DNA of 64,000 nt from contig WEDG01002038.1 of assembly GCA_017591395.1 (NCBI GenBank), positions 179,485-243,484 of the forward strand, read 5' to 3'. This document shows, in pieces, positions 1-64,000 of the stretch. The stretch comes from Schistocephalus solidus (Eukaryota; Platyhelminthes; Cestoda; Diphyllobothriidea; Diphyllobothriidae). Within the stretch, counting starts at the first letter, position 1; every line of letters begins with the position of its first letter. Made by a program: the position numbers and the translations under genes. The notes below the pieces were generated by a model that worked only from the letters and a program-made list of their open reading frames with translations, was not told where the DNA came from and made no database searches.

Positions 1-900
1 TTATGTAGTCCATTCTTCTCCGCGAGTAAGTTGCTGATGTTGGCGTCAGTGTCGTCAAACCAGTTCCTGGTTTTGATGGCATGCGCGTCCAAGGACTTCT
101 AGGGCAGTGGACTGGATGACATTTCGCAGTTGACACCATCGTGTCTCCATGGTAGCGTTATCATCTGGAGCTTGTAGGTCCTCCAGTTTCTCAGTTATTT
201 GGTTGCTGAAATCAAAAGAGTGAGCAGGAAAATTTAACAAAAGAGAATTTATCTTACCTGGCGGCCGCTTACCTTGGGGCCTTCGTCGGGGTTGCAGTCG
301 GAGCCTCATCTGGGAGATGACGAGGCGGTGATCTGTCCAACCATCGGCATCGCGAATCGCCTTGGTTACCAGCACGTCCTGTTGATCTCGCCCCCGGACG
401 AGAACATAGTCCAGCAGCTGCCAGCGCCGCGACCGAGGGTGCATCCACGTGGCCTTCTCCCGCGTATGAAGGCGGAAGAAGGTGTTGGTCAGCAGTAGAC
501 GGTGTTCTGCACACGTTCGCAGAAGAAGGAGGCCGTTGTCGTTGCAGCTACAGAGACCGTGGGGACCCAGCACTCCCTGCAAGGCAGCGTGGTCCGTCCT
601 GACGCGGGCGTTGAAGTTAACAAAGACGATTGACTTGTCCACCTTCAGCACAGTCGCCAGTAGGGCGTGTACACCCTCGTAGAATTTGTCTTTCGCTGCA
701 TCAGAGCTCGTCATTGGGGGAGCGTAGGCGCTGATGCTGGTGGCGAACTGGTCTCCCCAAAGAGGCAGGCGGAGGCTCATCAGGCGATCATCGATACCCT
801 GCGGCAGACAGGGCAGACGTCAAGCAATGTCGTTCCGGATGGCAAAGGCAACACCGGCGTCGCGTCGCTCTGCCTTTGGCCGGCTGCTCCAGAAGAAGGT
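1..900 (-). pseudogene. LINE endonuclease (EEP) domain and linker, decayed, runs off left edge
   Basis: Reads on the minus strand as the apurinic endonuclease domain of a non-LTR retrotransposon. It would nick target DNA to prime reverse transcription. From 780 down to 55 one open frame carries 'SAYAPPM', 'FNARV', the 'NDNG' and '[15 protein letters not shown]' blocks and '[16 protein letters not shown]', which is the usual order of C-terminal EEP motifs. Upstream (780-890) the frame continues through 'KAERRDAGVAFAIRNDI'. The normally acidic residue in the GDFN motif reads N ('VNFNARV'), so a catalytic Asp appears lost. Near base 63 an extra A shifts the frame in the linker toward the RT domain; the corrected frame would continue past base 1. 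Same family as the copies at 10.2 kb and 27.5-31.2 kb. Dead copy. Confidence 0.85.
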
Positions 901-1340
901 GTAGCCTGCACCCACCTCCTTCAGCTTACCCTGCTCAGAGAATCGGGTCTCGCGCAGAGCAGCAATGTCCACCTTGAGCGTGCCAGTTCCCGAGCGACTA
1001 GCGCTGTCCTTCGTTCCGGCCGGTTGCTCCTAGGATTGTCTAAAAGGGAACGAACATTCCAGGCTGCTAGTGTGAATGGACTCACCCGAGCAGTCTGGAG
1101 GGTATGGCGAGGGGGATTGGGATGGGGGGTAACTGTTGTTTGGTTTGAGCTGCTGATGATGGTGAACTTGTCTCCCCGAAGAGGCAGGCGGAGGTTCATC
1201 AGGCGAGGTCTTGGTTGCCAGAAAGTGTCCTCATTTAAGCATGTGTCTTGAAGACAAATAACTTCAGTCTCACTGTGTTCTTGTTTCCACATAATCAGCT
1301 CCGTATCCTGAGTTTTGTTGAAGATCAAACGATAATTTTT
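901..1340 (-). pseudogene. Scrambled LINE 5' segment and EEP N-terminus
   Basis: The minus strand encodes the EEP start block 'LAAWNVRSLLDNPRSNRPER' (about 1060-1000), directly preceded by a short stretch of 5'-UTR-like sequence. Further out (1210-1150) lies a second piece of the EEP domain, 'LMNLRLPLRGDKFTIISS', which in the intact protein lies downstream of the N-terminal block. The order is therefore rearranged: an internal EEP fragment abuts the 5' end. Probably two partial copies joined by deletion or nested insertion. The frame is broken between 920 and 880. Confidence 0.7.
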
Positions 1341-1384
1341 CCACAGAACACCTGGACTTGATTTATCTTATAGCAATGGTTTAT

Positions 1385-2066
1385 TTGCGCAATATCTCCC
1401 TGAACCCGGTGTCATGACAGAGTTAAGGAGACCAGTAGCGGGGGTTTCCCAGGTGACAGGGTGAAGACCCGCGCCTAGGCATGCCATCGCCGGCTCCGAT
1501 CCCAGTGAATTGAAGCAGCGCTATAGAGACCACATTAAGATGCAGCCATCGCAGCCTTACTGTCAGTTCGACCGTTGGCCACTGCACACAAGCCCACATA
1601 CAGGGTTGACTGCGAGGTCCGCGGTATCTCGTCCGTTGGCAACCTTCCAATGCACGGTTTTTAGAGCAACGTGATAACTTCAAGCTCGTCAGAGTTTCGA
1701 TATGGAGGAATATGCACTGAGCGCTGTCGATAAAACTCTATTTGCCCACTTTTAGGCCTCGTATGATCCGGGGTCGGGTGTAGTGGCGGACATAGCTGGA
1801 GAGCTCGTCTGTGCATACATGACCTGGACTCCAAACACAAAACACCAGGGTTTCACACAAGGGTGTAGGCGGTCTGCATATCACATGTGTGAGAGGGCCG
1901 TCCAGGCGACAATAAGAGGATGCCATTGTAGCTGGTCTCTCAGACCACCTGTTGGCCATTCCACACAAACGCGCACTGGACTGACTGCAAGGCCTGAGTT
2001 GAATCGTCAGTTCGGAGCCTTCCAAGCTACGGGGATTAGCGCCTCCTAAAGTCTCAGACAGGTATC
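1385..2066 (-). repeat. Two LINE 3'-UTR fragments in tandem
   Basis: Both pieces (about 1385-1735 and 1740-2060) match parts of the 3' UTR seen intact at 27546-29083. Shared landmarks are 'TTGGCAACCTTCCAA', 'CACATGTGTGAGA' and the segment around the TTCAAGC(G/T)CGTCAGA block. No coding potential. Diverged, so old. Confidence 0.6.
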
Positions 2067-3879
2067 ACACATGCAGCAGAGGAGGTATATGAGGAAGGAG
2101 TCAAAGAACGCGCAAATTGCGTAAAATTTGCCGATTTATTGAGTGCTGTCCGAGAGGTTAGACATGTTCATGTGTGGTGTGAGTGAGGATGTGGTGATTT
2201 GGCATGTCCAGGGGTGTTATACCGCAGGTTTTTCAGGACGTGCATGTGCCCGCATCTTGTAACTCCCCAGGATAACTTCAAGCAGGACAGTTTTCCGTAT
2301 AGTGGCGAATCTGCATCAGTCGTTTGTTCGAATCGGTCAACTAACTAATGATTAGGAGATTAGGAGAAGTGGCTGACAGAGCTAAAACAGACCGTCTATG
2401 TTTGTCACACAAAACCCTGGCCTCCCACACAACAAAAATGTGCAAAAAACTAGGATCACACATGTGGTAGCAGATGTGATTTAATCTGAGGCAGATTACC
2501 ACAGTTTTTAAAGAGGCGATCGAGATACTTTTCACTACTTTCGTTTTCGGTATCGCGTCATGCGACATCAACTTTATCATTGTATGGATGCAGCTGAATT
2601 AGAGGTGTTTGAGTCTGCTGGCTTTCTTGGCGTAGACGATCTAGGCCTCCGTCCCGTAAAGCAGTGATTTTCAGCATACAAATTTGCACATCGTTAGTTT
2701 TCTTGCCGAGCTGGAGACCACGGTGATTCAACGTGAAAGCTTAAAACGCGCAGAAGGTGGTTGAATTTCTTCTTAAAATCGACTTCCTCATGACTACGGT
2801 GATTGCGTCAGGCCATTCAGTTTAGGATATTTGCCAAGCGATGGTATAGTCAGAAAATCAAGGCCTAATGACCAGTTCTGAAACCTTTAATCAAATTTTC
2901 CTGCCAGGGTAATGTAAGGATGAAATTAGCACTTAGTGCAATCATAGCAGCACGTGCTTCATACTACTTCACCGAAATTTCTTACGTCGGCACGAGAACG
3001 CCGTTTGCACATCAAGCTACTAGTCTGGAAGTTTTTCAGTCACACCAAACCGTCTATACGAAGTAGATGCATTAAATCGGTGGTCAAAATTAATGCAACC
3101 ATTGTCTGCTGCCTGAATTCCATCAGAATGTGGCCCCGGTGAACGACCATGTGGAACACAACCGGGCAACCTTGGTATGCGGTAACTGAGCTAATGTGGC
3201 TCATTTACGTGCAGTGCCGACCAAAAGTTCAAAACTCTCAGAAGGCTATTACACCCGGCCTCAGTGGCATATCATTCGTGGTCGTGAAATATGGCTCTAG
3301 AACTGCGATATTTTACCACGGCATCAGCCGATCCCGCGAAAACATTCCTCGCGGCTGAAGAAAGTCATGTGGGTAAAAAGCTTTTGATGGCCAGGTTTTG
3401 TCGCTGTAACAGCCGGGTACCCAGGACCATAACCGTGAGAGTTAAGCCCGTTGGGCCTTACAACTTGACATTGTCATTGTAAAAACTTAAGGAAAGTGAT
3501 GGGCCTCAAGACTGAGGGATTATATAGCAGGAAGATGAGCAATGATTCCAAATAGGATGACGGGTCGACAGGTAGCCCTAGGAGCTGCAGTACTTCAACC
3601 AGAAATCTCCTTAATTTACTGTTGTCAGTACCTGTCTGGGCCAAAAACCAAGACAACAATTTTGTCAGTTTTTGGCTGTTGAACTGACGAAAAACTCGGC
3701 CGGAGGGTCTATTACCCTCCTCCTTCACCCCCAGGAGACCGTTTTCAACGCAGGTGGCATACATTTCTCGGGAGTTATTTTTTTCGGGAATTCGTGAGTT
3801 AGTTCGCGCTTGGGTAAAACTTTTGAACTGTCTACTGCCTATACTACTAGCCACTGTGTGGCTGCAGACGATGTTTGAG
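2067..3879. other. No recognisable gene or repeat
   Basis: AT-moderate sequence without exon-like ORFs I can support. A 126-codon minus-strand ORF at 3474-3854 (leucine-rich, for example 'LLSWFLAQTG') matches no family I recognise and is within the length expected by chance in 64 kb. Confidence 0.4.
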
Positions 3880-4410
3880 AGCTCCGGTAGCGATCGGTTG
3901 GCTCAGATTTGAGTTTCGGGTGGTGCACCACCTAGTGTTGGGTATGGGCGGATGCTGACGGCTAATGAGCCACTAATGGCCATTACAGTGTCCCTTGTCG
4001 TTGTCAGAAATGTTCTTCTGCTTATACTATTATCCGCTGTGTGGTTGCTGGTGGGGCTCGAGAGTGAGCCTCAAAACAGAGCGAAACGAGTGAATTCCGT
4101 TAGCTATCGATGAGCGTTCCTCAACGAATGCCCATATTACCTATCTAAATCGGCAAGACTAGAGCGCTAGATTTCTGACTAACATGTCTTGGGTTCGGCT
4201 GTCGGATGGGGCACCACAAAGGTTTGGGTATGACTGGCTGACGACGGCTACTGAGCCAGAAATAACCACTCAAGTCTCTCTTGTCATTGATGGTCATGCC
4301 AATATGTCTATATTCTTGGCTACTATGCGGCTGCTGGCGGGGCTCGAAGGTGAGCCCCAAGGTAGAAGGGGACGTGTGAGTCCCGTAACCGATCAGTGAA
4401 CACCCTTCAC
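3880..4410 (+). repeat. Two tandem tRNA-type SINE bodies (family 1)
   Basis: Both share the family body: 'GGGTATG.(C/G)GGCTGA' then 'ACGGCTAATGAGCC', 'AATGGCCATT', 'TTGTC.TTGTC' and a 3' part 'GGGGCTCGAGAGTGAGCC...CGAGTGA.TTCCGT.A'. The second unit has a weak tRNA-like head ('AGAGCGCTAGATTTCTGAC', 'GGGTTCGGCT'). The same body recurs at 32.7-34.5, 39.0-40.0 and 55.1 kb. Confidence 0.65.
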
Positions 4411-4559
4411 CAAAAACCACCTACTTGCATCTTGAACTTGGTATAGAATAAACATGTCCAGTGTTGCTGAAGAATAGGAGGGGAGTGAGCAAAGACAAGG
4501 ACTGCTTTTACGACCCCACTCACCTGTACCGAAATCTTGTATGACCTACTAACCCGGCA

Positions 4560-4612
4560 AGGAACACGATAGATAGGGTTAGGGCTAGGGTTATGATTAG
4601 GTTTGCGGGCAG
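4560..4612 (+). repeat. Interstitial telomere-like tract
   Basis: Degenerate GGGTTAGGG/GGGCTAGGG repeats, like the interiors of the foldback elements at 53.3, 55.4 and 57.6 kb. Too short and degenerate to be a chromosome end. Confidence 0.5.
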
Positions 4613-5064
4613 GCAAGCGTGGAGAGGTAGGTGTGTAGTACGGTCTAGGTCACTTGAAAGATGACGATGAGCCAATACATATATTTTTATTGCCAACACG
4701 GTACCGTTCTTTTCCGTCCTTTTAACTTGCCTACCCCCATTGGCACCGTTCTCGTATTATAACACGCTTATCTATGGATAGGACTCATTAGTAGGGTCAT
4801 AACATAGTTCGTTGCCGGTTAGTTGATTCGCAGAAGCAGTATTTGTACCCTTGGATGGGCCGAAACTCTTTTCGTGTCTAGAAAGGAGTGGTAGTTCATA
4901 GTTTCTGAGTTCTGGTCACCAAATAATTTTCGCTCGCAGTCTCTGAGCAGTACTTTAGTTCGGGAAACAGGATTATCATTAACGAACTCGATAGCATGTG
5001 TGGTGAATAGTATGCAAGTTAGACACCAATAAGGACGTCTTCGCCTACAAAGTCGCTTCTGGTT

Positions 5065-5104
5065 GACATATGGCAATATCGGTTTTACGATATTGCCATA
5101 TGTC
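5065..5104. repeat. Perfect 17-bp hairpin
   Basis: Left arm GACATATGGCAATATCG (5065-5081), 6-base loop GTTTTA (5082-5087), exact reverse complement at 5088-5104. No flanking gene. Could be a transposon footprint, a recombination hotspot or a small structured RNA. Confidence 0.9.
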
Positions 5105-5515
5105 TTGGGAGTAAGGCAATCAACGCAATTGTACGGAAATCCTAACGTAAATGCGTTTACTACGGCTGCGTAATCGTTCATATCCTGAGACTGCTTTTAA
5201 TAGTTTTTTTTGGCCAACGGGAAAAAACACATTCAATCCTTGCAGTGGTTCCATCGATAAAATACCGCTCGACAACTCGTTCAGGTTATATAGATAAATG
5301 GTTCGCCCACCTTCCAAGTAATAAAACAGATACGGCAATATACTATGCAATGCAACATTTTATAAAGCATTTTAGTTTTGAAAAAAATCAGGCCACCCGA
5401 AAAAATTTCACTGGATAAAAATGGCTACTTTATTGGTGTTCAGTTTTTCTATAGATTTTTGATGCACTTACAAATTCAACTATATTTTGTAGCAACGTAA
5501 ATAAAAGAATTCTTT

Positions 5516-5593
5516 ATTTCTTCTTCTTCTTCTTCTTCTTCTTCTTCTTCTTCTTCTTCTTCTTCTTCTTCTTCTTCTTCTTCTTCTTCTTCC
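5516..5593 (+). repeat. (TTC)n microsatellite
   Basis: About 25 uninterrupted TTC triplets, then an imperfect TCC/TTC tail. A similar polypyrimidine tract lies at 26020-26080. Confidence 0.95.
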
Positions 5594-5599
5594 TCCTAT

Positions 5600-7615
5600 T
5601 CTTCTTCTTCTGCAGTCAAAGGAAGGTCATCTATTGGTTTTAAAACATTTCGAACTGTAGAATTTTAAAACTGTACAATGTGCAATTAAATCGCATCGTA
5701 TCTGGTTGTTTATTCATATCCCCGGGAAAATACGCCATACCCCATATCCATTGCAGAATTGCATGATTAATCTGTGGTATCTTCCAAATGACACAGGAAA
5801 GCATGATATTAATTCCACGGAATGCATAAAGCTTGCAGAATGAAAAAAATCCCAAGCGCAAATGTGATGACAGATCGGGCGCAAACCTATTCGGGCATTG
5901 GAAAACTTTTTTAACATATCCATCCTTCGACCGGAAAATTTTAAGAATACCTGACTTGCTATCTAATGAGCACCAGCAAACATATTTTTGCTTATGCTTT
6001 CTACACTATGTATTGGAATTTGTAAGGGCATCGAAAATATATATAGAAAAAATGAACACTCATGAAGTAGTCATGTTTCATCGAGTAAAATTCTTTGAGC
6101 AGATCGAATAGAATTGTTACTGATAGCTACCGGTGGTGTGCTAGTGGTGGTGGTGGTAGGTTCTATCCAAATGCTTTTATACTTTAAAGATCGGTTAAGC
6201 AGTAAATCCCCCCCTGTGTTCTAAAATCCCACCCACTTCTAGACTGACAAACGGAAGCCTTCTATAAACAGGCCGATATCTAGGCAGCTTTTAGGGTGGT
6301 GCTTATAACCAGCGGAGGCGTTCGGGGCTCTCGATCACGCACACAGTGAAGTAAATATTCTACCACGTTTCCATCCTCCATGTAATCTTCACCAGCTCCC
6401 CGGAAATGTTTTATTGCTATGACTATTGAATGCACTGACCAGCAAGCCAACTCTGACCTCGAATGTTGGAGGTCGTTTGGCTGCGTTATGATGGAAGGCT
6501 GGTGCAGCCAGTTTACACCTAATTCGATCGTGTGCATGCGAACTTCGTAAAACGCTTTGACTCCCTCCCCGACCCCCACCCTCCTTTCCAGTTGCATAAA
6601 ACTGAGATGCTTAGGCATGACAAGTTACTTCGATTGGATTTAAGCTGGTGGTTGTTTACGCTTGTGCTGGACTCTTTTCCGAACTCCACCTTCAGCCCGA
6701 CTAGTCTTGTATATGAACTTGAAACAGCCTGCTAGGAGCATACACAGTGTGCTTACACCCCTGGTCGGTAGTCACTATCTCTCTCTCTCTCTGGTCGGCA
6801 AGCATGCGGCCGTGGGATGTGGTGTGTCTGATTGCTGGCTTACAATGGCTTTGGAGCGCCTACTCAGGTAAATCCTTGCTGACATCTTGGCCAAAATCTT
6901 CAATGCGCATCTCGGCCTGTTGTGGGTCGCAGTTTATACTAAGCCATCAATGTCAGTAGTCTTAACAAAGGAAAAAATTGTTTACAAGACCAAACACACT
7001 AATCTTTTGTTATTTTTAAAGCAGTTTTGTTTTCGCTCCTCCAGTTCCGGGTGTTCAGTAGTCAACTTCTCTTTTATAACGCTTGCTTGACCTAAAAGCG
7101 AAATAGAGTTCTATCAATATTATCGGAATTTTTCGTTCGGCATGTGGAATTTCGGTTTAGATACGGAAGGGGAACCTATAGGAAAGGCTTCTCAGAGTTA
7201 AGTACCTTTTTAACAACTTCCATGTCATATTCTTCTAATACCGATGAATTTTTATAACGCGCGCTCCTTTGAGAGTCATGCTTCTACACATAACGTAAAT
7301 GCAGGCGGATAAATAACCAAAAAAATAAATATGTTGCAAGGCAGATGAAGGCAAATCTTCTGGAATATGGGATTGATGGTTTTGAGCTACTGGGTAAGCA
7401 AAACTGACAGAAGCCGTCTTCGGAGAGGAAAAGCTAAAAATTGCCTGTAAGCCATTAGCTTGTTAAAATACATGAATAAAGCGTAAAAATGTGGGAGCAC
7501 AATTTGAATTACTGGAAATTAGAAATCGTAAACTGGCGGGAAAGGGGATGACAGTGTGCATTCGTTAGATATTCCAGGTGAAATGGCCCCATTCAAGGGT
7601 GACCAATAACATTGA
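5600..7615. other. No recognisable gene or repeat
   Basis: AT-rich sequence. ORFs are short and without family resemblance. Small CT run near 6780. Nothing supportable. Confidence 0.4.
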
Positions 7616-7617
7616 AA

Positions 7618-7800
7618 GGTAATGTGTAGAGGATGTAGTGTTAAACCCGACTCTTGTAATGGCCGCAACGGAAGATATAATTTAAGTTGACAACGCTGAT
7701 GGCCGAACTCCTAATTCCTAAATCTAAACCTTTATCTAAATCCCAACCGTAACCCAAACCCTAAGCCACTAACCCTAACGGTACCAATCGAGGGAGTTGT
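7618..7800. mobile_element. Decayed foldback element with telomere-like interior
   Basis: Starts with 'GGATGTAGTGTTAAACCCG' and 'AATGGCCGCAACGG', and ends with degenerate CCTAAATC/AACCCTAA repeats. This is the layout of the better preserved foldback elements at 53.3 and 57.5 kb. No second terminal repeat seen here. Confidence 0.35.
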
Positions 7801-8215
7801 GACAAAGGAGGGCTAAGTAGCTATTTCATAGAAGTAACGATTAGATTGGGCCACATCCAGGTGTCCACGGTTCATGTCTGAACATTTCGAAGTCGTAAAG
7901 TTCACCATCAGATCCTGTGTGAATGCAACCAAAAATGAACTTTTTTGCATTCAACCAATAAGAGGAGGGTAACGAATAGTATGTTTAACTGGGCCGGGTT
8001 CATGCCACCTACCTTGCAGTTCTCTCACGATGCGGTGATGGCATGCATCCTTGGTCAGGAAGTGAGCAGCACCACCTGACCGCGTAAGCGTATCACGTGA
8101 TAGCAACACGTCTGTCGGTGCAGTTGGTGGCAGACACCCAAACCTCCAGAAGTTCCCGTCCCGCCCTGCCGCCTACCCACGCTAGGATCAACGTGATCGT
8201 GAGGTCTACCTCCAG

Positions 8216-8614
8216 CGTGTGCATGTGTGTGTTTGTGTGTGTGCCCCCTAAACGGGCCACGCGGTAGATGCGTTGGACCAACACGGGGGCCACATCAGGA
8301 CACGGCATGCATTATTCGGGTTGCGCTCCGCTAACAAATGCTGAACAGGGGAGGTGTGGTGGCACGCCTAGGGGCGGCTAGGACGTAGGGGACCCGGCCG
8401 CACTAGCCACCTGCGTCCTCACCCGCCTCTGGTCTTCTTGACTCTGTCTTGACACCGGGCTCAGGTGGGGGAGGAGGAGATAGTGCGGTAGCTGCAGCGC
8501 AAGGCTACTATCACTTAAAACTAATTCACGCGCAAGTAACCGTCCCTGCTCCACCCTTCCATGGAGCATACGGTGGACATCATCGGACTACGACGGTCGA
8601 AACTGTCGTGTGTG
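8216..8614 (+). repeat. LINE 3'-tail element, variant B, copy 1
   Basis: Begins after a (TG)n run with 'GCCCCCTAAACGGGCCACG' and passes 'GGTAGATGCGTTGGACCAAC' and 'GGGTTGCGCTCC'. It then enters sequence shared with the LINE 3' UTR ('TCTTCTTGACTCTGTCTTGA', 'GTGGGGGAGGAGGAGA', 'CACTTAAAACTAATTC') and ends 'GACGGTCGAAACTGTCG(TG)n'. About 370 bp. Either a truncated LINE 3' end or a SINE that has captured it. Confidence 0.7.
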
Positions 8615-8621
8615 TGTGAGT

Positions 8622-8709
8622 TTCTCATCTAATCACCGAAGTTAAGCTACGTTGGGCCCGGTTAGTACTTGCATGGGTGACCGACTGGGAATACCGGTTG
8701 TTGCTGACA
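8622..8709 (+). pseudogene. 5S rRNA 3' fragment
   Basis: About 88 bases match the 3' two thirds of eukaryotic 5S rRNA: 'GAAGTTAAGC', 'GGGCCCGGTTAGTACTTG', 'ATGGGTGACCG' and 'CTGGGAATACC'. The internal-control-region A/C-box area is recognisable (TTAAGC...GGGC...ATGGGTGACCG). The 5' third, including the acceptor-like stem, is missing. It sits exactly between two copies of the variant-B tail element, so it is a pseudogene or part of a 5S-derived composite repeat, not a working gene. Confidence 0.85.
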
Positions 8710-8717
8710 TTTCTCTT

Positions 8718-9095
8718 TGTGCCCCCCAAAACGGGCCACATGGTAGATGCGTTGGACCAACACGGGGGCCACATCAGGGCACGGCATGCGTTATTCGGGT
8801 TGCGCTCCGCTAACAAATGCCGAACAGGGGAGGTGTGGTGGCACGCCTAGGGGTGGCTAGGACTTAGGGAGACCCGGCCGCACCAGCCCCCTGCGTCCTC
8901 ACCCGCCTCTGGTCTTCTTGACTCTGTCTTGACACCGGGCTCAGGTGGGGGAGGAGGAGAGAGTGCGGTAGCTGCAGCGCAAGGCTACTATCACTTAAAA
9001 CTAATTCGCGCGCAAGTCACCGTCCCTGCTTCACCCTTCCATGGAGCATACAGTGGACATCATCGGATTACGACGGTTGAACTATCGTGTGTGAG
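8718..9095 (+). repeat. LINE 3'-tail element, variant B, copy 2
   Basis: Near-identical to 8240-8614 (offset 478 bp), from 'GCCCCCCAAAACGGGCC' to 'GACGGTTGAACTATCGTGTG'. High identity suggests a segmental tandem duplication that includes the 5S fragment at one junction. Confidence 0.75.
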
Positions 9096-9821
9096 TACTT
9101 GAGGCAGCGGGTCCTAGCTCCAAAACGGCCCGTTTATGTTCGAGCATTCTCGTCCTAGTCGATTCTTCCTGTGCGTGAATCTGGTATGCGTGACGGCTAC
9201 TTAACGATGGACGATACTCAGGTCTAACTCTGTGGCAATGCGTTCTGTTGCATCTGACACATTCGCTATACACCATAAAGACTGGTAGTGTTGCTTGCTC
9301 CATCTCGTTCGTGGTGGGCGCGTACGCAGGTCATGGCTGATGAGGTTTTTGTTTAGTCGGTCGTTTCTAATTGTTCCCGGAGATGCCGCATTTCTTGTAC
9401 CATTTCCTCTGGTTCGTTGCAGTGCGTTCTCATCCTTTCAAAGGACACCCTAATCTGCGTTTTGTTAGTCGTCTTTCTATGCAATGTGATGGGAAGTTTA
9501 GCAATCGGGTCGTTGCGCCATGAGAAAGTCAAGGAAGCAAAGCTGTTCGGTTTTCTCATCTGCTCTTGTGAATTGAGTGCCAAAGAATATGCTCCCAGCC
9601 AATAAGGTGCCAGATTCGGCCCCCTGGTTTAGACTCGATGGCCCCAAATGACGGTAGAAAGCAAATCAAGCTCCCCTTTTAACTTTCTAGTTTTATATAA
9701 TCCTACCTGGAAACGGAAAGCTTGCGACCAAATTTTAAAACTTATTCTTTGTTGGAAAAGTAAAGAATATTTCCCTTTTTTCCAGCTCTCCGAGTTTATT
9801 TTCTTCATTTCTGAATTTCAG

Positions 9822-9878
9822 TTGGCGTTTCGGCAAAGGCTGAACCTACTTACTTTATCTGTTCAACGGCGTGCAGTG
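9822..9878 (+). CDS. Candidate isolated exon (19 codons)
   Basis: A long pyrimidine tract ends in TTTCAG at 9821 and the 57-bp ORF is followed by a consensus GTAAGT donor at 9879. Phase 0 gives 'LAFRQRLNLLTLSVQRRAV'. It would splice in phase to the lipid-transfer exon at 13853 on the same strand, so it may be an upstream exon of that gene. It has no hydrophobic signal peptide of its own and I recognise no domain. Could be chance. Confidence 0.3.
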
Positions 9879-10194
9879 GTAAGTAAATTCAATGTGACAA
9901 TACCTTGTTTTACGTTTAACGAAGCCCTGCCCATAGGCTGGATAATATTATAAACAACGATAAGTGACCTTTGAATGGCAATCGATGGCTTATTAACCAC
10001 CATCAGCCAGTCATTACCGGAGTCCGAGTTTTGCATCGCGTCCATCGCACCGCCTCTCCTGGAATATCGTTATAGATTGAATCATCAGCCGGGAGTCGGA
10101 TACCGGTACTTTTCCGCTGGAAATCTGTTGCACGGCCCGGATGGTTTCTGGTAGGGAATGCGGCAGATCTAGGTCATTGTTCAGGTTCACTCAG

Positions 10195-12000
10195 GGGAGC
10201 CGAGTATCAGAGATGGTTGATGAGCAGTTGAGGATACTCCGCCCAGCGCTTAAGAATTCGTGATTTATCTGTCAGAAGTGTTGTGCAATCGGAGCTGAGC
10301 AGCGGTGCAGTTCCCTTGATGCAGGCGCCGTAGATGGCCTTGCTGGACTTGAAAAGTGTTTCATTTCGTTGCGGTCCACGTATCCTTGGATTTCCTTTGC
10401 CTCGTGAGCCATCCCGGCGTCCTGCGTCTCCCACAATCGTTGATGTACAGGGCAGCGGCAACTGACGAGGGCTGATATGTTGGCGTCAGCCTGTCTGCTC
10501 ATGTAGACTTTTTGTAGTCCATTCTTCTCTGCGAGTAGGTTGATAATGTCGTCCTCATTGTCGTAAAACTAATTATGGTTTTGATGGCGTGCGCGTCCGA
10601 GGACTTTGAGGGTGGTCGACCAGATGACGTTCCGTGGTTAACACCATCGTGTCTCCACGGTGACATTATCATCCGGTGCCTGCAGATCTTCCAAGTTCTG
10701 GGTTAATCGGTTGCTTCAATCAAAACAGTGAGCAGGCAACTTTAACAAAAGAGTATTTACTTTACCTGGCAGTCACTTACCTTGGGGCCCTCTCTGGGGT
10801 TGAAGTCGATGCATCATCTATGAGATGACAAGGCGGTGATCAGTCCAGCCACCTGCATCGTAGATCGCCTTGGCCACCAGCACGTCCTCTCGATCTTGAC
10901 TCTGGAGGAGAACATAGTCCAGCAGCTACCAGCGCCACAATCCGGGGTCATCCACGTGGCCTTCTGCCATGTCGGAAGGCGGAAGAAAACGTTGGTCAGC
11001 AGGAGACGGTGTTCCGTTCAGGTGCGCAGTTGTTATTACAGCCGCCGAAACCCTGGGGACCAGTACTCCCTGCCAGCCTTGACACAGGCTTTGAAGATGC
11101 CAAGAGCAACTAGTTTGTCAGTCCTCGACACAGACGCCAAGATGGCGTGCATTTCCTTATAGAGTCTGTTTCTCACCTCATTCGAGTTCATGTTGTTGGC
11201 GAATGTGGGTCCCCGAAAGGCAGACGTAGGGTCATCAATCGGTCGTTGATGCCCTGCGGCCAACAGGGCAGTCATCCGATGATATCATTCCGGGTGAAAA
11301 ATTTGACACCAGCGTTGCGTTGCCCTGTCTTTCGGTGGCAACTCCAGAAGAAGGTGTAGTAGCCGGGGTCCTATATTCCAACTAACCCTGCTCAGATAAT
11401 CAGGTCTCGCTGAGAGTAGCGATGTCCACCTTCTATAGCGCCAGTTCTTGAGCGGCTAGCGCCGTTCACCACTCCCGGACGAGTGCTCCTGGGATTATCT
11501 AAAAGAGAACGAACAGTCCAGGCCGCTAGTATGAGTTGACTCACCCAAGCAACCCGCAGGGTTCTGCGTGGGGATCGGGACGGGGAATTTTGTTGTTTAT
11601 TTATTCTTTTGACCGCGGATAATTTTAATCTGCGAGCCGTTGCCGACTGCAGAAGACGTGATACCCAGCATTTGTTAAGGGCACCTTTTCTAGCCCCTTA
11701 CTCGGTTAGGAGGCAAGCAGTGCTGTCCCTAAATAGGGCTGCTCGGATATCCCAGACGGCTGTCGAACTCCATTATGGGTCACGGGTGTATTTTTAGTGG
11801 GAAAGTGACCCGAGTTAGTCAGGTTCGCCTATGGGATTGCATGTCACCCTCACCGTAGGACCGTTGAAATAGAGGGAAGATGGGAGAATGGGAAGTAGAC
11901 TACCGGATATGTAGATACAGACCACCGCGGATACCCTCACTTGGTTTAGCCTGTCGGTCGAGATGGTTACCTGGGTGTGGCAGCTGGGCAGAGCCCTGAT
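10195..12000 (-). pseudogene. LINE 5' UTR, endonuclease and linker, decayed
   Basis: Same family as the left-edge copy. Reading 5' to 3' on minus: a 5'-UTR-like segment (about 12000-11560) that matches 63180-63680, then EEP blocks starting near 11510 ('RSLLDNPRSTRP'-like), a degenerate middle (11275-11036), 'DDPTSAFRG' and the '[10 protein letters not shown]'-like stretch around 10850. The post-EEP linker reads 'KEIQGYVDRNEMKHF' and 'SKAIYGACIKGTAPLLSSDC' (10461-10207) in two frames. It stops near 10200, before the RT palm. Multiple frameshifts and deletions; not functional. Confidence 0.8.
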
Positions 12001-13852
12001 GTTTTGGATTCTCACATTAACCCATCCTCAGCGGCAGTTGCCGACAAAGATGCTGGACGGACAGGCGGCGCAGTAATTCTAGGCTGCAATATCCATGCCA
12101 GTGGATGCCTGAGTTAATTAAAAGCAGCCACCTTCATCGTAGGCTTCCTCGCCCGCATCCGGGCCAGATAAGGAATACGACTGTTGCTGAAGAATCGGAT
12201 AGCCGAGCAAGTGGAATCAGTTAGGAGGAATAACGCCAGCCACTAAATCGCAGCTCATTCCAAGAGGCTACAAATGTGTGATGGTCGACAACTTAAAAGT
12301 TCCTTACTCAGAATTTAGAGAAGATGGTTGGGTGGATAAGCCTCCACTGAGGCAGAAAGCTTAACTGCAGCCTCGCAAACAGTCGGAGTAAGCACTCGCC
12401 AGGTAAATGCAAGGTTTTGTTGGGTCCTGGTGTTGTGACCCGCCCTGACACTTAGAATTCGCTAGGTGAGTGCATGCGTGACGTTGTTGGGCCCCGGCAC
12501 AAGCGCGTATGCCTTTGTCTAAGCTGTGTTCTTCTTCAGCAAAGCATCAAACGACACAGCGTTGAATGGGCTCAACCTTTCACCTGACTGGCGCCAAGTT
12601 GAAAATGGCGCAAGCATCGAAATGATACGGAGGGTGAGGCTGAAAAATGCTGCATGACAAAGCGGCGGCGATTGCGATCGTGGGAGCGGACTGCCATAGG
12701 ACTACCGCCTATCTCCAAGTGCAAAGAGGCCGAACTTCTCTTGAGCTGCTTGGGTCTTTTGAAGGCATGAGAGATATCGTCTTAATACATGGCTTTATCG
12801 ATAGGAGATAGTTCGTTTGAGTCAATTAACCATGGCCCTCTTTACCGGCCTGGTAGTTGTCATGTCCGGTCGAAAAGGCCGTTATACTGTCTGAATTGAA
12901 GGGCCAGTGCGCGCGAGCTAAAGGTACTTGGAAGCTGATCGATGAGCAACGCCCTCAGCTGGGTGCGATCAGAGAGAGAGAGAGCTACGCTTTATCTTGA
13001 AAGTAAAATTCCAAAACTTTCAGCAAAAAAGGTCCTCCATTTACCGTGAAGAATCGTCCTTGAATGCGTCTCAAAATATTGATAAATTTCGACTTCTTTC
13101 AAAATGGTGCCAGCATCGTGCGCTGATGACCTCATTTTTGTGGTTCGAATAATTAAATAGGGTTAAAATACAGTATATAATGGGTGAACTAGGCCAATTG
13201 ACGTACATATAAGAGGATTCACTTAAGAATGGAGAGCAGAAAAGATAGTGGCTCAATTTCAAAAGCCCACTAATGGACGTGGGAAAGTGGAGGAGACGCA
13301 GTAGGTGGCCATCGCTTTCTGCTGCACAATTACTGCTTGCACTTCCCCGGGCCTCTCCACTTGTTGAATTTAAGAGATAGCAGGAAAGCTCGTCAGATGG
13401 TAGTGAAGTAAAGCCTTTCCCGCCTAAATCTGTTGTTTAAGCAGAATTTTCGTTGCAATTAGAATAAGAAGAAAAAGAAACGATCACTGAAACAGGAAGG
13501 TTATTGGTCTGAGGATTCAGACTCTCACTTTAACTCTTTATCCTCGAATGTCTCTGAGGATGGGCTCGAATGGGAATCCGAAACGCTAGGGCAATAAACT
13601 GCATGTTCCAGCGATCACATCTTCTTCGTCTTCTTCTCAACTGCCTTCTGGAACCAACCTCTCAAATTTCCACCTATACAAAATTGCTTTGAAAAAATAG
13701 TTGTATTCGATTACCCAGCGTTGAAGACAGGTGTAATCTACCTGCTCATTCGTGCTAGAGGGAGGAGAAGTAACGGAAGGTTGTGCCCCATAATTCCTCA
13801 AATCGCACCAAAACATTTGCGTACACAGCCCATAGTTACTTAGGAACCCCAG
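12001..13852. other. Non-coding; two short interspersed repeats
   Basis: No supportable exon. About 13075-13275 recurs inverted at 43335-43500 (shared 'CCAATTGACGTACATATAAG'-type block). 13548-13640 is a module ending in 'GGCAATAAACT' that also occurs at 19350, 33386 and 41384 (pattern 'GATGGGCTCGA.TGGGAATCCGAAACG'). Confidence 0.5.
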
Positions 13853-13918
13853 GCACAGCGGAGCTTAGCATTTGCAAGTGAAGATATTCAGACGCCAAAA
13901 TGCGGAACCTTGACTCCA
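13853..13918 (+). CDS. LLTP exon A
   Basis: Acceptor CCCCAG ends at 13852, donor CAG|GTATCA at 13919. Starts in phase 0 and ends in phase 1. Encodes 'AQRSLAFASEDIQTPKCGTL' then TP plus the first base of a Glu codon. Likely just after the signal peptide, which would lie in an exon further upstream. Confidence 0.6.
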
Positions 13919-15767
13919 GGTATCATTTGTTTACTATGTTTTTTTACTTTACCACACATAAACGCAGAAATAGTTATTGGGGGTTTTTCAAAATTTGTTA
14001 TTTTTTTAATAGAACAAAAAGTGGGACCGACTTTCGCATACAATTTCTCCATTCAACATCGCCTAACCTCCACGGTGAACGAGGAGGCCGGTCTTACGTT
14101 TTTTATAACGGGCACAGCCGCTGTTCAGGGCTATGCTGGCTGCAATTACGAACTGCGGGTGAGTTGAAACTCTCCGATGTATGCGCTAAATTAGACCACT
14201 AGCGAGGTTTCATCAACTGCTCCGAGTTCATCGTACATCCAGTTGGCAAGAGTGCTGTCTGGCACCAGCCTAGCAGCCAGGACACGTTCGATCTATAGAT
14301 AAAAAAAGGGAGAGAGCGTCTTTGGAAAGAAAGAGTTGTTATCGTGATTTTCAGAGCTGAGACACCAACTCATCGTGGGACGAAATTAAAACAGGGGAGC
14401 AAGTGAGTCTTTCACAGAAGACCAGTTGGCGCGACCGGACGGACGACTATTGACGTGCGAGATGGGTGCTCACAGAGTAACGGTAGGCATTAGACTGTGG
14501 GTTGCTGAAATAGTGGTCGTTGATATGGGGATTAAGGTTGGGGTCAGTAAGTCATGAACGTAGGCGTCCAGGTTAACCCAACGGTTGCTACCACCGATAT
14601 TGGTGCCTTCCTTTCAAACCGACATTACCGAATGGGACTAAGAGATGTCTTGTGTGCTACTGCGGATGTCACATTTTAACATCTGACGTCCACAATCATC
14701 TCTACAGATTCGAAGCCATAACTGCTGACATTAGGCAGTGGTGAATTTCAGTCTTACCTACAGTCTATTTTATGGCTACCGCACTTGCATGAGATTTAAG
14801 GCCTTCAGGCCCGCGCAGAACTAGGGACCAGAAGTTGTGTAGCTCGTATAGACGGACCCTCTGCTTTATAAGCCACCACGGGCACGCCCACCTAGTGTTC
14901 TCTTGATTTCGTCTGAATGCCGTAGAACTGGGAAGGAGAGAGAGCGAGTTAGATGCACGATAAGTCTGACTCAATGAATAAAACTTGGCCGGCAACTCAC
15001 GGTCGTGTGTACTTCAAGGAGCATTGGTCAATTTTTTCCGCCCGCGGCAGGTGAAATAACAGCAGAATCACGTCACTCCCACAGACAGGGAATACTGGAG
15101 TGGCCATTTCTGGCTTATTAGCTGTCATCAGCCAGCCATACCCAGCCTGCCTATATCACTAACCACTGCGAGGCGGCTGTCTGGACTCGAGAGCAAGCCT
15201 CAAGGCACAACTGAACGAGTAAATTAGGTAGCCGATTGGTAAAATACCGACTGCAGACCATCGAAGTGTTTATATGATCACTGCTACGTAAACAAAAGAC
15301 GCACCAAACGGATGGAACTCCTGCCATAAGGCATCCCGGGTGTATCGTACTTTATTAGTTAACTTTTTAACATAAATTGCCAGGCCCAGCTCCGACTCGG
15401 ATACTTCGTGGTATATTTACATGGCAACCGATTATTCCAGGAAGCTGTAAATGACAGTGTGTGTATGCTGCGATTCATAGTCTCATGTGAGCCTTTTGTT
15501 AATAAAAAGCACGCAATTTGGTGATTTTGTTTCACATATTTAGACCTGGATGCGTTTATAATTTTTCAAACTGGCTGAAAAGGTAGGAGTGATTGGACTA
15601 CAGACTAAACGCCGCCACATCACATGCTCAGAAAGCTTTTAAGCCAATCAACGGCCTTATTAATCTGTATGGCTATGATACAGACCTACATTACGTAGTG
15701 AATGCATGGTTTCCGTTGGGGGATCTTAAAATCTGAACGAGTTCACGAGATATTCTGCCTAAATGTT

Positions 15768-15802
<35 letters not shown>

Positions 15803-18800
15803 CAAGCGCTGAAGTGACCATCGTTGACTATTTCTCAAAAAACACAAGGTCATGCTGCAAGGAATTGAGGCTAGCATCCAGGCCCAAATAGTATCTAGTA
15901 GCTAAGTTCCCGTCTCATGTTTGGTCTTCACGTTCGGTTATAATAAGAGCTTTAGAGGCGGTTGCCTCGGTAGAAGTCAGTCCCATTTGACTTTCGAAAA
16001 CTCCATCAGATTGATTTTCTCCTGGCCCATCATAACACGGGCTTCCCAATGAGTTTAAAATGTAGTTGGCCACACTTAAATGTGATCTCCACCGATGATT
16101 AAGAAAAAAGGGCGGGATAAATGGCATAAAGGAGATGACATAGGCTGAAGGGTGGAGTCAGCATTCATAAGGTCTGAGCACGCGTCCGTGACCTTGAAAT
16201 TTCGCTTGTCACACGCATCTGTTGGGAACAGTACTTGGAGTATGCAGTGCAATGAATATAGAAAATTATATATATATATATATAATTTTTAATACCAATC
16301 ACTGATTTCTACCAGTTCCAGCATTTCACAGAGATAAACTACAAAAAAAACAAGAACGAAACTAACCTCGGGAACCTTCTCGCATACGGCATCGAGTAAA
16401 CAGCTAAGCTAGTAGGATTTATTGTGATAATTCAGTAGGTAGAGTACCGGACGTAAACTAGGCGGGCCATTGATATGTTTTAGATTCATGGAAGGCCTCT
16501 ACTGACCGTGTGGGTTTACTATTTCCCAGTGAGCCCAAATAAATAAAGTTTTTATTCATTAATAAATCAGACATCTTAAGAGTTGCAGGCAGGAGTCTGG
16601 GGGCTATATGGTTCTGCTTGACTGACTATTTATGAGGTGAGCCGGATCAGAAAACTAGAGCAAAGCAAGATAAAACAGTTACAAACAAAGTGCGACTTCT
16701 GGCTACAATACTGAGTGTCCCCAAAAATTTGACATCATTTCAAATTATGATATGAGAGTGAAAAAGTTGGTAAAGACAACTGAAACTTGACAGGCTTACT
16801 TGTGAACGTAAAACGTTTTATTCAGCAAATTTCTTAGAAAAAAAAATTATGCAAGATCGTTATTTTAAAATGTTCAATGCGTGCGTCGCTGGTGACGCGG
16901 CACGCATCAAGTCACTAGTGGAGTTCCTGCCACACTCGCTGCAGCAGGTCTTGTGGTACCGTCTGACGAACATTGGTACTTCTCTCCTTTAGTCCATCGA
17001 CACAGTTAAGAAGTGACGGGGCACAGAAAAGTTCTTTTAAATGACTGCTTTTGACCAGCTAGTAACGGGGAGACACTTAGGGCGCAGGGAGGTCGATGAG
17101 GTGATTCACTGAACGGGTGTTTGACAGGCATACCTCCCACGAATGTCTTGCCGTATGGGCGTCATCTCATCCTGCATAATAGAGAATATGACCCACTTGT
17201 GTGGCTCAATTTGGAACCTGAGATTTTTGGTATTGACTGTGTACAGTAAATTAGTGTTCATATCTTTGTGTCTACGTCTGTCAGCCAGTTTTCTACCATA
17301 TTTTACCTCTTTGCCGCTGTGTTAGTTTGTGTTTTTTCACAACGAAAATAGCTAACAGGAAACAATACAGTGTAATTATTTCGCTGACCTGGCTGACAGA
17401 AAGTCCCAATTGAAACTCTGAAGATGCTAGTTGCTTTTTATAATTTCTGCAGTGAGAAAAAAAGAATCCTATTTTAATGGCGGAAGGGCATTAATCGATC
17501 GGGTTACGGAACATGCGCGTCCTTTTACGCCTTGTATTTCCATCTAAGGCCTTCATAGGCATTCGCATGGTGATCAAGGCAAGGAATCACATGGTGTCAA
17601 GTTCGGTGAGCAAAGTGGCCATTTAAATGACACGCACTTGCGATCCAGCTTACTGGCAATTTGCCATTGGGATGTGATCTGAGTGTGATGGAGCCCAATT
17701 TGGTTAAAAAATGAATTTGACAGGGTGATGGAGCCCAATCTGGTTAAAAAATGAATGTGACATGTTCATTTGCTTAAAACTCATCAAGTAGCCAGTTCTT
17801 AAACGTCTCTAGAACATCTTCACCGGTAACGTTTCCCTCGAAGAAAATTGAGCCATACGCATAGAGTTCTTTGAGATGGAGCAGAACGCATTCTTTTTTA
17901 GTGAGTCCCTTTCATGTTAAATTGTGGCATGTGAATTTTCTTCGCAAGTGCCCTCTTATGACACGCCAAAGGATTGACTTAGGGGTTCGGGTGTTCAGGT
18001 TTACTCTTCGCACAGATTTCCTCAGATTATGACTAATCGGCTCACGAATTTGGTTCACTGCCTCTTCCTAAACTGCTGGCCATCCTGTTGGTTTTTTCCG
18101 ACATAGTCTTCCTCGCGAACTTTTTTACTTCACGTCCAAGTCTGCTTCCCTATTGGTGTTTGTTTATTAAATCTTGGAATAAGTGCAATTGGCACTGGGT
18201 TTGACTGAGTTGGAACGTACTTCAATACACAAAAGGCTTTTTCTGATGCAGTAAACTCTATTAGGTGATGGAATAATGGCCAAGTTTTACGAGTACCCTG
18301 CATAATTCCTAGAATTTAAAACAAGTTCACGTTGACTGAGCGATCCACAGTATGACACAGAGTGGATATGGTAGCCGCAGTTATCACATGCATGCCCAGC
18401 CCAAGCGTGCCGGAGACGAACCGAGTGTTATGAGTGTTGCGTTTTTTGATGACCGAGTTAGTGCACTTTAAGAGCACGAATCGTCCAATGTAACCTGCCT
18501 TTTTCTACTTAACTTAAATCCCAAATATGTATACAGTTTAAAACACTAACCCTATGACTCTCCTCCAAATGCAACACATGAAGAAAGAACTTAAGATTTT
18601 GAACATCGATTTTCGCTTTATTTTTCAGCTGCAGGATGTGGAGTTTAGAGAAATGGGTGAACATCAACTGCATCATCGATTTTCGCTTTATTTTTCAGCT
18701 GCAGGATGTGGAGTTTAGAGAAATGGGTGAACATCAACTGCGTCATCGATTTTCGCTTTATTTTTCAGCTGCAGGATGTGGAGTTTAGAGAAATGGGCGA

Positions 18801-21268
18801 ACATCAACTGCGTCAAAGCGGCTTTGAGCTGAAGCTGTCGCAAAACCCTCTGCGTTTTGCTCTATCCACCTCTGGTCTCATCAGCGATGTTTGTCCCGTA
18901 GCTGTGGAGGGGGCCTTTGCCCTGAACATCAAGCTGGCTATTCTTTCGCATCTTCAATGGACCAAGGAATCCGACAAGGTGCCTATTACAAAGTTGGAGG
19001 TGAGTTAGTTATAACATTGTAAGCAATCCCTGAGGAAAACTTACTTATTGCAGTTCAGAGCTACATTGACAACCCAGCAATGTGGGTGGAATGCCGCTTC
19101 CATTTCGGAACTGGTTCGATCACATGTAGTCATTACGAGGATTAAATACTATCAATTAATACAACAACGATTTGTCCCGCCGGGCGCCATGCTGACTGCC
19201 TTCTATCATAAGAATCATAATGTAACTCTGCCCTCAACACTGACTCTCAATTTAATACTAAACCTTACCTTAACTCTAACCATAAACCTTACCTTGCAAT
19301 TTGACACGAAGTCATCTGCACAAGAGGGTCCCCTTTTGTGCGACTATCTCTAATGATGGGTTCGAGCGTGAATCCAAAACGCCAGGCTAATAAAGCTCGC
19401 GTTCCAGCGATCTTGTCTCCTTCTTCACAAAGTCACCTGTACTGAGGACGTTTCCTGTTCTCATGACCTGTTTGGGGGGTCATATAAGTAATCCTAATCC
19501 TGCTCATTGTACCCGGTGTTATCATTTACCTTAACGCTCTTGTTGAATTGCGGGTAACACACCGGTAGGTAGTTTGAAGATTACTTAAATTGGCACCTGA
19601 TACACAGGTGTGGCCTAAAGAGCATACAAGGAGACATTTAGAAACCCCAGGTATCCTTTCAACTGGAAATTAACATTAAAAGAAATACTGGGCACTAGGA
19701 CTAAATGACCAGACTAGGTTGAGAAATTTTAAACCTGAACTCCTTAATTTCTTCCCAAACTCTATTATAGGTTTCCTGCTAAACGACAATTATTTTCATC
19801 GAGAGAATCGACCTGTTTGCCCTTTTCGAACCTCTAGCAAGCCCAAGCTTCATTGAGCATTAGTAAATGCAGCCGTAAATCGATCTGACTCGAGCTGGTG
19901 GTCATAATCCGAGCACCAACACCTGTGAGAAGAAGATCACCTGATAGGTGTTGGATCGAATGCCCCTTAGTTAGAAAGACCTCCTATTAGTGCTATTGTG
20001 ATCTAATCGCCAGTTTGTAAGCAGGAAATGTCCGCCTTCTCCTGATAACCTCCTGTTTTCAAATATCAAAGGTTCTGTTTGCAGCTTAAAGCGATGGCAA
20101 ACTATGATCCAAAAATCTTTACGTCGCAGGGCTCTGTCACTGCTGATTTCACCCTTGCTCAGTTGAAGGTATTAATGCTTGAACATACTACCTACACTGC
20201 ATTCCAACCTTTGTTTAAATTGACATTAAGCGGTTGAATTTATCCGGTAAAAACTCGATGAAAGTAAAGCCAATGAAAGTAAAGCCAATTACCATGGATA
20301 GGGCCTCATAGTACCCAATGGTAATAACACCAGCTATCATAAGCATAGGGGAAACAGGATATGCCCTACCGAGAGCACAGCTACTAGCTAAAAGCCCAGA
20401 CACGTTTTTCGTCGATATTCTGCCGCTGCAAGACGCAGCTGCGAGGGGTTCATCTCATCAGTGGATCACCTAACGTTTTTCGTGTGCTTTCTGGTAGATA
20501 CTGCAGTTTTGAACTCATTGATTTTTAATTTCTTCAGAAGTTAATCTCTAATTTGGAGGATTGGGACCCTCGCACCTCTGCCATACAGCGGCGAAACACG
20601 TTCTTGGGCTTTTAGGTAGTACGTGTGCTGTCAATGTCATGCATAGTTCAACCGACATTTAAAGACACAGACCGGAAGTCGATATGAATATTTGGACCGA
20701 AGTCCATCAGCCACAGCGACTCAACTATGCATATCAACTTTCGTTCTGGATATTAAAAGCTTAAGTCCGACTAATTTACTCCAAGTTAGCTATTAATTTC
20801 TGAGGAAATCAAAAACCAATTCAAAACCAAACCCAACCAACCAACCCAACCCAACCAACCAACCAACCCAAAACCAAACCAAAAACCAGAAAGCACGCAG
20901 GGAATGCTAGAGAACCCAGCAATGTGCCGAACCCCTAACAGCTGTGCTATGCAGCTGCAGAATATAACTAAAGCAAGTGTCTGAACTGTCAGCTAGTATT
21001 AGGTTAACCCTGCATATATACCACTGGCTGCCTGGTAGCAGTTAAATGAATATTATGCGGTTATCCTGCAGTGACCGGCAGAAATCGGCCGAAAATTTCC
21101 CATCAACTGTCAGTCTACGCCTATAAAGCCTCAGATAGACTGATTTACTCCAAGTTGGTGACCGATTTCTGAGAAAATTAAAAAGCAAGAAAAGGCTTGC
21201 CAAGGATGCCTGAGGCAGAATTTTCGGCGTTGTCCAGCGGCGTGGAGGTAATCATCGAGCACTGCGAC

Positions 21269-21351
<83 letters not shown>

Positions 21352-23833
21352 GACTCTGAGGAATCACTCCTTTCCCTGCACATGCGTACATTTCTCACTA
21401 AAATACACTGGACTGACTTCGAATTGGCAAGCCTTGCTAGGAATTGGGGCTAGAAAGCTCAGGCCTACCACACACGTGGAAGTCTAGTCACCTGTTATGG
21501 GAATCAGGTAGTGCGTGGCACGAGTAGACGAGTTGATTAACTTCGTCAGCCATTGCGCCTGGTCCGCCCTCTGGTCTTCTCAACATTTTCTTGTCATGAT
21601 GGCCATTCCACTAGAAGATGAGAGAGTGCGCTAGATACAATGCAAGTCGGTTTCCCTATAAACGATTCACGAACAATTCACTGGTTTTGGGCTAGCTCCT
21701 TAGCGCACATGGTGGACGTCACCACTTCCAACAAACGAACTGTCTTTAAGCTGCGTCAATTGGAAGAGACGAAAACGAAGCGCTAGAAAACCAAAATGTG
21801 CTCATGAGGTACACCAAATTTGGCAGGTCCACCATTCTAACTTGCCAAACGATATTCGACCGTTGATTTCGACGATGTCCACCGTATGCTCCACGGAAGG
21901 GTGGTGCAGGGACGGTGACTTGCGCGCAAATTAGTTTTAAGTGCTAGTAGCCTTACGCTGCAGCTACCGCACACTCTCCTCCTCCCCCACCTGAGCCCGG
22001 TGTCAAGACAGAGTCAAGAGGACCGGAGGCGGGAGAGGACGCAGGTGGCTGGCGCGGCTGGGCCTCTAAGTCCTAGCTGCCCCTAGGCGTGTCACCACAC
22101 CTCCATGTTCGGAATTTGTTATGGGAGAGCAGCCAGAAATAACGCCTGCCGTGCCCTAATGTGGCCCCCGTGTTGATCCAACGCATCTACCACGTGGCCC
22201 GTTTTGGGGGCATAATCGCCAAAAAAATGGATGCCAAGTAAGTTGAGAGTTAATTAAGTGGCAGGTTGAAATATATTAGCGCTGGACAGATCTGCAAGAT
22301 CTAAAGGAGGCGGGCAATCAACGAAACGGTTCCGATGTCTGTTAGGCCAACTACCTACAACCTAGGGAACCCAATCAAAACGCAAGCCATGCACAGTCCC
22401 TATCAGATTTAAACGCGCGAAATTCGCATGAAAACGCGTGTAACGCCAAAATCGGGCACTCTGCATCCACGCAAGCTATACTGCCTGAAGGAAACGACTG
22501 ATTTTTAAAAGAAGGCATAATAAGGTTTACAAAGTACAAAGTACAAAGCTCAGGACTAATTTATTTTATCGAAAACCATCAAATCGAAAAAACGAATTTG
22601 TGACAGTTCAACTATTTAAGGCCTAATCTAACGGACAACAGAGAAGGATACTATGATACAAGGACAAAATAAAATAAAATATTAAGAATACAACATACTT
22701 ATATTTTGTTGGTTGTCTTTTAGCGTGTAATACTGCTGTAAGTCGGGAGAACATAGACACTACTAAGTTGTCACAGTGGTTTGTTCTATACAGTCATAAA
22801 GCACAAATTCCAACTTTTCCTCCATTAAAATGTACTTCCTAGTGTTTCCTTTTCCTTTATTTGAAACATTTCCTGCTTGTACTAATCTTTTTCTATAGCA
22901 CAACGCACAGAAACAATCGCTTTTGTGCTGTGATTTAAAATAGCATTTTTAACGAGGTTATACCTTTGGTATTATTCGATTTGGTCACATGTCGACCAAA
23001 AACCTGTTCAACAAACCATGTGGCTTCTTTCAGGACGACATCTCCGGTCGGTGTGTTACTCATTACACGCCCATCCACGATGCAGAAGGTCGAGTCCTGA
23101 TTAAAAGAACAAAATCTCTCTCAGAATGTTCTAGAAGATTTGAACACGAACTTACCATGAACTCGACAGATCCAAGCTATGCGAAGGTAAGCTGTTTATA
23201 CCGATTTCGAGAACGGCGCTCTCATAGTCTGCCGCTTAGCACTACTAACTCCGATTTGGTTTGCACGGTGAGAAGACGTGCACAGAAGGATGTTTGCACC
23301 TGAATCCATATCTTAAGATTAGAAGAAATTTACCATCACTGTCAAGTTGGAAAAATTTTCTGAGTTGAACATCTTCCAAGTCAAGTTCGCATCACAATAA
23401 ACAAATCGTTCAACCCGCAGTAGAAAATTATTGGCCACGTTTCGCACGCTTTTGTTCCAGTTGACAAGAATTTCCATATCTCGCGTTAGAGAATTGACCA
23501 TTAAAATAAAACTGAGGGTTGGGCTGGACGAATATGTCGGTAGTCTGTCCATACGTCAAAACGCCCGTAGGTTTCTCTGAAACGCAACGACTCTTATATA
23601 TTATTGTGTGCTTTCTTGCAACTCCATAGGCATTAATGGAGTTAATGACAGTCAGTGGAGTCCAAACTTGTGACCTTTCACCGGAGGTTGATGGCTTCCT
23701 TTCATCGGTGGAGTGCACCGAGAATTTAACGATTGCTGGAGGTTTGGTGCCGGATCAAGCCAAATAAACACACTTTCAATCACCAGCAAGTTTTTGCGGC
23801 TGCCGACTACCAAGGGGGGCTCACTAACCCCAG
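13853..23833 (+). CDS. Large lipid transfer protein (ApoB/vitellogenin-like), N-terminal exons
   Basis: Six exons (13853-13918, 14013-14158, 18769-18999, 20085-20168, 23034-23186, 23630-23833) join in phase into the N-terminal beta-barrel of a Vitellogenin_N/LLTP domain. These secreted proteins load and carry lipids. Seen in order: 'KVGPTFAYNFSI', 'GYAGCNYELR', 'NPLRFALSTSG', 'DVCPVAVEGAFALNIKLAIL', 'DDISGRCVTHY', 'KRTKSLSEC' and 'GFLSSVECTENLTI'. They correspond to the family's 'Y.Y', Cys-strand, 'ALNIKRGILS', 'D.SG.C...Y', 'K..DL..C' and 'V.C.E' blocks. The signal-peptide exon and everything after the barrel are not identified here. The last exon has an in-frame TAA that one extra A would remove. 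ApoB versus vitellogenin versus MTP is not settled; the Cys pattern favours ApoB/vitellogenin. Confidence 0.8.
14013..14158 (+). CDS. LLTP exon B
   Basis: Acceptor TTTTTTTAATAG at 14012, donor CGG|GTGAGT at 14159. Starts phase 1, ends phase 0. Contains 'KVGPTFAYNFSIQHRL' and 'FFITGTAAVQGYAGCNYELR', the first strands of the lipid-transfer barrel including its Cys strand. The intron after it (4.6 kb) contains a dead mariner. Confidence 0.8.
14299..14720 (+). repeat. Interspersed repeat in LLTP intron
   Basis: Similar in order and wording to 32213-32700: 'AAAAAAGGG', 'GAGTTGTTATCGTGATTTTC', 'GACACCAACTCATCGTGGGA', 'GGCGCGACCGGACGG'. No coding frame recognised. Confidence 0.5.
15095..15245. repeat. 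SINE family 1 fragments in opposite orientation
   Basis: 15095-15150 reads as the minus-strand body ('GGCCATTTCTGGCTTATTAG'). 15150-15245 reads as the plus-strand 3' part ('GACTCGAGAGCAAGCCTCAA'). An inverted junction of two partial copies. Confidence 0.6.
15772..15801 (+). repeat. (AAT)n microsatellite
   Basis: About nine AAT triplets. Confidence 0.9.
16705..18130 (-). mobile_element. Decayed Tc1/mariner-type transposon
   Basis: The minus strand retains scattered transposase blocks. An N-terminal helix-turn-helix-like stretch (about 18000-17790) reads 'NTRTPKSILWRVIRGHL'. A degenerate DDE region (about 17130-17020) has stops. The C-terminal block (about 17010-16840) reads 'LKERSTNVRQTVPQDLLQRV' and then 'LDACRVTSDARIEHF'. 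Those last blocks are the usual Tc1/mariner ending (LQRVWQE...RL..C....G.HIE). The left edge 'GTGTCCCCAAAAATTTGAC' near 16712 may be the terminal inverted repeat. Total length fits a ~1.4 kb mariner. Many stops; long dead. Lies in an intron of the lipid-transfer gene. Confidence 0.7.
17683..17762 (+). repeat. ~40-bp tandem duplication
   Basis: 'GTGATGGAGCCCAAT.TGGT' followed by TAAAAAATGAAT.TGACA occurs twice back to back with one difference per copy. Lies inside the mariner relic. Confidence 0.85.
18605..18814 (+). repeat. 70-bp triplication of a splice acceptor and exon start
   Basis: Three tandem copies (18605, 18675, 18745) each contain the polypyrimidine tract, TTTTTCAG acceptor and first ~46 bases of LLTP exon C. 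Only the third copy leads into the full open exon. Because 70 is not a multiple of 3, splicing to copy 1 or 2 reads into 'GGAGTTTAG', a stop in the next copy. The first two copies are therefore decoys or nonsense-producing alternatives. Confidence 0.9.
18769..18999 (+). CDS. LLTP exon C
   Basis: Acceptor TTTTTCAG at 18768 (third repeat copy), donor GAG|GTGAGT at 19000; 231 bp, phase 0 to 0. Encodes 'LQDVEFREMGEHQLRQSGFE' through 'NPLRFALSTSGLISDVCP' and 'GAFALNIKLAILSHLQ', the best family signature in the gene (ALNIK..ILS.LQ). Confidence 0.85.
19180..19425 (+). repeat. Interspersed repeat with telomere-like centre and AATAAA-type end
   Basis: CTAACC/CTTACC degenerate repeats at 19240-19295, then the 'GATGGGTTCGAGCGTGAATC' module ending in 'GCTAATAAAGC', shared with 13548, 33386 and 41384. 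Confidence 0.5.
20085..20168 (+). CDS. LLTP exon D (possible cassette exon)
   Basis: Acceptor TCTGTTTGCAG at 20084, donor AAG|GTATTA at 20169. 84 bp, phase 0 to 0, encoding 28 residues beginning 'LKAMANYDPKIFTSQGSVTA'. It falls between the 'ALNIK' and 'D.SG.C' blocks, where other LLTPs have a short linker, so it would be a lineage insertion or an optional exon. Skipping keeps the frame. Confidence 0.55.
20335..20720. repeat. Retrozyme/hammerhead relics in both orientations
   Basis: 20385-20475 on the minus strand keeps CUGAUGA and GAAA with 'GTGTCTGGGC', but stem II is degraded. 20585-20720 on the plus strand keeps only 'GGCGAAACACG' and 'TTGGGCTTTTAG' plus part of the unit body. Related to the array at 26.9-32.2 kb. 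Confidence 0.55.
20815..20890 (+). repeat. CCAA-rich low-complexity tract
   Basis: Repeats of CCAA/CCAAC/AAACC. No coding signal. Confidence 0.85.
21271..21348 (+). repeat. (GA)n microsatellite
   Basis: About 38 GA dinucleotides. Lies in the intron before LLTP exon E. Confidence 0.95.
21847..22212 (-). repeat. LINE 3'-tail element, variant B, copy 3 (minus)
   Basis: Reverse orientation of the 8.2/8.7 kb copies: begins 'CGACCGTTGATTTCGACGAT' and ends 'CCACGTGGCCCGTTTTGGGG'. Same length (~365 bp) and ends. Confidence 0.75.
23034..23186 (+). CDS. LLTP exon E
   Basis: Acceptor CTTCTTTCAG at 23033, donor AAG|GTAAGC at 23187; 153 bp, phase 0 to 0. Encodes 'DDISGRCVTHYTPIHDAEGR' and 'LIKRTKSLSECSRRFEHEL'. 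This is the Cys-containing 'D.SG.C...Y......K..DL..C' segment typical of LLTPs. Confidence 0.85.
23630..23833 (+). pseudogene. LLTP exon F with apparent frameshift
   Basis: Acceptor CTCCATAG at 23629, donor CCAG|GTAAGA at 23834. Starts in phase 0 with 'ALMELMTVSGVQTCDLSPEV' and 'SSVECTENLTI', which fits the family's Cys pair and 'V.C.E' block. The frame then meets TAA at GCC AAA TAA (about 23757-23765). The +1 frame downstream, 'INTLSITSKFLRLPTTKG', matches what the family has next. One missing A in an A run explains both. This could be an assembly error, an allele or a real lesion. The intact-frame exon would end in phase 1. Confidence 0.65.
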
Positions 23834-24249
23834 GTAAGATATCCTAGAAACTACTGTTTACATTTTTATCCGTGTTTAGTTTCTGCATAAAAATTTAAAT
23901 TTCATCTCTCCTTACGCAAAGACCACACGGAGCAACGAGTATTGTCTGAGTTAGTGTAAACTTCGATTGGACGCCTCGCTAGATTTTAGTGTAATTTGCA
24001 CCAAGTAAAAACTGCTTTCGGCGGCACCCAGGTATTCGAAATTACCGAACACTATATAATTTCCAGTGTGTCTTTTTAGTTTTAACTTCTTTAAGGGCTT
24101 AATCACCACAGTGCTCCGTTTGACAGAAGAAATTGATTAATGTGATCATTTCACGCGGTCACAGTAGCATGCAATATTGGGGGAGTAATCAGCGGCATAA
24201 GTACTTTTCATTGGCTGATAACGTATGGCTGGTTTTTATTCCTCTACAA

Positions 24250-24725
24250 TTTTGCTCATAGATTCCAACGGGGTCCACTGTGTACTCCATAGCAAGTTGA
24301 CGCAGGCACGGTGACTGGTGTGTGATTTAGATTATAGTGACAGTAGACTTGCGCAGCATCTACCGCACTCGCTCCTCCTCCCCACGAGGCCCGGTGTCAT
24401 GAACAAGTCCAGAAGACCGGAGGCAGGAGAAGGCGCAGGTGACTAGCATGAACGGAGTTACCCCTAAGCTTGCAGCAAAACCTGGCTCAGATCCCACGGA
24501 GTGAGAATGCCATGGAGGCTATCTTAAGGAACAGTCATTGCAGTCTGACTCTCATTCTACCAGTCGGCCACCCAATACAAACACGCACTGGGCCGACTGC
24601 ATGTTCCGGGTTATCCCATCAGTTGGTGACCTTTCAAATCACGGCGTTAAGCACACCGTGATAGCTTCAAAAGCGTGAGATTGTTTAAAGTGAGGAAGAG
24701 GCGCTGAGTCGGTAATTTGACTGGT
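24250..24725 (-). repeat. LINE 3'-UTR fragment, variant A
   Basis: Matches 27546-28000: 'GGTGACTGGTGTGTGATTTA', 'CATCTACCGCACTCGCTCCT', 'GGCTCAGATCCCACGGAGTG' and 'CAGTTGGTGACCTTTC'. Diverged. Confidence 0.65.
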
Positions 24726-24839
24726 GCAATGCCTGACACGCCGAATGACCTCGACTATGCGTACCTTTTACACGACCTAGCCCCTCAAATACAAAACTCG
24801 AGGATTACAGGAAAAGAGGGTGCTGGACTCACATCTAAC

Positions 24840-25940
24840 GTACGTGAGATAAAAACTGCGAAAATTCCCATTAAAAGATTCAAAAGAAGACTTGGTGAGC
24901 ATATGCGTTGCTTTCGATAACTTCTCTTCAGGCCGGTACAGTTATAGGGAAACGTTGGAACGTAGTAGAAATTTAAAACATTAAATCGATAATGTTCCTT
25001 CGGTTGTGTGGGTTATGTGAGAGGAAGGATGATAAGATGATAAGAAACAGTGTGTTAGAGCGGCAGTGAGTGCTTTGGTAGAGCCGTTCTAGGGGAAGGG
25101 CAGGACAGAGATGGCGCGGTGGAATGCAGGCTGTTAAACGACCGCTGGCCAAGCTAAGCGTGGAGCTTTTACGAGGTTCTTTTGTGCGCACAAGACCGGT
25201 TTTTTCAACCTAATGGCAGAGGCTTCTGTTGCTGGTAGTAGACGTTGACCCAGTGACTTGGGGTAGTTTGGTGGAACCTTATAAATTACATGGATAGCTT
25301 CGCCGGGGTCCACACTATGCCCGCTGTCAACAATATGTGCAAAGATGGCGCTTTTACGCTCTTGACTTCCCCTTTGCTCAGCCATGCTGGGAGGTGTTCT
25401 CTTATTCCTTTTGGATAGGCGCCGACTCGTGCGACCGACAAAAGCAAGTAAATGAGTAAATGCACATGGAGGTTGTCTGAGCTGGCAACCTATCCTTACC
25501 TTCGCCTCGTAAAAGAGGGTTGGTTGAGAACATTATGTGAAATATCGCTGCTGGGAACGTTTGTGTAAAGGTCTTTTCAAGAGTTCACTAGCCGCATCCC
25601 CTTGAAAGGGCACTTTGAGGACTAGAGTTTTCTTTTCCACAGTAAGCTTGGCAGGTTTCACCGGTCTTGCGATAAGGTGCTTTGTAATAAACTGATCATA
25701 ATATCCGTGCTCTCGAAGTAGGTTCTGAATCTTCCCAAGCTCCTCATTGATATTATCTGCCGAGCAAACCTTTCTAGCCCTTTGCGCCAAGCAACGGAAT
25801 AGATTGCGTTTCTGTTGGAGAGGTACGAAGCTGTTAAAAGTTCGTATATTGTCCAGACCAGGTTTTTCTTTTCGATAAACGCTCCTTAGGATGCTGCCGT
25901 TCTGCTTAGGTATCGTTAAACAAAGTGGCAATAATACTAT
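24840..25940 (-). pseudogene. Penelope-like element: RT C-terminal region, GIY-YIG remnant and 3' end
   Basis: A minus-strand ORF at 25931-25533 reads 'NIRTFNSFVPLQQKRNLFRC' and 'EELGKIQNLLREHGY' then 'RPVKPAKLTVEKKTLVLKVP', the region between RT and endonuclease in Penelope-like polymerases. The endonuclease follows: 'MCIYSFTCF' near 25465, then 'GRTSRRLSKRIREHLPAW' and (25385-25134) 'IVDSGHSVDPGEAIHVIYKV'. About 14 bp that encode the 'GA.YI' part of the GIY-YIG motif in the 56 kb copy are missing near 25441. That removes the catalytic Tyr region and shifts the frame. 24840-25130 is the shared non-coding 3' end. Confidence 0.8.
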
Positions 25941-26013
25941 GTTAAATAGAAGGAGGTCGTCTCAAGTCCACGCTGAGCAACAATCACAATGATCTGTCCA
26001 CGAACTCACCCTC

Positions 26014-26084
26014 CCTCCTTTCTTCTTCTTCTTCTTCTTATTCTTCTTCTTCTTCTTCTTCTTTTCTTCTTCTTTTTCTTCGGG
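26014..26084 (+). repeat. (TTC)n-rich polypyrimidine tract
   Basis: Interrupted TTC repeats. Confidence 0.9.
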
Positions 26085-26280
26085 ATATGATGAATGCTTA
26101 GATATATACATACATATAGAATTCAAGTAAGCGCCCCATCTCCAGTGTCATGATCAGGATCTTCCTCGATCCCATTCTGTCCACCCGCAAGCTTGCTACT
26201 GGCAACAACTAACGTTGTGCCATGGGACACATGCCAAATATAATACATACAGAGTACGCTGAAGCTGCAACAGGCAAGAA

Positions 26281-26466
26281 ACAGACTGCTGGTGGATGAA
26301 CAGGATGGGACCGAGCAAGATCCTGAGCACAATGGTGAAAATGATGCACTGACTTAACTTCTGTATATAATTCTTTTCATAAGGGATATGGCGTACTGAT
26401 GATCAGGGATGACTGTGAAACAGATTTCAGCGTCTTGATTGTTGTACGCTTAACGTTATATCTATG

Positions 26467-26518
<52 letters not shown>

Positions 26519-26761
26519 CGTCTTGATTGTTGTACGCTTAACGTTATATCTATGTATTATATATATATATATATACAGACTGCTGGTGGATGAACAGGAT
26601 GGGACCGAGCAAGATCCTGAGCACAATGGTGAAAATGATGCACTGACTTAACTTCTGTATATAATTCTTTTTGTAAGGGGATATGGCGTACTGATGATCA
26701 GGGATGACTGTGAAACAGATTTCAGCGTCTTGATTGTTGTACGCTTAACGTTATATCTATG

Positions 26762-26833
<72 letters not shown>

Positions 26834-26886
26834 GCGTCTTGATTGTTGTACGCTTAACGTTATATATATACATATATATATATATA
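26281..26886 (+). repeat. ~294-bp tandem duplication with expanding (AT)n tracts
   Basis: 'ACAGACTGCTGGTGGATGAA' occurs at 26281 and 26575. 'GATCAGGGATGACTGTGAAA' occurs at 26400 and 26697. 'TGTACGCTTAACGTTATAT' occurs four times, each followed by (TA)n (26468-26515, 26557-26574, 26763-26831, 26862-26888). No gene. Confidence 0.85.
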
Positions 26887-26925
26887 TATCACCTATATTA
26901 TACAGTACTTCCGACATAGGTACTA

Positions 26926-27014
26926 GCTAAAAGCCCAGACACGTGTTTCGCCGATGTTTTTGCTGCTGCGTGACGCAGCAACGAGGGGTTCGGCTCCTCA
27001 GTGGGTCCCCCAGC
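26926..27014 (-). ncRNA. Hammerhead ribozyme 1 (type I), intact core
   Basis: Minus strand, 5' to 3': stem I strand (GCU...CCCA), CUGAGGA (27001-26995), stem II closed by GCCGA...UCGGC with an inner UGCUGC/GCAGCA hairpin, GAAA (26949-26946), minimal stem III CACGUG, then UC and the stem I partner UGGG...AGC. Predicted cleavage lies between 26938 and 26937. Stem III together with its closing A-U is the palindrome ACACGUGU, weak as a monomer but able to pair between two copies. Confidence 0.85.
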
Positions 27015-27279
27015 GTTCTCTATGCGGTTGTTGGTATATGGACTCCAGAGAATAATCAAGGAAATAATTTCTGAAATTATTAAGTGCAGGATATGGAGTA
27101 AGATGATTCGGACATGACTTTTTAGGGTCAGACCCGACATTTCAATGAACATTTGGGTCGAAGACAATCAACCACTGTGGAATAACAACGTAATGCCCAT
27201 TATACGAACAAGTAGTACTACAAGTAGTATAAATCGTATATGGCACATATATCATACCGTACTTCCGACATAGGTACTA

Positions 27280-27368
27280 GCTAAAAGCCCAGACACGTGT
27301 TTCGCCGATGTTTCTGCTGCTGCGTGACGCAGCAACGAGGGGTTCGGCTCCTCAGTGGGTCCCCCAGC
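27280..27368 (-). ncRNA. Hammerhead ribozyme 2 (type I), intact core
   Basis: Same structure as copy 1, 354 bp downstream; CUGAGGA and GAAA conserved, all stems maintained. Predicted cleavage between 27292 and 27291. Confidence 0.85.
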
Positions 27369-27545
27369 GTTCTCCATGTGGTTTCTGGTATATGGACTCC
27401 AGAGAATAATCAAGGAAATAATTTCTGAAATTATTAAGTGCAAGACATTGAGTCAGATGATTAGGACATGACTTTTTAGGGTCAGACCCGAAATTTCAAT
27501 GAACATTTGGGTCGAAGACAATCAACCACTGTGGAATAACCACGT

Positions 27546-29083
27546 GACAGTTCGACCGTCGATTTCGACGAGGTCCACCGTATGCTCCACACCAGGTGGT
27601 GCAGGGACGGTGACTTGCGCGTGATTTAGTTTAAAGTGATAGTAGACTTGCGCTTCATCTACCGCACTCTCTCCTCCTCCCCCACCTGAGCCTGGTGTCA
27701 AGACAGAGTCAAGAAGACCGGAGATTGGAGAGGGCACATGTGGCTGGCGCGGCCGGAGCCGCCCCTGGGCGTGCCACCTCACCTGGCTCGGATCCCACGG
27801 AGTGGGAGTGCCATAAAGGCCACATTAAGAAGGAGCCATTGCAACCTGACTCTCAGTCCGCCAGTCAACCACTCCACACAAAACACACATTGGGCTGACC
27901 ACGCGGTTCAATTTATCCCGTCAGTTGGCAACCTTCCAAGCCACCGCTTTTAGTGCACCGTGATAGTTTCAAGCGCGTCAGATTATTTATAGTGAGGAAA
28001 ATACGCTGAGCTCTCGATTTCCTCTCCCCACCCACAATCAGACCACTGTCCGGAGCCGGTCGCTGTCTGATGCGGAAGCGGGTGCAGCTGCTAGTGACCT
28101 CGTCTACGTGTACTACGTACACGACCTGGCCCCCCAAACACAAGCACCAGGATTTCACACAACAGGGGGTTGAACGGCTTACATCTCACATGTGTGAGAT
28201 AGCCAGAGGTCACGTTAAGAAGGAGCTATCGCAGCCTGACTCTCAGACCACCAGTCAGCCACTCCACACAACACACATTGGACTAACTGCGAGGTCTGAG
28301 TGTAATTGTCAGTTGGCAACCTTCCAACCGCGGCACTCAACGTTACCGCACTCTCTTCTCCTCTTCCACCTGAGCCCGGTCTCACGACACAGGCAAGAAG
28401 ACTGGAGATGAGAGGTCGCAGTGGCTAGCGCAGCCGGAGCCGCCCTGGGCGTACCACCACCTGGCTCGGATCCCACAGAGTGGGAGTGCCATAAAACCAC
28501 ATTAAGAAGGAGCCATTGCAGCCTGACTCTCAGTCCGCCAGTCAGCCACTCCACACAAAACACACATTGGGCTGACCACCAGGTCCGAGTTATCCCGTCA
28601 GTTGGCAACCTTCCAAGCCACGGCTTTTAGCGCACCGTGATAGTTTCAAGCGCGTCAGATTGTTTATAGTGAGGAACATGCGCTGAGCTGTCGACCTCAC
28701 TCTCCCCAACCCCACCATCAGACACTGTCCGAGCCGGTCAGTTGCCTGATGTGGGAGTGGGCGCATTGGTTGACGGATCGGCGTACCTGTCTTCGCGCGC
28801 CACAGCACGACCTGGCCCCCCTAACGCACACACCAGGATTCACAAACTCAGGGGATATGGAGCAGCCATCGCCGTCTGACTCCCAGTCCACTGGTCAGCC
28901 ACTCGACACACACAGCACATACACTGAGCCGACGGCGTGGTCTGGTGGAAGCGTCAGATTGGCAGACTTCCCAGTCACGATTTCTAGGAAACCGTGATAT
29001 ACTCTGGTAAATGGTGATTGTGAGGGTGTTGTTGATGCATTGGTGTAGGTAGTGTGCGCTGATGTAGCTTAGCATCCGGTGGT
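27546..29083 (-). repeat. LINE 3' UTR with internal duplication
   Basis: 27659-28075 and 28345-28755 are direct repeats (offset ~686 bp), from 'TACCGCACTCTCT' through 'GGCTCGGATCCCAC.GAGTGG' to 'CAGTTGGCAACCTTCCAAGC'. Fragments of this UTR occur at 1.4, 1.8, 24.3, 47.2, 50.2, 53.0 and 62.4 kb. Explains why many non-coding blocks of the window look alike. Confidence 0.8.
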
Positions 29084-31244
29084 TTACCGGAGGTTGTCGT
29101 GGAGGCGCATGTGTCCTAATAGGCCCATGCGGTGTGTAAAGGTGCGGGAGCAGTGAGGGCAGTGAAGGTGGGCGCGTCGACTGTATGTCGGAGCCCCAGG
29201 CACTGGTTCACCAGCCTCCGTGCGATGGATTCGCAGGTGACCGACCAAGCCAATGCGTGAGTTGAAGTTGCGGGCGCAGTGTGGGCAGGATAAATCGGTA
29301 GAGGCTGGGAGGATGTCATTCATGGTAGTGGGGGTGGCAGGGGCGCTAAGAATGGCAGGAGCGGAGGGTGTGCATGGTTTATCGGTGTTGTCGGCATTGT
29401 GGTGTATTACGCTGTCATGGATGCGCATGTGACCGAATAGGCCCATGCGATGAGTGAATGCGCGAGGACAGTGAGGGCAGTGGAGGCGACGATCTCTGCT
29501 GTGTGATGGTGCTCCAGGCACTGGCTCACCGGTCTCTGTACGATCTATTCGCAAGTGACCGACCAGGCCGATGCGTGAGGTGAATGTGCGGTCGCATTGA
29601 GTACAGCTTAGGAGAGATTCCCCATCGCTGATGGTGGTGGTGATGGTAGTGAAGACGAAGGCGGTGGTGGTTGCGGTGGTGGGGGTAACAGGCGATGAGT
29701 AGATGGATGTGGTCTCTATGATGGTGGGAGCAATTGAATTGATGCCAGGAGTGAGGGTGGGGGAGTCAGAAGTGAGGGTTGGCAGAATTTGACGTAGAAA
29801 TTGGAATTGTCGGATTGTTGGTGCATTGCGTCCGAAGATGTCCAACCAGGCCGATTCGCGCGCGGAAGATGCATTGACAGCGTGGGCATGTTGGCAGGGC
29901 CTGGGCATTGGCGGTGTTGGTCCGGGGCGCTGGTGAATTTCGTGCCGCTATTTTGGCCTTGGCGGTGGCGATCCGGTTGGCCTCATAGATTGCTGAACCA
30001 GTCTTCCCTGATCTTCTCCATGCCGGTCTATCCTGGGCGAGGTCCTCCCAAGTCGCCGAGTTGATTTGCAGTTGCTTTAGCGATTTCTTCAAAGTGTCCT
30101 TGTAGCGTCGTTTTTGACCTCCCTTTCCGGCGAGAACCCGTAGCGACATCACCGTAGAAAAGTCGTTTGGGTAGTCGCTCGTCGTCCATTCTTACCAGGT
30201 GGCCGCTCCATCGCAGTTGCACTTGCCTCAGCATGGCATGGATGCTGAGGATTCCGGTCCGCTCCAGGACTTCCGTGTCCGGGATCCTGTCTTGCCATCT
30301 CAGCTTCAGTATTCTGCGGAGGCAGCTGAGATGAAAGTGATTCAGCTTCCTGGCTTGGTTCGAGTAGACGGTCCAGGTTTCCGCTCCGTAAAGGAGTGTC
30401 GTCAAGACGACGGCCTTGTACATCTTCAGTTTGGTGTTCAGGTGAATACCGTGGCGATTCCACACGGAGGCCTGCAGCCGGCCGAAGGCCTAACTAGCTT
30501 TGGAGATCCGTTGGGCAACCTCGTCATCGATTCTCGTGTTGCGCGACATCGTGCTTCCTAGATAAGCGAAGGTTTCCACATTTTTGAGTTGAGCACCGTT
30601 GACATTGATTCGAGGAGCATTGTATACTGCGCTGGGTGGCGGCTGGTGCATGACAACCGTTTTGGCTTTACTGATTTTTAATCCAAAATCGGCGCAGCCT
30701 TCGGTGAAGAGGTCCATGCTCCTTTGAATGTCCTCCACCGTTTCGGTGTTAAGGGCGCAGTCGTCCGCGAAGAGAAAGTCATGGACTATAGTCGTATACA
30801 CGGGCGTTGGAGCCTGCATACGCCGACTGTTGAGAAGGTGCCCGTCAGTTCTATAGGCGATGCGGATACCAGGCTGCTCATCACGGTAGGCGTCCATCAG
30901 CGTAGCCAAGAACATGAGACTGAAGAGGGTGGGGGCCAGTACGCAGCCCTGCTTCACTCCGTTGGTCACTGCGAATGCTTCGGATACCGTCCCTGTTGTC
31001 AGTGACGCGCGCCATCATCCCGTCATGAAGCTGACGCACCATGTGCGTGAACCGCTCAGGACAACCAAATTTCTGCATGACTTTTCACAGTCCGTCACGA
31101 TTCACCGTGTCAAAGGCTTTCGTTAGATCCACGAAGGTAGTGTATAGGTGAGTTCGCATCTCCTGACACTTCTCTTGTAGCTGGCGTGCGGCAAAGATCA
31201 TATCAGTTGTCCCGCGGTGTCGGCGGAAGCCACATGCTAATGCC
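29084..31244 (-). pseudogene. LINE reverse transcriptase with C-terminal C2H2 zinc fingers
   Basis: Catalyses target-primed reverse transcription in the intact family. Seen: 'GFRRHRGTTDMIFAARQLQE' and 'TTFVDLTKAFDTVNRDGL' (motif A, 31210-31085), 'VKQGCVLAPTLFSLMF' (motif B), 'FLFADDCALN' (motif C, about 30772-30760), 'FAYLGSTMS', '[11 protein letters not shown]' and 'RWSGHLVRM'. The C-terminus has a C2HC-like finger 'CPRCQCIFRARIGLVGHLRT', then four CPHC/CTQC fingers (about 29606-29085), each with the R/HxGL.GH(L/M)R core. In the first of these the last His is Asp. Ends with TAA after 'LHDNLR'. Ser/Thr-rich spacers separate finger pairs. Clade (RTE-like versus CR1-like) not resolved. Confidence 0.9.
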
Positions 31245-31343
31245 AATAACCACGTAATACCCATTCTACAAACCAGTAGCACTACAAATAGTATGAATCA
31301 TATATGGCACATATATTATACAGTACTTCCGACAAACGTACTA

Positions 31344-31432
31344 GCTAAAAGCCCAGACACGTGTTTCGCCGATTTTTATGCTGCTGCGTGACGCAGCAAC
31401 GAGAAGTTCGGCTCCTCAGTGGGTCCCCCAGC
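31344..31432 (-). ncRNA. Hammerhead ribozyme 3 (type I), intact core
   Basis: Core CUGAGGA and GAAA intact, stem II GCCGA/UCGGC and stem III CACGUG intact. Small changes only in loop regions (GAAGTTC, ATAAAAA). Predicted cleavage between 31356 and 31355. Confidence 0.85.
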
Positions 31433-31697
31433 GTTCTCTATGCGGTTTCTGGTATATGGACTCCAGAAAATAATCAAGGAAATAATTTCTGAAATTATTA
31501 AGTGCAGGACATGGAGTCAGATGATTCGGAAATGACTTTTTTTGGTCAGACCCGACATTTCAATGAACATTTGGGTCGAAGACAATCAACCACTGTGGAA
31601 TAACAACGTTATGCCCATTCTACAAACAAGTAGTACTACAAGTAGTATGAATCGTATATGGCACATATATTATACAGTACTTCCGACATAGGTACTA

Positions 31698-31785
31698 GCT
31701 AAAAGCCCAGACACGTGTTTTGCCGATTTTTATGCTGCTGCGTGACGCAGCAACGAGGGGTTCGGCTCCTCAGTGGGTCCCCAGC
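31698..31785 (-). ncRNA. Hammerhead ribozyme 4, core mutated
   Basis: Same fold, but the GAAA core reads AAAA (plus strand GTTTTGCC instead of GTTTCGCC). This loses the invariant G12 and should abolish cleavage. One C fewer in the stem I internal loop. Confidence 0.75.
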
Positions 31786-32212
31786 GTTCTCTATGCGGTT
31801 TCTGGTATATGGACTCCAGAGAATAATCAAGGAAATAATTTCTGAAATTATTAAGTGCAGGACATGGAGTCAGATGATTCGGACATGACTTTTTAGGGTC
31901 AGACCCGAAAGTTCAATGAACATTTGGGTCGAAGACAATCAACTACTGTGGAATAACCACGTAATGCCCATTCTACAAACAAGTAGTACTACAAGTAGTA
32001 TGAATCGTATATGGCACATATATTAAACCGAACTTCCGACATAGGTACTAGCTAAAAGCCCAGACACCTGTTTCGTCTATTTTTCTGCTGCTGCGTGACG
32101 CAGCAATGACCCAAACGTTCATTGAAATTTCGGGTCTGACCCTAAAAACGTCATGTCCGATTCATCTGACTCCTTGTCCTGCACTTAATAATTTCAGAAA
32201 TTATTTCCTTAA

Positions 32213-32730
32213 TATATATATTGAAGAAAAAAGGGCTCGTCGGAAAAAAGAGTTGTACTCGTGAATTTTCAAGTTGGTGACACCAACCCGTCGTCAGACG
32301 AAATGAACAGAGGAGAAAGTGAAGTGGCGCGACAGGACAGATTGTGACAAGCAAAACAGCTGGTGTGAGTGGGTGGTGGGTGGACCAATAATCGGGGCAT
32401 GTTTTTGGGACGGGGGGTGAGGAGAGAACAATTACATTGGCTTGTTTGGGAGGGGAGGTGGGCGGCGAGTAACTACGGCCGGCTAGATTATCGATCATGG
32501 TTCCGGGTTGGATTTAGGGGTCACTGCGTCGGTTGGAGGTGTCGGAATGTTTAATTGCGGTTCACCATGTGTGAGGTGGGGTTGGCGAAAAGTGAGATTA
32601 AAAGCCGAAAGGATTAGCAGTCGTTGCAAGGTCGTGGGCGCTCGTTAGTAAATCGTGCACGTAATCCTTCGTAATGAGCATCTAGGTCAACGTGGCGGTT
32701 AATGCTAGTTGTGCTAGAGTGCCACCTCCC
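32213..32730 (+). repeat. Interspersed repeat related to 14299-14720
   Basis: Shares 'GAGTTGTACTCGTGAATTTT', 'GACACCAACCCGTCGT.AGA' and 'GGCGCGACAGGACAG' in the same order. G-rich, non-coding. Confidence 0.5.
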
Positions 32731-33352
32731 GATCGGTGAGCGCCCCATTACCAATGTCAATATTCCCGATCGAAACCGGCAAGACAACGAGCTCGTAGCA
32801 CAGTGGGTAGAGCGTTGGACTTCTGCCCAACAAGGTCGCGAGTTCGAGGCTCGGGCGCGGCAGCGCCTGGGTTTGGGTATGGCTGGCTGATGACGGCTAA
32901 TAAGCCAGAAATGGCCATTCCAGTCTCCCCTTGTCTTTGTCGGTCAAGTTATTCTGCCTATATACATAGCTGCCTTACGGCTGCTGGCGGGGCTTGAGAG
33001 TTAGCCCCAAGGCACAACGGGACGAGTGAGTCCTGTAACCGATCGGTGAGCGCCCCATTACCAATGTCAATATTCCCGATCGAAACCGGCAAGACAACGA
33101 GCTCGTAGCACAGTGGGTAGAGCGTTGGACTTCTGCCCAACAAGGTCGCGAGTTCGAGGCTCGGGCGCGGCAGCGCCTGGGTTTGGGTATGGCTGGCTGA
33201 TGACGGCTAATAAGCCAGAAATGGCCATTCCAGTCTCCCCTTGTCTTTGTCGGTCAAGTTATTCTGCCTATATACATAGCTGCCTTTACGGCTGCTGGCG
33301 GGGCTTGAGAGTTAGCCCCAAAGGCACAACGGGACGAGTGAGTCCTGTAACC
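32731..33352 (+). repeat. Near-identical 310-bp tandem duplication of SINE family 1
   Basis: Unit 1 at 32731, unit 2 at 33041. Each has a tRNA-like head ('AGCTCGTAGCACAGTGGGTA', 'GAGTTCGAGGCTC'), the 'GGGTATGGCTGGCTGATGAC' body and the 'GGGGCTTGAGAGTTAGCCCC' tail. The only differences seen are single-base length changes (GCCTTACGG/GCCTTTACGG; CCCCAAGG/CCCCAAAGG), so the duplication is recent or an assembly duplication. Confidence 0.85.
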
Positions 33353-33385
33353 GATCGGGCAGTGAGCTGTACATTTTTTATTCCT

Positions 33386-33470
33386 TGACGATGGGCTCGC
33401 GTGGAGAGTTCGAAACGTCAGATGAATAAAATTCTGGTCCCAGAGAACGCCTTCCCGTTTTCTTCTTTTT
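33386..33470 (+). repeat. AATAAA-type interspersed module
   Basis: 'GACGATGGGCTCGCGTGGAG', 'TTCGAAACGTCAGATGAATA' then AAATTC. Same module as 13548, 19350 and 41384. Confidence 0.55.
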
Positions 33471-33504
33471 ATATATTTATATTTATATATATACTTTATA
33501 GGTC

Positions 33505-33655
33505 AAAGACATTATACCGTACTTCGGACATAGGTACTCAGCTAAAAAGCCCCAGACACATGTTGCGCCGATATTTCTGCTGCTGCGTGACGATAGCAAC
33601 GAGGGGTTCGGCCTCGGTGCGTCCCCCAGCGTTCTCTACGCGGTCGGTCATGTTA
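33505..33655 (-). repeat. Degenerate retrozyme unit fragment
   Basis: Contains the unit's 'GTACTTCGGACATAGGTACT' and the hammerhead area, but CUGANGA has become CCGAGG and GAAA has become GCAA; not catalytic. Confidence 0.65.
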
Positions 33656-33734
33656 TTCTGCATATGCACTATCGGGAATATGATGATATTGTTTTGCTCA
33701 CCGATATGCTTAAGGAACATTTTATGTCATGATC

Positions 33735-34015
33735 GCAACCGACAAAGCAACGAGCCCGTGGCTCAATGGTAGAGCGTTCGACTCAAACACCAAAGGTTGC
33801 GGGTTCGAATCCTAGGTGTTCCACACTTAGGATTGGCATGACTGGCTGATGACGGCTAATAAGTTAGAAATGGCCATTCCGGTTTCCCTTGTCTTTATCG
33901 GTTCCACATTTACAACATATGCTACACGTCGCTATGCGACTGCCTGTGAGTACTCTAGTCTGAGTTCCAGGGCACAACGGAACATAAATGTTCCTTTTAG
34001 CAGATCGGTGAGCCA
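33735..34015 (+). repeat. SINE family 1 copy with well kept tRNA head
   Basis: 'GCCCGTGGCTCAATGGTAGA' (A box) and 'GGGTTCGAATCCTAGG' (B box), followed by the family body 'GGCTGATGACGGCTAATAAG'. Long body and repeats elsewhere argue against a functional tRNA gene. Confidence 0.7.
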
Positions 34016-34022
34016 CACTATC

Positions 34023-34023
<1 letters not shown>

Positions 34024-34073
<50 letters not shown>
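34024..34073 (+). repeat. (AT)n microsatellite
   Basis: About 25 AT dinucleotides between two SINE fragments. Confidence 0.95.
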
Positions 34074-34074
<1 letters not shown>

Positions 34075-34076
<2 letters not shown>

Positions 34077-34521
34077 GAATAACATGACCGACAAAGACAA
34101 GGGAGACTGGAATGGCCATTTCTGGCTTATTAGCCGGGGCTTGAGAGTTAGCCCCAAGGCACAACGGGACGAGTGAGTCCTGTAACCGATCGGTGAGCGC
34201 CCCACTACAATTGTTAATATTCCCGATCGAAACCGGCAAGACAACGAGCTCGTGGCGCAGTGGGTAGAGCGTTGGACTTCTGCCCAAGAAGGTCGCGAGT
34301 TCGAGGCTCGGGCGCCGCAGCGCCTGGGTTTGGGTATGGCTGGCTGATGACGGCTAATAAGCCAGAAATGGCCATTCCAGTCTCCCTTGTCTTTGTCGGT
34401 CATGTTATTCTGCCTATATACTTAGCTGCCTCACGGCTGCTGGCGGGCTTGAGAGTTAGCCCCAAGGCACAACGGGACGAGTGAGTCCTGTAACCGATCG
34501 GTGAGCGCCCCACTACAATTG

Positions 34522-34524
<3 letters not shown>
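34075..34524 (+). repeat. SINE family 1: inverted fragment plus full copy
   Basis: 34075-34133 is a minus-strand body piece. 34137-34500 is a plus-strand tail plus a complete copy with head 'GCTCGTGGCGCAGTGGGTAG'. Confidence 0.7.

Positions 34525-34566
<42 letters not shown>
34525..34566 (+). repeat. (AT)n microsatellite
   Basis: About 21 AT dinucleotides; separates the SINE from the mariner fragment. Confidence 0.95.
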
Positions 34567-34568
<2 letters not shown>

Positions 34569-34695
34569 TTGATTGGCCGCATCCCATCTCTCTGGCCAAT
34601 TGCTGAATTGTTCGTCGGACATCTGCATGAATAAAAGCATCGAGGGGATCCTCATCGAAATCAGACTTCCGTCCAGAGCGCGGAGCGCCAATCAT
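34566..34695 (-). pseudogene. Mariner-type transposase N-terminal fragment
   Basis: The minus strand encodes 'APRSGRKSDFDEDPLDAFI' and 'RRTIQQLAREMGCGQST', the GRP/S-DFD...TI.ELA..LG.S.ST helix-turn-helix pattern of mariner transposases. The rest of the protein is missing; the (AT)n tract follows directly. Confidence 0.7.
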
Positions 34696-34699
34696 ACAA

Positions 34700-35820
34700 A
34701 ATTACTTTTATGATCAGTTTTTTCAACAATATAAATTTCCCCACAAACAGCGCTTCTGGTTGCCTCCAGTGCTGTGACTCCCTTTTAAGCTCCAATAAGG
34801 AATGTGTCGGAAATGTTCATTTGCGTTGACCTGGCACTCTTTTTTCTCTGATCTGTAAGTCGCAGTACTTAAATCAAATGAAAACTTGTAAAAAACTCTG
34901 AAAGCACTTGGTTAGAGGAACCCAAAGATATATAATTTGAATCCATCAGACCAAACATAATATGTTAAAATTTTTATTATTTGTAAGCCTCAGGAACTTA
35001 TAAGAGCCCAATACTTACGTTGCCCTTCAGTAGCAAGACGGTATCTTAATGTATTTAAAGACAGCATACATTTTATTTTGTCTCAGCTTCAGCTCAGTCA
35101 GGTCACAGCGAAGAATGTGACAAGCATTCTTCCTCAAACGGTCTTTTTGCGTTTCTCCTGCCTCACAAACTAGATGCTGGTTCTGCATCACTGCAATTTT
35201 GCGAAAGTCATGGTGGGTAATGGGGTGCTATTGGAATAGCTTCGGAAATTCGCTCGACTGCTATTGCGAAATTACAAGCTAAATATAGTTACCAAACTAT
35301 TTTCCCATTCTGTCTGTGCGAAACTCACAAATTCTTAAGACATAATTTCCAAGAAACTAGAAAATTTAATGTCATGTGGTCGTAAAAAAAGTTTTGTCAG
35401 CCGCTGGTCTTGTTCCTTCATCCGTGAACACTCCACCCATCCTGATCTTTTGCATGAGCGATTAACAAGCGTTGGGATTTATAGGAAAAACTGCTATGAA
35501 AAACACTATGATTTTGTGGAGCGGAGACCGTCAGTAAAATACCGAAGCAAACCCCGTCTTAGGCATTAGTTGGTGAAGCAATAGAGGCAGTTAAGACGAA
35601 ATGAGCCATCAGCGACATACACTGGGTTTAGATTTTCCCCACTTCTTTTAAACCTGAAGAAAAACCTCCAACCTATAAAAAAATTTAAAGAACCCTGCCC
35701 CGGACTGACAGAGCAGAGCTTTTCATTTCGACTTTAAAATGAGCTGCTCTCGGCCAAAAATAAATACCAGCCGAGCCTACGCCGCCGCTCTGGGGGTCAT
35801 AATCTGAATCGTTATTTCAG
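34700..35820. other. No recognisable gene
   Basis: AT-rich. Short ORFs only. Nothing supportable. Confidence 0.4.
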
Positions 35821-35891
35821 GGTCCAATGATCTGCGAAGCGTCTGAAGAAGCACTAAAAGTGAATGCTGATAAAGGGCTCTTCAGTCTTGA
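35821..35891 (+). CDS. Candidate isolated exon
   Basis: Acceptor CGTTATTTCAG at 35820, donor GA|GTAAGG at 35892. 71 bp; only one frame is open: 'GPMICEASEEALKVNADKGL' then FSL, starting phase 0 and ending phase 2. No domain recognised. Could belong to the lipid-transfer gene or be chance. Confidence 0.25.
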
Positions 35892-37740
35892 GTAAGGATT
35901 TTTTTGATAAATTGCAGAGTGGCTACCATCCAGATCTTCGTAATTAGGAAATGAAAATAGTCCGATGTTACCTGACAGAAGTATGGAATTGAATTTGAGA
36001 TCGCTGAGTGCGTGGAATGACCTCTCCTCCTCCTCTTCCTCTTCCGCCACTCTGATCTCCTCCCAAATCGATAGTTGTTGGGTCAGACTGTCAACCCCTC
36101 AAATTCTCCGATGATCCCGAAACTGTGTGTAACATTGGTCACTCTCCCAGCGCACTGCTAGCGGCGATTCCCCTCCTAAATACGAAGGCCTGTCTACCCA
36201 TGCGACAAGAGAATGCACACGTGGAGCATTTGGTGTGACGGCTGAGGATCGCGGGTATTTGCACACAGATGCCACTCCTGAACCTTTCGTACCTGCTTGC
36301 CAAACCCAGCTATTGTTTCTTGCCCAAAAACCATCAAAATGTAACGCAACGTTAGTTCTAGATCCAAAACTGCAATCCCGAACAACTGAAAGGTATGGTT
36401 TTTTACGTTCTCACATGTAATCGGGTCTGACCCTTCTCTCTCCCACTTTTCCATATCTTCCATTGCATTATTTGCATTTGTGACTTCTGCCGGCAGAAGT
36501 CCTGCCTCAGACCTCGTTCACGGGGCCAATACTGCATGCTGTTCTCCGGTGTGATGACTGAATTTCTACTGGCCCGCCGTGCTTACCGACTGTAGGTGCG
36601 TCAGGGAGATTGATCTGCTCTAATGGCAAATAACTTTTGACACCCAAAAAGCGAAAAAACTGTAAAAACAGTTGTGTGTGTGTGTGTGTCCTCCATAGCG
36701 ATGGAGGAGGCGGTCAACTGATGTCTGAAGCTCGAGGCAGTGAAAAATGAACGGGGACCGATTCAATCGCAAAGGCGAGTGTCAGAAATTTGGTCTGGAG
36801 AAGGAGATTTGATCACTGCAGACTCGGAATAAACTCCGAAACTCAGTTGATGCTGAGTAAATTTTTAGATGGGTTAGCATACAGCAGAAGACTGTCCATA
36901 TGAGTCTGCAGAACTGATTCTAAGGAAGCTTGACCCCGAGTTACTTCATACAGTCTTGGCTGTCGCCTATTGGTTGCGCAGCTATCGCAACATTCATGTA
37001 TCAATGTTTCATGGTGGGATTTATCAAATAGCTGAAAGTCCATATTCCCCAGAGAGCATATGTAAGAATCACATTTTGTAACTTCGATTTCAAAGGAAAA
37101 GGCCCATTCCTAATATTTCATACTTGAACGAATACCACTTGTAAGTTTTAGAGGGGTTTACCGCATCTAACCGATTTTCACCTGCAGTCAGTCTTCCTAA
37201 GGTATCTTGAAAAAGTACACTGCAAAAGCATGGATCTTCCTATACGTCTAAAAGCAAGATAAAAATAAACATGCGAACCCTGGACTACAGGATTTGCTAC
37301 TTAAGCATTAAAAATGTCCCCATTGTGTCAAACTCCCTGCAGTCAGGAAAGTCTCTGCAAAAATCATAAGAAAATAGAATTTCCAACAAAATAAGCAAAA
37401 AGTATTCATGTTTTTGGTATTCAGTCCTGAGAACAATGATTAAACTTACACAGGCGTCAAAAATCAACAAAAAATATAGCGGTAATAGAGGTATTTTCGA
37501 AATAGAGTTCTATGCTGGCCGGTGTTTCAATGCCGCACCTACAGACAGCCTCCTAATGGCTATTACCTAAGTTTTAACTCAGTTTATATTAATCAATTAC
37601 CGTAAGATCACCCATTTAACCATGCCCACTTACGTTTAGACCTAAAAAAATATAAGAAAATTACATTGATGTTCACATGTACATTGTTTTCATGAGAAGA
37701 AGACCAAGTTGCAGTACGAACATTCGCTTATAGGTTGCAG
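35892..37740. other. No recognisable gene
   Basis: Short (GT)n near 36672-36690. ORFs on both strands at 36194-36463 overlap one another and show no family features. Confidence 0.4.
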
Positions 37741-37744
37741 ACAC

Positions 37745-38010
37745 AAAATATGAGTCCCATAGTACAACGGGGCGAGCAGGTACTGTAAGGCGATCCATAG
37801 GCGCAACCTATCGTATATTACATGCATAATATGTATATGCAGAACGAAATTACTTTCAAACATAGGGTATACTGGGATGGAGAGTTCTGAATTATAAGCG
37901 TCATACGTCAGCAGCACTTGAGCTTCCATCCCGCGCTTCTTCGCTATTGAGTCCGCTATTAAGTCCAACGCTCTACCAACTGAGTCAGCAGCTTGTTGTC
38001 TTGTCGGTTA
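37745..38010. repeat. SINE family 1 fragments
   Basis: 'AGTACAACGGGGCGAGCAGG' (plus tail) and, on minus, a tRNA-like head around 37968-38010 (complement of 'GTCCAACGCTCTACCAACTG'). Confidence 0.5.
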
Positions 38011-38149
38011 CGCGCAGGAATTTGGGTATGCTAAAAAAGTGCATTCTTCGATCACGCTAAGGGCTGTTGTTGGCTGCTGGATCCAAATTCACAGGCGGTG
38101 GGCACGCTGTCCTGCCAGACTGTGATTTAGAATTTGACGTCTTTGCATG

Positions 38150-38420
38150 AATACTACTTAAGTAGCCATTTTATAGTGGCATTTTCGCAAGCGGGCGAAA
38201 AGTAGCTCATTCAAAAGCCGGCATCTCGATGTGACTGAAATATCTTTGGAGTTTTTCTACACGATAAGTAACAATACAACCCTACTCAAGTAATATTTTT
38301 GAATCGAAAATGCGTTTCAGAATTTCGGTTAACTTTTAATGAGATAGCAAATCTCCTGTATGGTGAAATGACTGAGAGAGGAAAAAAATTAGGTACCAAG
38401 ACGTTTAATCCCGAAGCGCC
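38150..38420 (+). repeat. Interspersed repeat shared with 49235-49440
   Basis: Shared blocks: AGCTC.TTCAAAAGCC, 'CAATACAACCCTACTCAA'-like, TTTCAG.ATTTCGGT and AATGAGATAG. Non-coding. Confidence 0.5.
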
Positions 38421-39039
38421 TGATGGTCATTGGTCATGTGATGGACCAGACAGTTGCTGCTTCGAGCAGCAACAGCGTCCCCTACGTTGTTCGGACGCCG
38501 TGGCAATATGGGAGCGAAGATTTAAACTGTGTCAGTAGTCGGGTCACGAGATCCACCCTGCATTGCAAGGATAGAAGTCCGTGAGAGGCATAACCTATGC
38601 TCCTCCCCCACCCACCCCGCCCCCATGACGGGCTAGCGTTCCAGGCTGAGTAGCACACGTCACACTTGACGACTGTTCACTTTAATAAAGACCTGCACAA
38701 GTACAACACCCCCGGCGCACCATGCCCACTAACACTCGTTTGGTTGTCCTAGGCAGCTTTCTGATTGAAACGATTCTTTCCGAAATATGCAATTGCCATT
38801 CGCAATTGAATGAGGGGTCAGGTAATGCATGACAGCGCTACGTTTGTGTTTCACAACCTTTAGTTTGTTAAGTGTTGTATCCGAGGGCAAAGTTGACCTG
38901 AAAAACGCTCCTTTTTGATAACAGTTCGCATCAGAATAATACCTTTACATAGTGAGTTTGTATCTAGATGGAGAACTAAAGAAGAAACATTCGGGCCAAA
39001 GCAAAAATCATTCATGTTTTTGGTATTTATTCCTAAGAA

Positions 39040-39190
39040 GAATGTGTAAACAAGACAAAGGAGATCGGAATGGCCATTTCTGGCTTATAAGCCGTCTTCA
39101 ATCCAGGTGGTAAACCACACGAGAATCGAAACCCCGATCTGTTAATCAGAATTCCATCGTTCAACCATTGTTCCATGGGCTGGTTGTCAT
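39040..39190 (-). repeat. SINE family 1 fragment
   Basis: Minus-strand body ('GGCCATTTCTGGCTTATAAG' on plus) and B-box-like 'GAATCGAAACCCC'. Confidence 0.5.
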
Positions 39191-39587
39191 GCCGGTTTAA
39201 GTTGTGCTAGTGTCTGACAACTGTTCATTTCTCTCCGAATCAAGGAAGTTAGCAAACCAAAGAATGCAAGTCAATGTTCCCCATCTAAATTATCAAGATA
39301 ACTAACCATTCGCTCAATGGTTAGAGTGTTGGGAAAAGCAAACGAAGAAGATGTGGGTAATAACAACACGCTTACCGAATGTAAAAGAGCCATGTGGAAC
39401 CAGTGACATTTAAGGAAAATGGAAAAGCTATCCACCGGACGAACTGCAAGAGAATTGGCTTCCCGGACCGGGTTAAAGTAATGCAAACCTAAACCAGCGC
39501 CAAACAGAGCTAAATGGGAATCCAGGTACCTGAAGAATTAAAGTTAAACGCGTGAAAATGAAATCAAGGACAGGTAATCCGGAGCCA

Positions 39588-39965
39588 TAGATGAGTGTTC
39601 ACCTATCGCTATCGGAACTCCCTCGTCCCCCTCTGCCGTGGGGCTCACTCCTGAGCCCTGCCAGCAACCACACAGCCGCTAGTCGTAGAATAGGCAGATG
39701 AACAATGCAGACAAAGCCAAGGCAGAGCGGGACGAGTGAGTTCCGTTAGCGATTAGTGAGCATTCATCTACGAATGTTAATATTCCCGATTTAAGCCGGC
39801 AAGCCTGAAATGGCCATTCGTGTCTCCCTTGTCTTTGCCGGCAATATTCGTCTGTCTATTCTACTATACTAGCGGCTGTGCGGCTGCTGGCAGGGCTCGA
39901 GAGTAAGCCCCAAGGCAGAACGGAACTAGTGAGTTCCGGTAGCGATCGGTGCACGTTCATCAACG
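39588..39965. repeat. SINE family 1 fragments, opposite orientations
   Basis: 39588-39680 minus tail. 39715-39960 plus body and tail ('GAAATGGCCATTCGTGTCTC', 'GGCAGGGCTCGAGAGTAAGC'). Confidence 0.55.
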
Positions 39966-41095
39966 AATTACTCCTGCGTTTCGTTGCTCTACTTTTTGAT
40001 GTTCGCCCCAGAATACAATGCATCCAACACTCACCACCTCCGGTTGGCTCTACTCAGAGAAGCTTGTTTCCGTATTAACAGACACACGTGGTATTTAGTG
40101 GTTTTTAACCGTGAAAATTTTCTGAACGTGAGGTAACTTTGATTCACACTCAACTTTTTGACATATTCAATGGCGTTGTGCCGTAGAAACATAGGCTCAC
40201 GAGAAATCGTCTAATTCCAACAAACTTTAGGTAAGTATCATAAACTGCGCAACATTTACTTTGCCTCAAAATGATTGTATAGGTGTCCCTCATCACGTTT
40301 CTTGGATTACAGCTCCGATTGTATGTACTCTGTTCGGGCTTAACGTTTCGGCTCTCAACAAGCCTTGAAGGTCGGGTCATTATGGTGGCTGCCAAACACC
40401 GTATTGTAATTATAGCCTGACACTAGTTGTCTTCCCAGTACTCGTCCTCCCTCCATCCCCCCTCGCCCACCCCTTCGCCCCCTCCCAACGTCTCCATGAT
40501 TTTACTGCTGTTTCCTCGGTCAGTGATTTCACTAGTACGAAAGTATATGTGTTTCCAGTTGTGATGACGTGTTTCCCCCTCCCAAAAAAGCAAGGTCCTA
40601 ATTCTTTCTGTTTCCTAAGAACGTTCATTCATCTGTCTCCGAGACAGGAATGGCGTGGTGACAATTAAATCGAACCGGATAAACAAAGTGATATGTTTTC
40701 TTTCGTGCAGAAGGTTCGCACGTCCAATGTTCTGGTACAAGATTATCGCTTCAGGTCGCTGATCCACGCCTACACCTAGAGCTCGCAGAAGATGGACAAG
40801 GGTCATGGACAGGTCGGCCGTAACTGGCTCCGCTCGCCATTAGGCTGTCCTGGGTGGCCTGTTTTTTTGCCGAAAAAGCAGTACAAATACCGCTTTACCT
40901 TGAACTGGCACCCATAAGTTTCATGCACTTTGGATCCGAAGACCCAGGTTGTATTTAAGGTGGACGATTGATTCATGGCATTCCTTTGTGACCGTGAGAG
41001 CAGTTACCTGAATGTTTATTCAGCTATAAAAAGTGTTTGCAACTTTAAAAATGTCCTTTTAGGCTAAACTTGGCTCTAGGTATCCATGCTATCCC
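39966..41095. other. No recognisable gene
   Basis: Pyrimidine-rich stretch at 40440-40500. No supportable exon. Confidence 0.4.
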
Positions 41096-41099
41096 TGTT

Positions 41100-41460
41100 C
41101 AAATCTTGAGACGGGGTGACGGTTAATCGCAAGTGGCTGCCCACACCTACGAAACGTGTCACGAGTTTAACTTCGCAGCCACGAAGATCATCGCCCACGC
41201 CCAAGACAAGCAGAGAATTGATTGAGGCCTGGGCCTCCGATGAGAACTCGGTCAATCGATTTATCGATCTGGCGCTGGCATACAGGGCCCTGCGTAGTCA
41301 CCTCTGGACTGGCGCCACTGCTGTCTGATTGGCCGCGGCCCCCCTATAAATGATACTCTTTTATGTTGCTGTTTTATCTCTGACGATGGACTCCAGTAAG
41401 AGTGCGAAAGCTCAGATGAATAAAGCAATGATTCCGGTGAACGAACAACCTTATACACAC
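41100..41460 (+). repeat. Interspersed repeat ending in AATAAA module
   Basis: GC-rich 5' part (41100-41330), TATAAATGATA near 41344, then 'GACGATGGACTCCAGTAAGA' and 'CAGATGAATAAAGC', the module shared with 13548, 19350 and 33386. Layout resembles an LTR or a transcribed short element. Confidence 0.45.
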
Positions 41461-41529
41461 ACACCTGGAATGCGGACTTTCACCTCCATTCTTGATGTCA
41501 TTTCCAGAAGGATTTGCAGTTGTCTTCTG

Positions 41530-42715
41530 CAATAATAGTAATAATAATCTTAATTTTACTGTAAGCGCTCAGAAGTGACGACCACAGACTTACAGTTCAA
41601 AGTACGCTGGTTTTCCTGTCAGGTGGCAGAGCGATTGTGGTATTAGTGCAGTTCGAGAGATTTGCTGCATGTAAAAGCCTTTAAATGCCAGTTTGCGTGA
41701 GTCATCATCTTTGAGAAGGCCAACACTCCAACTGGTCGCACTGGTGGGGATTATTGCAGTGGGTTTGGCGATTCGATACAACTAGCTGGCTTTTATCCTA
41801 ACTCTGTGCGCTAGCGGGTAGCAGGAGGCTGTTCAGAAATGCATGAGAAATATAATCGTTTCGGGATGGCGCATATTTTGCGAGAGGCCGATTGTTCGTA
41901 CGTAAGTTACCATTGAAGACTTTGAAGGCGTCATTAATAAATATTTATGTCGCTATCGAGGAAACTAATTTTTCTCCTGCGTGAGAAAAAAAGACAGTAA
42001 AATATTATGTAAAAGTAATGTAAGTGCTGCTGTTGTTTCAATTTGCTTGGTTAGGGTGATAAGCAACGCCTTTGAAAACCCCATTGTTTACATCCCGGTT
42101 GTCATATACGTCTGTGTACGTACTTCAAACTTATGTCATATTTCGATTGGTAGTAGCCTTTAAGTATGTTTTCCTGTAGCTTATGGCAGGTCAAGTCGTC
42201 GCGAAGGACGATAAGATAATAAAAGTTACTAGAAGACTGATGGGATTCCGTTCCAGACTGTTCGTTAAAAACTAACATAGTAAGGATGCTTAGGGTGCAT
42301 AGGAATTTTTTAGTTTCTCAGGCTCTTAACTACACTGTTATCTAAATATTAATTTTTTCATTGGTATTAGAGACACTCAAGCATTAATTGTCGGCACAAA
42401 AAGCAGGGTTTCAGGTCACCTATTCTCAGCAATCCACATATCTGTACACCTAACTGGTATTTTGTCCAACACATCATCCAGCATGGACCTCTGAGGTTTC
42501 AATCAACGTATTCCCAACAAGTCAAGCTCATAACCTGATTATATACTTTTATAGAAAACTGAATTGTCTCTTTAGTTAATCAGTTCAATGGTTTCTTTGA
42601 ACAAGCAAAAAGTATTATAGGCGTCACCCAATCTGTCCTTTTGGTTAACTTGCAGTGCTTTCAACTTGCAGCAATTATTTTTTGCACGAGGAGCAGACAG
42701 GTTAGTTTTTTTACG
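41530..42715. other. No recognisable gene
   Basis: AT-rich; short (AAT) run at 41533-41545; nothing supportable. Confidence 0.4.
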
Positions 42716-42719
42716 CCAC

Positions 42720-42960
42720 ATTGCATGCCACTTATTTTTTCATTAAAAAATATACTGCCTTCGCGCAATTGGCTAATATAATTCGTTTGCCCGCACTTGT
42801 GAAAAACTCGGCGGCCTCAGTGTGATTCGAAACCATGTCATTGAGGGGAAGTCTTTAGTACAGCCAACGCTCTAGCCAACTGAGTTACGAAGCCCTCCCA
42901 GAGGCCGTGAGTTTAATCACACTTTAATTATTAAAAAGGATCTACTGTTATGAAGTTTGC
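42720..42960 (-). repeat. tRNA-derived SINE family 2
   Basis: The minus strand has 'GGCTTCGTAACTCAGTTGGC' and a B-box-like 'GGTTTCGAATCACACTGAGG'. Body homologous to 45.1-45.7 and 59.6-60.1 kb. Confidence 0.65.
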
Positions 42961-43334
42961 AATCAGTGGTAAAACTGCATTGCAATGCCACCATCCTTAA
43001 AATAAAGTACGAGACTGTCAAATATGCAGGCCAAAGTACAAGCTATAAGTATAATCCTTTTGGCTGATTATAGTTTAGAATAAATGAATGGGTGAGTAAA
43101 TTAATTTATAAAAAGAGTCCTATGGATGAAATCTTGTGAGCTTTGTTCTCAATATGGATCTACGAGGCGGCCAATACGATGGTATGATTTTTTGTTCCGT
43201 CTTCTCATGAATTCATATCTTCCACCTAATGAATGGAGACAGTGCCTCGAGAAGTGCTCTTACTGCTGACCTGTTTGTCGTAGGCCGGGATCATGAGTGC
43301 TTCCTAGTATTACTCTTTTCTTAGAATGCGTCTG

Positions 43335-43505
43335 AGTCTCGATCGGCGGGCTTTCGAAATTGAGCCACCATTTTTCTGCTCTCCAGTTGCATGTAAATCC
43401 TCTTATATGTACGTCAGTTGGCCTACCTCACCAATTATATATTAACTGTTAACCCTCCTTGTTTATTTGAACTACAATAGTGAGGTCATCAGCGCACGAA
43501 GCTGG
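43335..43505 (-). repeat. Inverted partner of 13075-13275
   Basis: Shares 'TTGAGCCACCATTTTTCTGC', 'TCCTCTTATATGTACGTCAG' and 'GTGAGGTCATCAGCGCACGA' in reverse orientation. Confidence 0.6.
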
Positions 43506-43729
43506 CCCCGTTTTGAAGGAAGTTCAATTATATTTACATTTTAGGCCTCATTCAAGGAGGATTCTTCATGATGCCGATAGTTGCAGTCTTCAGTCATTCG
43601 TTTACGATCTTCCAGTGTTTTGTGATTTGTGCCCAACCTTATTCAGGGTGAATGGAGAACATTTTTTGCTGAAAGTTTTGAAATTTTACTTTCAAAATAA
43701 AGCATACTTATTTAACCTTGTACGCTAAT

Positions 43730-45115
43730 ATTTAACCTATGTACACAGGTTTAGGTCTGATTACGAGAGGTTGACTTGTGGTCTAGTCACTAACGGAAGC
43801 GAAAGGGCAGAAATTAGTTGAGAGCAAGAATTTTATGGGTCTGACGTTCCCGATTTTCATTCGAATCCATCATTCAAGGCAATAAGGGTGATCACACTGG
43901 ATGCACATCGCCACATGCCTAGCAAAACTGTGACTGCGGCATTTTAGGTGATGGTTGCCAGCAACCGGCTAGCTAAGTGCATCAATTTGACCCACCACCA
44001 CTACTATCATTGAAAAAGAACTGGATACATTTCACACCGTGGGATTGATTTCTGTGACCCAGTTATTTTCCATCAAGCGGGCTTTCCAAAATTTCTCACA
44101 CAAAATAAGAAAATTCGCAATGTATGCAACAGCTACTAATAATTTAGGCGTGGTGGCCTAGAAACTGTGCTTAGTAAATACTTCAGCATATCTGTTTTCC
44201 AAAGTCGTTTAGCTGCTGAGTAGGAATGTGAAATTTCACACGAATAAATATTCTTTCAAGGGCATAATCTCATTCTTTTGTTTCTACGATTTAGATCTTT
44301 CCACGGTCTAGCATTCCGCAGGTCCAATTTTCGTTGATGAGCAGTGGCCTGTGGAACGACAAAAAAGACAATTTCTAAAATAAAAGACGGGCGGGGTTTT
44401 AAAATAGAATGAAGAAGCTCAGCAGTGATGCAAGTACATTTCACTATACACAAAAATTTGCAATACTGAAAAACTGGGTTTCAAATGACAGGCCTTCTCA
44501 GATCGTCTACTTTCATAAATATATGCGAAAAATACAAGCCTTATAAAAGTAAAGAAATTTTTGCGTGTCTATTACGGCCGAACTCAAAATACCCAGCCTG
44601 GGCTTTTACAAACAGTGTAAGACAGAGCCTAACCCGGTTGCTTCAGCATTTCCATTTACTTTTTTGAAAGTTTTAAAACTCGAAATCATGACTGGTTAAC
44701 AAGCAGAAGGCGCACAGCACCTCGCCTACCTTACTTCCTTGCTATTTGTTTTTGGCAGAAACAGTAGAAAATCACCGAAATGGGTCTTTGGGTTCTGGCT
44801 GAGTGCTAATTTTTGCAGTGCCGATAAATATTTTAGGTTGTTTTGAAAATACCGACCGAATTTTCGACTCAATTTTAAAAAAGGTAAAGTATCAGCGATT
44901 TTTTCCGTGTTTTATAAAAAATGTAACATGCTTACTATTTTATGTGCTTCGAGCACAGTGCAATTTTTCAGCATACCGAAGATGAAAAAAAAATAAACAG
45001 TACGCTTAAGTTTCTTGCATAAGTTCAAACTCGGTCATAATGCTTCCCAATAATGCAGGAAAATTCAAAAGAGCATGGGAAGCAGGGTTCACGAGTAATC
45101 GGACAGTACGAAGGT
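43730..45115. other. No recognisable gene
   Basis: AT-rich; short ORFs only. Confidence 0.4.
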
Positions 45116-45119
45116 AGTT

Positions 45120-45420
45120 TCAGAAAGCTTGTAGTGGCCATAAGAGCTTTTAATTTGACCCAATTGTGAAATACTCGGCAACATCATTGGGATTCGAACC
45201 CACGCCATCAAGGGGAAGGCTTTAGTACAGTCAACAACGCTCTAGCCAACTGAACTACGAGGCTCCCACCGGGAACCTTCCCTTGCGGATGTGCGTTCAA
45301 ATCCCACCGAGGCAGTCATATTTTTCACAAGTGGGTCAAAGAAATTTTTCAAAGCTGCCAAAATCCTCTACTAATTAATTGTGTTTTTTGTAGTCATCTG
45401 GTGGATTCTTGATTGATTGC
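45120..45420 (-). repeat. tRNA-derived SINE family 2
   Basis: Minus-strand head 'GCCTCGTAGTTCAGTTGGCT' and 'GTGGGTTCGAATCCCAATG'. A long variable-arm-like insert separates the arms, as in class II (Ser/Leu) tRNAs. Confidence 0.7.
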
Positions 45421-45700
45421 TTAGTAAATCCTGCTTGTGCAGTCAGTTTACTGCATCATAATTAGTGGATTCCATACGTTGCGGTAGGCTGGGCGGGTAA
45501 CTTGACCCAAGTGGGATTAAACCCACGGCTACTGGGGGGTCTCGTAGCTCAGTTGACTAGAGCGTTGGCTTTACTAAAACCTCCGCCTTGCTGGCGTGGG
45601 TTCGAATCCCACCGAGGCCGGTGAGTTTTTTACAAGTGGGTCAAACGAAGTATTCAAATCTGCCATAATCTCCTGCTCATTAGAAGTTAGAGGATGGTCA
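45400..45700 (+). repeat. tRNA-derived SINE family 2, best tRNA head
   Basis: 45538-45620 folds with a 7-bp acceptor stem (GGTCTCG/CGAGGCC), D arm 'TAGCTCAGTTGACTAGAGCG' and perfect T arm GTGGGTTCGAATCCCAC. The anticodon stem is mispaired. The flanking body ('TTGACCCAAGTGGGATTAAA' before; 'ACAAGTGGGTCAAACGAAG' after) is shared with other copies, so this is a SINE, not a tRNA gene. Confidence 0.75.
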
Positions 45701-46254
45701 TGCACTACTGACTTTGGAACGCGATTGTTAAAGAAAACCCATATCACCTTGTTAGGGAAATGTCTGAGGCCCTTGACGTCCCTATTTCAATGGTGTCCGC
45801 CCCTCGAATGCAAACTGGTAAGGTAAAAAAGCTCGATAATTGAGTTTCACATGAGCTGAATGAAAATCAATGATTTCACCATTTTGAAGCGTCCTTGATG
45901 CTGGCGCTGCGAATTCGCGATGGTACTGCAGAAACCCAATGACGTGGGATAGAAGAGCATCACATTTTCTATATTCCTCCGATCTTTCTCCGACTGACTA
46001 CCATCTTTCAAGCATCCAGACAATGTTTCCAGTAAGAAAGTTCCAGAAACAAAACTGAGACAGAAGCTGGATATGAAGATTTCTTAGTCTCAAAGCAAGT
46101 GAATGTTTAGCAATTAGGCATAAGTGCTTTTTTGCTGATGGATGCATAGATGTTCAGGGATCATAATTTGACTTATTTCAGCATGCGGAGTGTTACGTTT
46201 TTCAAAAATAAATGTTTGTTTCTGAAATTGGCCAGTATTTTCAAATCTGCTAGT

Positions 46255-46690
46255 TTCTGAGCGGAGGTCGCTGGAGAGGCGCAGCCTTGCGACAAGGGCT
46301 CGGGGTAGAACTATCACAGCAGGCTAAGTTGATAGGGGAGGCCCTGGTCGCTACGGCCTTCTGACCCGGTTCCGTAGCAAATAAGAAGTGGGACGCTTGT
46401 TGGGATGATAGCTTTATTCTGTACCGAACTATCGCTGAACGGGTCGGAGGAAATTGGATGCCAGACGAGGGCACGCCCAGCCGCAGTGTCTGCGACGCCT
46501 CAAGTGTGTGAGATCGTGTGGTCGTCATGGCGTCTCCAACACGGTCAGGTGTTAGTCAGCCTTGAAGATGATTTGTCGGTGTGGCCAACCAGGATTTTCG
46601 AGGGTCAGACAGCGGCTGCTGCGCACGTGCATGTAGACGCAAGATGTTCAGCATTCAACATGCGCACGGTGTAGGGCCACTACAGAACCA
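46255..46690 (-). repeat. Candidate solo LTR, copy 1
   Basis: Minus strand: starts near TGTAGTGGCCCTACACCG, contains 'CAGAATAAAGCTATC' and ends 'CAACTTAGCCTGCTGTGA'. Aligns over its length with 61135-61500. Length (~370-430 bp), a central poly(A) signal and the absence of coding suggest an LTR, but no TSD or internal region was found. Confidence 0.45.
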
Positions 46691-47149
46691 CTAAAGATGA
46701 TTCAGTGCACTTAATTCAATGTTGCACTCTACCGCTTAAACTAATTTAGACGGAGGGTTGCGTATCAAAATTCTAACAGGGAGCTTTCAATCCTTCATGT
46801 AAAGCAAGTTTGCCACTGTGTAGGGAAAATCGGCTTTTCGTTGATAGACCAGAGGAAGTTAGCGAAAACATTAATAAAAAGAAGGTACAACCTGTCATTT
46901 AAAGTTACAAAGTTAAATGGGATGGAAAAAATTTCACGCTTTAGACTGGGCCTTACCGAAAATTCCCAAAAATACAAAACATAAATTACCACTTACGAAG
47001 CAAAGCGTTATTGCGTTATGCTGTGACGAATTACGCGTCAACTTGGGCCGAAGAGCATGACAAAGTGATGATTCAAAACATTCTTCGAATAACCCTCTTA
47101 GAGACCTCATAAAACTGGTGCCTAGGTAAGGGCTCATGAAATGCCGGTC

Positions 47150-47425
47150 GATGGATGCAGCGCAAGTCTACCATCACTTAAAACTAATTCACGTTCAAGT
47201 CACCGCCTGCTTCCCGCCTGCCGTTAAGAACTCGATGGATATCGTCGCCCGACCCGGTCTTCTTGACTCTGTTTTGACATTGGGCACAGACGGATGAGGG
47301 AAAAGAGAGTGCGGTAGCTGCAGCGCATGTCTACTGTCGCTTATACCTAGTCCACTCGCAAGTCACGGTCCTTCCACCACAATGCTGTGGAGCACACGAT
47401 GGACCTCGTCAAGATCGACCCAACA
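47150..47425 (+). repeat. Two LINE 3'-tail fragments in tandem
   Basis: 'GATGCAGCGCAAGTCTACCA' ... TCGATGGATATCGTCG, then 'GTCTTCTTGACTCTGTTTTG' ... 'GATGGACCTCGTCAAGATCG'. Confidence 0.6.
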
Positions 47426-48036
47426 GTAGCAGCATGGGGCAGGGCGTCCCGGCTCTGCATGCAGAAGTATGATGCCATCAGCGTTAAGCAGTCTGAGGAT
47501 TGGGCATGTCTGAAAGTGAACAAACCTCTCAAAACCCACGGGCAGTGGCTTAAATGCCCTTTTGAGTAGCCTGCTCTATCTCCATCCACGTGTATTCATG
47601 TTCACACGCACACAGTGAGACATATGCTGCTTTTTCCGCAGCAAGTGATGCCTGGAATTCTGCTTTCTATTCTGTGAACTGGCGATTCTAAATTCAAAAT
47701 GCGTAGTGGTGCGATCGGTTTCATTAAACATCACATTCTCGGTCCTATAGTGCCCAATGCACATGTTCGCAGGTCTTGGTGATGGGGTAATCGAGGGCGC
47801 AAAACGTTTAGTTTGTGTCGAGCATTGTCTACAATGACTGATTATGATATTCCATCCAGGCACGGAGACCGCACATCACACACATTGAATAACACGTGAC
47901 TCTCTCCTCATGAGGACGACTACTCCATCGGAAGTTAGTGTGATAATAGGGGGTAGTGTTCAGTTTACTCCTAACGCTTTTTAAGTATTTACTCAGCTGA
48001 ATTTGTTATTTTGACAATAATTTACCCTGTTTTTAG

Positions 48037-48147
48037 GCTACTTTTGATACAGCATGCCTACCCTTTGATCGTGTTGATGTCGGAAAAATCTATCCACGGG
48101 ACGCTTTGTTATCGGTCGTAAACTGTATTTCCATGCTCATTGTGCCG
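48037..48147 (+). CDS. Candidate isolated exon (37 codons)
   Basis: Acceptor CCTGTTTTTAG at 48036, donor CCG|GTAGGT at 48148; 111 bp, phase 0 to 0. Encodes 'ATFDTACLPFDRVDVGKIYP' and 'RDALLSVVNCISMLIVP'. The second half resembles an amphipathic helix as found in LLTP helical domains, but the match is too weak to assign. Phase does not fit directly onto exon F once that exon is corrected. Confidence 0.35.
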
Positions 48148-48149
48148 GT

Positions 48150-49830
48150 AGGTTACATGTGGTCGGAAAGAGCGTCCCGGAAGTAGGAGGTTACTGGGCC
48201 GTGTTCTAGAACCAGAACTTTCCATGACTTTTTATGCCTTTGCTGTGCTAGTTTGGATGCCACGCTCTCTGGTTGATGCACCGATTTGATTCTTTTCCCG
48301 GCACGAATATTATCCACCGTCCTCAAAATGGAAACATCCGAAAAATTGAACGCAATCAATAGAAAACCTCATCACAATTCACAATATTTTTTTGACGTCA
48401 TGACGACTTGAGTGCGACTCGTGGTAAAAGCAAGCCAAGGACTAAATCGGTTTGTGGAGCATCGCAGAATTCGAGAAATGGTGCTCTACCAGCGCCACCC
48501 AGCACGAGTTCATTATCCCTGCTGGCGATACTCACTTTCGCCGAAAACTGTATCTCCTTTAAGCCGCGCTAGCTGTGTGTATTGAACTATCCAGTCAGCA
48601 AAATGTGGCAGTTGAGTGTGACTGGGTTGCAGCAGGAAACCGTGCACCAGCGCTTTCGCTCCCTGCATCCACCCAAATGTTGTTGTTTGTGGATTCATCA
48701 AAACGCCAAAACATTACCACACTAAGGTGGGTCTTTAGTTCACTTGTGCGATAAGAAAGATCACGTGCAAATGGGTAGGGGACTTATAAAGAGTTTTGCG
48801 AAAAAAAAACCGGTGAACATGGCCTAGGCGGGTTCCTAATACCTGAGACAGAATACCGTATTGAACGCTCTTCTCTAGGCAAATCCTAGGATACTGAAGT
48901 AAGTGTGCGGTAAATAAGGATGTGTGCTATCAAGGAAAATACATTAGATTCCCTAAGTCATGAAATGTCAACCGAAATTCTGAAATGTGTTTTTTCGAGG
49001 CAAACAAATTACTTAAGTAGGGCTGTTTTATTGATTATCGCGCAGCGTGCTCCGAAGACATTTCAGTCACAGTACGATGTCGGCTTCTGAAAAAGCTTCT
49101 TTCTGCCCACCCGCAAAAAGTATACTTTGCGTTCTTTTGCTACCAAAAGAGTGTAAGAAATGATATTTTATGCATGCTTTTTATAAAATATATTTGAATG
49201 TATAAGGACAGTTAAAATCAGTGAGAAAATACATGCTATTTAAATAGCCATTTTTTACAGAGTAAACTTTTTGCAGGCTGGCAGTTAGGAGCTCGTTCAA
49301 AAGCCAAGTCAATCGGTATAATAACCCTACTCAACTAATTTGTTCGAATCGGAAGCACATTTCAGCATTTCGGTCGACATATAATGAGATAGGGAGTCCA
49401 CTGTAAGTCACTGAATGAGAGAGTACGTGCATTTTCAAAGGGAATAAAGGCTTAGTAGGAAATATAACTTCTTATGAGGTAGAATCTGCATTGAGTGCGT
49501 GACAGTTTTCGATGCTCAGTCACTGATGAGTCGAGGCTTCTTATTCGCCAGGAGAAAAAGCCTACTCGAGCTGTAATTAACCCCTGCTGATCCCTACCTG
49601 TCGCAGGAAAGCCAATAGTTAGGCTAACGGACAAGGCCATAATTCCGAAGAAGATGCGTTTAGTGGAATCTGGCGTTCAGTGGCCTCATGTTTTGGTTTC
49701 TCTCGAACCCATCCGCAGAGACAGTTGCATAGAAGGGTAAAAGGGGCACAAGGTTAGCATCGATCGCATCTTAATCTTCTTCTGAACTGCTTCCTGGAAC
49801 TCGTCCATTCGGTTCTATCAGCAAGGCTAT
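48150..49830. other. No recognisable gene; repeat shared with 38.2 kb
   Basis: 49235-49440 pairs with 38150-38420. Remainder has no supportable feature. Confidence 0.4.
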
Positions 49831-49834
49831 ACTA

Positions 49835-49990
49835 ACAGCACAGCTAGTAGTTAAAAGCCCAGATACACGTCATTCGCCTATCATGTGCCAGTGCCTGACG
49901 AAGATCTGAGTGGTTCGGCTCATCAGTGGGTCCCCCAGCGTTCCCCGTACGCTTTCTGTTTTTTTCTATCTTAAATAGCTCCAGAGTTGT
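49835..49990 (-). ncRNA. Hammerhead relic with canonical CUGAUGA
   Basis: Minus strand: 'GACCCACTGATGAGCCGAAC', stem II GCC...GGC, then GAAU instead of GAAA and GTGTATC at the cleavage region. Shares 'TAAAAGCCCAG' with the array units but diverges elsewhere. Could derive from a Penelope-like element terminal repeat or from an older retrozyme family. Probably inactive. Confidence 0.6.
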
Positions 49991-50189
49991 ATACTGCTGA
50001 CTGCCTGTTGGCAGTAGCTGATGGATTTCAGCTCAATTATTCATACAAAATTTTGGACAAAGCCTGAAAAGATCTGTTCTGAGGGAGTCACTCCAAGCTC
50101 GCGCATTAATTTTAAAAGACATACATCAAGACAGGATATATTCCAAGGTGCTACGGGAGAAGCAACGAATATTTGATTTGGACATGACA

Positions 50190-50750
50190 GTTTTAACGTC
50201 GGGTTCGAGTAGATGCTTCGTGGGCCCCACAGCATGGTGGCACAGGGGATACTCACTTGAGCATGAGTTAGATTCCAGTGAGAGTAGACTTGAGCTGCAT
50301 CTAACGCACACTTTCACCCTCCCCCACCTGGTTCCAGTGTCATGACCAAGTCCTAAAGACTAGAGGGCACGCCTGGCTCCGATCCCAACTGAGTGGGAGT
50401 GCCATAGAGACCACATTGAGAAGAAACCATTGCAGCCTGACTCTCCGTCCACCAGTCGGCCAATCCACACAAACATACGCACGGGGCTGACCACGCGGTT
50501 AGAATCAACCCGTTAGTGTAAACCTGCCAAGCCACAGCATGATGGCTTCAAGCGCGTCAGATGGTTTATAGGGAGGAAAATGCGTTAGATAGTTGATCTC
50601 TCTCTCTCTCTCTCTTCCCATTTCTAGATCCCAGCCAGCGCCAGAGCCAGTCAGTTGGCTGGTCTGGGGGTATGGGTGCATGCCGTGGAGCAATGCGACA
50701 ACTCGATCTCCATAGCATGACTGACCGACGCATAGGACGAGGCCCACCAC
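50190..50750 (-). repeat. LINE 3'-UTR fragment, variant A
   Basis: 'GTCGGGTTCGAGTAGATGCT', 'GGCTCCGATCCCAACTGAGT', 'CATTGCAGCCTGACTCTC' and 'GGCTTCAAGCGCGTCAGATG'. Same layout as 27546-28700. Confidence 0.65.
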
Positions 50751-51420
50751 TGCCCCACGAGGTTGGCCCTGTGGTAGTGATTAGCGCGCAAAGTAGTACA
50801 TAATAAAGCAGACTTTCGATCCGTTCACCTTACTACCTCTGCCAGTACCCCATGATTTCCACTAACAGGAAAACGGGATTGAGTGCGGTTCCAGTGGGTG
50901 GCTATACGGGACAGGCCGTTTACGCGTGCAACACGCGACCTGGTTCCTACTCCGTCTGAGCTATATTTAAGGAGAGGTTCTGGTCTCATATGAATGAAGT
51001 TGCTGTAAAGATATCATTAAAACTGAGTTGGCATTACCCCCACATCTGAGAGGGACGAAATATCCTGGCAGATTAAACATCCTGATAGATTCAAGCGAGA
51101 GTAACGGCAATGCAGGTACATGGGATTTCAGCTTGTACTTATGTTTAGTGTGGCAGATCCTTTGTTCTATGAGAGTAAACTACTGGTGGAACTGTTTGCA
51201 GGCATTCTGTCGAATTTTACTGTTTTTGCCTCGTCTCTCAACCATGCTCTCAGAGGACTGTTTGATAGTCTTAGCTTTAGGGGTTAAGACGATCATCTTT
51301 TTGCTTATGCGAAATATGTTTCGAAGTCATCTAATCGGGGAAAATTTTCTAAATTTGGATGCAAATCTAGTTTAACATGAGGTTAATACTTATCATAGAC
51401 TTTATTTTTTGTATTTATTT

Positions 51421-51693
51421 TAAAGCAGGCGTATACAGCAGGATTTATTGGTACCAAGAAATTTCGTGACAACTTATCAACTGCAACCCGTCTTTGCATA
51501 AAACAGATAACGAAGGAAAATGGACAGCAGTTTGAATTAACAGAAAATCAATACATAAGAGCAAGGGCCAGAGGACAACGTAAAGAACTTCAGGAAAGAA
51601 AATGTGGGGGAGAAGCTTAGACGAGTTGCAGTTGATAATTCGTCACGAAATTTTTTGGTACCAATAAATCCTGCTGTTTACGCCTGCTTTAAA
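51421..51693. mobile_element. MITE with ~75-bp terminal inverted repeats at TTAA
   Basis: Left arm 'TTAAAGCAGGCGTATACAGC' ... GGTACCAAGAAATTTCGTGAC...AACTGCAAC. The right arm is its reverse complement, ending 'AACAGCAGGATTTATTGG'-complement and GCCTGCTTTAA. About 270 bp in total, ~120 bp unique centre, no ORF. TTAA at both edges matches piggyBac-type target duplication, though the terminal bases do not settle the superfamily. Confidence 0.85.
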
Positions 51694-51699
51694 TTCCTA

Positions 51700-53020
51700 C
51701 CCTGGAGAAAATGCTTATATTTTTTGTATGTTTCTTTAGCGGAAAAAAGGGCATAAAGGAGATACATATGCTAAACCAAAACTTGTTAGCCAAAACTCAT
51801 CACCTTTCATAAGAACGAATGTATGAGAACTCATTAATTTGTTAAATACCTTCAAGAAATCCATCGTTGGAAAATGTCTCATAGATAAAACCACATTACC
51901 TATCTTTTCGGACAGTTTATTGGGAACACTGAAAACTGTATATCATTCAGTGGCATTTCAAGGACACCTATCAACTCAGCGTACTTGATAGGCGTCCGCA
52001 GCCACACTGTCATCTGAGAGAAAAAATACACAGAAACTACTATGTTTATGATTGCATCTGCTAATTCTCTTCCAGATTCACATGACCAACTGACCCCTCG
52101 ACGTGTGAATTTGCTACATTTTTTAATCTCATGACGTTCCTTTCCGTGCAATCAAGCAAAAGACTCATTACTTTAGTCAAGCGTGTATCGAAAAATACTA
52201 AAACATAGAAAATTGCGTCATCTTCTCATGAAATATTTTCTAAAACACATCAAGCAGTTGATGAGCTGCCATACAACCTGCGACAGGCATTCTTGAGGAA
52301 ATATTACCCAAACATTATCTCTAAAGGACTTTTTCAAATTAATTTCATGATGTTTTGCATACTCAGCTATTAGCATTGACGGAATTTATTTACTCTAAAA
52401 ATTGAGCAAAATATTTTGATTTGAATTTTCACGCTTTCAATTTTCCTGCATTTCTGAGGAAAGGTGCCACGTATTGTCACCTTAAACTTACTCTTGCGCT
52501 TCCATTCAACTGAATATCTAGCATAGCTAAATTCTGAGTTTTTATGCATGCCCTGAGGTTGATTTTCGATTGGTCAGATATATTTTGTGAAGTTGCGCAT
52601 ATTTAATGTGTTAGTCATTCACTGTACTTGTCTGGGCTTTCAGCTAGTAATCATCAAGGTTGCGAGTTTAGTGAAAATGTTGTTTCTTTGTAGCCTTAAG
52701 TCCTCTCCTTCGAGTGGTCAATGCACCATAATCCGGAATTTGTTTTTATTCAACGAGTTTCGTTCTGACCTGAAATAGCTACGGATTGTAAACATAAATT
52801 AAAATCCTTGTACTATTTGTCGGACCTGTACAACTACCAATCAAATAATAGCAAACAAGCGGACGACGCTGATAGATGCAAGAATGGCCCACGCCACTCT
52901 CAGACGAAGGATGAGGCTGTAAAATTGCTGAAAAAAAAAGAAACAAGCGTCTGACCTTTCATTTGGAATTTATTCCAGGTATATGATGGAGCAGCTGTTC
53001 TGAGAGTTTATACTGCTGTC
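51700..53020. other. No recognisable gene
   Basis: AT-rich, short ORFs only. Confidence 0.4.
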
Positions 53021-53024
53021 AGTA

Positions 53025-53890
53025 CTAACAGTTCGAGTGTCGATGCTGACGATGTCCATCGTGTGCCATGCGTCAGGTTCGGCGGAGGGGTAGTGACTTG
53101 CGAGGGGTTTGGTATTATAAGCATCTACCGCACCCTCTTCTCTCTCACTCGCTCATGATAGAGTCAGGAAGATACGAGGTGGGGTCGGACAAAGCGGCTG
53201 ACTGGCAAACTACGTGTGCCACACGTGCCTGGTCCGAGCACAAAGAGGATGGGTAAGGATGGCTTTTACGGCCGCCTAAACGACAGGATACGGGAACAGG
53301 AACCGCCCACAATGCATGTGGCCTTGGGCCAAATTTCGGATAAATTAGGTTTAGTATTTAGGTGAGACTTAGGGTCAAGTTGAGGGTTAGGATTAAGGTC
53401 AGAGTAGGGATTAGTTTCAGGATTATGGTTAGGACTAAGTTTCCGATTCGGTTAACTGTGGGCTTTAGAGTTAGGGCAGTGCTAGGTTTAAGATAAAGGT
53501 TAAAGTTCAGTTTTGTGTTAGGTTGAAGACACGGGATTATTTACACTTCCTGAAAGTTATTGCACGGCCACATTTTTAAGTGGGGGACGTTCATATTCCT
53601 CCCGTGGCCTGTTTAGGCGGCCATGCCCAGGATCACACAAAAATTGGGCTGTGTAGCTCGTATCTCATGTGCGCAAGAGTGCTATAGAGGCCGAATTAAG
53701 AACGAGATCTTGCGGCTTTATTCTTCATGCACGCCATAGAAACACACCTTTTCTTAACTCCGAAGTTTTAGTTGAATTGTTAGTTGACAACCTTCCAAGC
53801 AATGCATTTTAGCGCACCTTGATAGAGTCAACTGCGTCAGCTCGTTCATGATGAGGAATATGCCTTGTGTGCTATCGATATAATTCAGTC
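53025..53890 (-). repeat. LINE 3'-UTR fragment interrupted by a foldback element
   Basis: Flanks 53025-53260 ('CGTCAGGTTCGG', 'AAGCATCTACCGCACCCTCT', 'GAGTCAGGAAGATA') and 53640-53890 ('GTATCTCATGTGCGCAAGAG', 'TTGACAACCTTCCAAGCAA') are consecutive parts of the LINE 3' UTR. Confidence 0.65.
53262..53637. mobile_element. Foldback MITE with telomere-like interior, copy 1
   Basis: Left terminus 'GGATGGCTTTTACGGCCGCC' then TAAACGACAGGATACGGGAACAGG. The right terminus is its inverse ('GGCCTGTTTAGGCGGCCATG'). The centre is ~200 bp of degenerate GGGTTAGG/GATTAGG repeats. No ORF. Nested inside LINE 3'-UTR sequence. Confidence 0.8.
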
Positions 53891-54254
53891 TCTCTCTTCT
53901 CTCTGCCAACTAACACGCTTCCCACCTTGTGATGTTTTTTTTTGTCCTTTTTGTCTTCTGCCGGATTTATCCTCACGCAGGCCTCAACGTTGAGCACAAG
54001 CTTGGCGGGGAATACCGATGACTCTCTTTCTGATCCCGGCGTTGGTTCTTAGACATTTTAGTAAACTTAATCTTTTCGGATTGGTTACGAGACTTGCATG
54101 TGCATCAAACTGTCCTCAGAGTAAAAACACGCGCCAGAGGGAGTGTCCAGCGCTATCTTTTCTCCTTTGGGTTTCGTGCCACAGAACGCACCGGGGACAG
54201 GTGAGCCTCTTTGCATACATTCCTTCTTCCTCCCGATATTACTGATCATCTATA

Positions 54255-54960
54255 AGGAATAGGCAATATTGGACACTAACCATCCAACCATCGCGAAGAT
54301 TTATGGACTGCCTAAAGTCCACAAAACTGAAGTTCCACTGCGACCTATAGTCTCATTGATCGGTGCGCCCAACTACAAAATTTCCATGTGGTTATTCCAA
54401 AAGCTTCATCTGCTAACGAAGAATTGTAAATCCTCAATTGAGAATTCAACGGAATTTCTAAAGAAATTAAAAGAAACCACAATCTCCAAAGATGTAATAA
54501 TGGTCTCCTTCGATGTCGTTTCCCTCTTCACGGCCATACCGTTAGCCCTAGCAAAACAATACACAGAGGAACTTCTGTTTTCCCACGATACGGATGTTTC
54601 AGCAGCGTCTGTACTCGAACTCATGGACCTATGCTTAGAAACTAACTTCTCATTCGACCGAAAATGTTATAAGCAACTGAAAGGAGCTCCAGTGGGGTCC
54701 CCCATCTCTGCTTTTCTCGCCGAAATCACAATGCAGAATCTCCACAGCATTTGTGATTTCCAATTTTGCAGCCCTATGAGAACCAGGAGATTTCCTGGAA
54801 GATGATGCCTTGGAAACTAAATGGAAGACTCAACTGGTCGAATGTGTAATCCACCAACTACTTTTTCTCAAACAGTCTTTCGGAGAGGGAAACAGGTTTA
54901 AAGAAGAGACGCATTTTGCATCAGGTTAGTATCGATTAGCTGTCGAAATTCCCCTAAGAA
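54255..54960 (+). pseudogene. Penelope-like reverse transcriptase fragment
   Basis: Polymerase of a Penelope-like retroelement. The ORF (54269-54805) has 'IYGLPKVHKTEVPLRPIVSL', 'VMVSFDVVSLFTAIP'-type motif A ('MVSFDVVSLFTAIP') and motif B 'KGAPVGSPISAFLAEI'. The catalytic YVDD block (motif C) that should follow within ~30 residues is absent; the frame closes after 'RTRRFPGR'. 5' part also missing. Opposite in orientation to the endonuclease piece at 56 kb, so not one element. Confidence 0.9.
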
Positions 54961-55069
54961 ATTTTAAGTTTTGCCAAACGATTTGCTGCACCTCTCGATT
55001 TATATTTTCGCTTTGAGTTTTGTTCATATAAATATTTCAAATTAAGCGTCCTTGTGTAGATCAATTTAA

Positions 55070-55325
55070 GTATGGTAAGTAGGCGCTCATCGATCGGTTA
55101 CAGGACTCACTCGCCCCGTTGTGCCTGGGGCTCACCTTCAAGCCCAACCAGCAGCCGCACAATGACTAGTATCGTGGGCAGAGGATAATTGCCGACAAAG
55201 ACAAAGGAGACTGGAATGGCCATTTCTGGCTTATTAGCCATCGTCAGCCAGTCATACCCAACCCCAGGTGTTGCTGCACCCGAGGCTCGAACTCAAAACC
55301 TTGCGATGAATTTCGGGAAGGTAAA
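55070..55325 (-). repeat. SINE family 1 copy (minus)
   Basis: Tail 'CGATCGGTTACAGGACTCAC', body 'GGCCATTTCTGGCTTATTAG' and head 'GAGGCTCGAACTCAAAACC', read on plus as complement. Confidence 0.7.
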
Positions 55326-55339
55326 AATTCCTGTGGCAT

Positions 55340-55610
55340 AAGCCTATCACTAACTTTAACTGAAACCCTAAGCTTAAACGTAGCCCTTAAGCCTTCAATT
55401 AACACGAACCGAAACCTTAACCCTTGTCCTACTCCTGACTCTAACTCTGATTTGAACCCTAACCGTAAACCTAACGGTAAACTAAGCTGTAACCTTCCCC
55501 TTAAGCTTAAAGCTAAGTTCCCCGGAATCGGGTGCAAAGCCACACGTACTGTGGGCGGTTCCTGTTCCCATGATTAGGCGGCCATACAAGTCATCCTTAC
55601 CACGCAAGGC
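55340..55610. mobile_element. Foldback MITE relic with telomere-like interior
   Basis: AACCCTAA/CCTTAACC repeats at 55350-55505, then 'CACGTACTGTGGGCGGTTCC' and 'TTAGGCGGCCATACAAGTCA', the right terminus of the family. Left terminus not found. Confidence 0.6.
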
Positions 55611-55744
55611 CACCTGCAGTTTGGAGCGTGGAAGAGGGAGAATGGGCGTTCCCATTTCCGTGTCCTGCGCGGGAGTGTCGTATAAGCGTTTCCCAGTCTG
55701 GTCCTCTTCCCGTATAACGCCATAATGCCTAACGAATCGAAATC

Positions 55745-56460
55745 TTTTGAGATTTGTGTAGATTCCCATCAAAGGATTCAGAAGACTAGTTGGCGAGCAT
55801 ATGCGTGCTTTCGATAATTTCTCATCGGGCCAGTACATTTATATGGGAACGGAGTACAAGCTAAAACATACGATGAATAATGTTCGTCTCGTCATGCCTG
55901 TGAATTGTATTAATAGGGGGAGGGGGGTGGCGATAAGAGACAAATGGTTAAGCGGTAGTGAGGGTTTGGTGGTCGTTCACGAAGGGGAGGGGGGAGGGAG
56001 GGAGACGGCGTGGAGTGCATGTAATTAAGCCATCGTCGGTCCTGCGAAGCGCAGAATTCATAGTAGGTTCTTTTATGCGCACAAGACCGGCTTTCTCAAC
56101 CGCATGGCGGTGGCTTCTGTTGTTGCTAGCAGCCGCTGGCCCAGTGAAGTGGGGTAGTTTGGTGGCATTTTATAAATCACATGGAAGGCTTCGTTAGGGT
56201 CCACACGGTGCCCGGAATGAACCAAGTGTGCGAGAATAGCGCTGTTTATGCTTTTAACTTCGCCTTTTCTCAGCCATGCCGGGAGGTGTTCCCCTTATTC
56301 TTTTGGCTAGGCGCCGACTCGTGCGACCAATATAATCTGCTCCCCAGAAGCAAGTGAATGGGTAGATGCACATTGGGGTTGTCTGAGCCGGAGACCTATC
56401 CTTACCGAGAACTAAGTAGCCATTACTCTCACCTGCGACCCTGCTAACGTCATAAAATTT
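55745..56460 (-). pseudogene. Penelope-like GIY-YIG endonuclease and 3' end
   Basis: The minus strand (56400-56260) reads 'PMCIYPFTCFWGADYIGRTS' and RRLAKRIR, keeping the GADYIGR catalytic stretch of a GIY-YIG nuclease. The frame then breaks ('GTPPGMAEKRRS'), but the continuation 'LVHSG.R..PNEAFHVIYK' and 'ATTEATAMRLRKPVLCA'-like codons are visible down to about 56060. 55750-56040 is the non-coding 3' end shared with 24.84-25.13 kb. Confidence 0.8.
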
Positions 56461-56981
56461 GGCTCCCACTTGCCTTTTTGAGCGTGAGTTCAAAGTCCTC
56501 AAAAGATAATTGCAATTGTAGAAAAGCACATACAATTTTGTGATGGATGAGCGTCTCCGTCTGGCTCCTGCAACCGACCACCCGCTGTGCACGTCATGGG
56601 AGAGTTCGCAAATTTGCACGCGCTTTCAGTCAGACACTTGTCGCAATACGCAGTTCGGCGCTCCGTACATTACTTGCTCCCAAAGTCCGAGCAAAAGTGA
56701 TCGGATAAGCAGAAAGTGACAGCAATAATGTGAATGATGAGAATGCGAGGACTTCCCTGTGTAATTACTAGCACCTGACGGCGTTAGTTGGAATCTGCTA
56801 CGATTTGTACCTACTTATCGATAAAGGAAATATGTATCGGCCACAGGAAGGGTATAAGCATACAGAGGGACTTTTGATTAACTTACGTGCATTATTAACT
56901 AATAATACGATCAGCCGAGAGTATGCGGATAATGTAAAGCCTGGAAGTGGGCAAGACTGCCTTTATACTCAAGCTCTTGAA

Positions 56982-57336
56982 TGAGCACGCTCGCACCACA
57001 TGCGTATAGGAGTGGACGCGCATCGATTTTTGCCTTTCTGGAGTAAACAAACTCCTAATTGGTGGCAGAGGTCACGAACAGGCCATCAGATGCCAAGCTG
57101 AACTTCGGTGAACTATAGTAACAGAAGGTAGGATGACAGAGAATGGGGAATGGATTGAGAGGAAACTGTTTCCTGATTATTCTCCTCTCGTTCAGCGAAG
57201 TAGCTACCTCCTGAGCTCAGAAACAACTTAGGCACACGGCGCAGGTGGTGAAGCCCCGGTGGGTCATAAGCCCCTCATTAGTGCCTCACCACCTGACCTT
57301 CTCTGTCGCTGCAGATCGGGCATTAATTCAAACAGG
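56982..57336 (+). repeat. Left arm of a ~350-bp inverted repeat
   Basis: Runs from 'CACGCTCGCACCACATGCGT' to 'GCATTAATTCAAACAGG'; pairs with 58603-58968 with high identity. ORFs in both arms (57259-57477; 58679-58903) are by-products. Confidence 0.85.
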
Positions 57337-57512
57337 TATAGTCGCACACCGATTTTTTTACTTACCCCGAACCACTGGGTCCCAGCGCACTACATTTTAA
57401 TTTGCATTCTGAAAAGAAAGCAGCAGCATTATTCTGTCAAAAATATTAACTCTTATTGCTTTGGAAGTACTCGTTAAGTAGTAAAGATAGATTTCATGCC
57501 ACACGATTTGTT

Positions 57513-57879
57513 AAGGATGCCTCGTATGACTGCCTAAACAGGCTATGAGAAAAGCGAACGCCCACAATACATTTGACTTTGCGCTGAATTCTAAGAAAAT
57601 AATGCTTAGGATAAAGGTGAGGGTTAGCGTCAAGTTTAGGGTTAGTTTAAGTTTGAGGTGAAGGTCAGAGTTTGGGTTAGGGTCACCATTAGGCTAAGGG
57701 TTACAGTTATTATCGTGTTACCCGTAAGGTTACAGTTTAGGTGTATATAAGGGTAAGTGTTAACGTTAAGACACAGGTGCATTTAACCTTCCTGTTATTT
57801 ACCGTAAGGCAACCTATTTTAAGCGGGTGGCGCTGTTCCTATTCCCGTGTCCTGTTTCGACGGCCATACAAGGCATCCG
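57513..57879. mobile_element. Foldback MITE with telomere-like interior, copy 2
   Basis: Left end 'GGATGCCTCGTATGACTGCC' then TAAACAGG; right end 'GTTTCGACGGCCATACAAGG' then CATCC. Interior GGGTTAG/GTTAGGGT repeats (57615-57770). Consensus terminus with the 53.3 kb copy is about GGATGCCTYGTATGGCCGCC. Lies between the arms of the larger inverted repeat. Confidence 0.8.
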
Positions 57880-58602
57880 TCTCAATATTTTTTACACTTA
57901 GAAGCTGAAGCACCTAAAAATTCTGTTTCTTCATATATTAATTTGTTTCATTCTAGGCAGTTACAAATGCAAGCATAAATCCGAACGTCTTGATTTCAAT
58001 GAATTAAAAATATCGACCTGGTGCCTGTGCTCAGGTTTTATTTTGCTGGATTATTGGATATACTTCATGGCACAGAGGGGATACTCTTTTCCTATGCAGA
58101 TTTTGTATAACATATCCGGTTTTTCAGGGGACCAAATTTAAATAAGGAAAAGGCAAAACATGCCCGTCTTGCGACTAGGATGGATCGGTCAACGCCACTT
58201 CCCTGAGTATTGGGACTGCTTTTTGCGAAATCCTGAGGTGTCCATTCATCCTTCCTGTCTTACAAAATAGTCCAGATCGCAGTCGGCAGGACATAAGTTC
58301 TGTGGCATTAGGTAAAATTAGTTGACTAAGCGTCTTGGTATTCAGGTGTCAGCCCTGGCTACTTCCGCACTGAGGTTTTCGTATGACTGGATGACAAACT
58401 GAAGCCAGCAACTAGGCTAGAACTAACCACTCCCCTGTTCTTTAACTTCTTTCATAGCATTTCTCGATAGCTGAATATGCTGCAGGTTGGTAAAGTGATA
58501 CTGCCTTCATACAAGCCTTCGAAATTTATCTAAGCCCACTCCATAGTTATGGGCTTGTTTGTTTCAGAAAGTAAATAGATCGGTTTGTGTCTTTTCCTGT
58601 TT

Positions 58603-58968
58603 GAATTAATACCCGATCTGCAGCGACAGAGAAGGTCAGGTGGTGAGGCACTAATGAGGGGCTCATGACCCACCGGATTTGTCCCGTCTCTTCACTACCT
58701 GCGCCGTGTGCTTGTGTATGCTTTCGTTTCTGAGCTCAGGCGGTGGCTACTTCGCTGATTGGCTGAACGAGGGGAGAATAATCAGGAAACAGTTTTCTAT
58801 CAATCTATACCCCATTCTCTGTCATCCCACCTTCTGTTACCATATTTCACTGGAGTTCAGCTTGGCATCTGATGGCCTGTTCTTGACCTCTGCCACTAAT
58901 TAGGAGTTTGTTTGCTCCAGAAAGGAAAAAGTCGATGCGCGTTCACTCTTATACGCATGTGGTGGGAG
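58603..58968 (-). repeat. Right arm of a ~350-bp inverted repeat
   Basis: Reverse complement of 56982-57336, from 'CCTGTTTGAATTAATACCCG' to 'ACGCATGTGGTGGGAGCG'. Two inverted copies of one interspersed element, or termini of a ~2-kb foldback element. Confidence 0.85.
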
Positions 58969-59569
58969 CGTATCCATCGATCAGGTCAGGGAAATGCTCA
59001 GTTTGTTATGCAGTTAGTAAGAATGAAGGCGTTCCAGCAAGAACGAGCAAGACTGGGCTGGTCATTTCGTGTTTATTAACCGTCGTCATCCGAGCAGCTT
59101 GTTGAACCCTAGGTTTGTGCATGGCAAACTGACTGATGCGGCTAATAAACCAGAATTTCCCATCCTGATCTCCGTTATGGTTTTTGTTGCTCCCTCGTCT
59201 TAATATGTTCGCGTATGTATATATCAAAAACAGGCATCCCAAATTCGAAAGGGTTGTTGATCGATCAGGACCGATTTCTTTGAAAACAGCTCCTTACGAC
59301 CCCGACGGAAACCACAACGGGTCAACTTGATACGGTATATAAGCTATCGAGTTCGCCTACCTTGCACTTTGCGATGTTTTGCAGATTGGCCAATAGAACC
59401 AGTCTCCGAAAGCAGGTATCGCCTGTCTGAATGAAAAACTGTCTGTCATAATTACTTATATACTGGAAGAGATTAGAAGGGACCGTAGTGCCAGAACGTT
59501 TGCCGAAAATCATGTTTTTAGGCCAGAAGAATTATACAAACCTATCAAACACACCTACTAATTAAGTGG

Positions 59570-60140
59570 ACTGGATGGATTCCAGATTGCTTGCTTAGAA
59601 ATCCTGTTTGGACAAACGGCTTACTGTAGGAGAATTGGTGGACTCCATACGTTGCAGTAGGCTGCGTGGGTAACTTGACCCAAGTGTGATTAAACTCACG
59701 GCTCCCTATGGGGTCTCGTAGCTCAGTTGGCTAGAGCGCTAACAGTACTCAATCCTTGTCCTTGCTCTCGTGGGTTCGATTCCCACCCCGAGGCTGCCGA
59801 GTTTTTCGCAAGTGGGTCAATGGAATTATTCAAATCTGCCAAAATCCTCTAGTAATTAATTTTGCCTGGTAGTCATCTGGTGGATTCTCAATTGATTGCT
59901 TAGGAAATCCTGCTTGGGCAGTTAGCTGACTGTATCAGAATTGGTGAATTCCATACGTTGCAGTAGGCTGGGCGGGTTAATTAACCTAAATTTGATTGAA
60001 CTCACAGCTCCCGGTGGAGCCTCGTAGCTCAGTTGGCTAGAGCGCTGGCTGTACTGAATCCTTGCCCTTGCTGTAATGGGTTCGAATCTTACCGAAACCA
60101 CCGAGTTTCTCACAAATGGATGAAATAACTTATTGAAATA
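59570..60140 (+). repeat. Two tandem tRNA-derived SINEs (family 2)
   Basis: Heads at 59711 and 60018 (offset ~307 bp): 'CTCGTAGCTCAGTTGGCTAG' and GTGGGTTCGATTCCCAC / ATGGGTTCGAATCTTAC. Bodies begin 'TGGTGGA.TC..GATTGCTT' and include 'TGCAGTAGGCTG.G.GGGT'. Confidence 0.75.
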
Positions 60141-60144
60141 TGGC

Positions 60145-61005
60145 AAAAGACCTATAAACTGTGTGTTTGTACCTGTAAAATAAATATTTCACACCGGCTT
60201 TGTTAGAGTGTTTGCCCTTTCATAATTGCTGGACGAAAACAAAGTTTATCTTGATGTGGACTATGTGAAACATATGCCTGAAATTTTCAAATGTTAAAGT
60301 TCAAAAAGTAACTTCCAAAACATAGGAACACGAGCAGTGACTTGAAGCCCGGCTAGCATAGAGCTATGATGGTGTAGTTCAGAAGTGGGCACTGGAGGCC
60401 GTAAACTATAATCGCAAGCAGGTGTAAGAGTTCAATTTCCTTTCTTTAGAGAAATAAGGAGTCGTGTGAAGCTGGTAGGCATTTGCGCAGCTATCAAAAG
60501 AAGGATGATTTACTTAGTTTGCGGCTCATATACTAGTAGTTCCCATTACCTAGGTAGGAAGTTAATAGGAGTCATTTTTTACGTAAGCGCCTGAAGTAGT
60601 TAGGAGTCACAAAGGTTTTTGTGATAACCCTTGCAAGGTTATCAGTATTAATTTACTTTTCCTTTGAAAAAAGGTCTACCGAAGCACAAAATAATTGCCT
60701 CCATAGCCCTTTAGCGTCAATTGCATATTTACAATATTATTTAAGGGTTTTTTTCAGTTACCTTGGTGAACTCCGAAGAAAGCAGCGTATTGAAATACAT
60801 GTTGCCTTTCTGATGCGTCGCACAATGGAATAGAAGGCGAATCGAACTGCTATGATTCGATGAAAAAAATATCTAGAGTACTTTGGAATTAAGTACGGGA
60901 CTTAGTTGCATATTTGACCTTCTATGGAAAAGAAAAGAACGCCTCTGACAACAATTTGTGTGATAAGGCACAGAATCGCTGGGTAGGTTGCTAAACATTC
61001 AGGGT
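60145..61005. other. No recognisable gene
   Basis: AT-rich. An acceptor-like TTTTTTTCAG at about 60756 precedes 'YLGELRRKQRIEIHV', but no donor follows. Confidence 0.4.
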
Positions 61006-61009
61006 CTAA

Positions 61010-61132
61010 GCCAGAACGGGACGAGTGAGTTCCGTAAAAGATCCGTAGGCGTTCATCAACGAATGATCCACACCGGCAAAACAACGAACCCGAGACTCAA
61101 TGGTTAGAGCGTTGGACTTCTGATCAACAGGT
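61010..61132 (+). repeat. SINE family 1 tail and head
   Basis: 'GAACGGGACGAGTGAGTTCC' then 'GAGACTCAATGGTTAGAGCG'. The second half is cut by the LTR-like repeat at 61135. Confidence 0.55.
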
Positions 61133-61134
61133 CC

Positions 61135-61510
61135 ATCGCAGCAGGCTAAGTTGATAGGGGTGGCCCTAACCGCTACGACCTTCTGGCCCGGTTCCGTAGA
61201 ATGAGATAAGAAGTGGGACGCCAGTTAGGAGGATAGTTTATTCTGCGCAGAATTATCGCAAAATGGGTTGGAGGAAGTTGTATGCCGGACGAGGGTATGT
61301 CAAGACGCCGCGTCGACGACGCCCCACGTGTGTGAGATCGTGCGGTCGTCACGGGGCCTCCAGTGAGGCCAGGTGTGAGTCAGCCTTGAAGATGATTGGC
61401 CGGTGTGAACAGCGAGGATTAATGAGGGCCGGACAGCCACCGATGCGCACGTGCGAGAGGTTCCGCGTTTAGCACGGACACGATGTGGGGTCACTACGCG
61501 TCAGCCCATT
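61135..61510 (-). repeat. Candidate solo LTR, copy 2
   Basis: Partner of 46255-46690. Minus strand holds 'GCAGAATAAACTATCC' and ends 'AACTTAGCCTGCTGCGA'. Confidence 0.45.
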
Positions 61511-62002
61511 ACCTCACCCCTCCCCCTTTGTCACAGTTAGGCCGCGTTGACACTCCGGAGCGCAGTTTTCTTGAGAATACTGGTTTACTCATTTCCTCAA
61601 AGATAGCTCAGATGTCCTTCGATGTAATTATTGAGCTTACTTGTCTTCTAGCTGTGTATCGAACAAGACATTCATTTTGTTGATTGCTGCCTTCGAGGCA
61701 CTTGTTCACATTTCCGCTGAATGTACATGCGGTATAAACGGGTCAATATTGGATTTACTGTTCTCTTTTTTCTACAAATCAACCGAAAAACACACCGAAA
61801 AAAACCATATAGGCATAGGAAATTCACAAGACATAAAACTCCATAAAATACACTGCATACGGATGGCGCTTCGTCCAACAACCAAGCCTGAAAATAACCG
61901 AATTAAACCTCGGTTCTTGAGGGAACATAAACAAACTTACACGCAGTAAACGAGCTTCTGGGGTTTGTTTTTCACGTGGCATGTGCGTGTTTGACCACCC
62001 AG

Positions 62003-62136
62003 ATGTCATGCTCCAGAACTACGCCAAAAATCGCCTGTCTGCAATATTTCTCATTCTTTTCGTGGCCATCGGTACCTTCGTTTTTATGAAGATTTTCACT
62101 GCCATCATGTACAACCAATTCCATGGTTACCTGTCA
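62003..62136 (+). CDS. Two-pore channel-like exon (S6 segment)
   Basis: Acceptor ACCACCCAG at 62002, donor TCA|GTAAGC at 62137; starts phase 1, ends phase 0. Encodes '(D)VMLQNYAKN', 'RLSAIFLILFVAIGTFVFMK', 'IFTAIMYNQFHGYLS'. 'PDVM..Y..NR', a hydrophobic S6 helix and 'AI.YNQF.GYL' are the domain-I S6 and exit of two-pore channels (endolysosomal Na+/Ca2+ channels gated by PI(3,5)P2/NAADP signalling in animals). The usual 'MNLL' reads 'MKIF', an odd change at a conserved Asn. If the exon starts earlier, 'FDHPDVM' would be included. No other TPC exon found. Confidence 0.65.
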
Positions 62137-62439
62137 GTAAGCCAGGCATCTTCGGTCCCTGCAAGTTAATTTATTTGCCTTGTTAATCCCTTCCCTGTTC
62201 AAGTCTAATGCACACGAATAGTTGTTCAGCTGACTGACCCCCTTAAACCTCGATGGAAGACGTTATTGAAAAGAGGCTTGTTGGCTGCGCGATCACTCCA
62301 TTTAGACGGAAATCCTGGTATGGCACACGTAGATGATGTTACTTACAACGTCAGCCACTACGTCCATTCCGCGCATAAGACAACTAACCGGCTCGGACAG
62401 TGGCTGGGGCCTGGGAATAGGAATAGATAGTGAGATCGA

Positions 62440-62560
62440 CGTCTCGGCGCATCTTCCTCACCATAAATAGGTTGACGCGCTTGAAGCCATCACAATGCGC
62501 TTAAGGCCATGGCTTGCAAAGTTGTCAACTGACGGAAAAGTACTAACTTCGTAGTCAGCC

Positions 62561-62653
<93 letters not shown>

Positions 62654-63015
62654 GTGCCCCCTAAACGGGCCACGTGGTAGATGCGTTGGACCAACATGGG
62701 GGCCACATTAGGGCACGGCAGGCGTTATTCGGGTTGCGCTCCCATAAAAAATGCCGAACATGGAGGTGTGGTGGCACGCCTTGGGGCGGCTTGGGCTTAG
62801 GGGACCCAGCCGCGCCAGCCACCTGCGTCCTCTCCCGCCACCGGTCTTCTTGACTCTGTCCTGACACCGGGCTCAGGTGGGGGAGGAGGAGAGAGTGCGG
62901 TAGATGCAGCGCAAGTCTACTATCACTTTAAACTAAACCACGCGCAAGTCACCGTCCCTGCTCAACTTTCCCATGAGCATACTGTGGACATCGTCGGACT
63001 ACGACGGTCGAACTG

Positions 63016-63020
<5 letters not shown>
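62440..63020 (+). repeat. LINE 3'-UTR copy, variant B, with (GT)n expansion
   Basis: 62440-62562 is LINE 3'-UTR sequence ('GTTGACGCGCTTGAAGCCAT', 'TGGCTTGCAAAGTTGTCAAC'). At the point where variant A reads CAGCCCAATGTGTGTTTTGTG it becomes (GT)n (62563-62652), then 'GCCCCCTAAACGGGCCACGT' and the rest of variant B to 'GACGGTCGAACTGTCG' (63018), followed by a second (TG)n (63019-63047). Confidence 0.75.
62563..62652 (+). repeat. (GT)n microsatellite
   Basis: About 45 GT units. Confidence 0.95.
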
Positions 63021-63048
<28 letters not shown>

Positions 63049-63139
63049 GTGTAGGGGTACTAGTTAGGGGCAGCACCACACAGCTTGCATTTGGTCGCTC
63101 CATTTGTCTCATACAGGTGGTGAATGCTCCTGTGGCCGC

Positions 63140-63790
63140 CTCTACTGGTACCCAACTCTCACCTGTGGCTCCTCGAAGTTGGGTTCTTCCCAGCGGCTAC
63201 ACCCCGGGCAACCGTCACGACCGGCGGGCTAAACCAGGTGAGGGTCTCCGGTGTTGTGTGTGCCTCCACACCCGGTATGTCTGACTCCCGAACTTCCACA
63301 TCTCCCCCCTCTCAAAAAGTCCTACGGTGGGGGCGACAGCAACCCCGTAGGCGGCCCAGACTAACTCGGGTCGTTCTTCCACTAAACCAAAACCGTGACC
63401 CATAGTGGAGTTCGGCAGCCGTCTGGGATGTCCGAGCAGCCCTATTTAGGGATAGCACTGCTTGCCTCCTCGCGGAGGAAGAAGCTAGAAAATGTGCCCC
63501 TAAAAATGCTGGTTCTCACGTCTTCTGCAGCCGGCCGCGGCTCGCAGATCGCAAACTACGCGGTCGTAAAACTCAAACAAACAACAATACCCCCCGTCCT
63601 CATCCCCTCGCCATATTCTCGAGGCTGCTCGGGTGAGTCCACTCACACTAGCGCGGAATGTTCGTTCCCTTTAGCAATACGTAGCGCATCGGTACTTCGT
63701 TCCGTTACACATTATTGCTCCACTGGTGTGGAAGACGCCATGGTGGACATGTCGAAATCGACGGTCGAAGAGCTGTCATGGTGGTACTCA
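63140..63790 (+). mobile_element. LINE internal-deletion derivative: 5' UTR joined to 3' tail
   Basis: 63180-63680 matches the LINE 5' region on the minus strand at 12000-11500 ('GGCTAAACCAGGTGAGGGTC', 'CAGCCCTATTTAGGGATAGC', 'TCGGGTGAGTCCACTCACAC'). It stops at 'AATGTTCGTTCCCTTTAGC', just before the EEP ORF. 63715-63785 ('TGGTGTGGAAGACGCCATGG', 'CGAAATCGACGGTCGAAGAG') is the last ~70 bp of the 3' UTR. Everything between the ends is missing. Confidence 0.7.
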
Positions 63791-64000
63791 GTATTTGTAT
63801 GCGACTGACTGCCGTCGCAACGGTCGCGCGGTTAATGTTCAGTACTGGACCAGCGGAAGCCAGCGCAATATTTCCGAGAGTTTTGCTCTAAGTTAGCGAA
63901 TTGGTGCCAGAAATTAAAGGAAACGTCGAACGAAAGCTGCCAGCGGGCGAGCGGCGTTTATGATGCTTTATTCAATGACGATACCGTGAAAAAAAAAAAC
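63791..64000. other. No recognisable feature
   Basis: Unique-looking sequence ending in a short A run at the window edge. Confidence 0.4.

Follow-up and report, generated by a model that had tools for sequence, protein, structure and literature searches.

Non-LTR retrozymes of metazoans have been described in coral, mussel and axolotl, and analogous repeats are stated to be present in platyhelminths, according to PMC7229834, which reports 126,247 motifs for axolotl. The same paper describes newt and axolotl repeats of 330-353 bp whose weak helix III calls for a dimeric ribozyme. The SM-alpha repeat of schistosomes, a SINE-like family, is a flatworm repeat with a type I hammerhead and a unit of 335 bp (PMC8490949). 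PMC7761336 reports minimal type I hammerheads scattered through animal genomes; according to this source, a stable helix III is formed by most of the motifs tested from invertebrates, amphibian motifs need dimers, and animal retrozyme repeats possess no conserved motif betraying the autonomous element that mobilises them. The literature searched, consisting of titles and the beginnings of abstracts with most subscription papers outside its coverage, included no cestode retrozyme, and we make no claim of absence from print.

The tandem array described here belongs to this already published kind of repeat, platyhelminths included, and is in our judgement quite probably a metazoan non-LTR retrozyme that was reverse-transcribed into a (TA)n site with inversion of its 5' end. 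What is less ordinary is a locus in which the mode of insertion still seems readable. The characters applied for metazoan non-LTR retrozymes were a type I hammerhead, tandem repeats of 150-450 bp, a GC content below 50%, a highly self-paired unit RNA, target duplications of more than 4 bp when present, and the co-existence of Penelope-like elements. The class is further marked by the absence of an LTR, a primer-binding site and a polypurine tract, and by linear and circular RNAs of unit length.

Organization of the array and the inserted LINE

The minus strand of positions 26883-32106 of the window, that is, the whole 64-kb stretch of DNA analysed, includes a tandem array of about 4.3 units of 353-354 nt, each with a type I hammerhead motif. 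Four of these motifs are complete, three of them with an intact core, and a fifth consists of the 3' half only. The predicted cleavage sites on this strand are located at 32063/32062, 31710/31709, 31356/31355, 27292/27291 and 26938/26937, four of the five in complete motifs, and the site-to-site spacings in the present sequence are 353, 354, 4064 and 354. Comparison with the unit consensus by blastn, together with the cleavage-site spacing, defined, in the direction of the minus strand, unit P1 (31710-32062, 353 nt), unit P2 (31356-31709, 354 nt), a 5' part (31245-31355) and a 3' part (27292-27545) of unit P3, separated by a LINE, unit P4 (26938-27291, 354 nt), and a partial unit at the 3' end (26883-26937, unit positions 1-55) that runs into the (TA)n at 26861-26889. 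P4 is the sole 354-nt unit that is flanked by two intact motifs and free of the LINE at the present locus. At the 5' end, sequence inspection and blastn identified a truncated minus-strand piece with unit positions about 308-354, including only the 3' half of a hammerhead (32063-32106), and next to it a plus-strand piece with unit positions 133-237 (32108-32213), which has 95% identity over 106 nt to the unit consensus by blastn and is also marked by the inverted repeats I1-I4. Units of 353-354 bp fall within the 150-450 bp range, and the G+C content is below 50% in the three units measured (0.43, 0.42 and 0.43 for P1, P2 and P4). A 295-bp tandem repeat (26281-26819; 1.8 copies, 97% matches) that ends in a long (TA)n adjoins the 3' end of the array.

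Unit P3 is interrupted by a 5'-truncated LINE of 3,699 bases (27546-31244, minus strand), which was recognized by its Pfam frames and by an 11-bp target duplication, AATAACCACGT, found at 27535-27545 and 31245-31255. The frames code for a reverse transcriptase (30490-31014; RVT_1, 46.5 bits against a cut-off of 29.6) and for a C2H2 zinc-finger protein (29084-29947). Once the LINE and one copy of AATAACCACGT are taken out, P3 measures 354 and the unit lengths become 353, 354, 354 and 354. As the LINE with its duplication interrupts one unit, the array predates it. The first-pass annotation had overlooked this insertion and described five units at 353-354 bp between 26890 and 32212; the spacings of 353, 354 and 354 agree with that description, but one spacing is 4064 with the LINE inside and the fifth motif is only partial, and while the tandem units do extend to 32106, the segment 32108-32213 is inverted and lies outside the tandem.

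The hammerhead motif and its predicted dimeric form

The complete motif has the order CCCA-CUGAGGA-GCCGA-(35 nt)-UCGGC-GAA-ACACGUGU-C-UGGG. The three copies with an intact core are found on the minus strand at 26926-27014, 27280-27368 and 31344-31432, with predicted cuts at 26938/26937, 27292/27291 and 31356/31355, respectively; they correspond to Rfam Hammerhead_1 matches at 26932-27007 (22.8 bits), 27286-27361 (22.8 bits) and 31350-31425 (23.1 bits), and are recovered in the predicted homodimer folds of 94-nt cores. The fourth complete motif (31698-31785, minus strand; site 31710/31709), recognized from its sequence and its dimer fold and absent from the Rfam rows, reads GGC-AAAA, that is, G12 is replaced by A. 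At 32063/32062 the 3' half shows further changes. These data, from the sequence and a motif scan, agree with the first-pass annotation in that CUGAGGA, the stem II strands GCCGA/UCGGC, GAAA, CACGUG and UC/UGGG follow each other in the claimed order on the minus strand, and in that three units (of the four with complete motifs) have an intact core; together with the 353-354 bp tandem units and the G+C content of 0.42-0.43 in three units, the type I motifs support its proposal of a retrozyme.

The covariance-model search suggested there ended in a near miss. Using gathering scores, Rfam identified no hammerhead in the whole 64-kb window. In E-value mode, a search of both strands of 26850-32300 placed Hammerhead_1 at exactly the three intact motifs (23.1, 22.8 and 22.8 bits; E 0.039-0.049) and gave no hammerhead on the plus strand, but these scores are 11 bits lower than the curated gathering cut-off of 34. 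The same three rows were obtained when the whole window was searched in this mode (E 0.46-0.57), among 21 rows mostly of unrelated families. We ascribe the sub-cut-off scores to the 35-nt insertion in stem II. By its motif the array has a type I hammerhead with a conserved core, at a score short of the Rfam threshold.

A relaxed motif scan, whose criteria were chosen after the array had been seen, gave four matches in the 64-kb window, three in the array and one elsewhere, compared to a mean of 0.015 and a maximum of 1 over 200 dinucleotide shuffles; a strict motif count likewise gave four matches in the real sequence and none in any of the 200 shuffles. Three of the four scan matches are copies of one another and therefore not independent. 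Neither viral contigs nor prokaryote genome contigs contained a match (0 in each set) to one exact 23-base pattern, a result that, for an exact pattern, is little informative.

Helix III of the motif would consist of the palindrome ACACGUGU, which leaves no space for a stable loop. When 94-nt cores were folded as homodimers, the minimum-energy structure, read from one half (the first strand) of every dimer, was a predicted double hammerhead in all four complete units, and when they were folded as monomers a complete hammerhead was found in none of the four. Shorter cores of 80 nt yielded the double hammerhead in two of three cases. In the predicted dimers stem I comprises 12 pairs, including four G-U pairs, plus a single bulged A (unit 4 has 11 pairs), and the 35-nt insertion of stem II includes a 9-bp hairpin with a three-base loop. 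The energy gained on core-core pairing was ordinary, 10 to 19 of 50 shuffles being equally low; the dimer energy is thus not exceptional with respect to shuffled cores, an energy argument for dimers was dropped, and our argument uses the predicted topology only. As each core in a double hammerhead cuts the partner strand, the site beside the dead core might still be cleaved by an intact neighbour.

Folding of a whole unit as linear RNA did not show it to be clearly more structured than shuffles (z −0.89). As circles, units were 61-64% paired, with z values of −2.09, −2.09 and −1.22, and 1, 4 and 13 of 100 shuffles, respectively, were equally low. Counts of paired cells and double changes on eight copies, using a structure taken from one copy, did not rise above those of shuffles (reached in 92/500 and 255/500 shuffles, respectively, and in 208/500 and 313/500 when a longer stem I was used), and covariation is not claimed as support for the hammerhead structure.

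Array ends, diverged relatives and alternative origins

The inverted piece at the 5' end, 32108-32213, joins sense sequence that starts near unit position 308-310, in stem II, and exactly fills the interval from the truncated first unit to the flank. This inverted-5' order is what twin priming produces during target-primed reverse transcription, and also what results when the cDNA end folds back; the data fit either one without separating them. The 3' end of the array lies near unit position 55, where it runs into (TA)n, and a single diverged copy, D (33497-33644, minus strand; unit 264 to 354 and then to 55, core damaged), stops at roughly this unit position too, with TA-rich sequence beyond it; with two insertions only, the common 3' end is a hint. 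Any target duplication of the array is unreadable because both flanks are (TA)n-like.

Copy D was found in a search for relatives in the window by nhmmer and blastn, which also revealed copy A (20287-20502, minus strand; unit 213 to 354 and then to 111), in which CUGAUGA and GAAA are present and neither Rfam nor the motif scan detected a hammerhead, copy C (20879-20998, plus strand), in which the core motifs are lost, and copy E (49830-49958, minus strand), in which CUGAUGA is present and GAAA is lost. Both programs placed unit pieces of mixed orientation between 20583 and 21129. The region 20287-21129 can be considered an older cluster of diverged retrozyme pieces, their mixed orientation recalling the inverted piece at the 5' end of the array described above. 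Because local alignment is biased towards similar parts, and because A alone among the copies extends far past the ribozyme, we make no strong claim that the ribozyme part is conserved relative to the rest.

A second hammerhead-like block is found in a tRNA-headed, SINE-like repeat (26.4, 22.1 and 22.1 bits with the tRNA model, under its gathering score of 29). On the same strand this repeat has a conserved block readable as a minimal type I hammerhead, with copies at 55204-55256 (minus strand), 32878-32930 (plus strand), 33205-33233, 33854-33882 and 34352-34380 (plus strand), plus further ones. Among 11 aligned copies, CTGAYGA and GAAA are both present in seven, and stem II has a C-A mismatch at its base in nine. 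The copy reading from 55247 to 55215 on the minus strand passes the motif scan and its homodimer has the double-hammerhead form in the predicted fold. Rfam searches gave no hammerhead in 55195-55360 and only a sub-threshold tRNA match in 32700-33000. Elsewhere in the window are a 5S rRNA match just over the gathering score (8592-8709, plus strand; 39.1 versus 38) and a tRNA-Ser with anticodon ACT identified by ARAGORN (45538-45620, plus strand).

The unit rows differ by 45 private differences, one of which is false (P3 was aligned at 355 instead of 354), and by five minor states common to two rows, in mutually conflicting patterns. A simple simulation, crude in that it used even sites and half transitions, gave an expectation of 1.2 shared minor states, and five or more were reached in 0.5% of the runs. 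The shared states are a hint against a single circle as the template, since a like result would come from exchange between units; differences among the units may date from before insertion, or sequence may have passed between them later.

Other origins for these features have to be weighed. The inverted 5' piece could be a later DNA rearrangement, uninformative on insertion, and the pieces at the 20-kb locus are also in mixed orientation, so that rearrangement may be common in such repeats; the position of the piece, however, bordered by the truncated first unit and by the flank, gives the arrangement expected of twin priming or cDNA fold-back, and we consider a later rearrangement somewhat unlikely. 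The array as a whole could be a satellite whose hammerhead is decayed or incidental and which spread through unequal exchange at the DNA level, RNA playing no part. Its tandem form, the conflicting sharing of unit variants, which fits exchange between units, the dead core in one of the four complete motifs, and the fact that copies A, C, D and E were all missed by Rfam and the motif scan would agree with such an origin. On the other hand, the whole core is kept in three of the four complete motifs, and the dispersed single copies, the 5' inversion and the roughly common unit position at which both the array and copy D stop beside TA-rich DNA are better explained by insertion of RNA copies, which leaves a satellite origin improbable.

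Frames at 25134-25961 (minus strand), 54263-54805 (plus strand) and 56254-56625 (minus strand) resemble the reverse transcriptase and endonuclease of Penelope-like elements, and the first of them lies about 0.9 kb off the array. This proximity and the frame at 54263-54805 would favour a Penelope-like element, with the array as its tandem pseudo-LTR, over an independent retrozyme; such a pseudo-LTR would be joined to reverse-transcriptase and GIY-YIG coding sequence. Pfam gave for these frames a sub-threshold RVT_1 match in 54263-54805 only (21.9 versus 29.6), however, with none for 25134-25961, and the 295-bp repeat at 26281-26819 lies between the array and the nearer frames. Type I hammerheads do occur in Penelope-like pseudo-LTRs, but the motifs published, as given in PMC7761336, are minimal, and that of the array, given its 12-pair stem I (11 pairs in unit 4) and the 35 nt inserted into stem II, is not. 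A pseudo-LTR origin seems very unlikely to us.

On the favoured reading, the array belongs with the metazoan non-LTR retrozymes as a non-autonomous member. In a minus-strand transcript, hammerheads of neighbouring units could pair through the palindrome ACACGUGU to form a double hammerhead, which would cut 3' of GUGUC and release 354-nt RNAs that a host RNA ligase of the RtcB type could circularise. The reverse transcriptase of an autonomous element would copy a multi-unit RNA, or go several times round the circles, and priming at a (TA)n target would leave tandem units with an inverted, truncated 5' end. The LINE inserted into one unit later. A more detailed scenario can be put forward tentatively, although we doubt that it will hold in full: target-primed reverse transcription into (TA)n would have begun close to position 55 of the unit and inverted the 5' end by twin priming or fold-back, and the template would have been a multi-unit RNA with differing variants and not one circle, so that circles, contrary to the published model, need not be the transposition intermediate; the 20-kb locus would be an older event of this sort.

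Comparison with known hammerhead repeats

Readable ends supply a pattern that can be tested genome-wide, namely a 3' end that falls within (TA)n and close to a single unit position, an inversion at the 5' end and mixed unit variants within each array. This matters for how animal retrozymes insert and for which enzyme serves them.

The array is like the metazoan non-LTR retrozymes of PMC7229834 in size, tandem form, low G+C content and ribozyme type, and differs from them in the 35-nt insertion of stem II and in the loopless palindromic helix III. The newt and axolotl repeats of the same source are alike in unit length and in their weak helix III, but their hosts are vertebrates. Schistosome SM-alpha and the W-element are also flatworm repeats with type I hammerheads, and their likeness to the array is one of description (PMC8490949). 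The minimal hammerheads of Penelope-like elements, as described in PMC7761336, are also of type I, occur in tandem and may cleave as dimers; compared to them, stems I and II of the array are longer, and no coding part joined to it was found.
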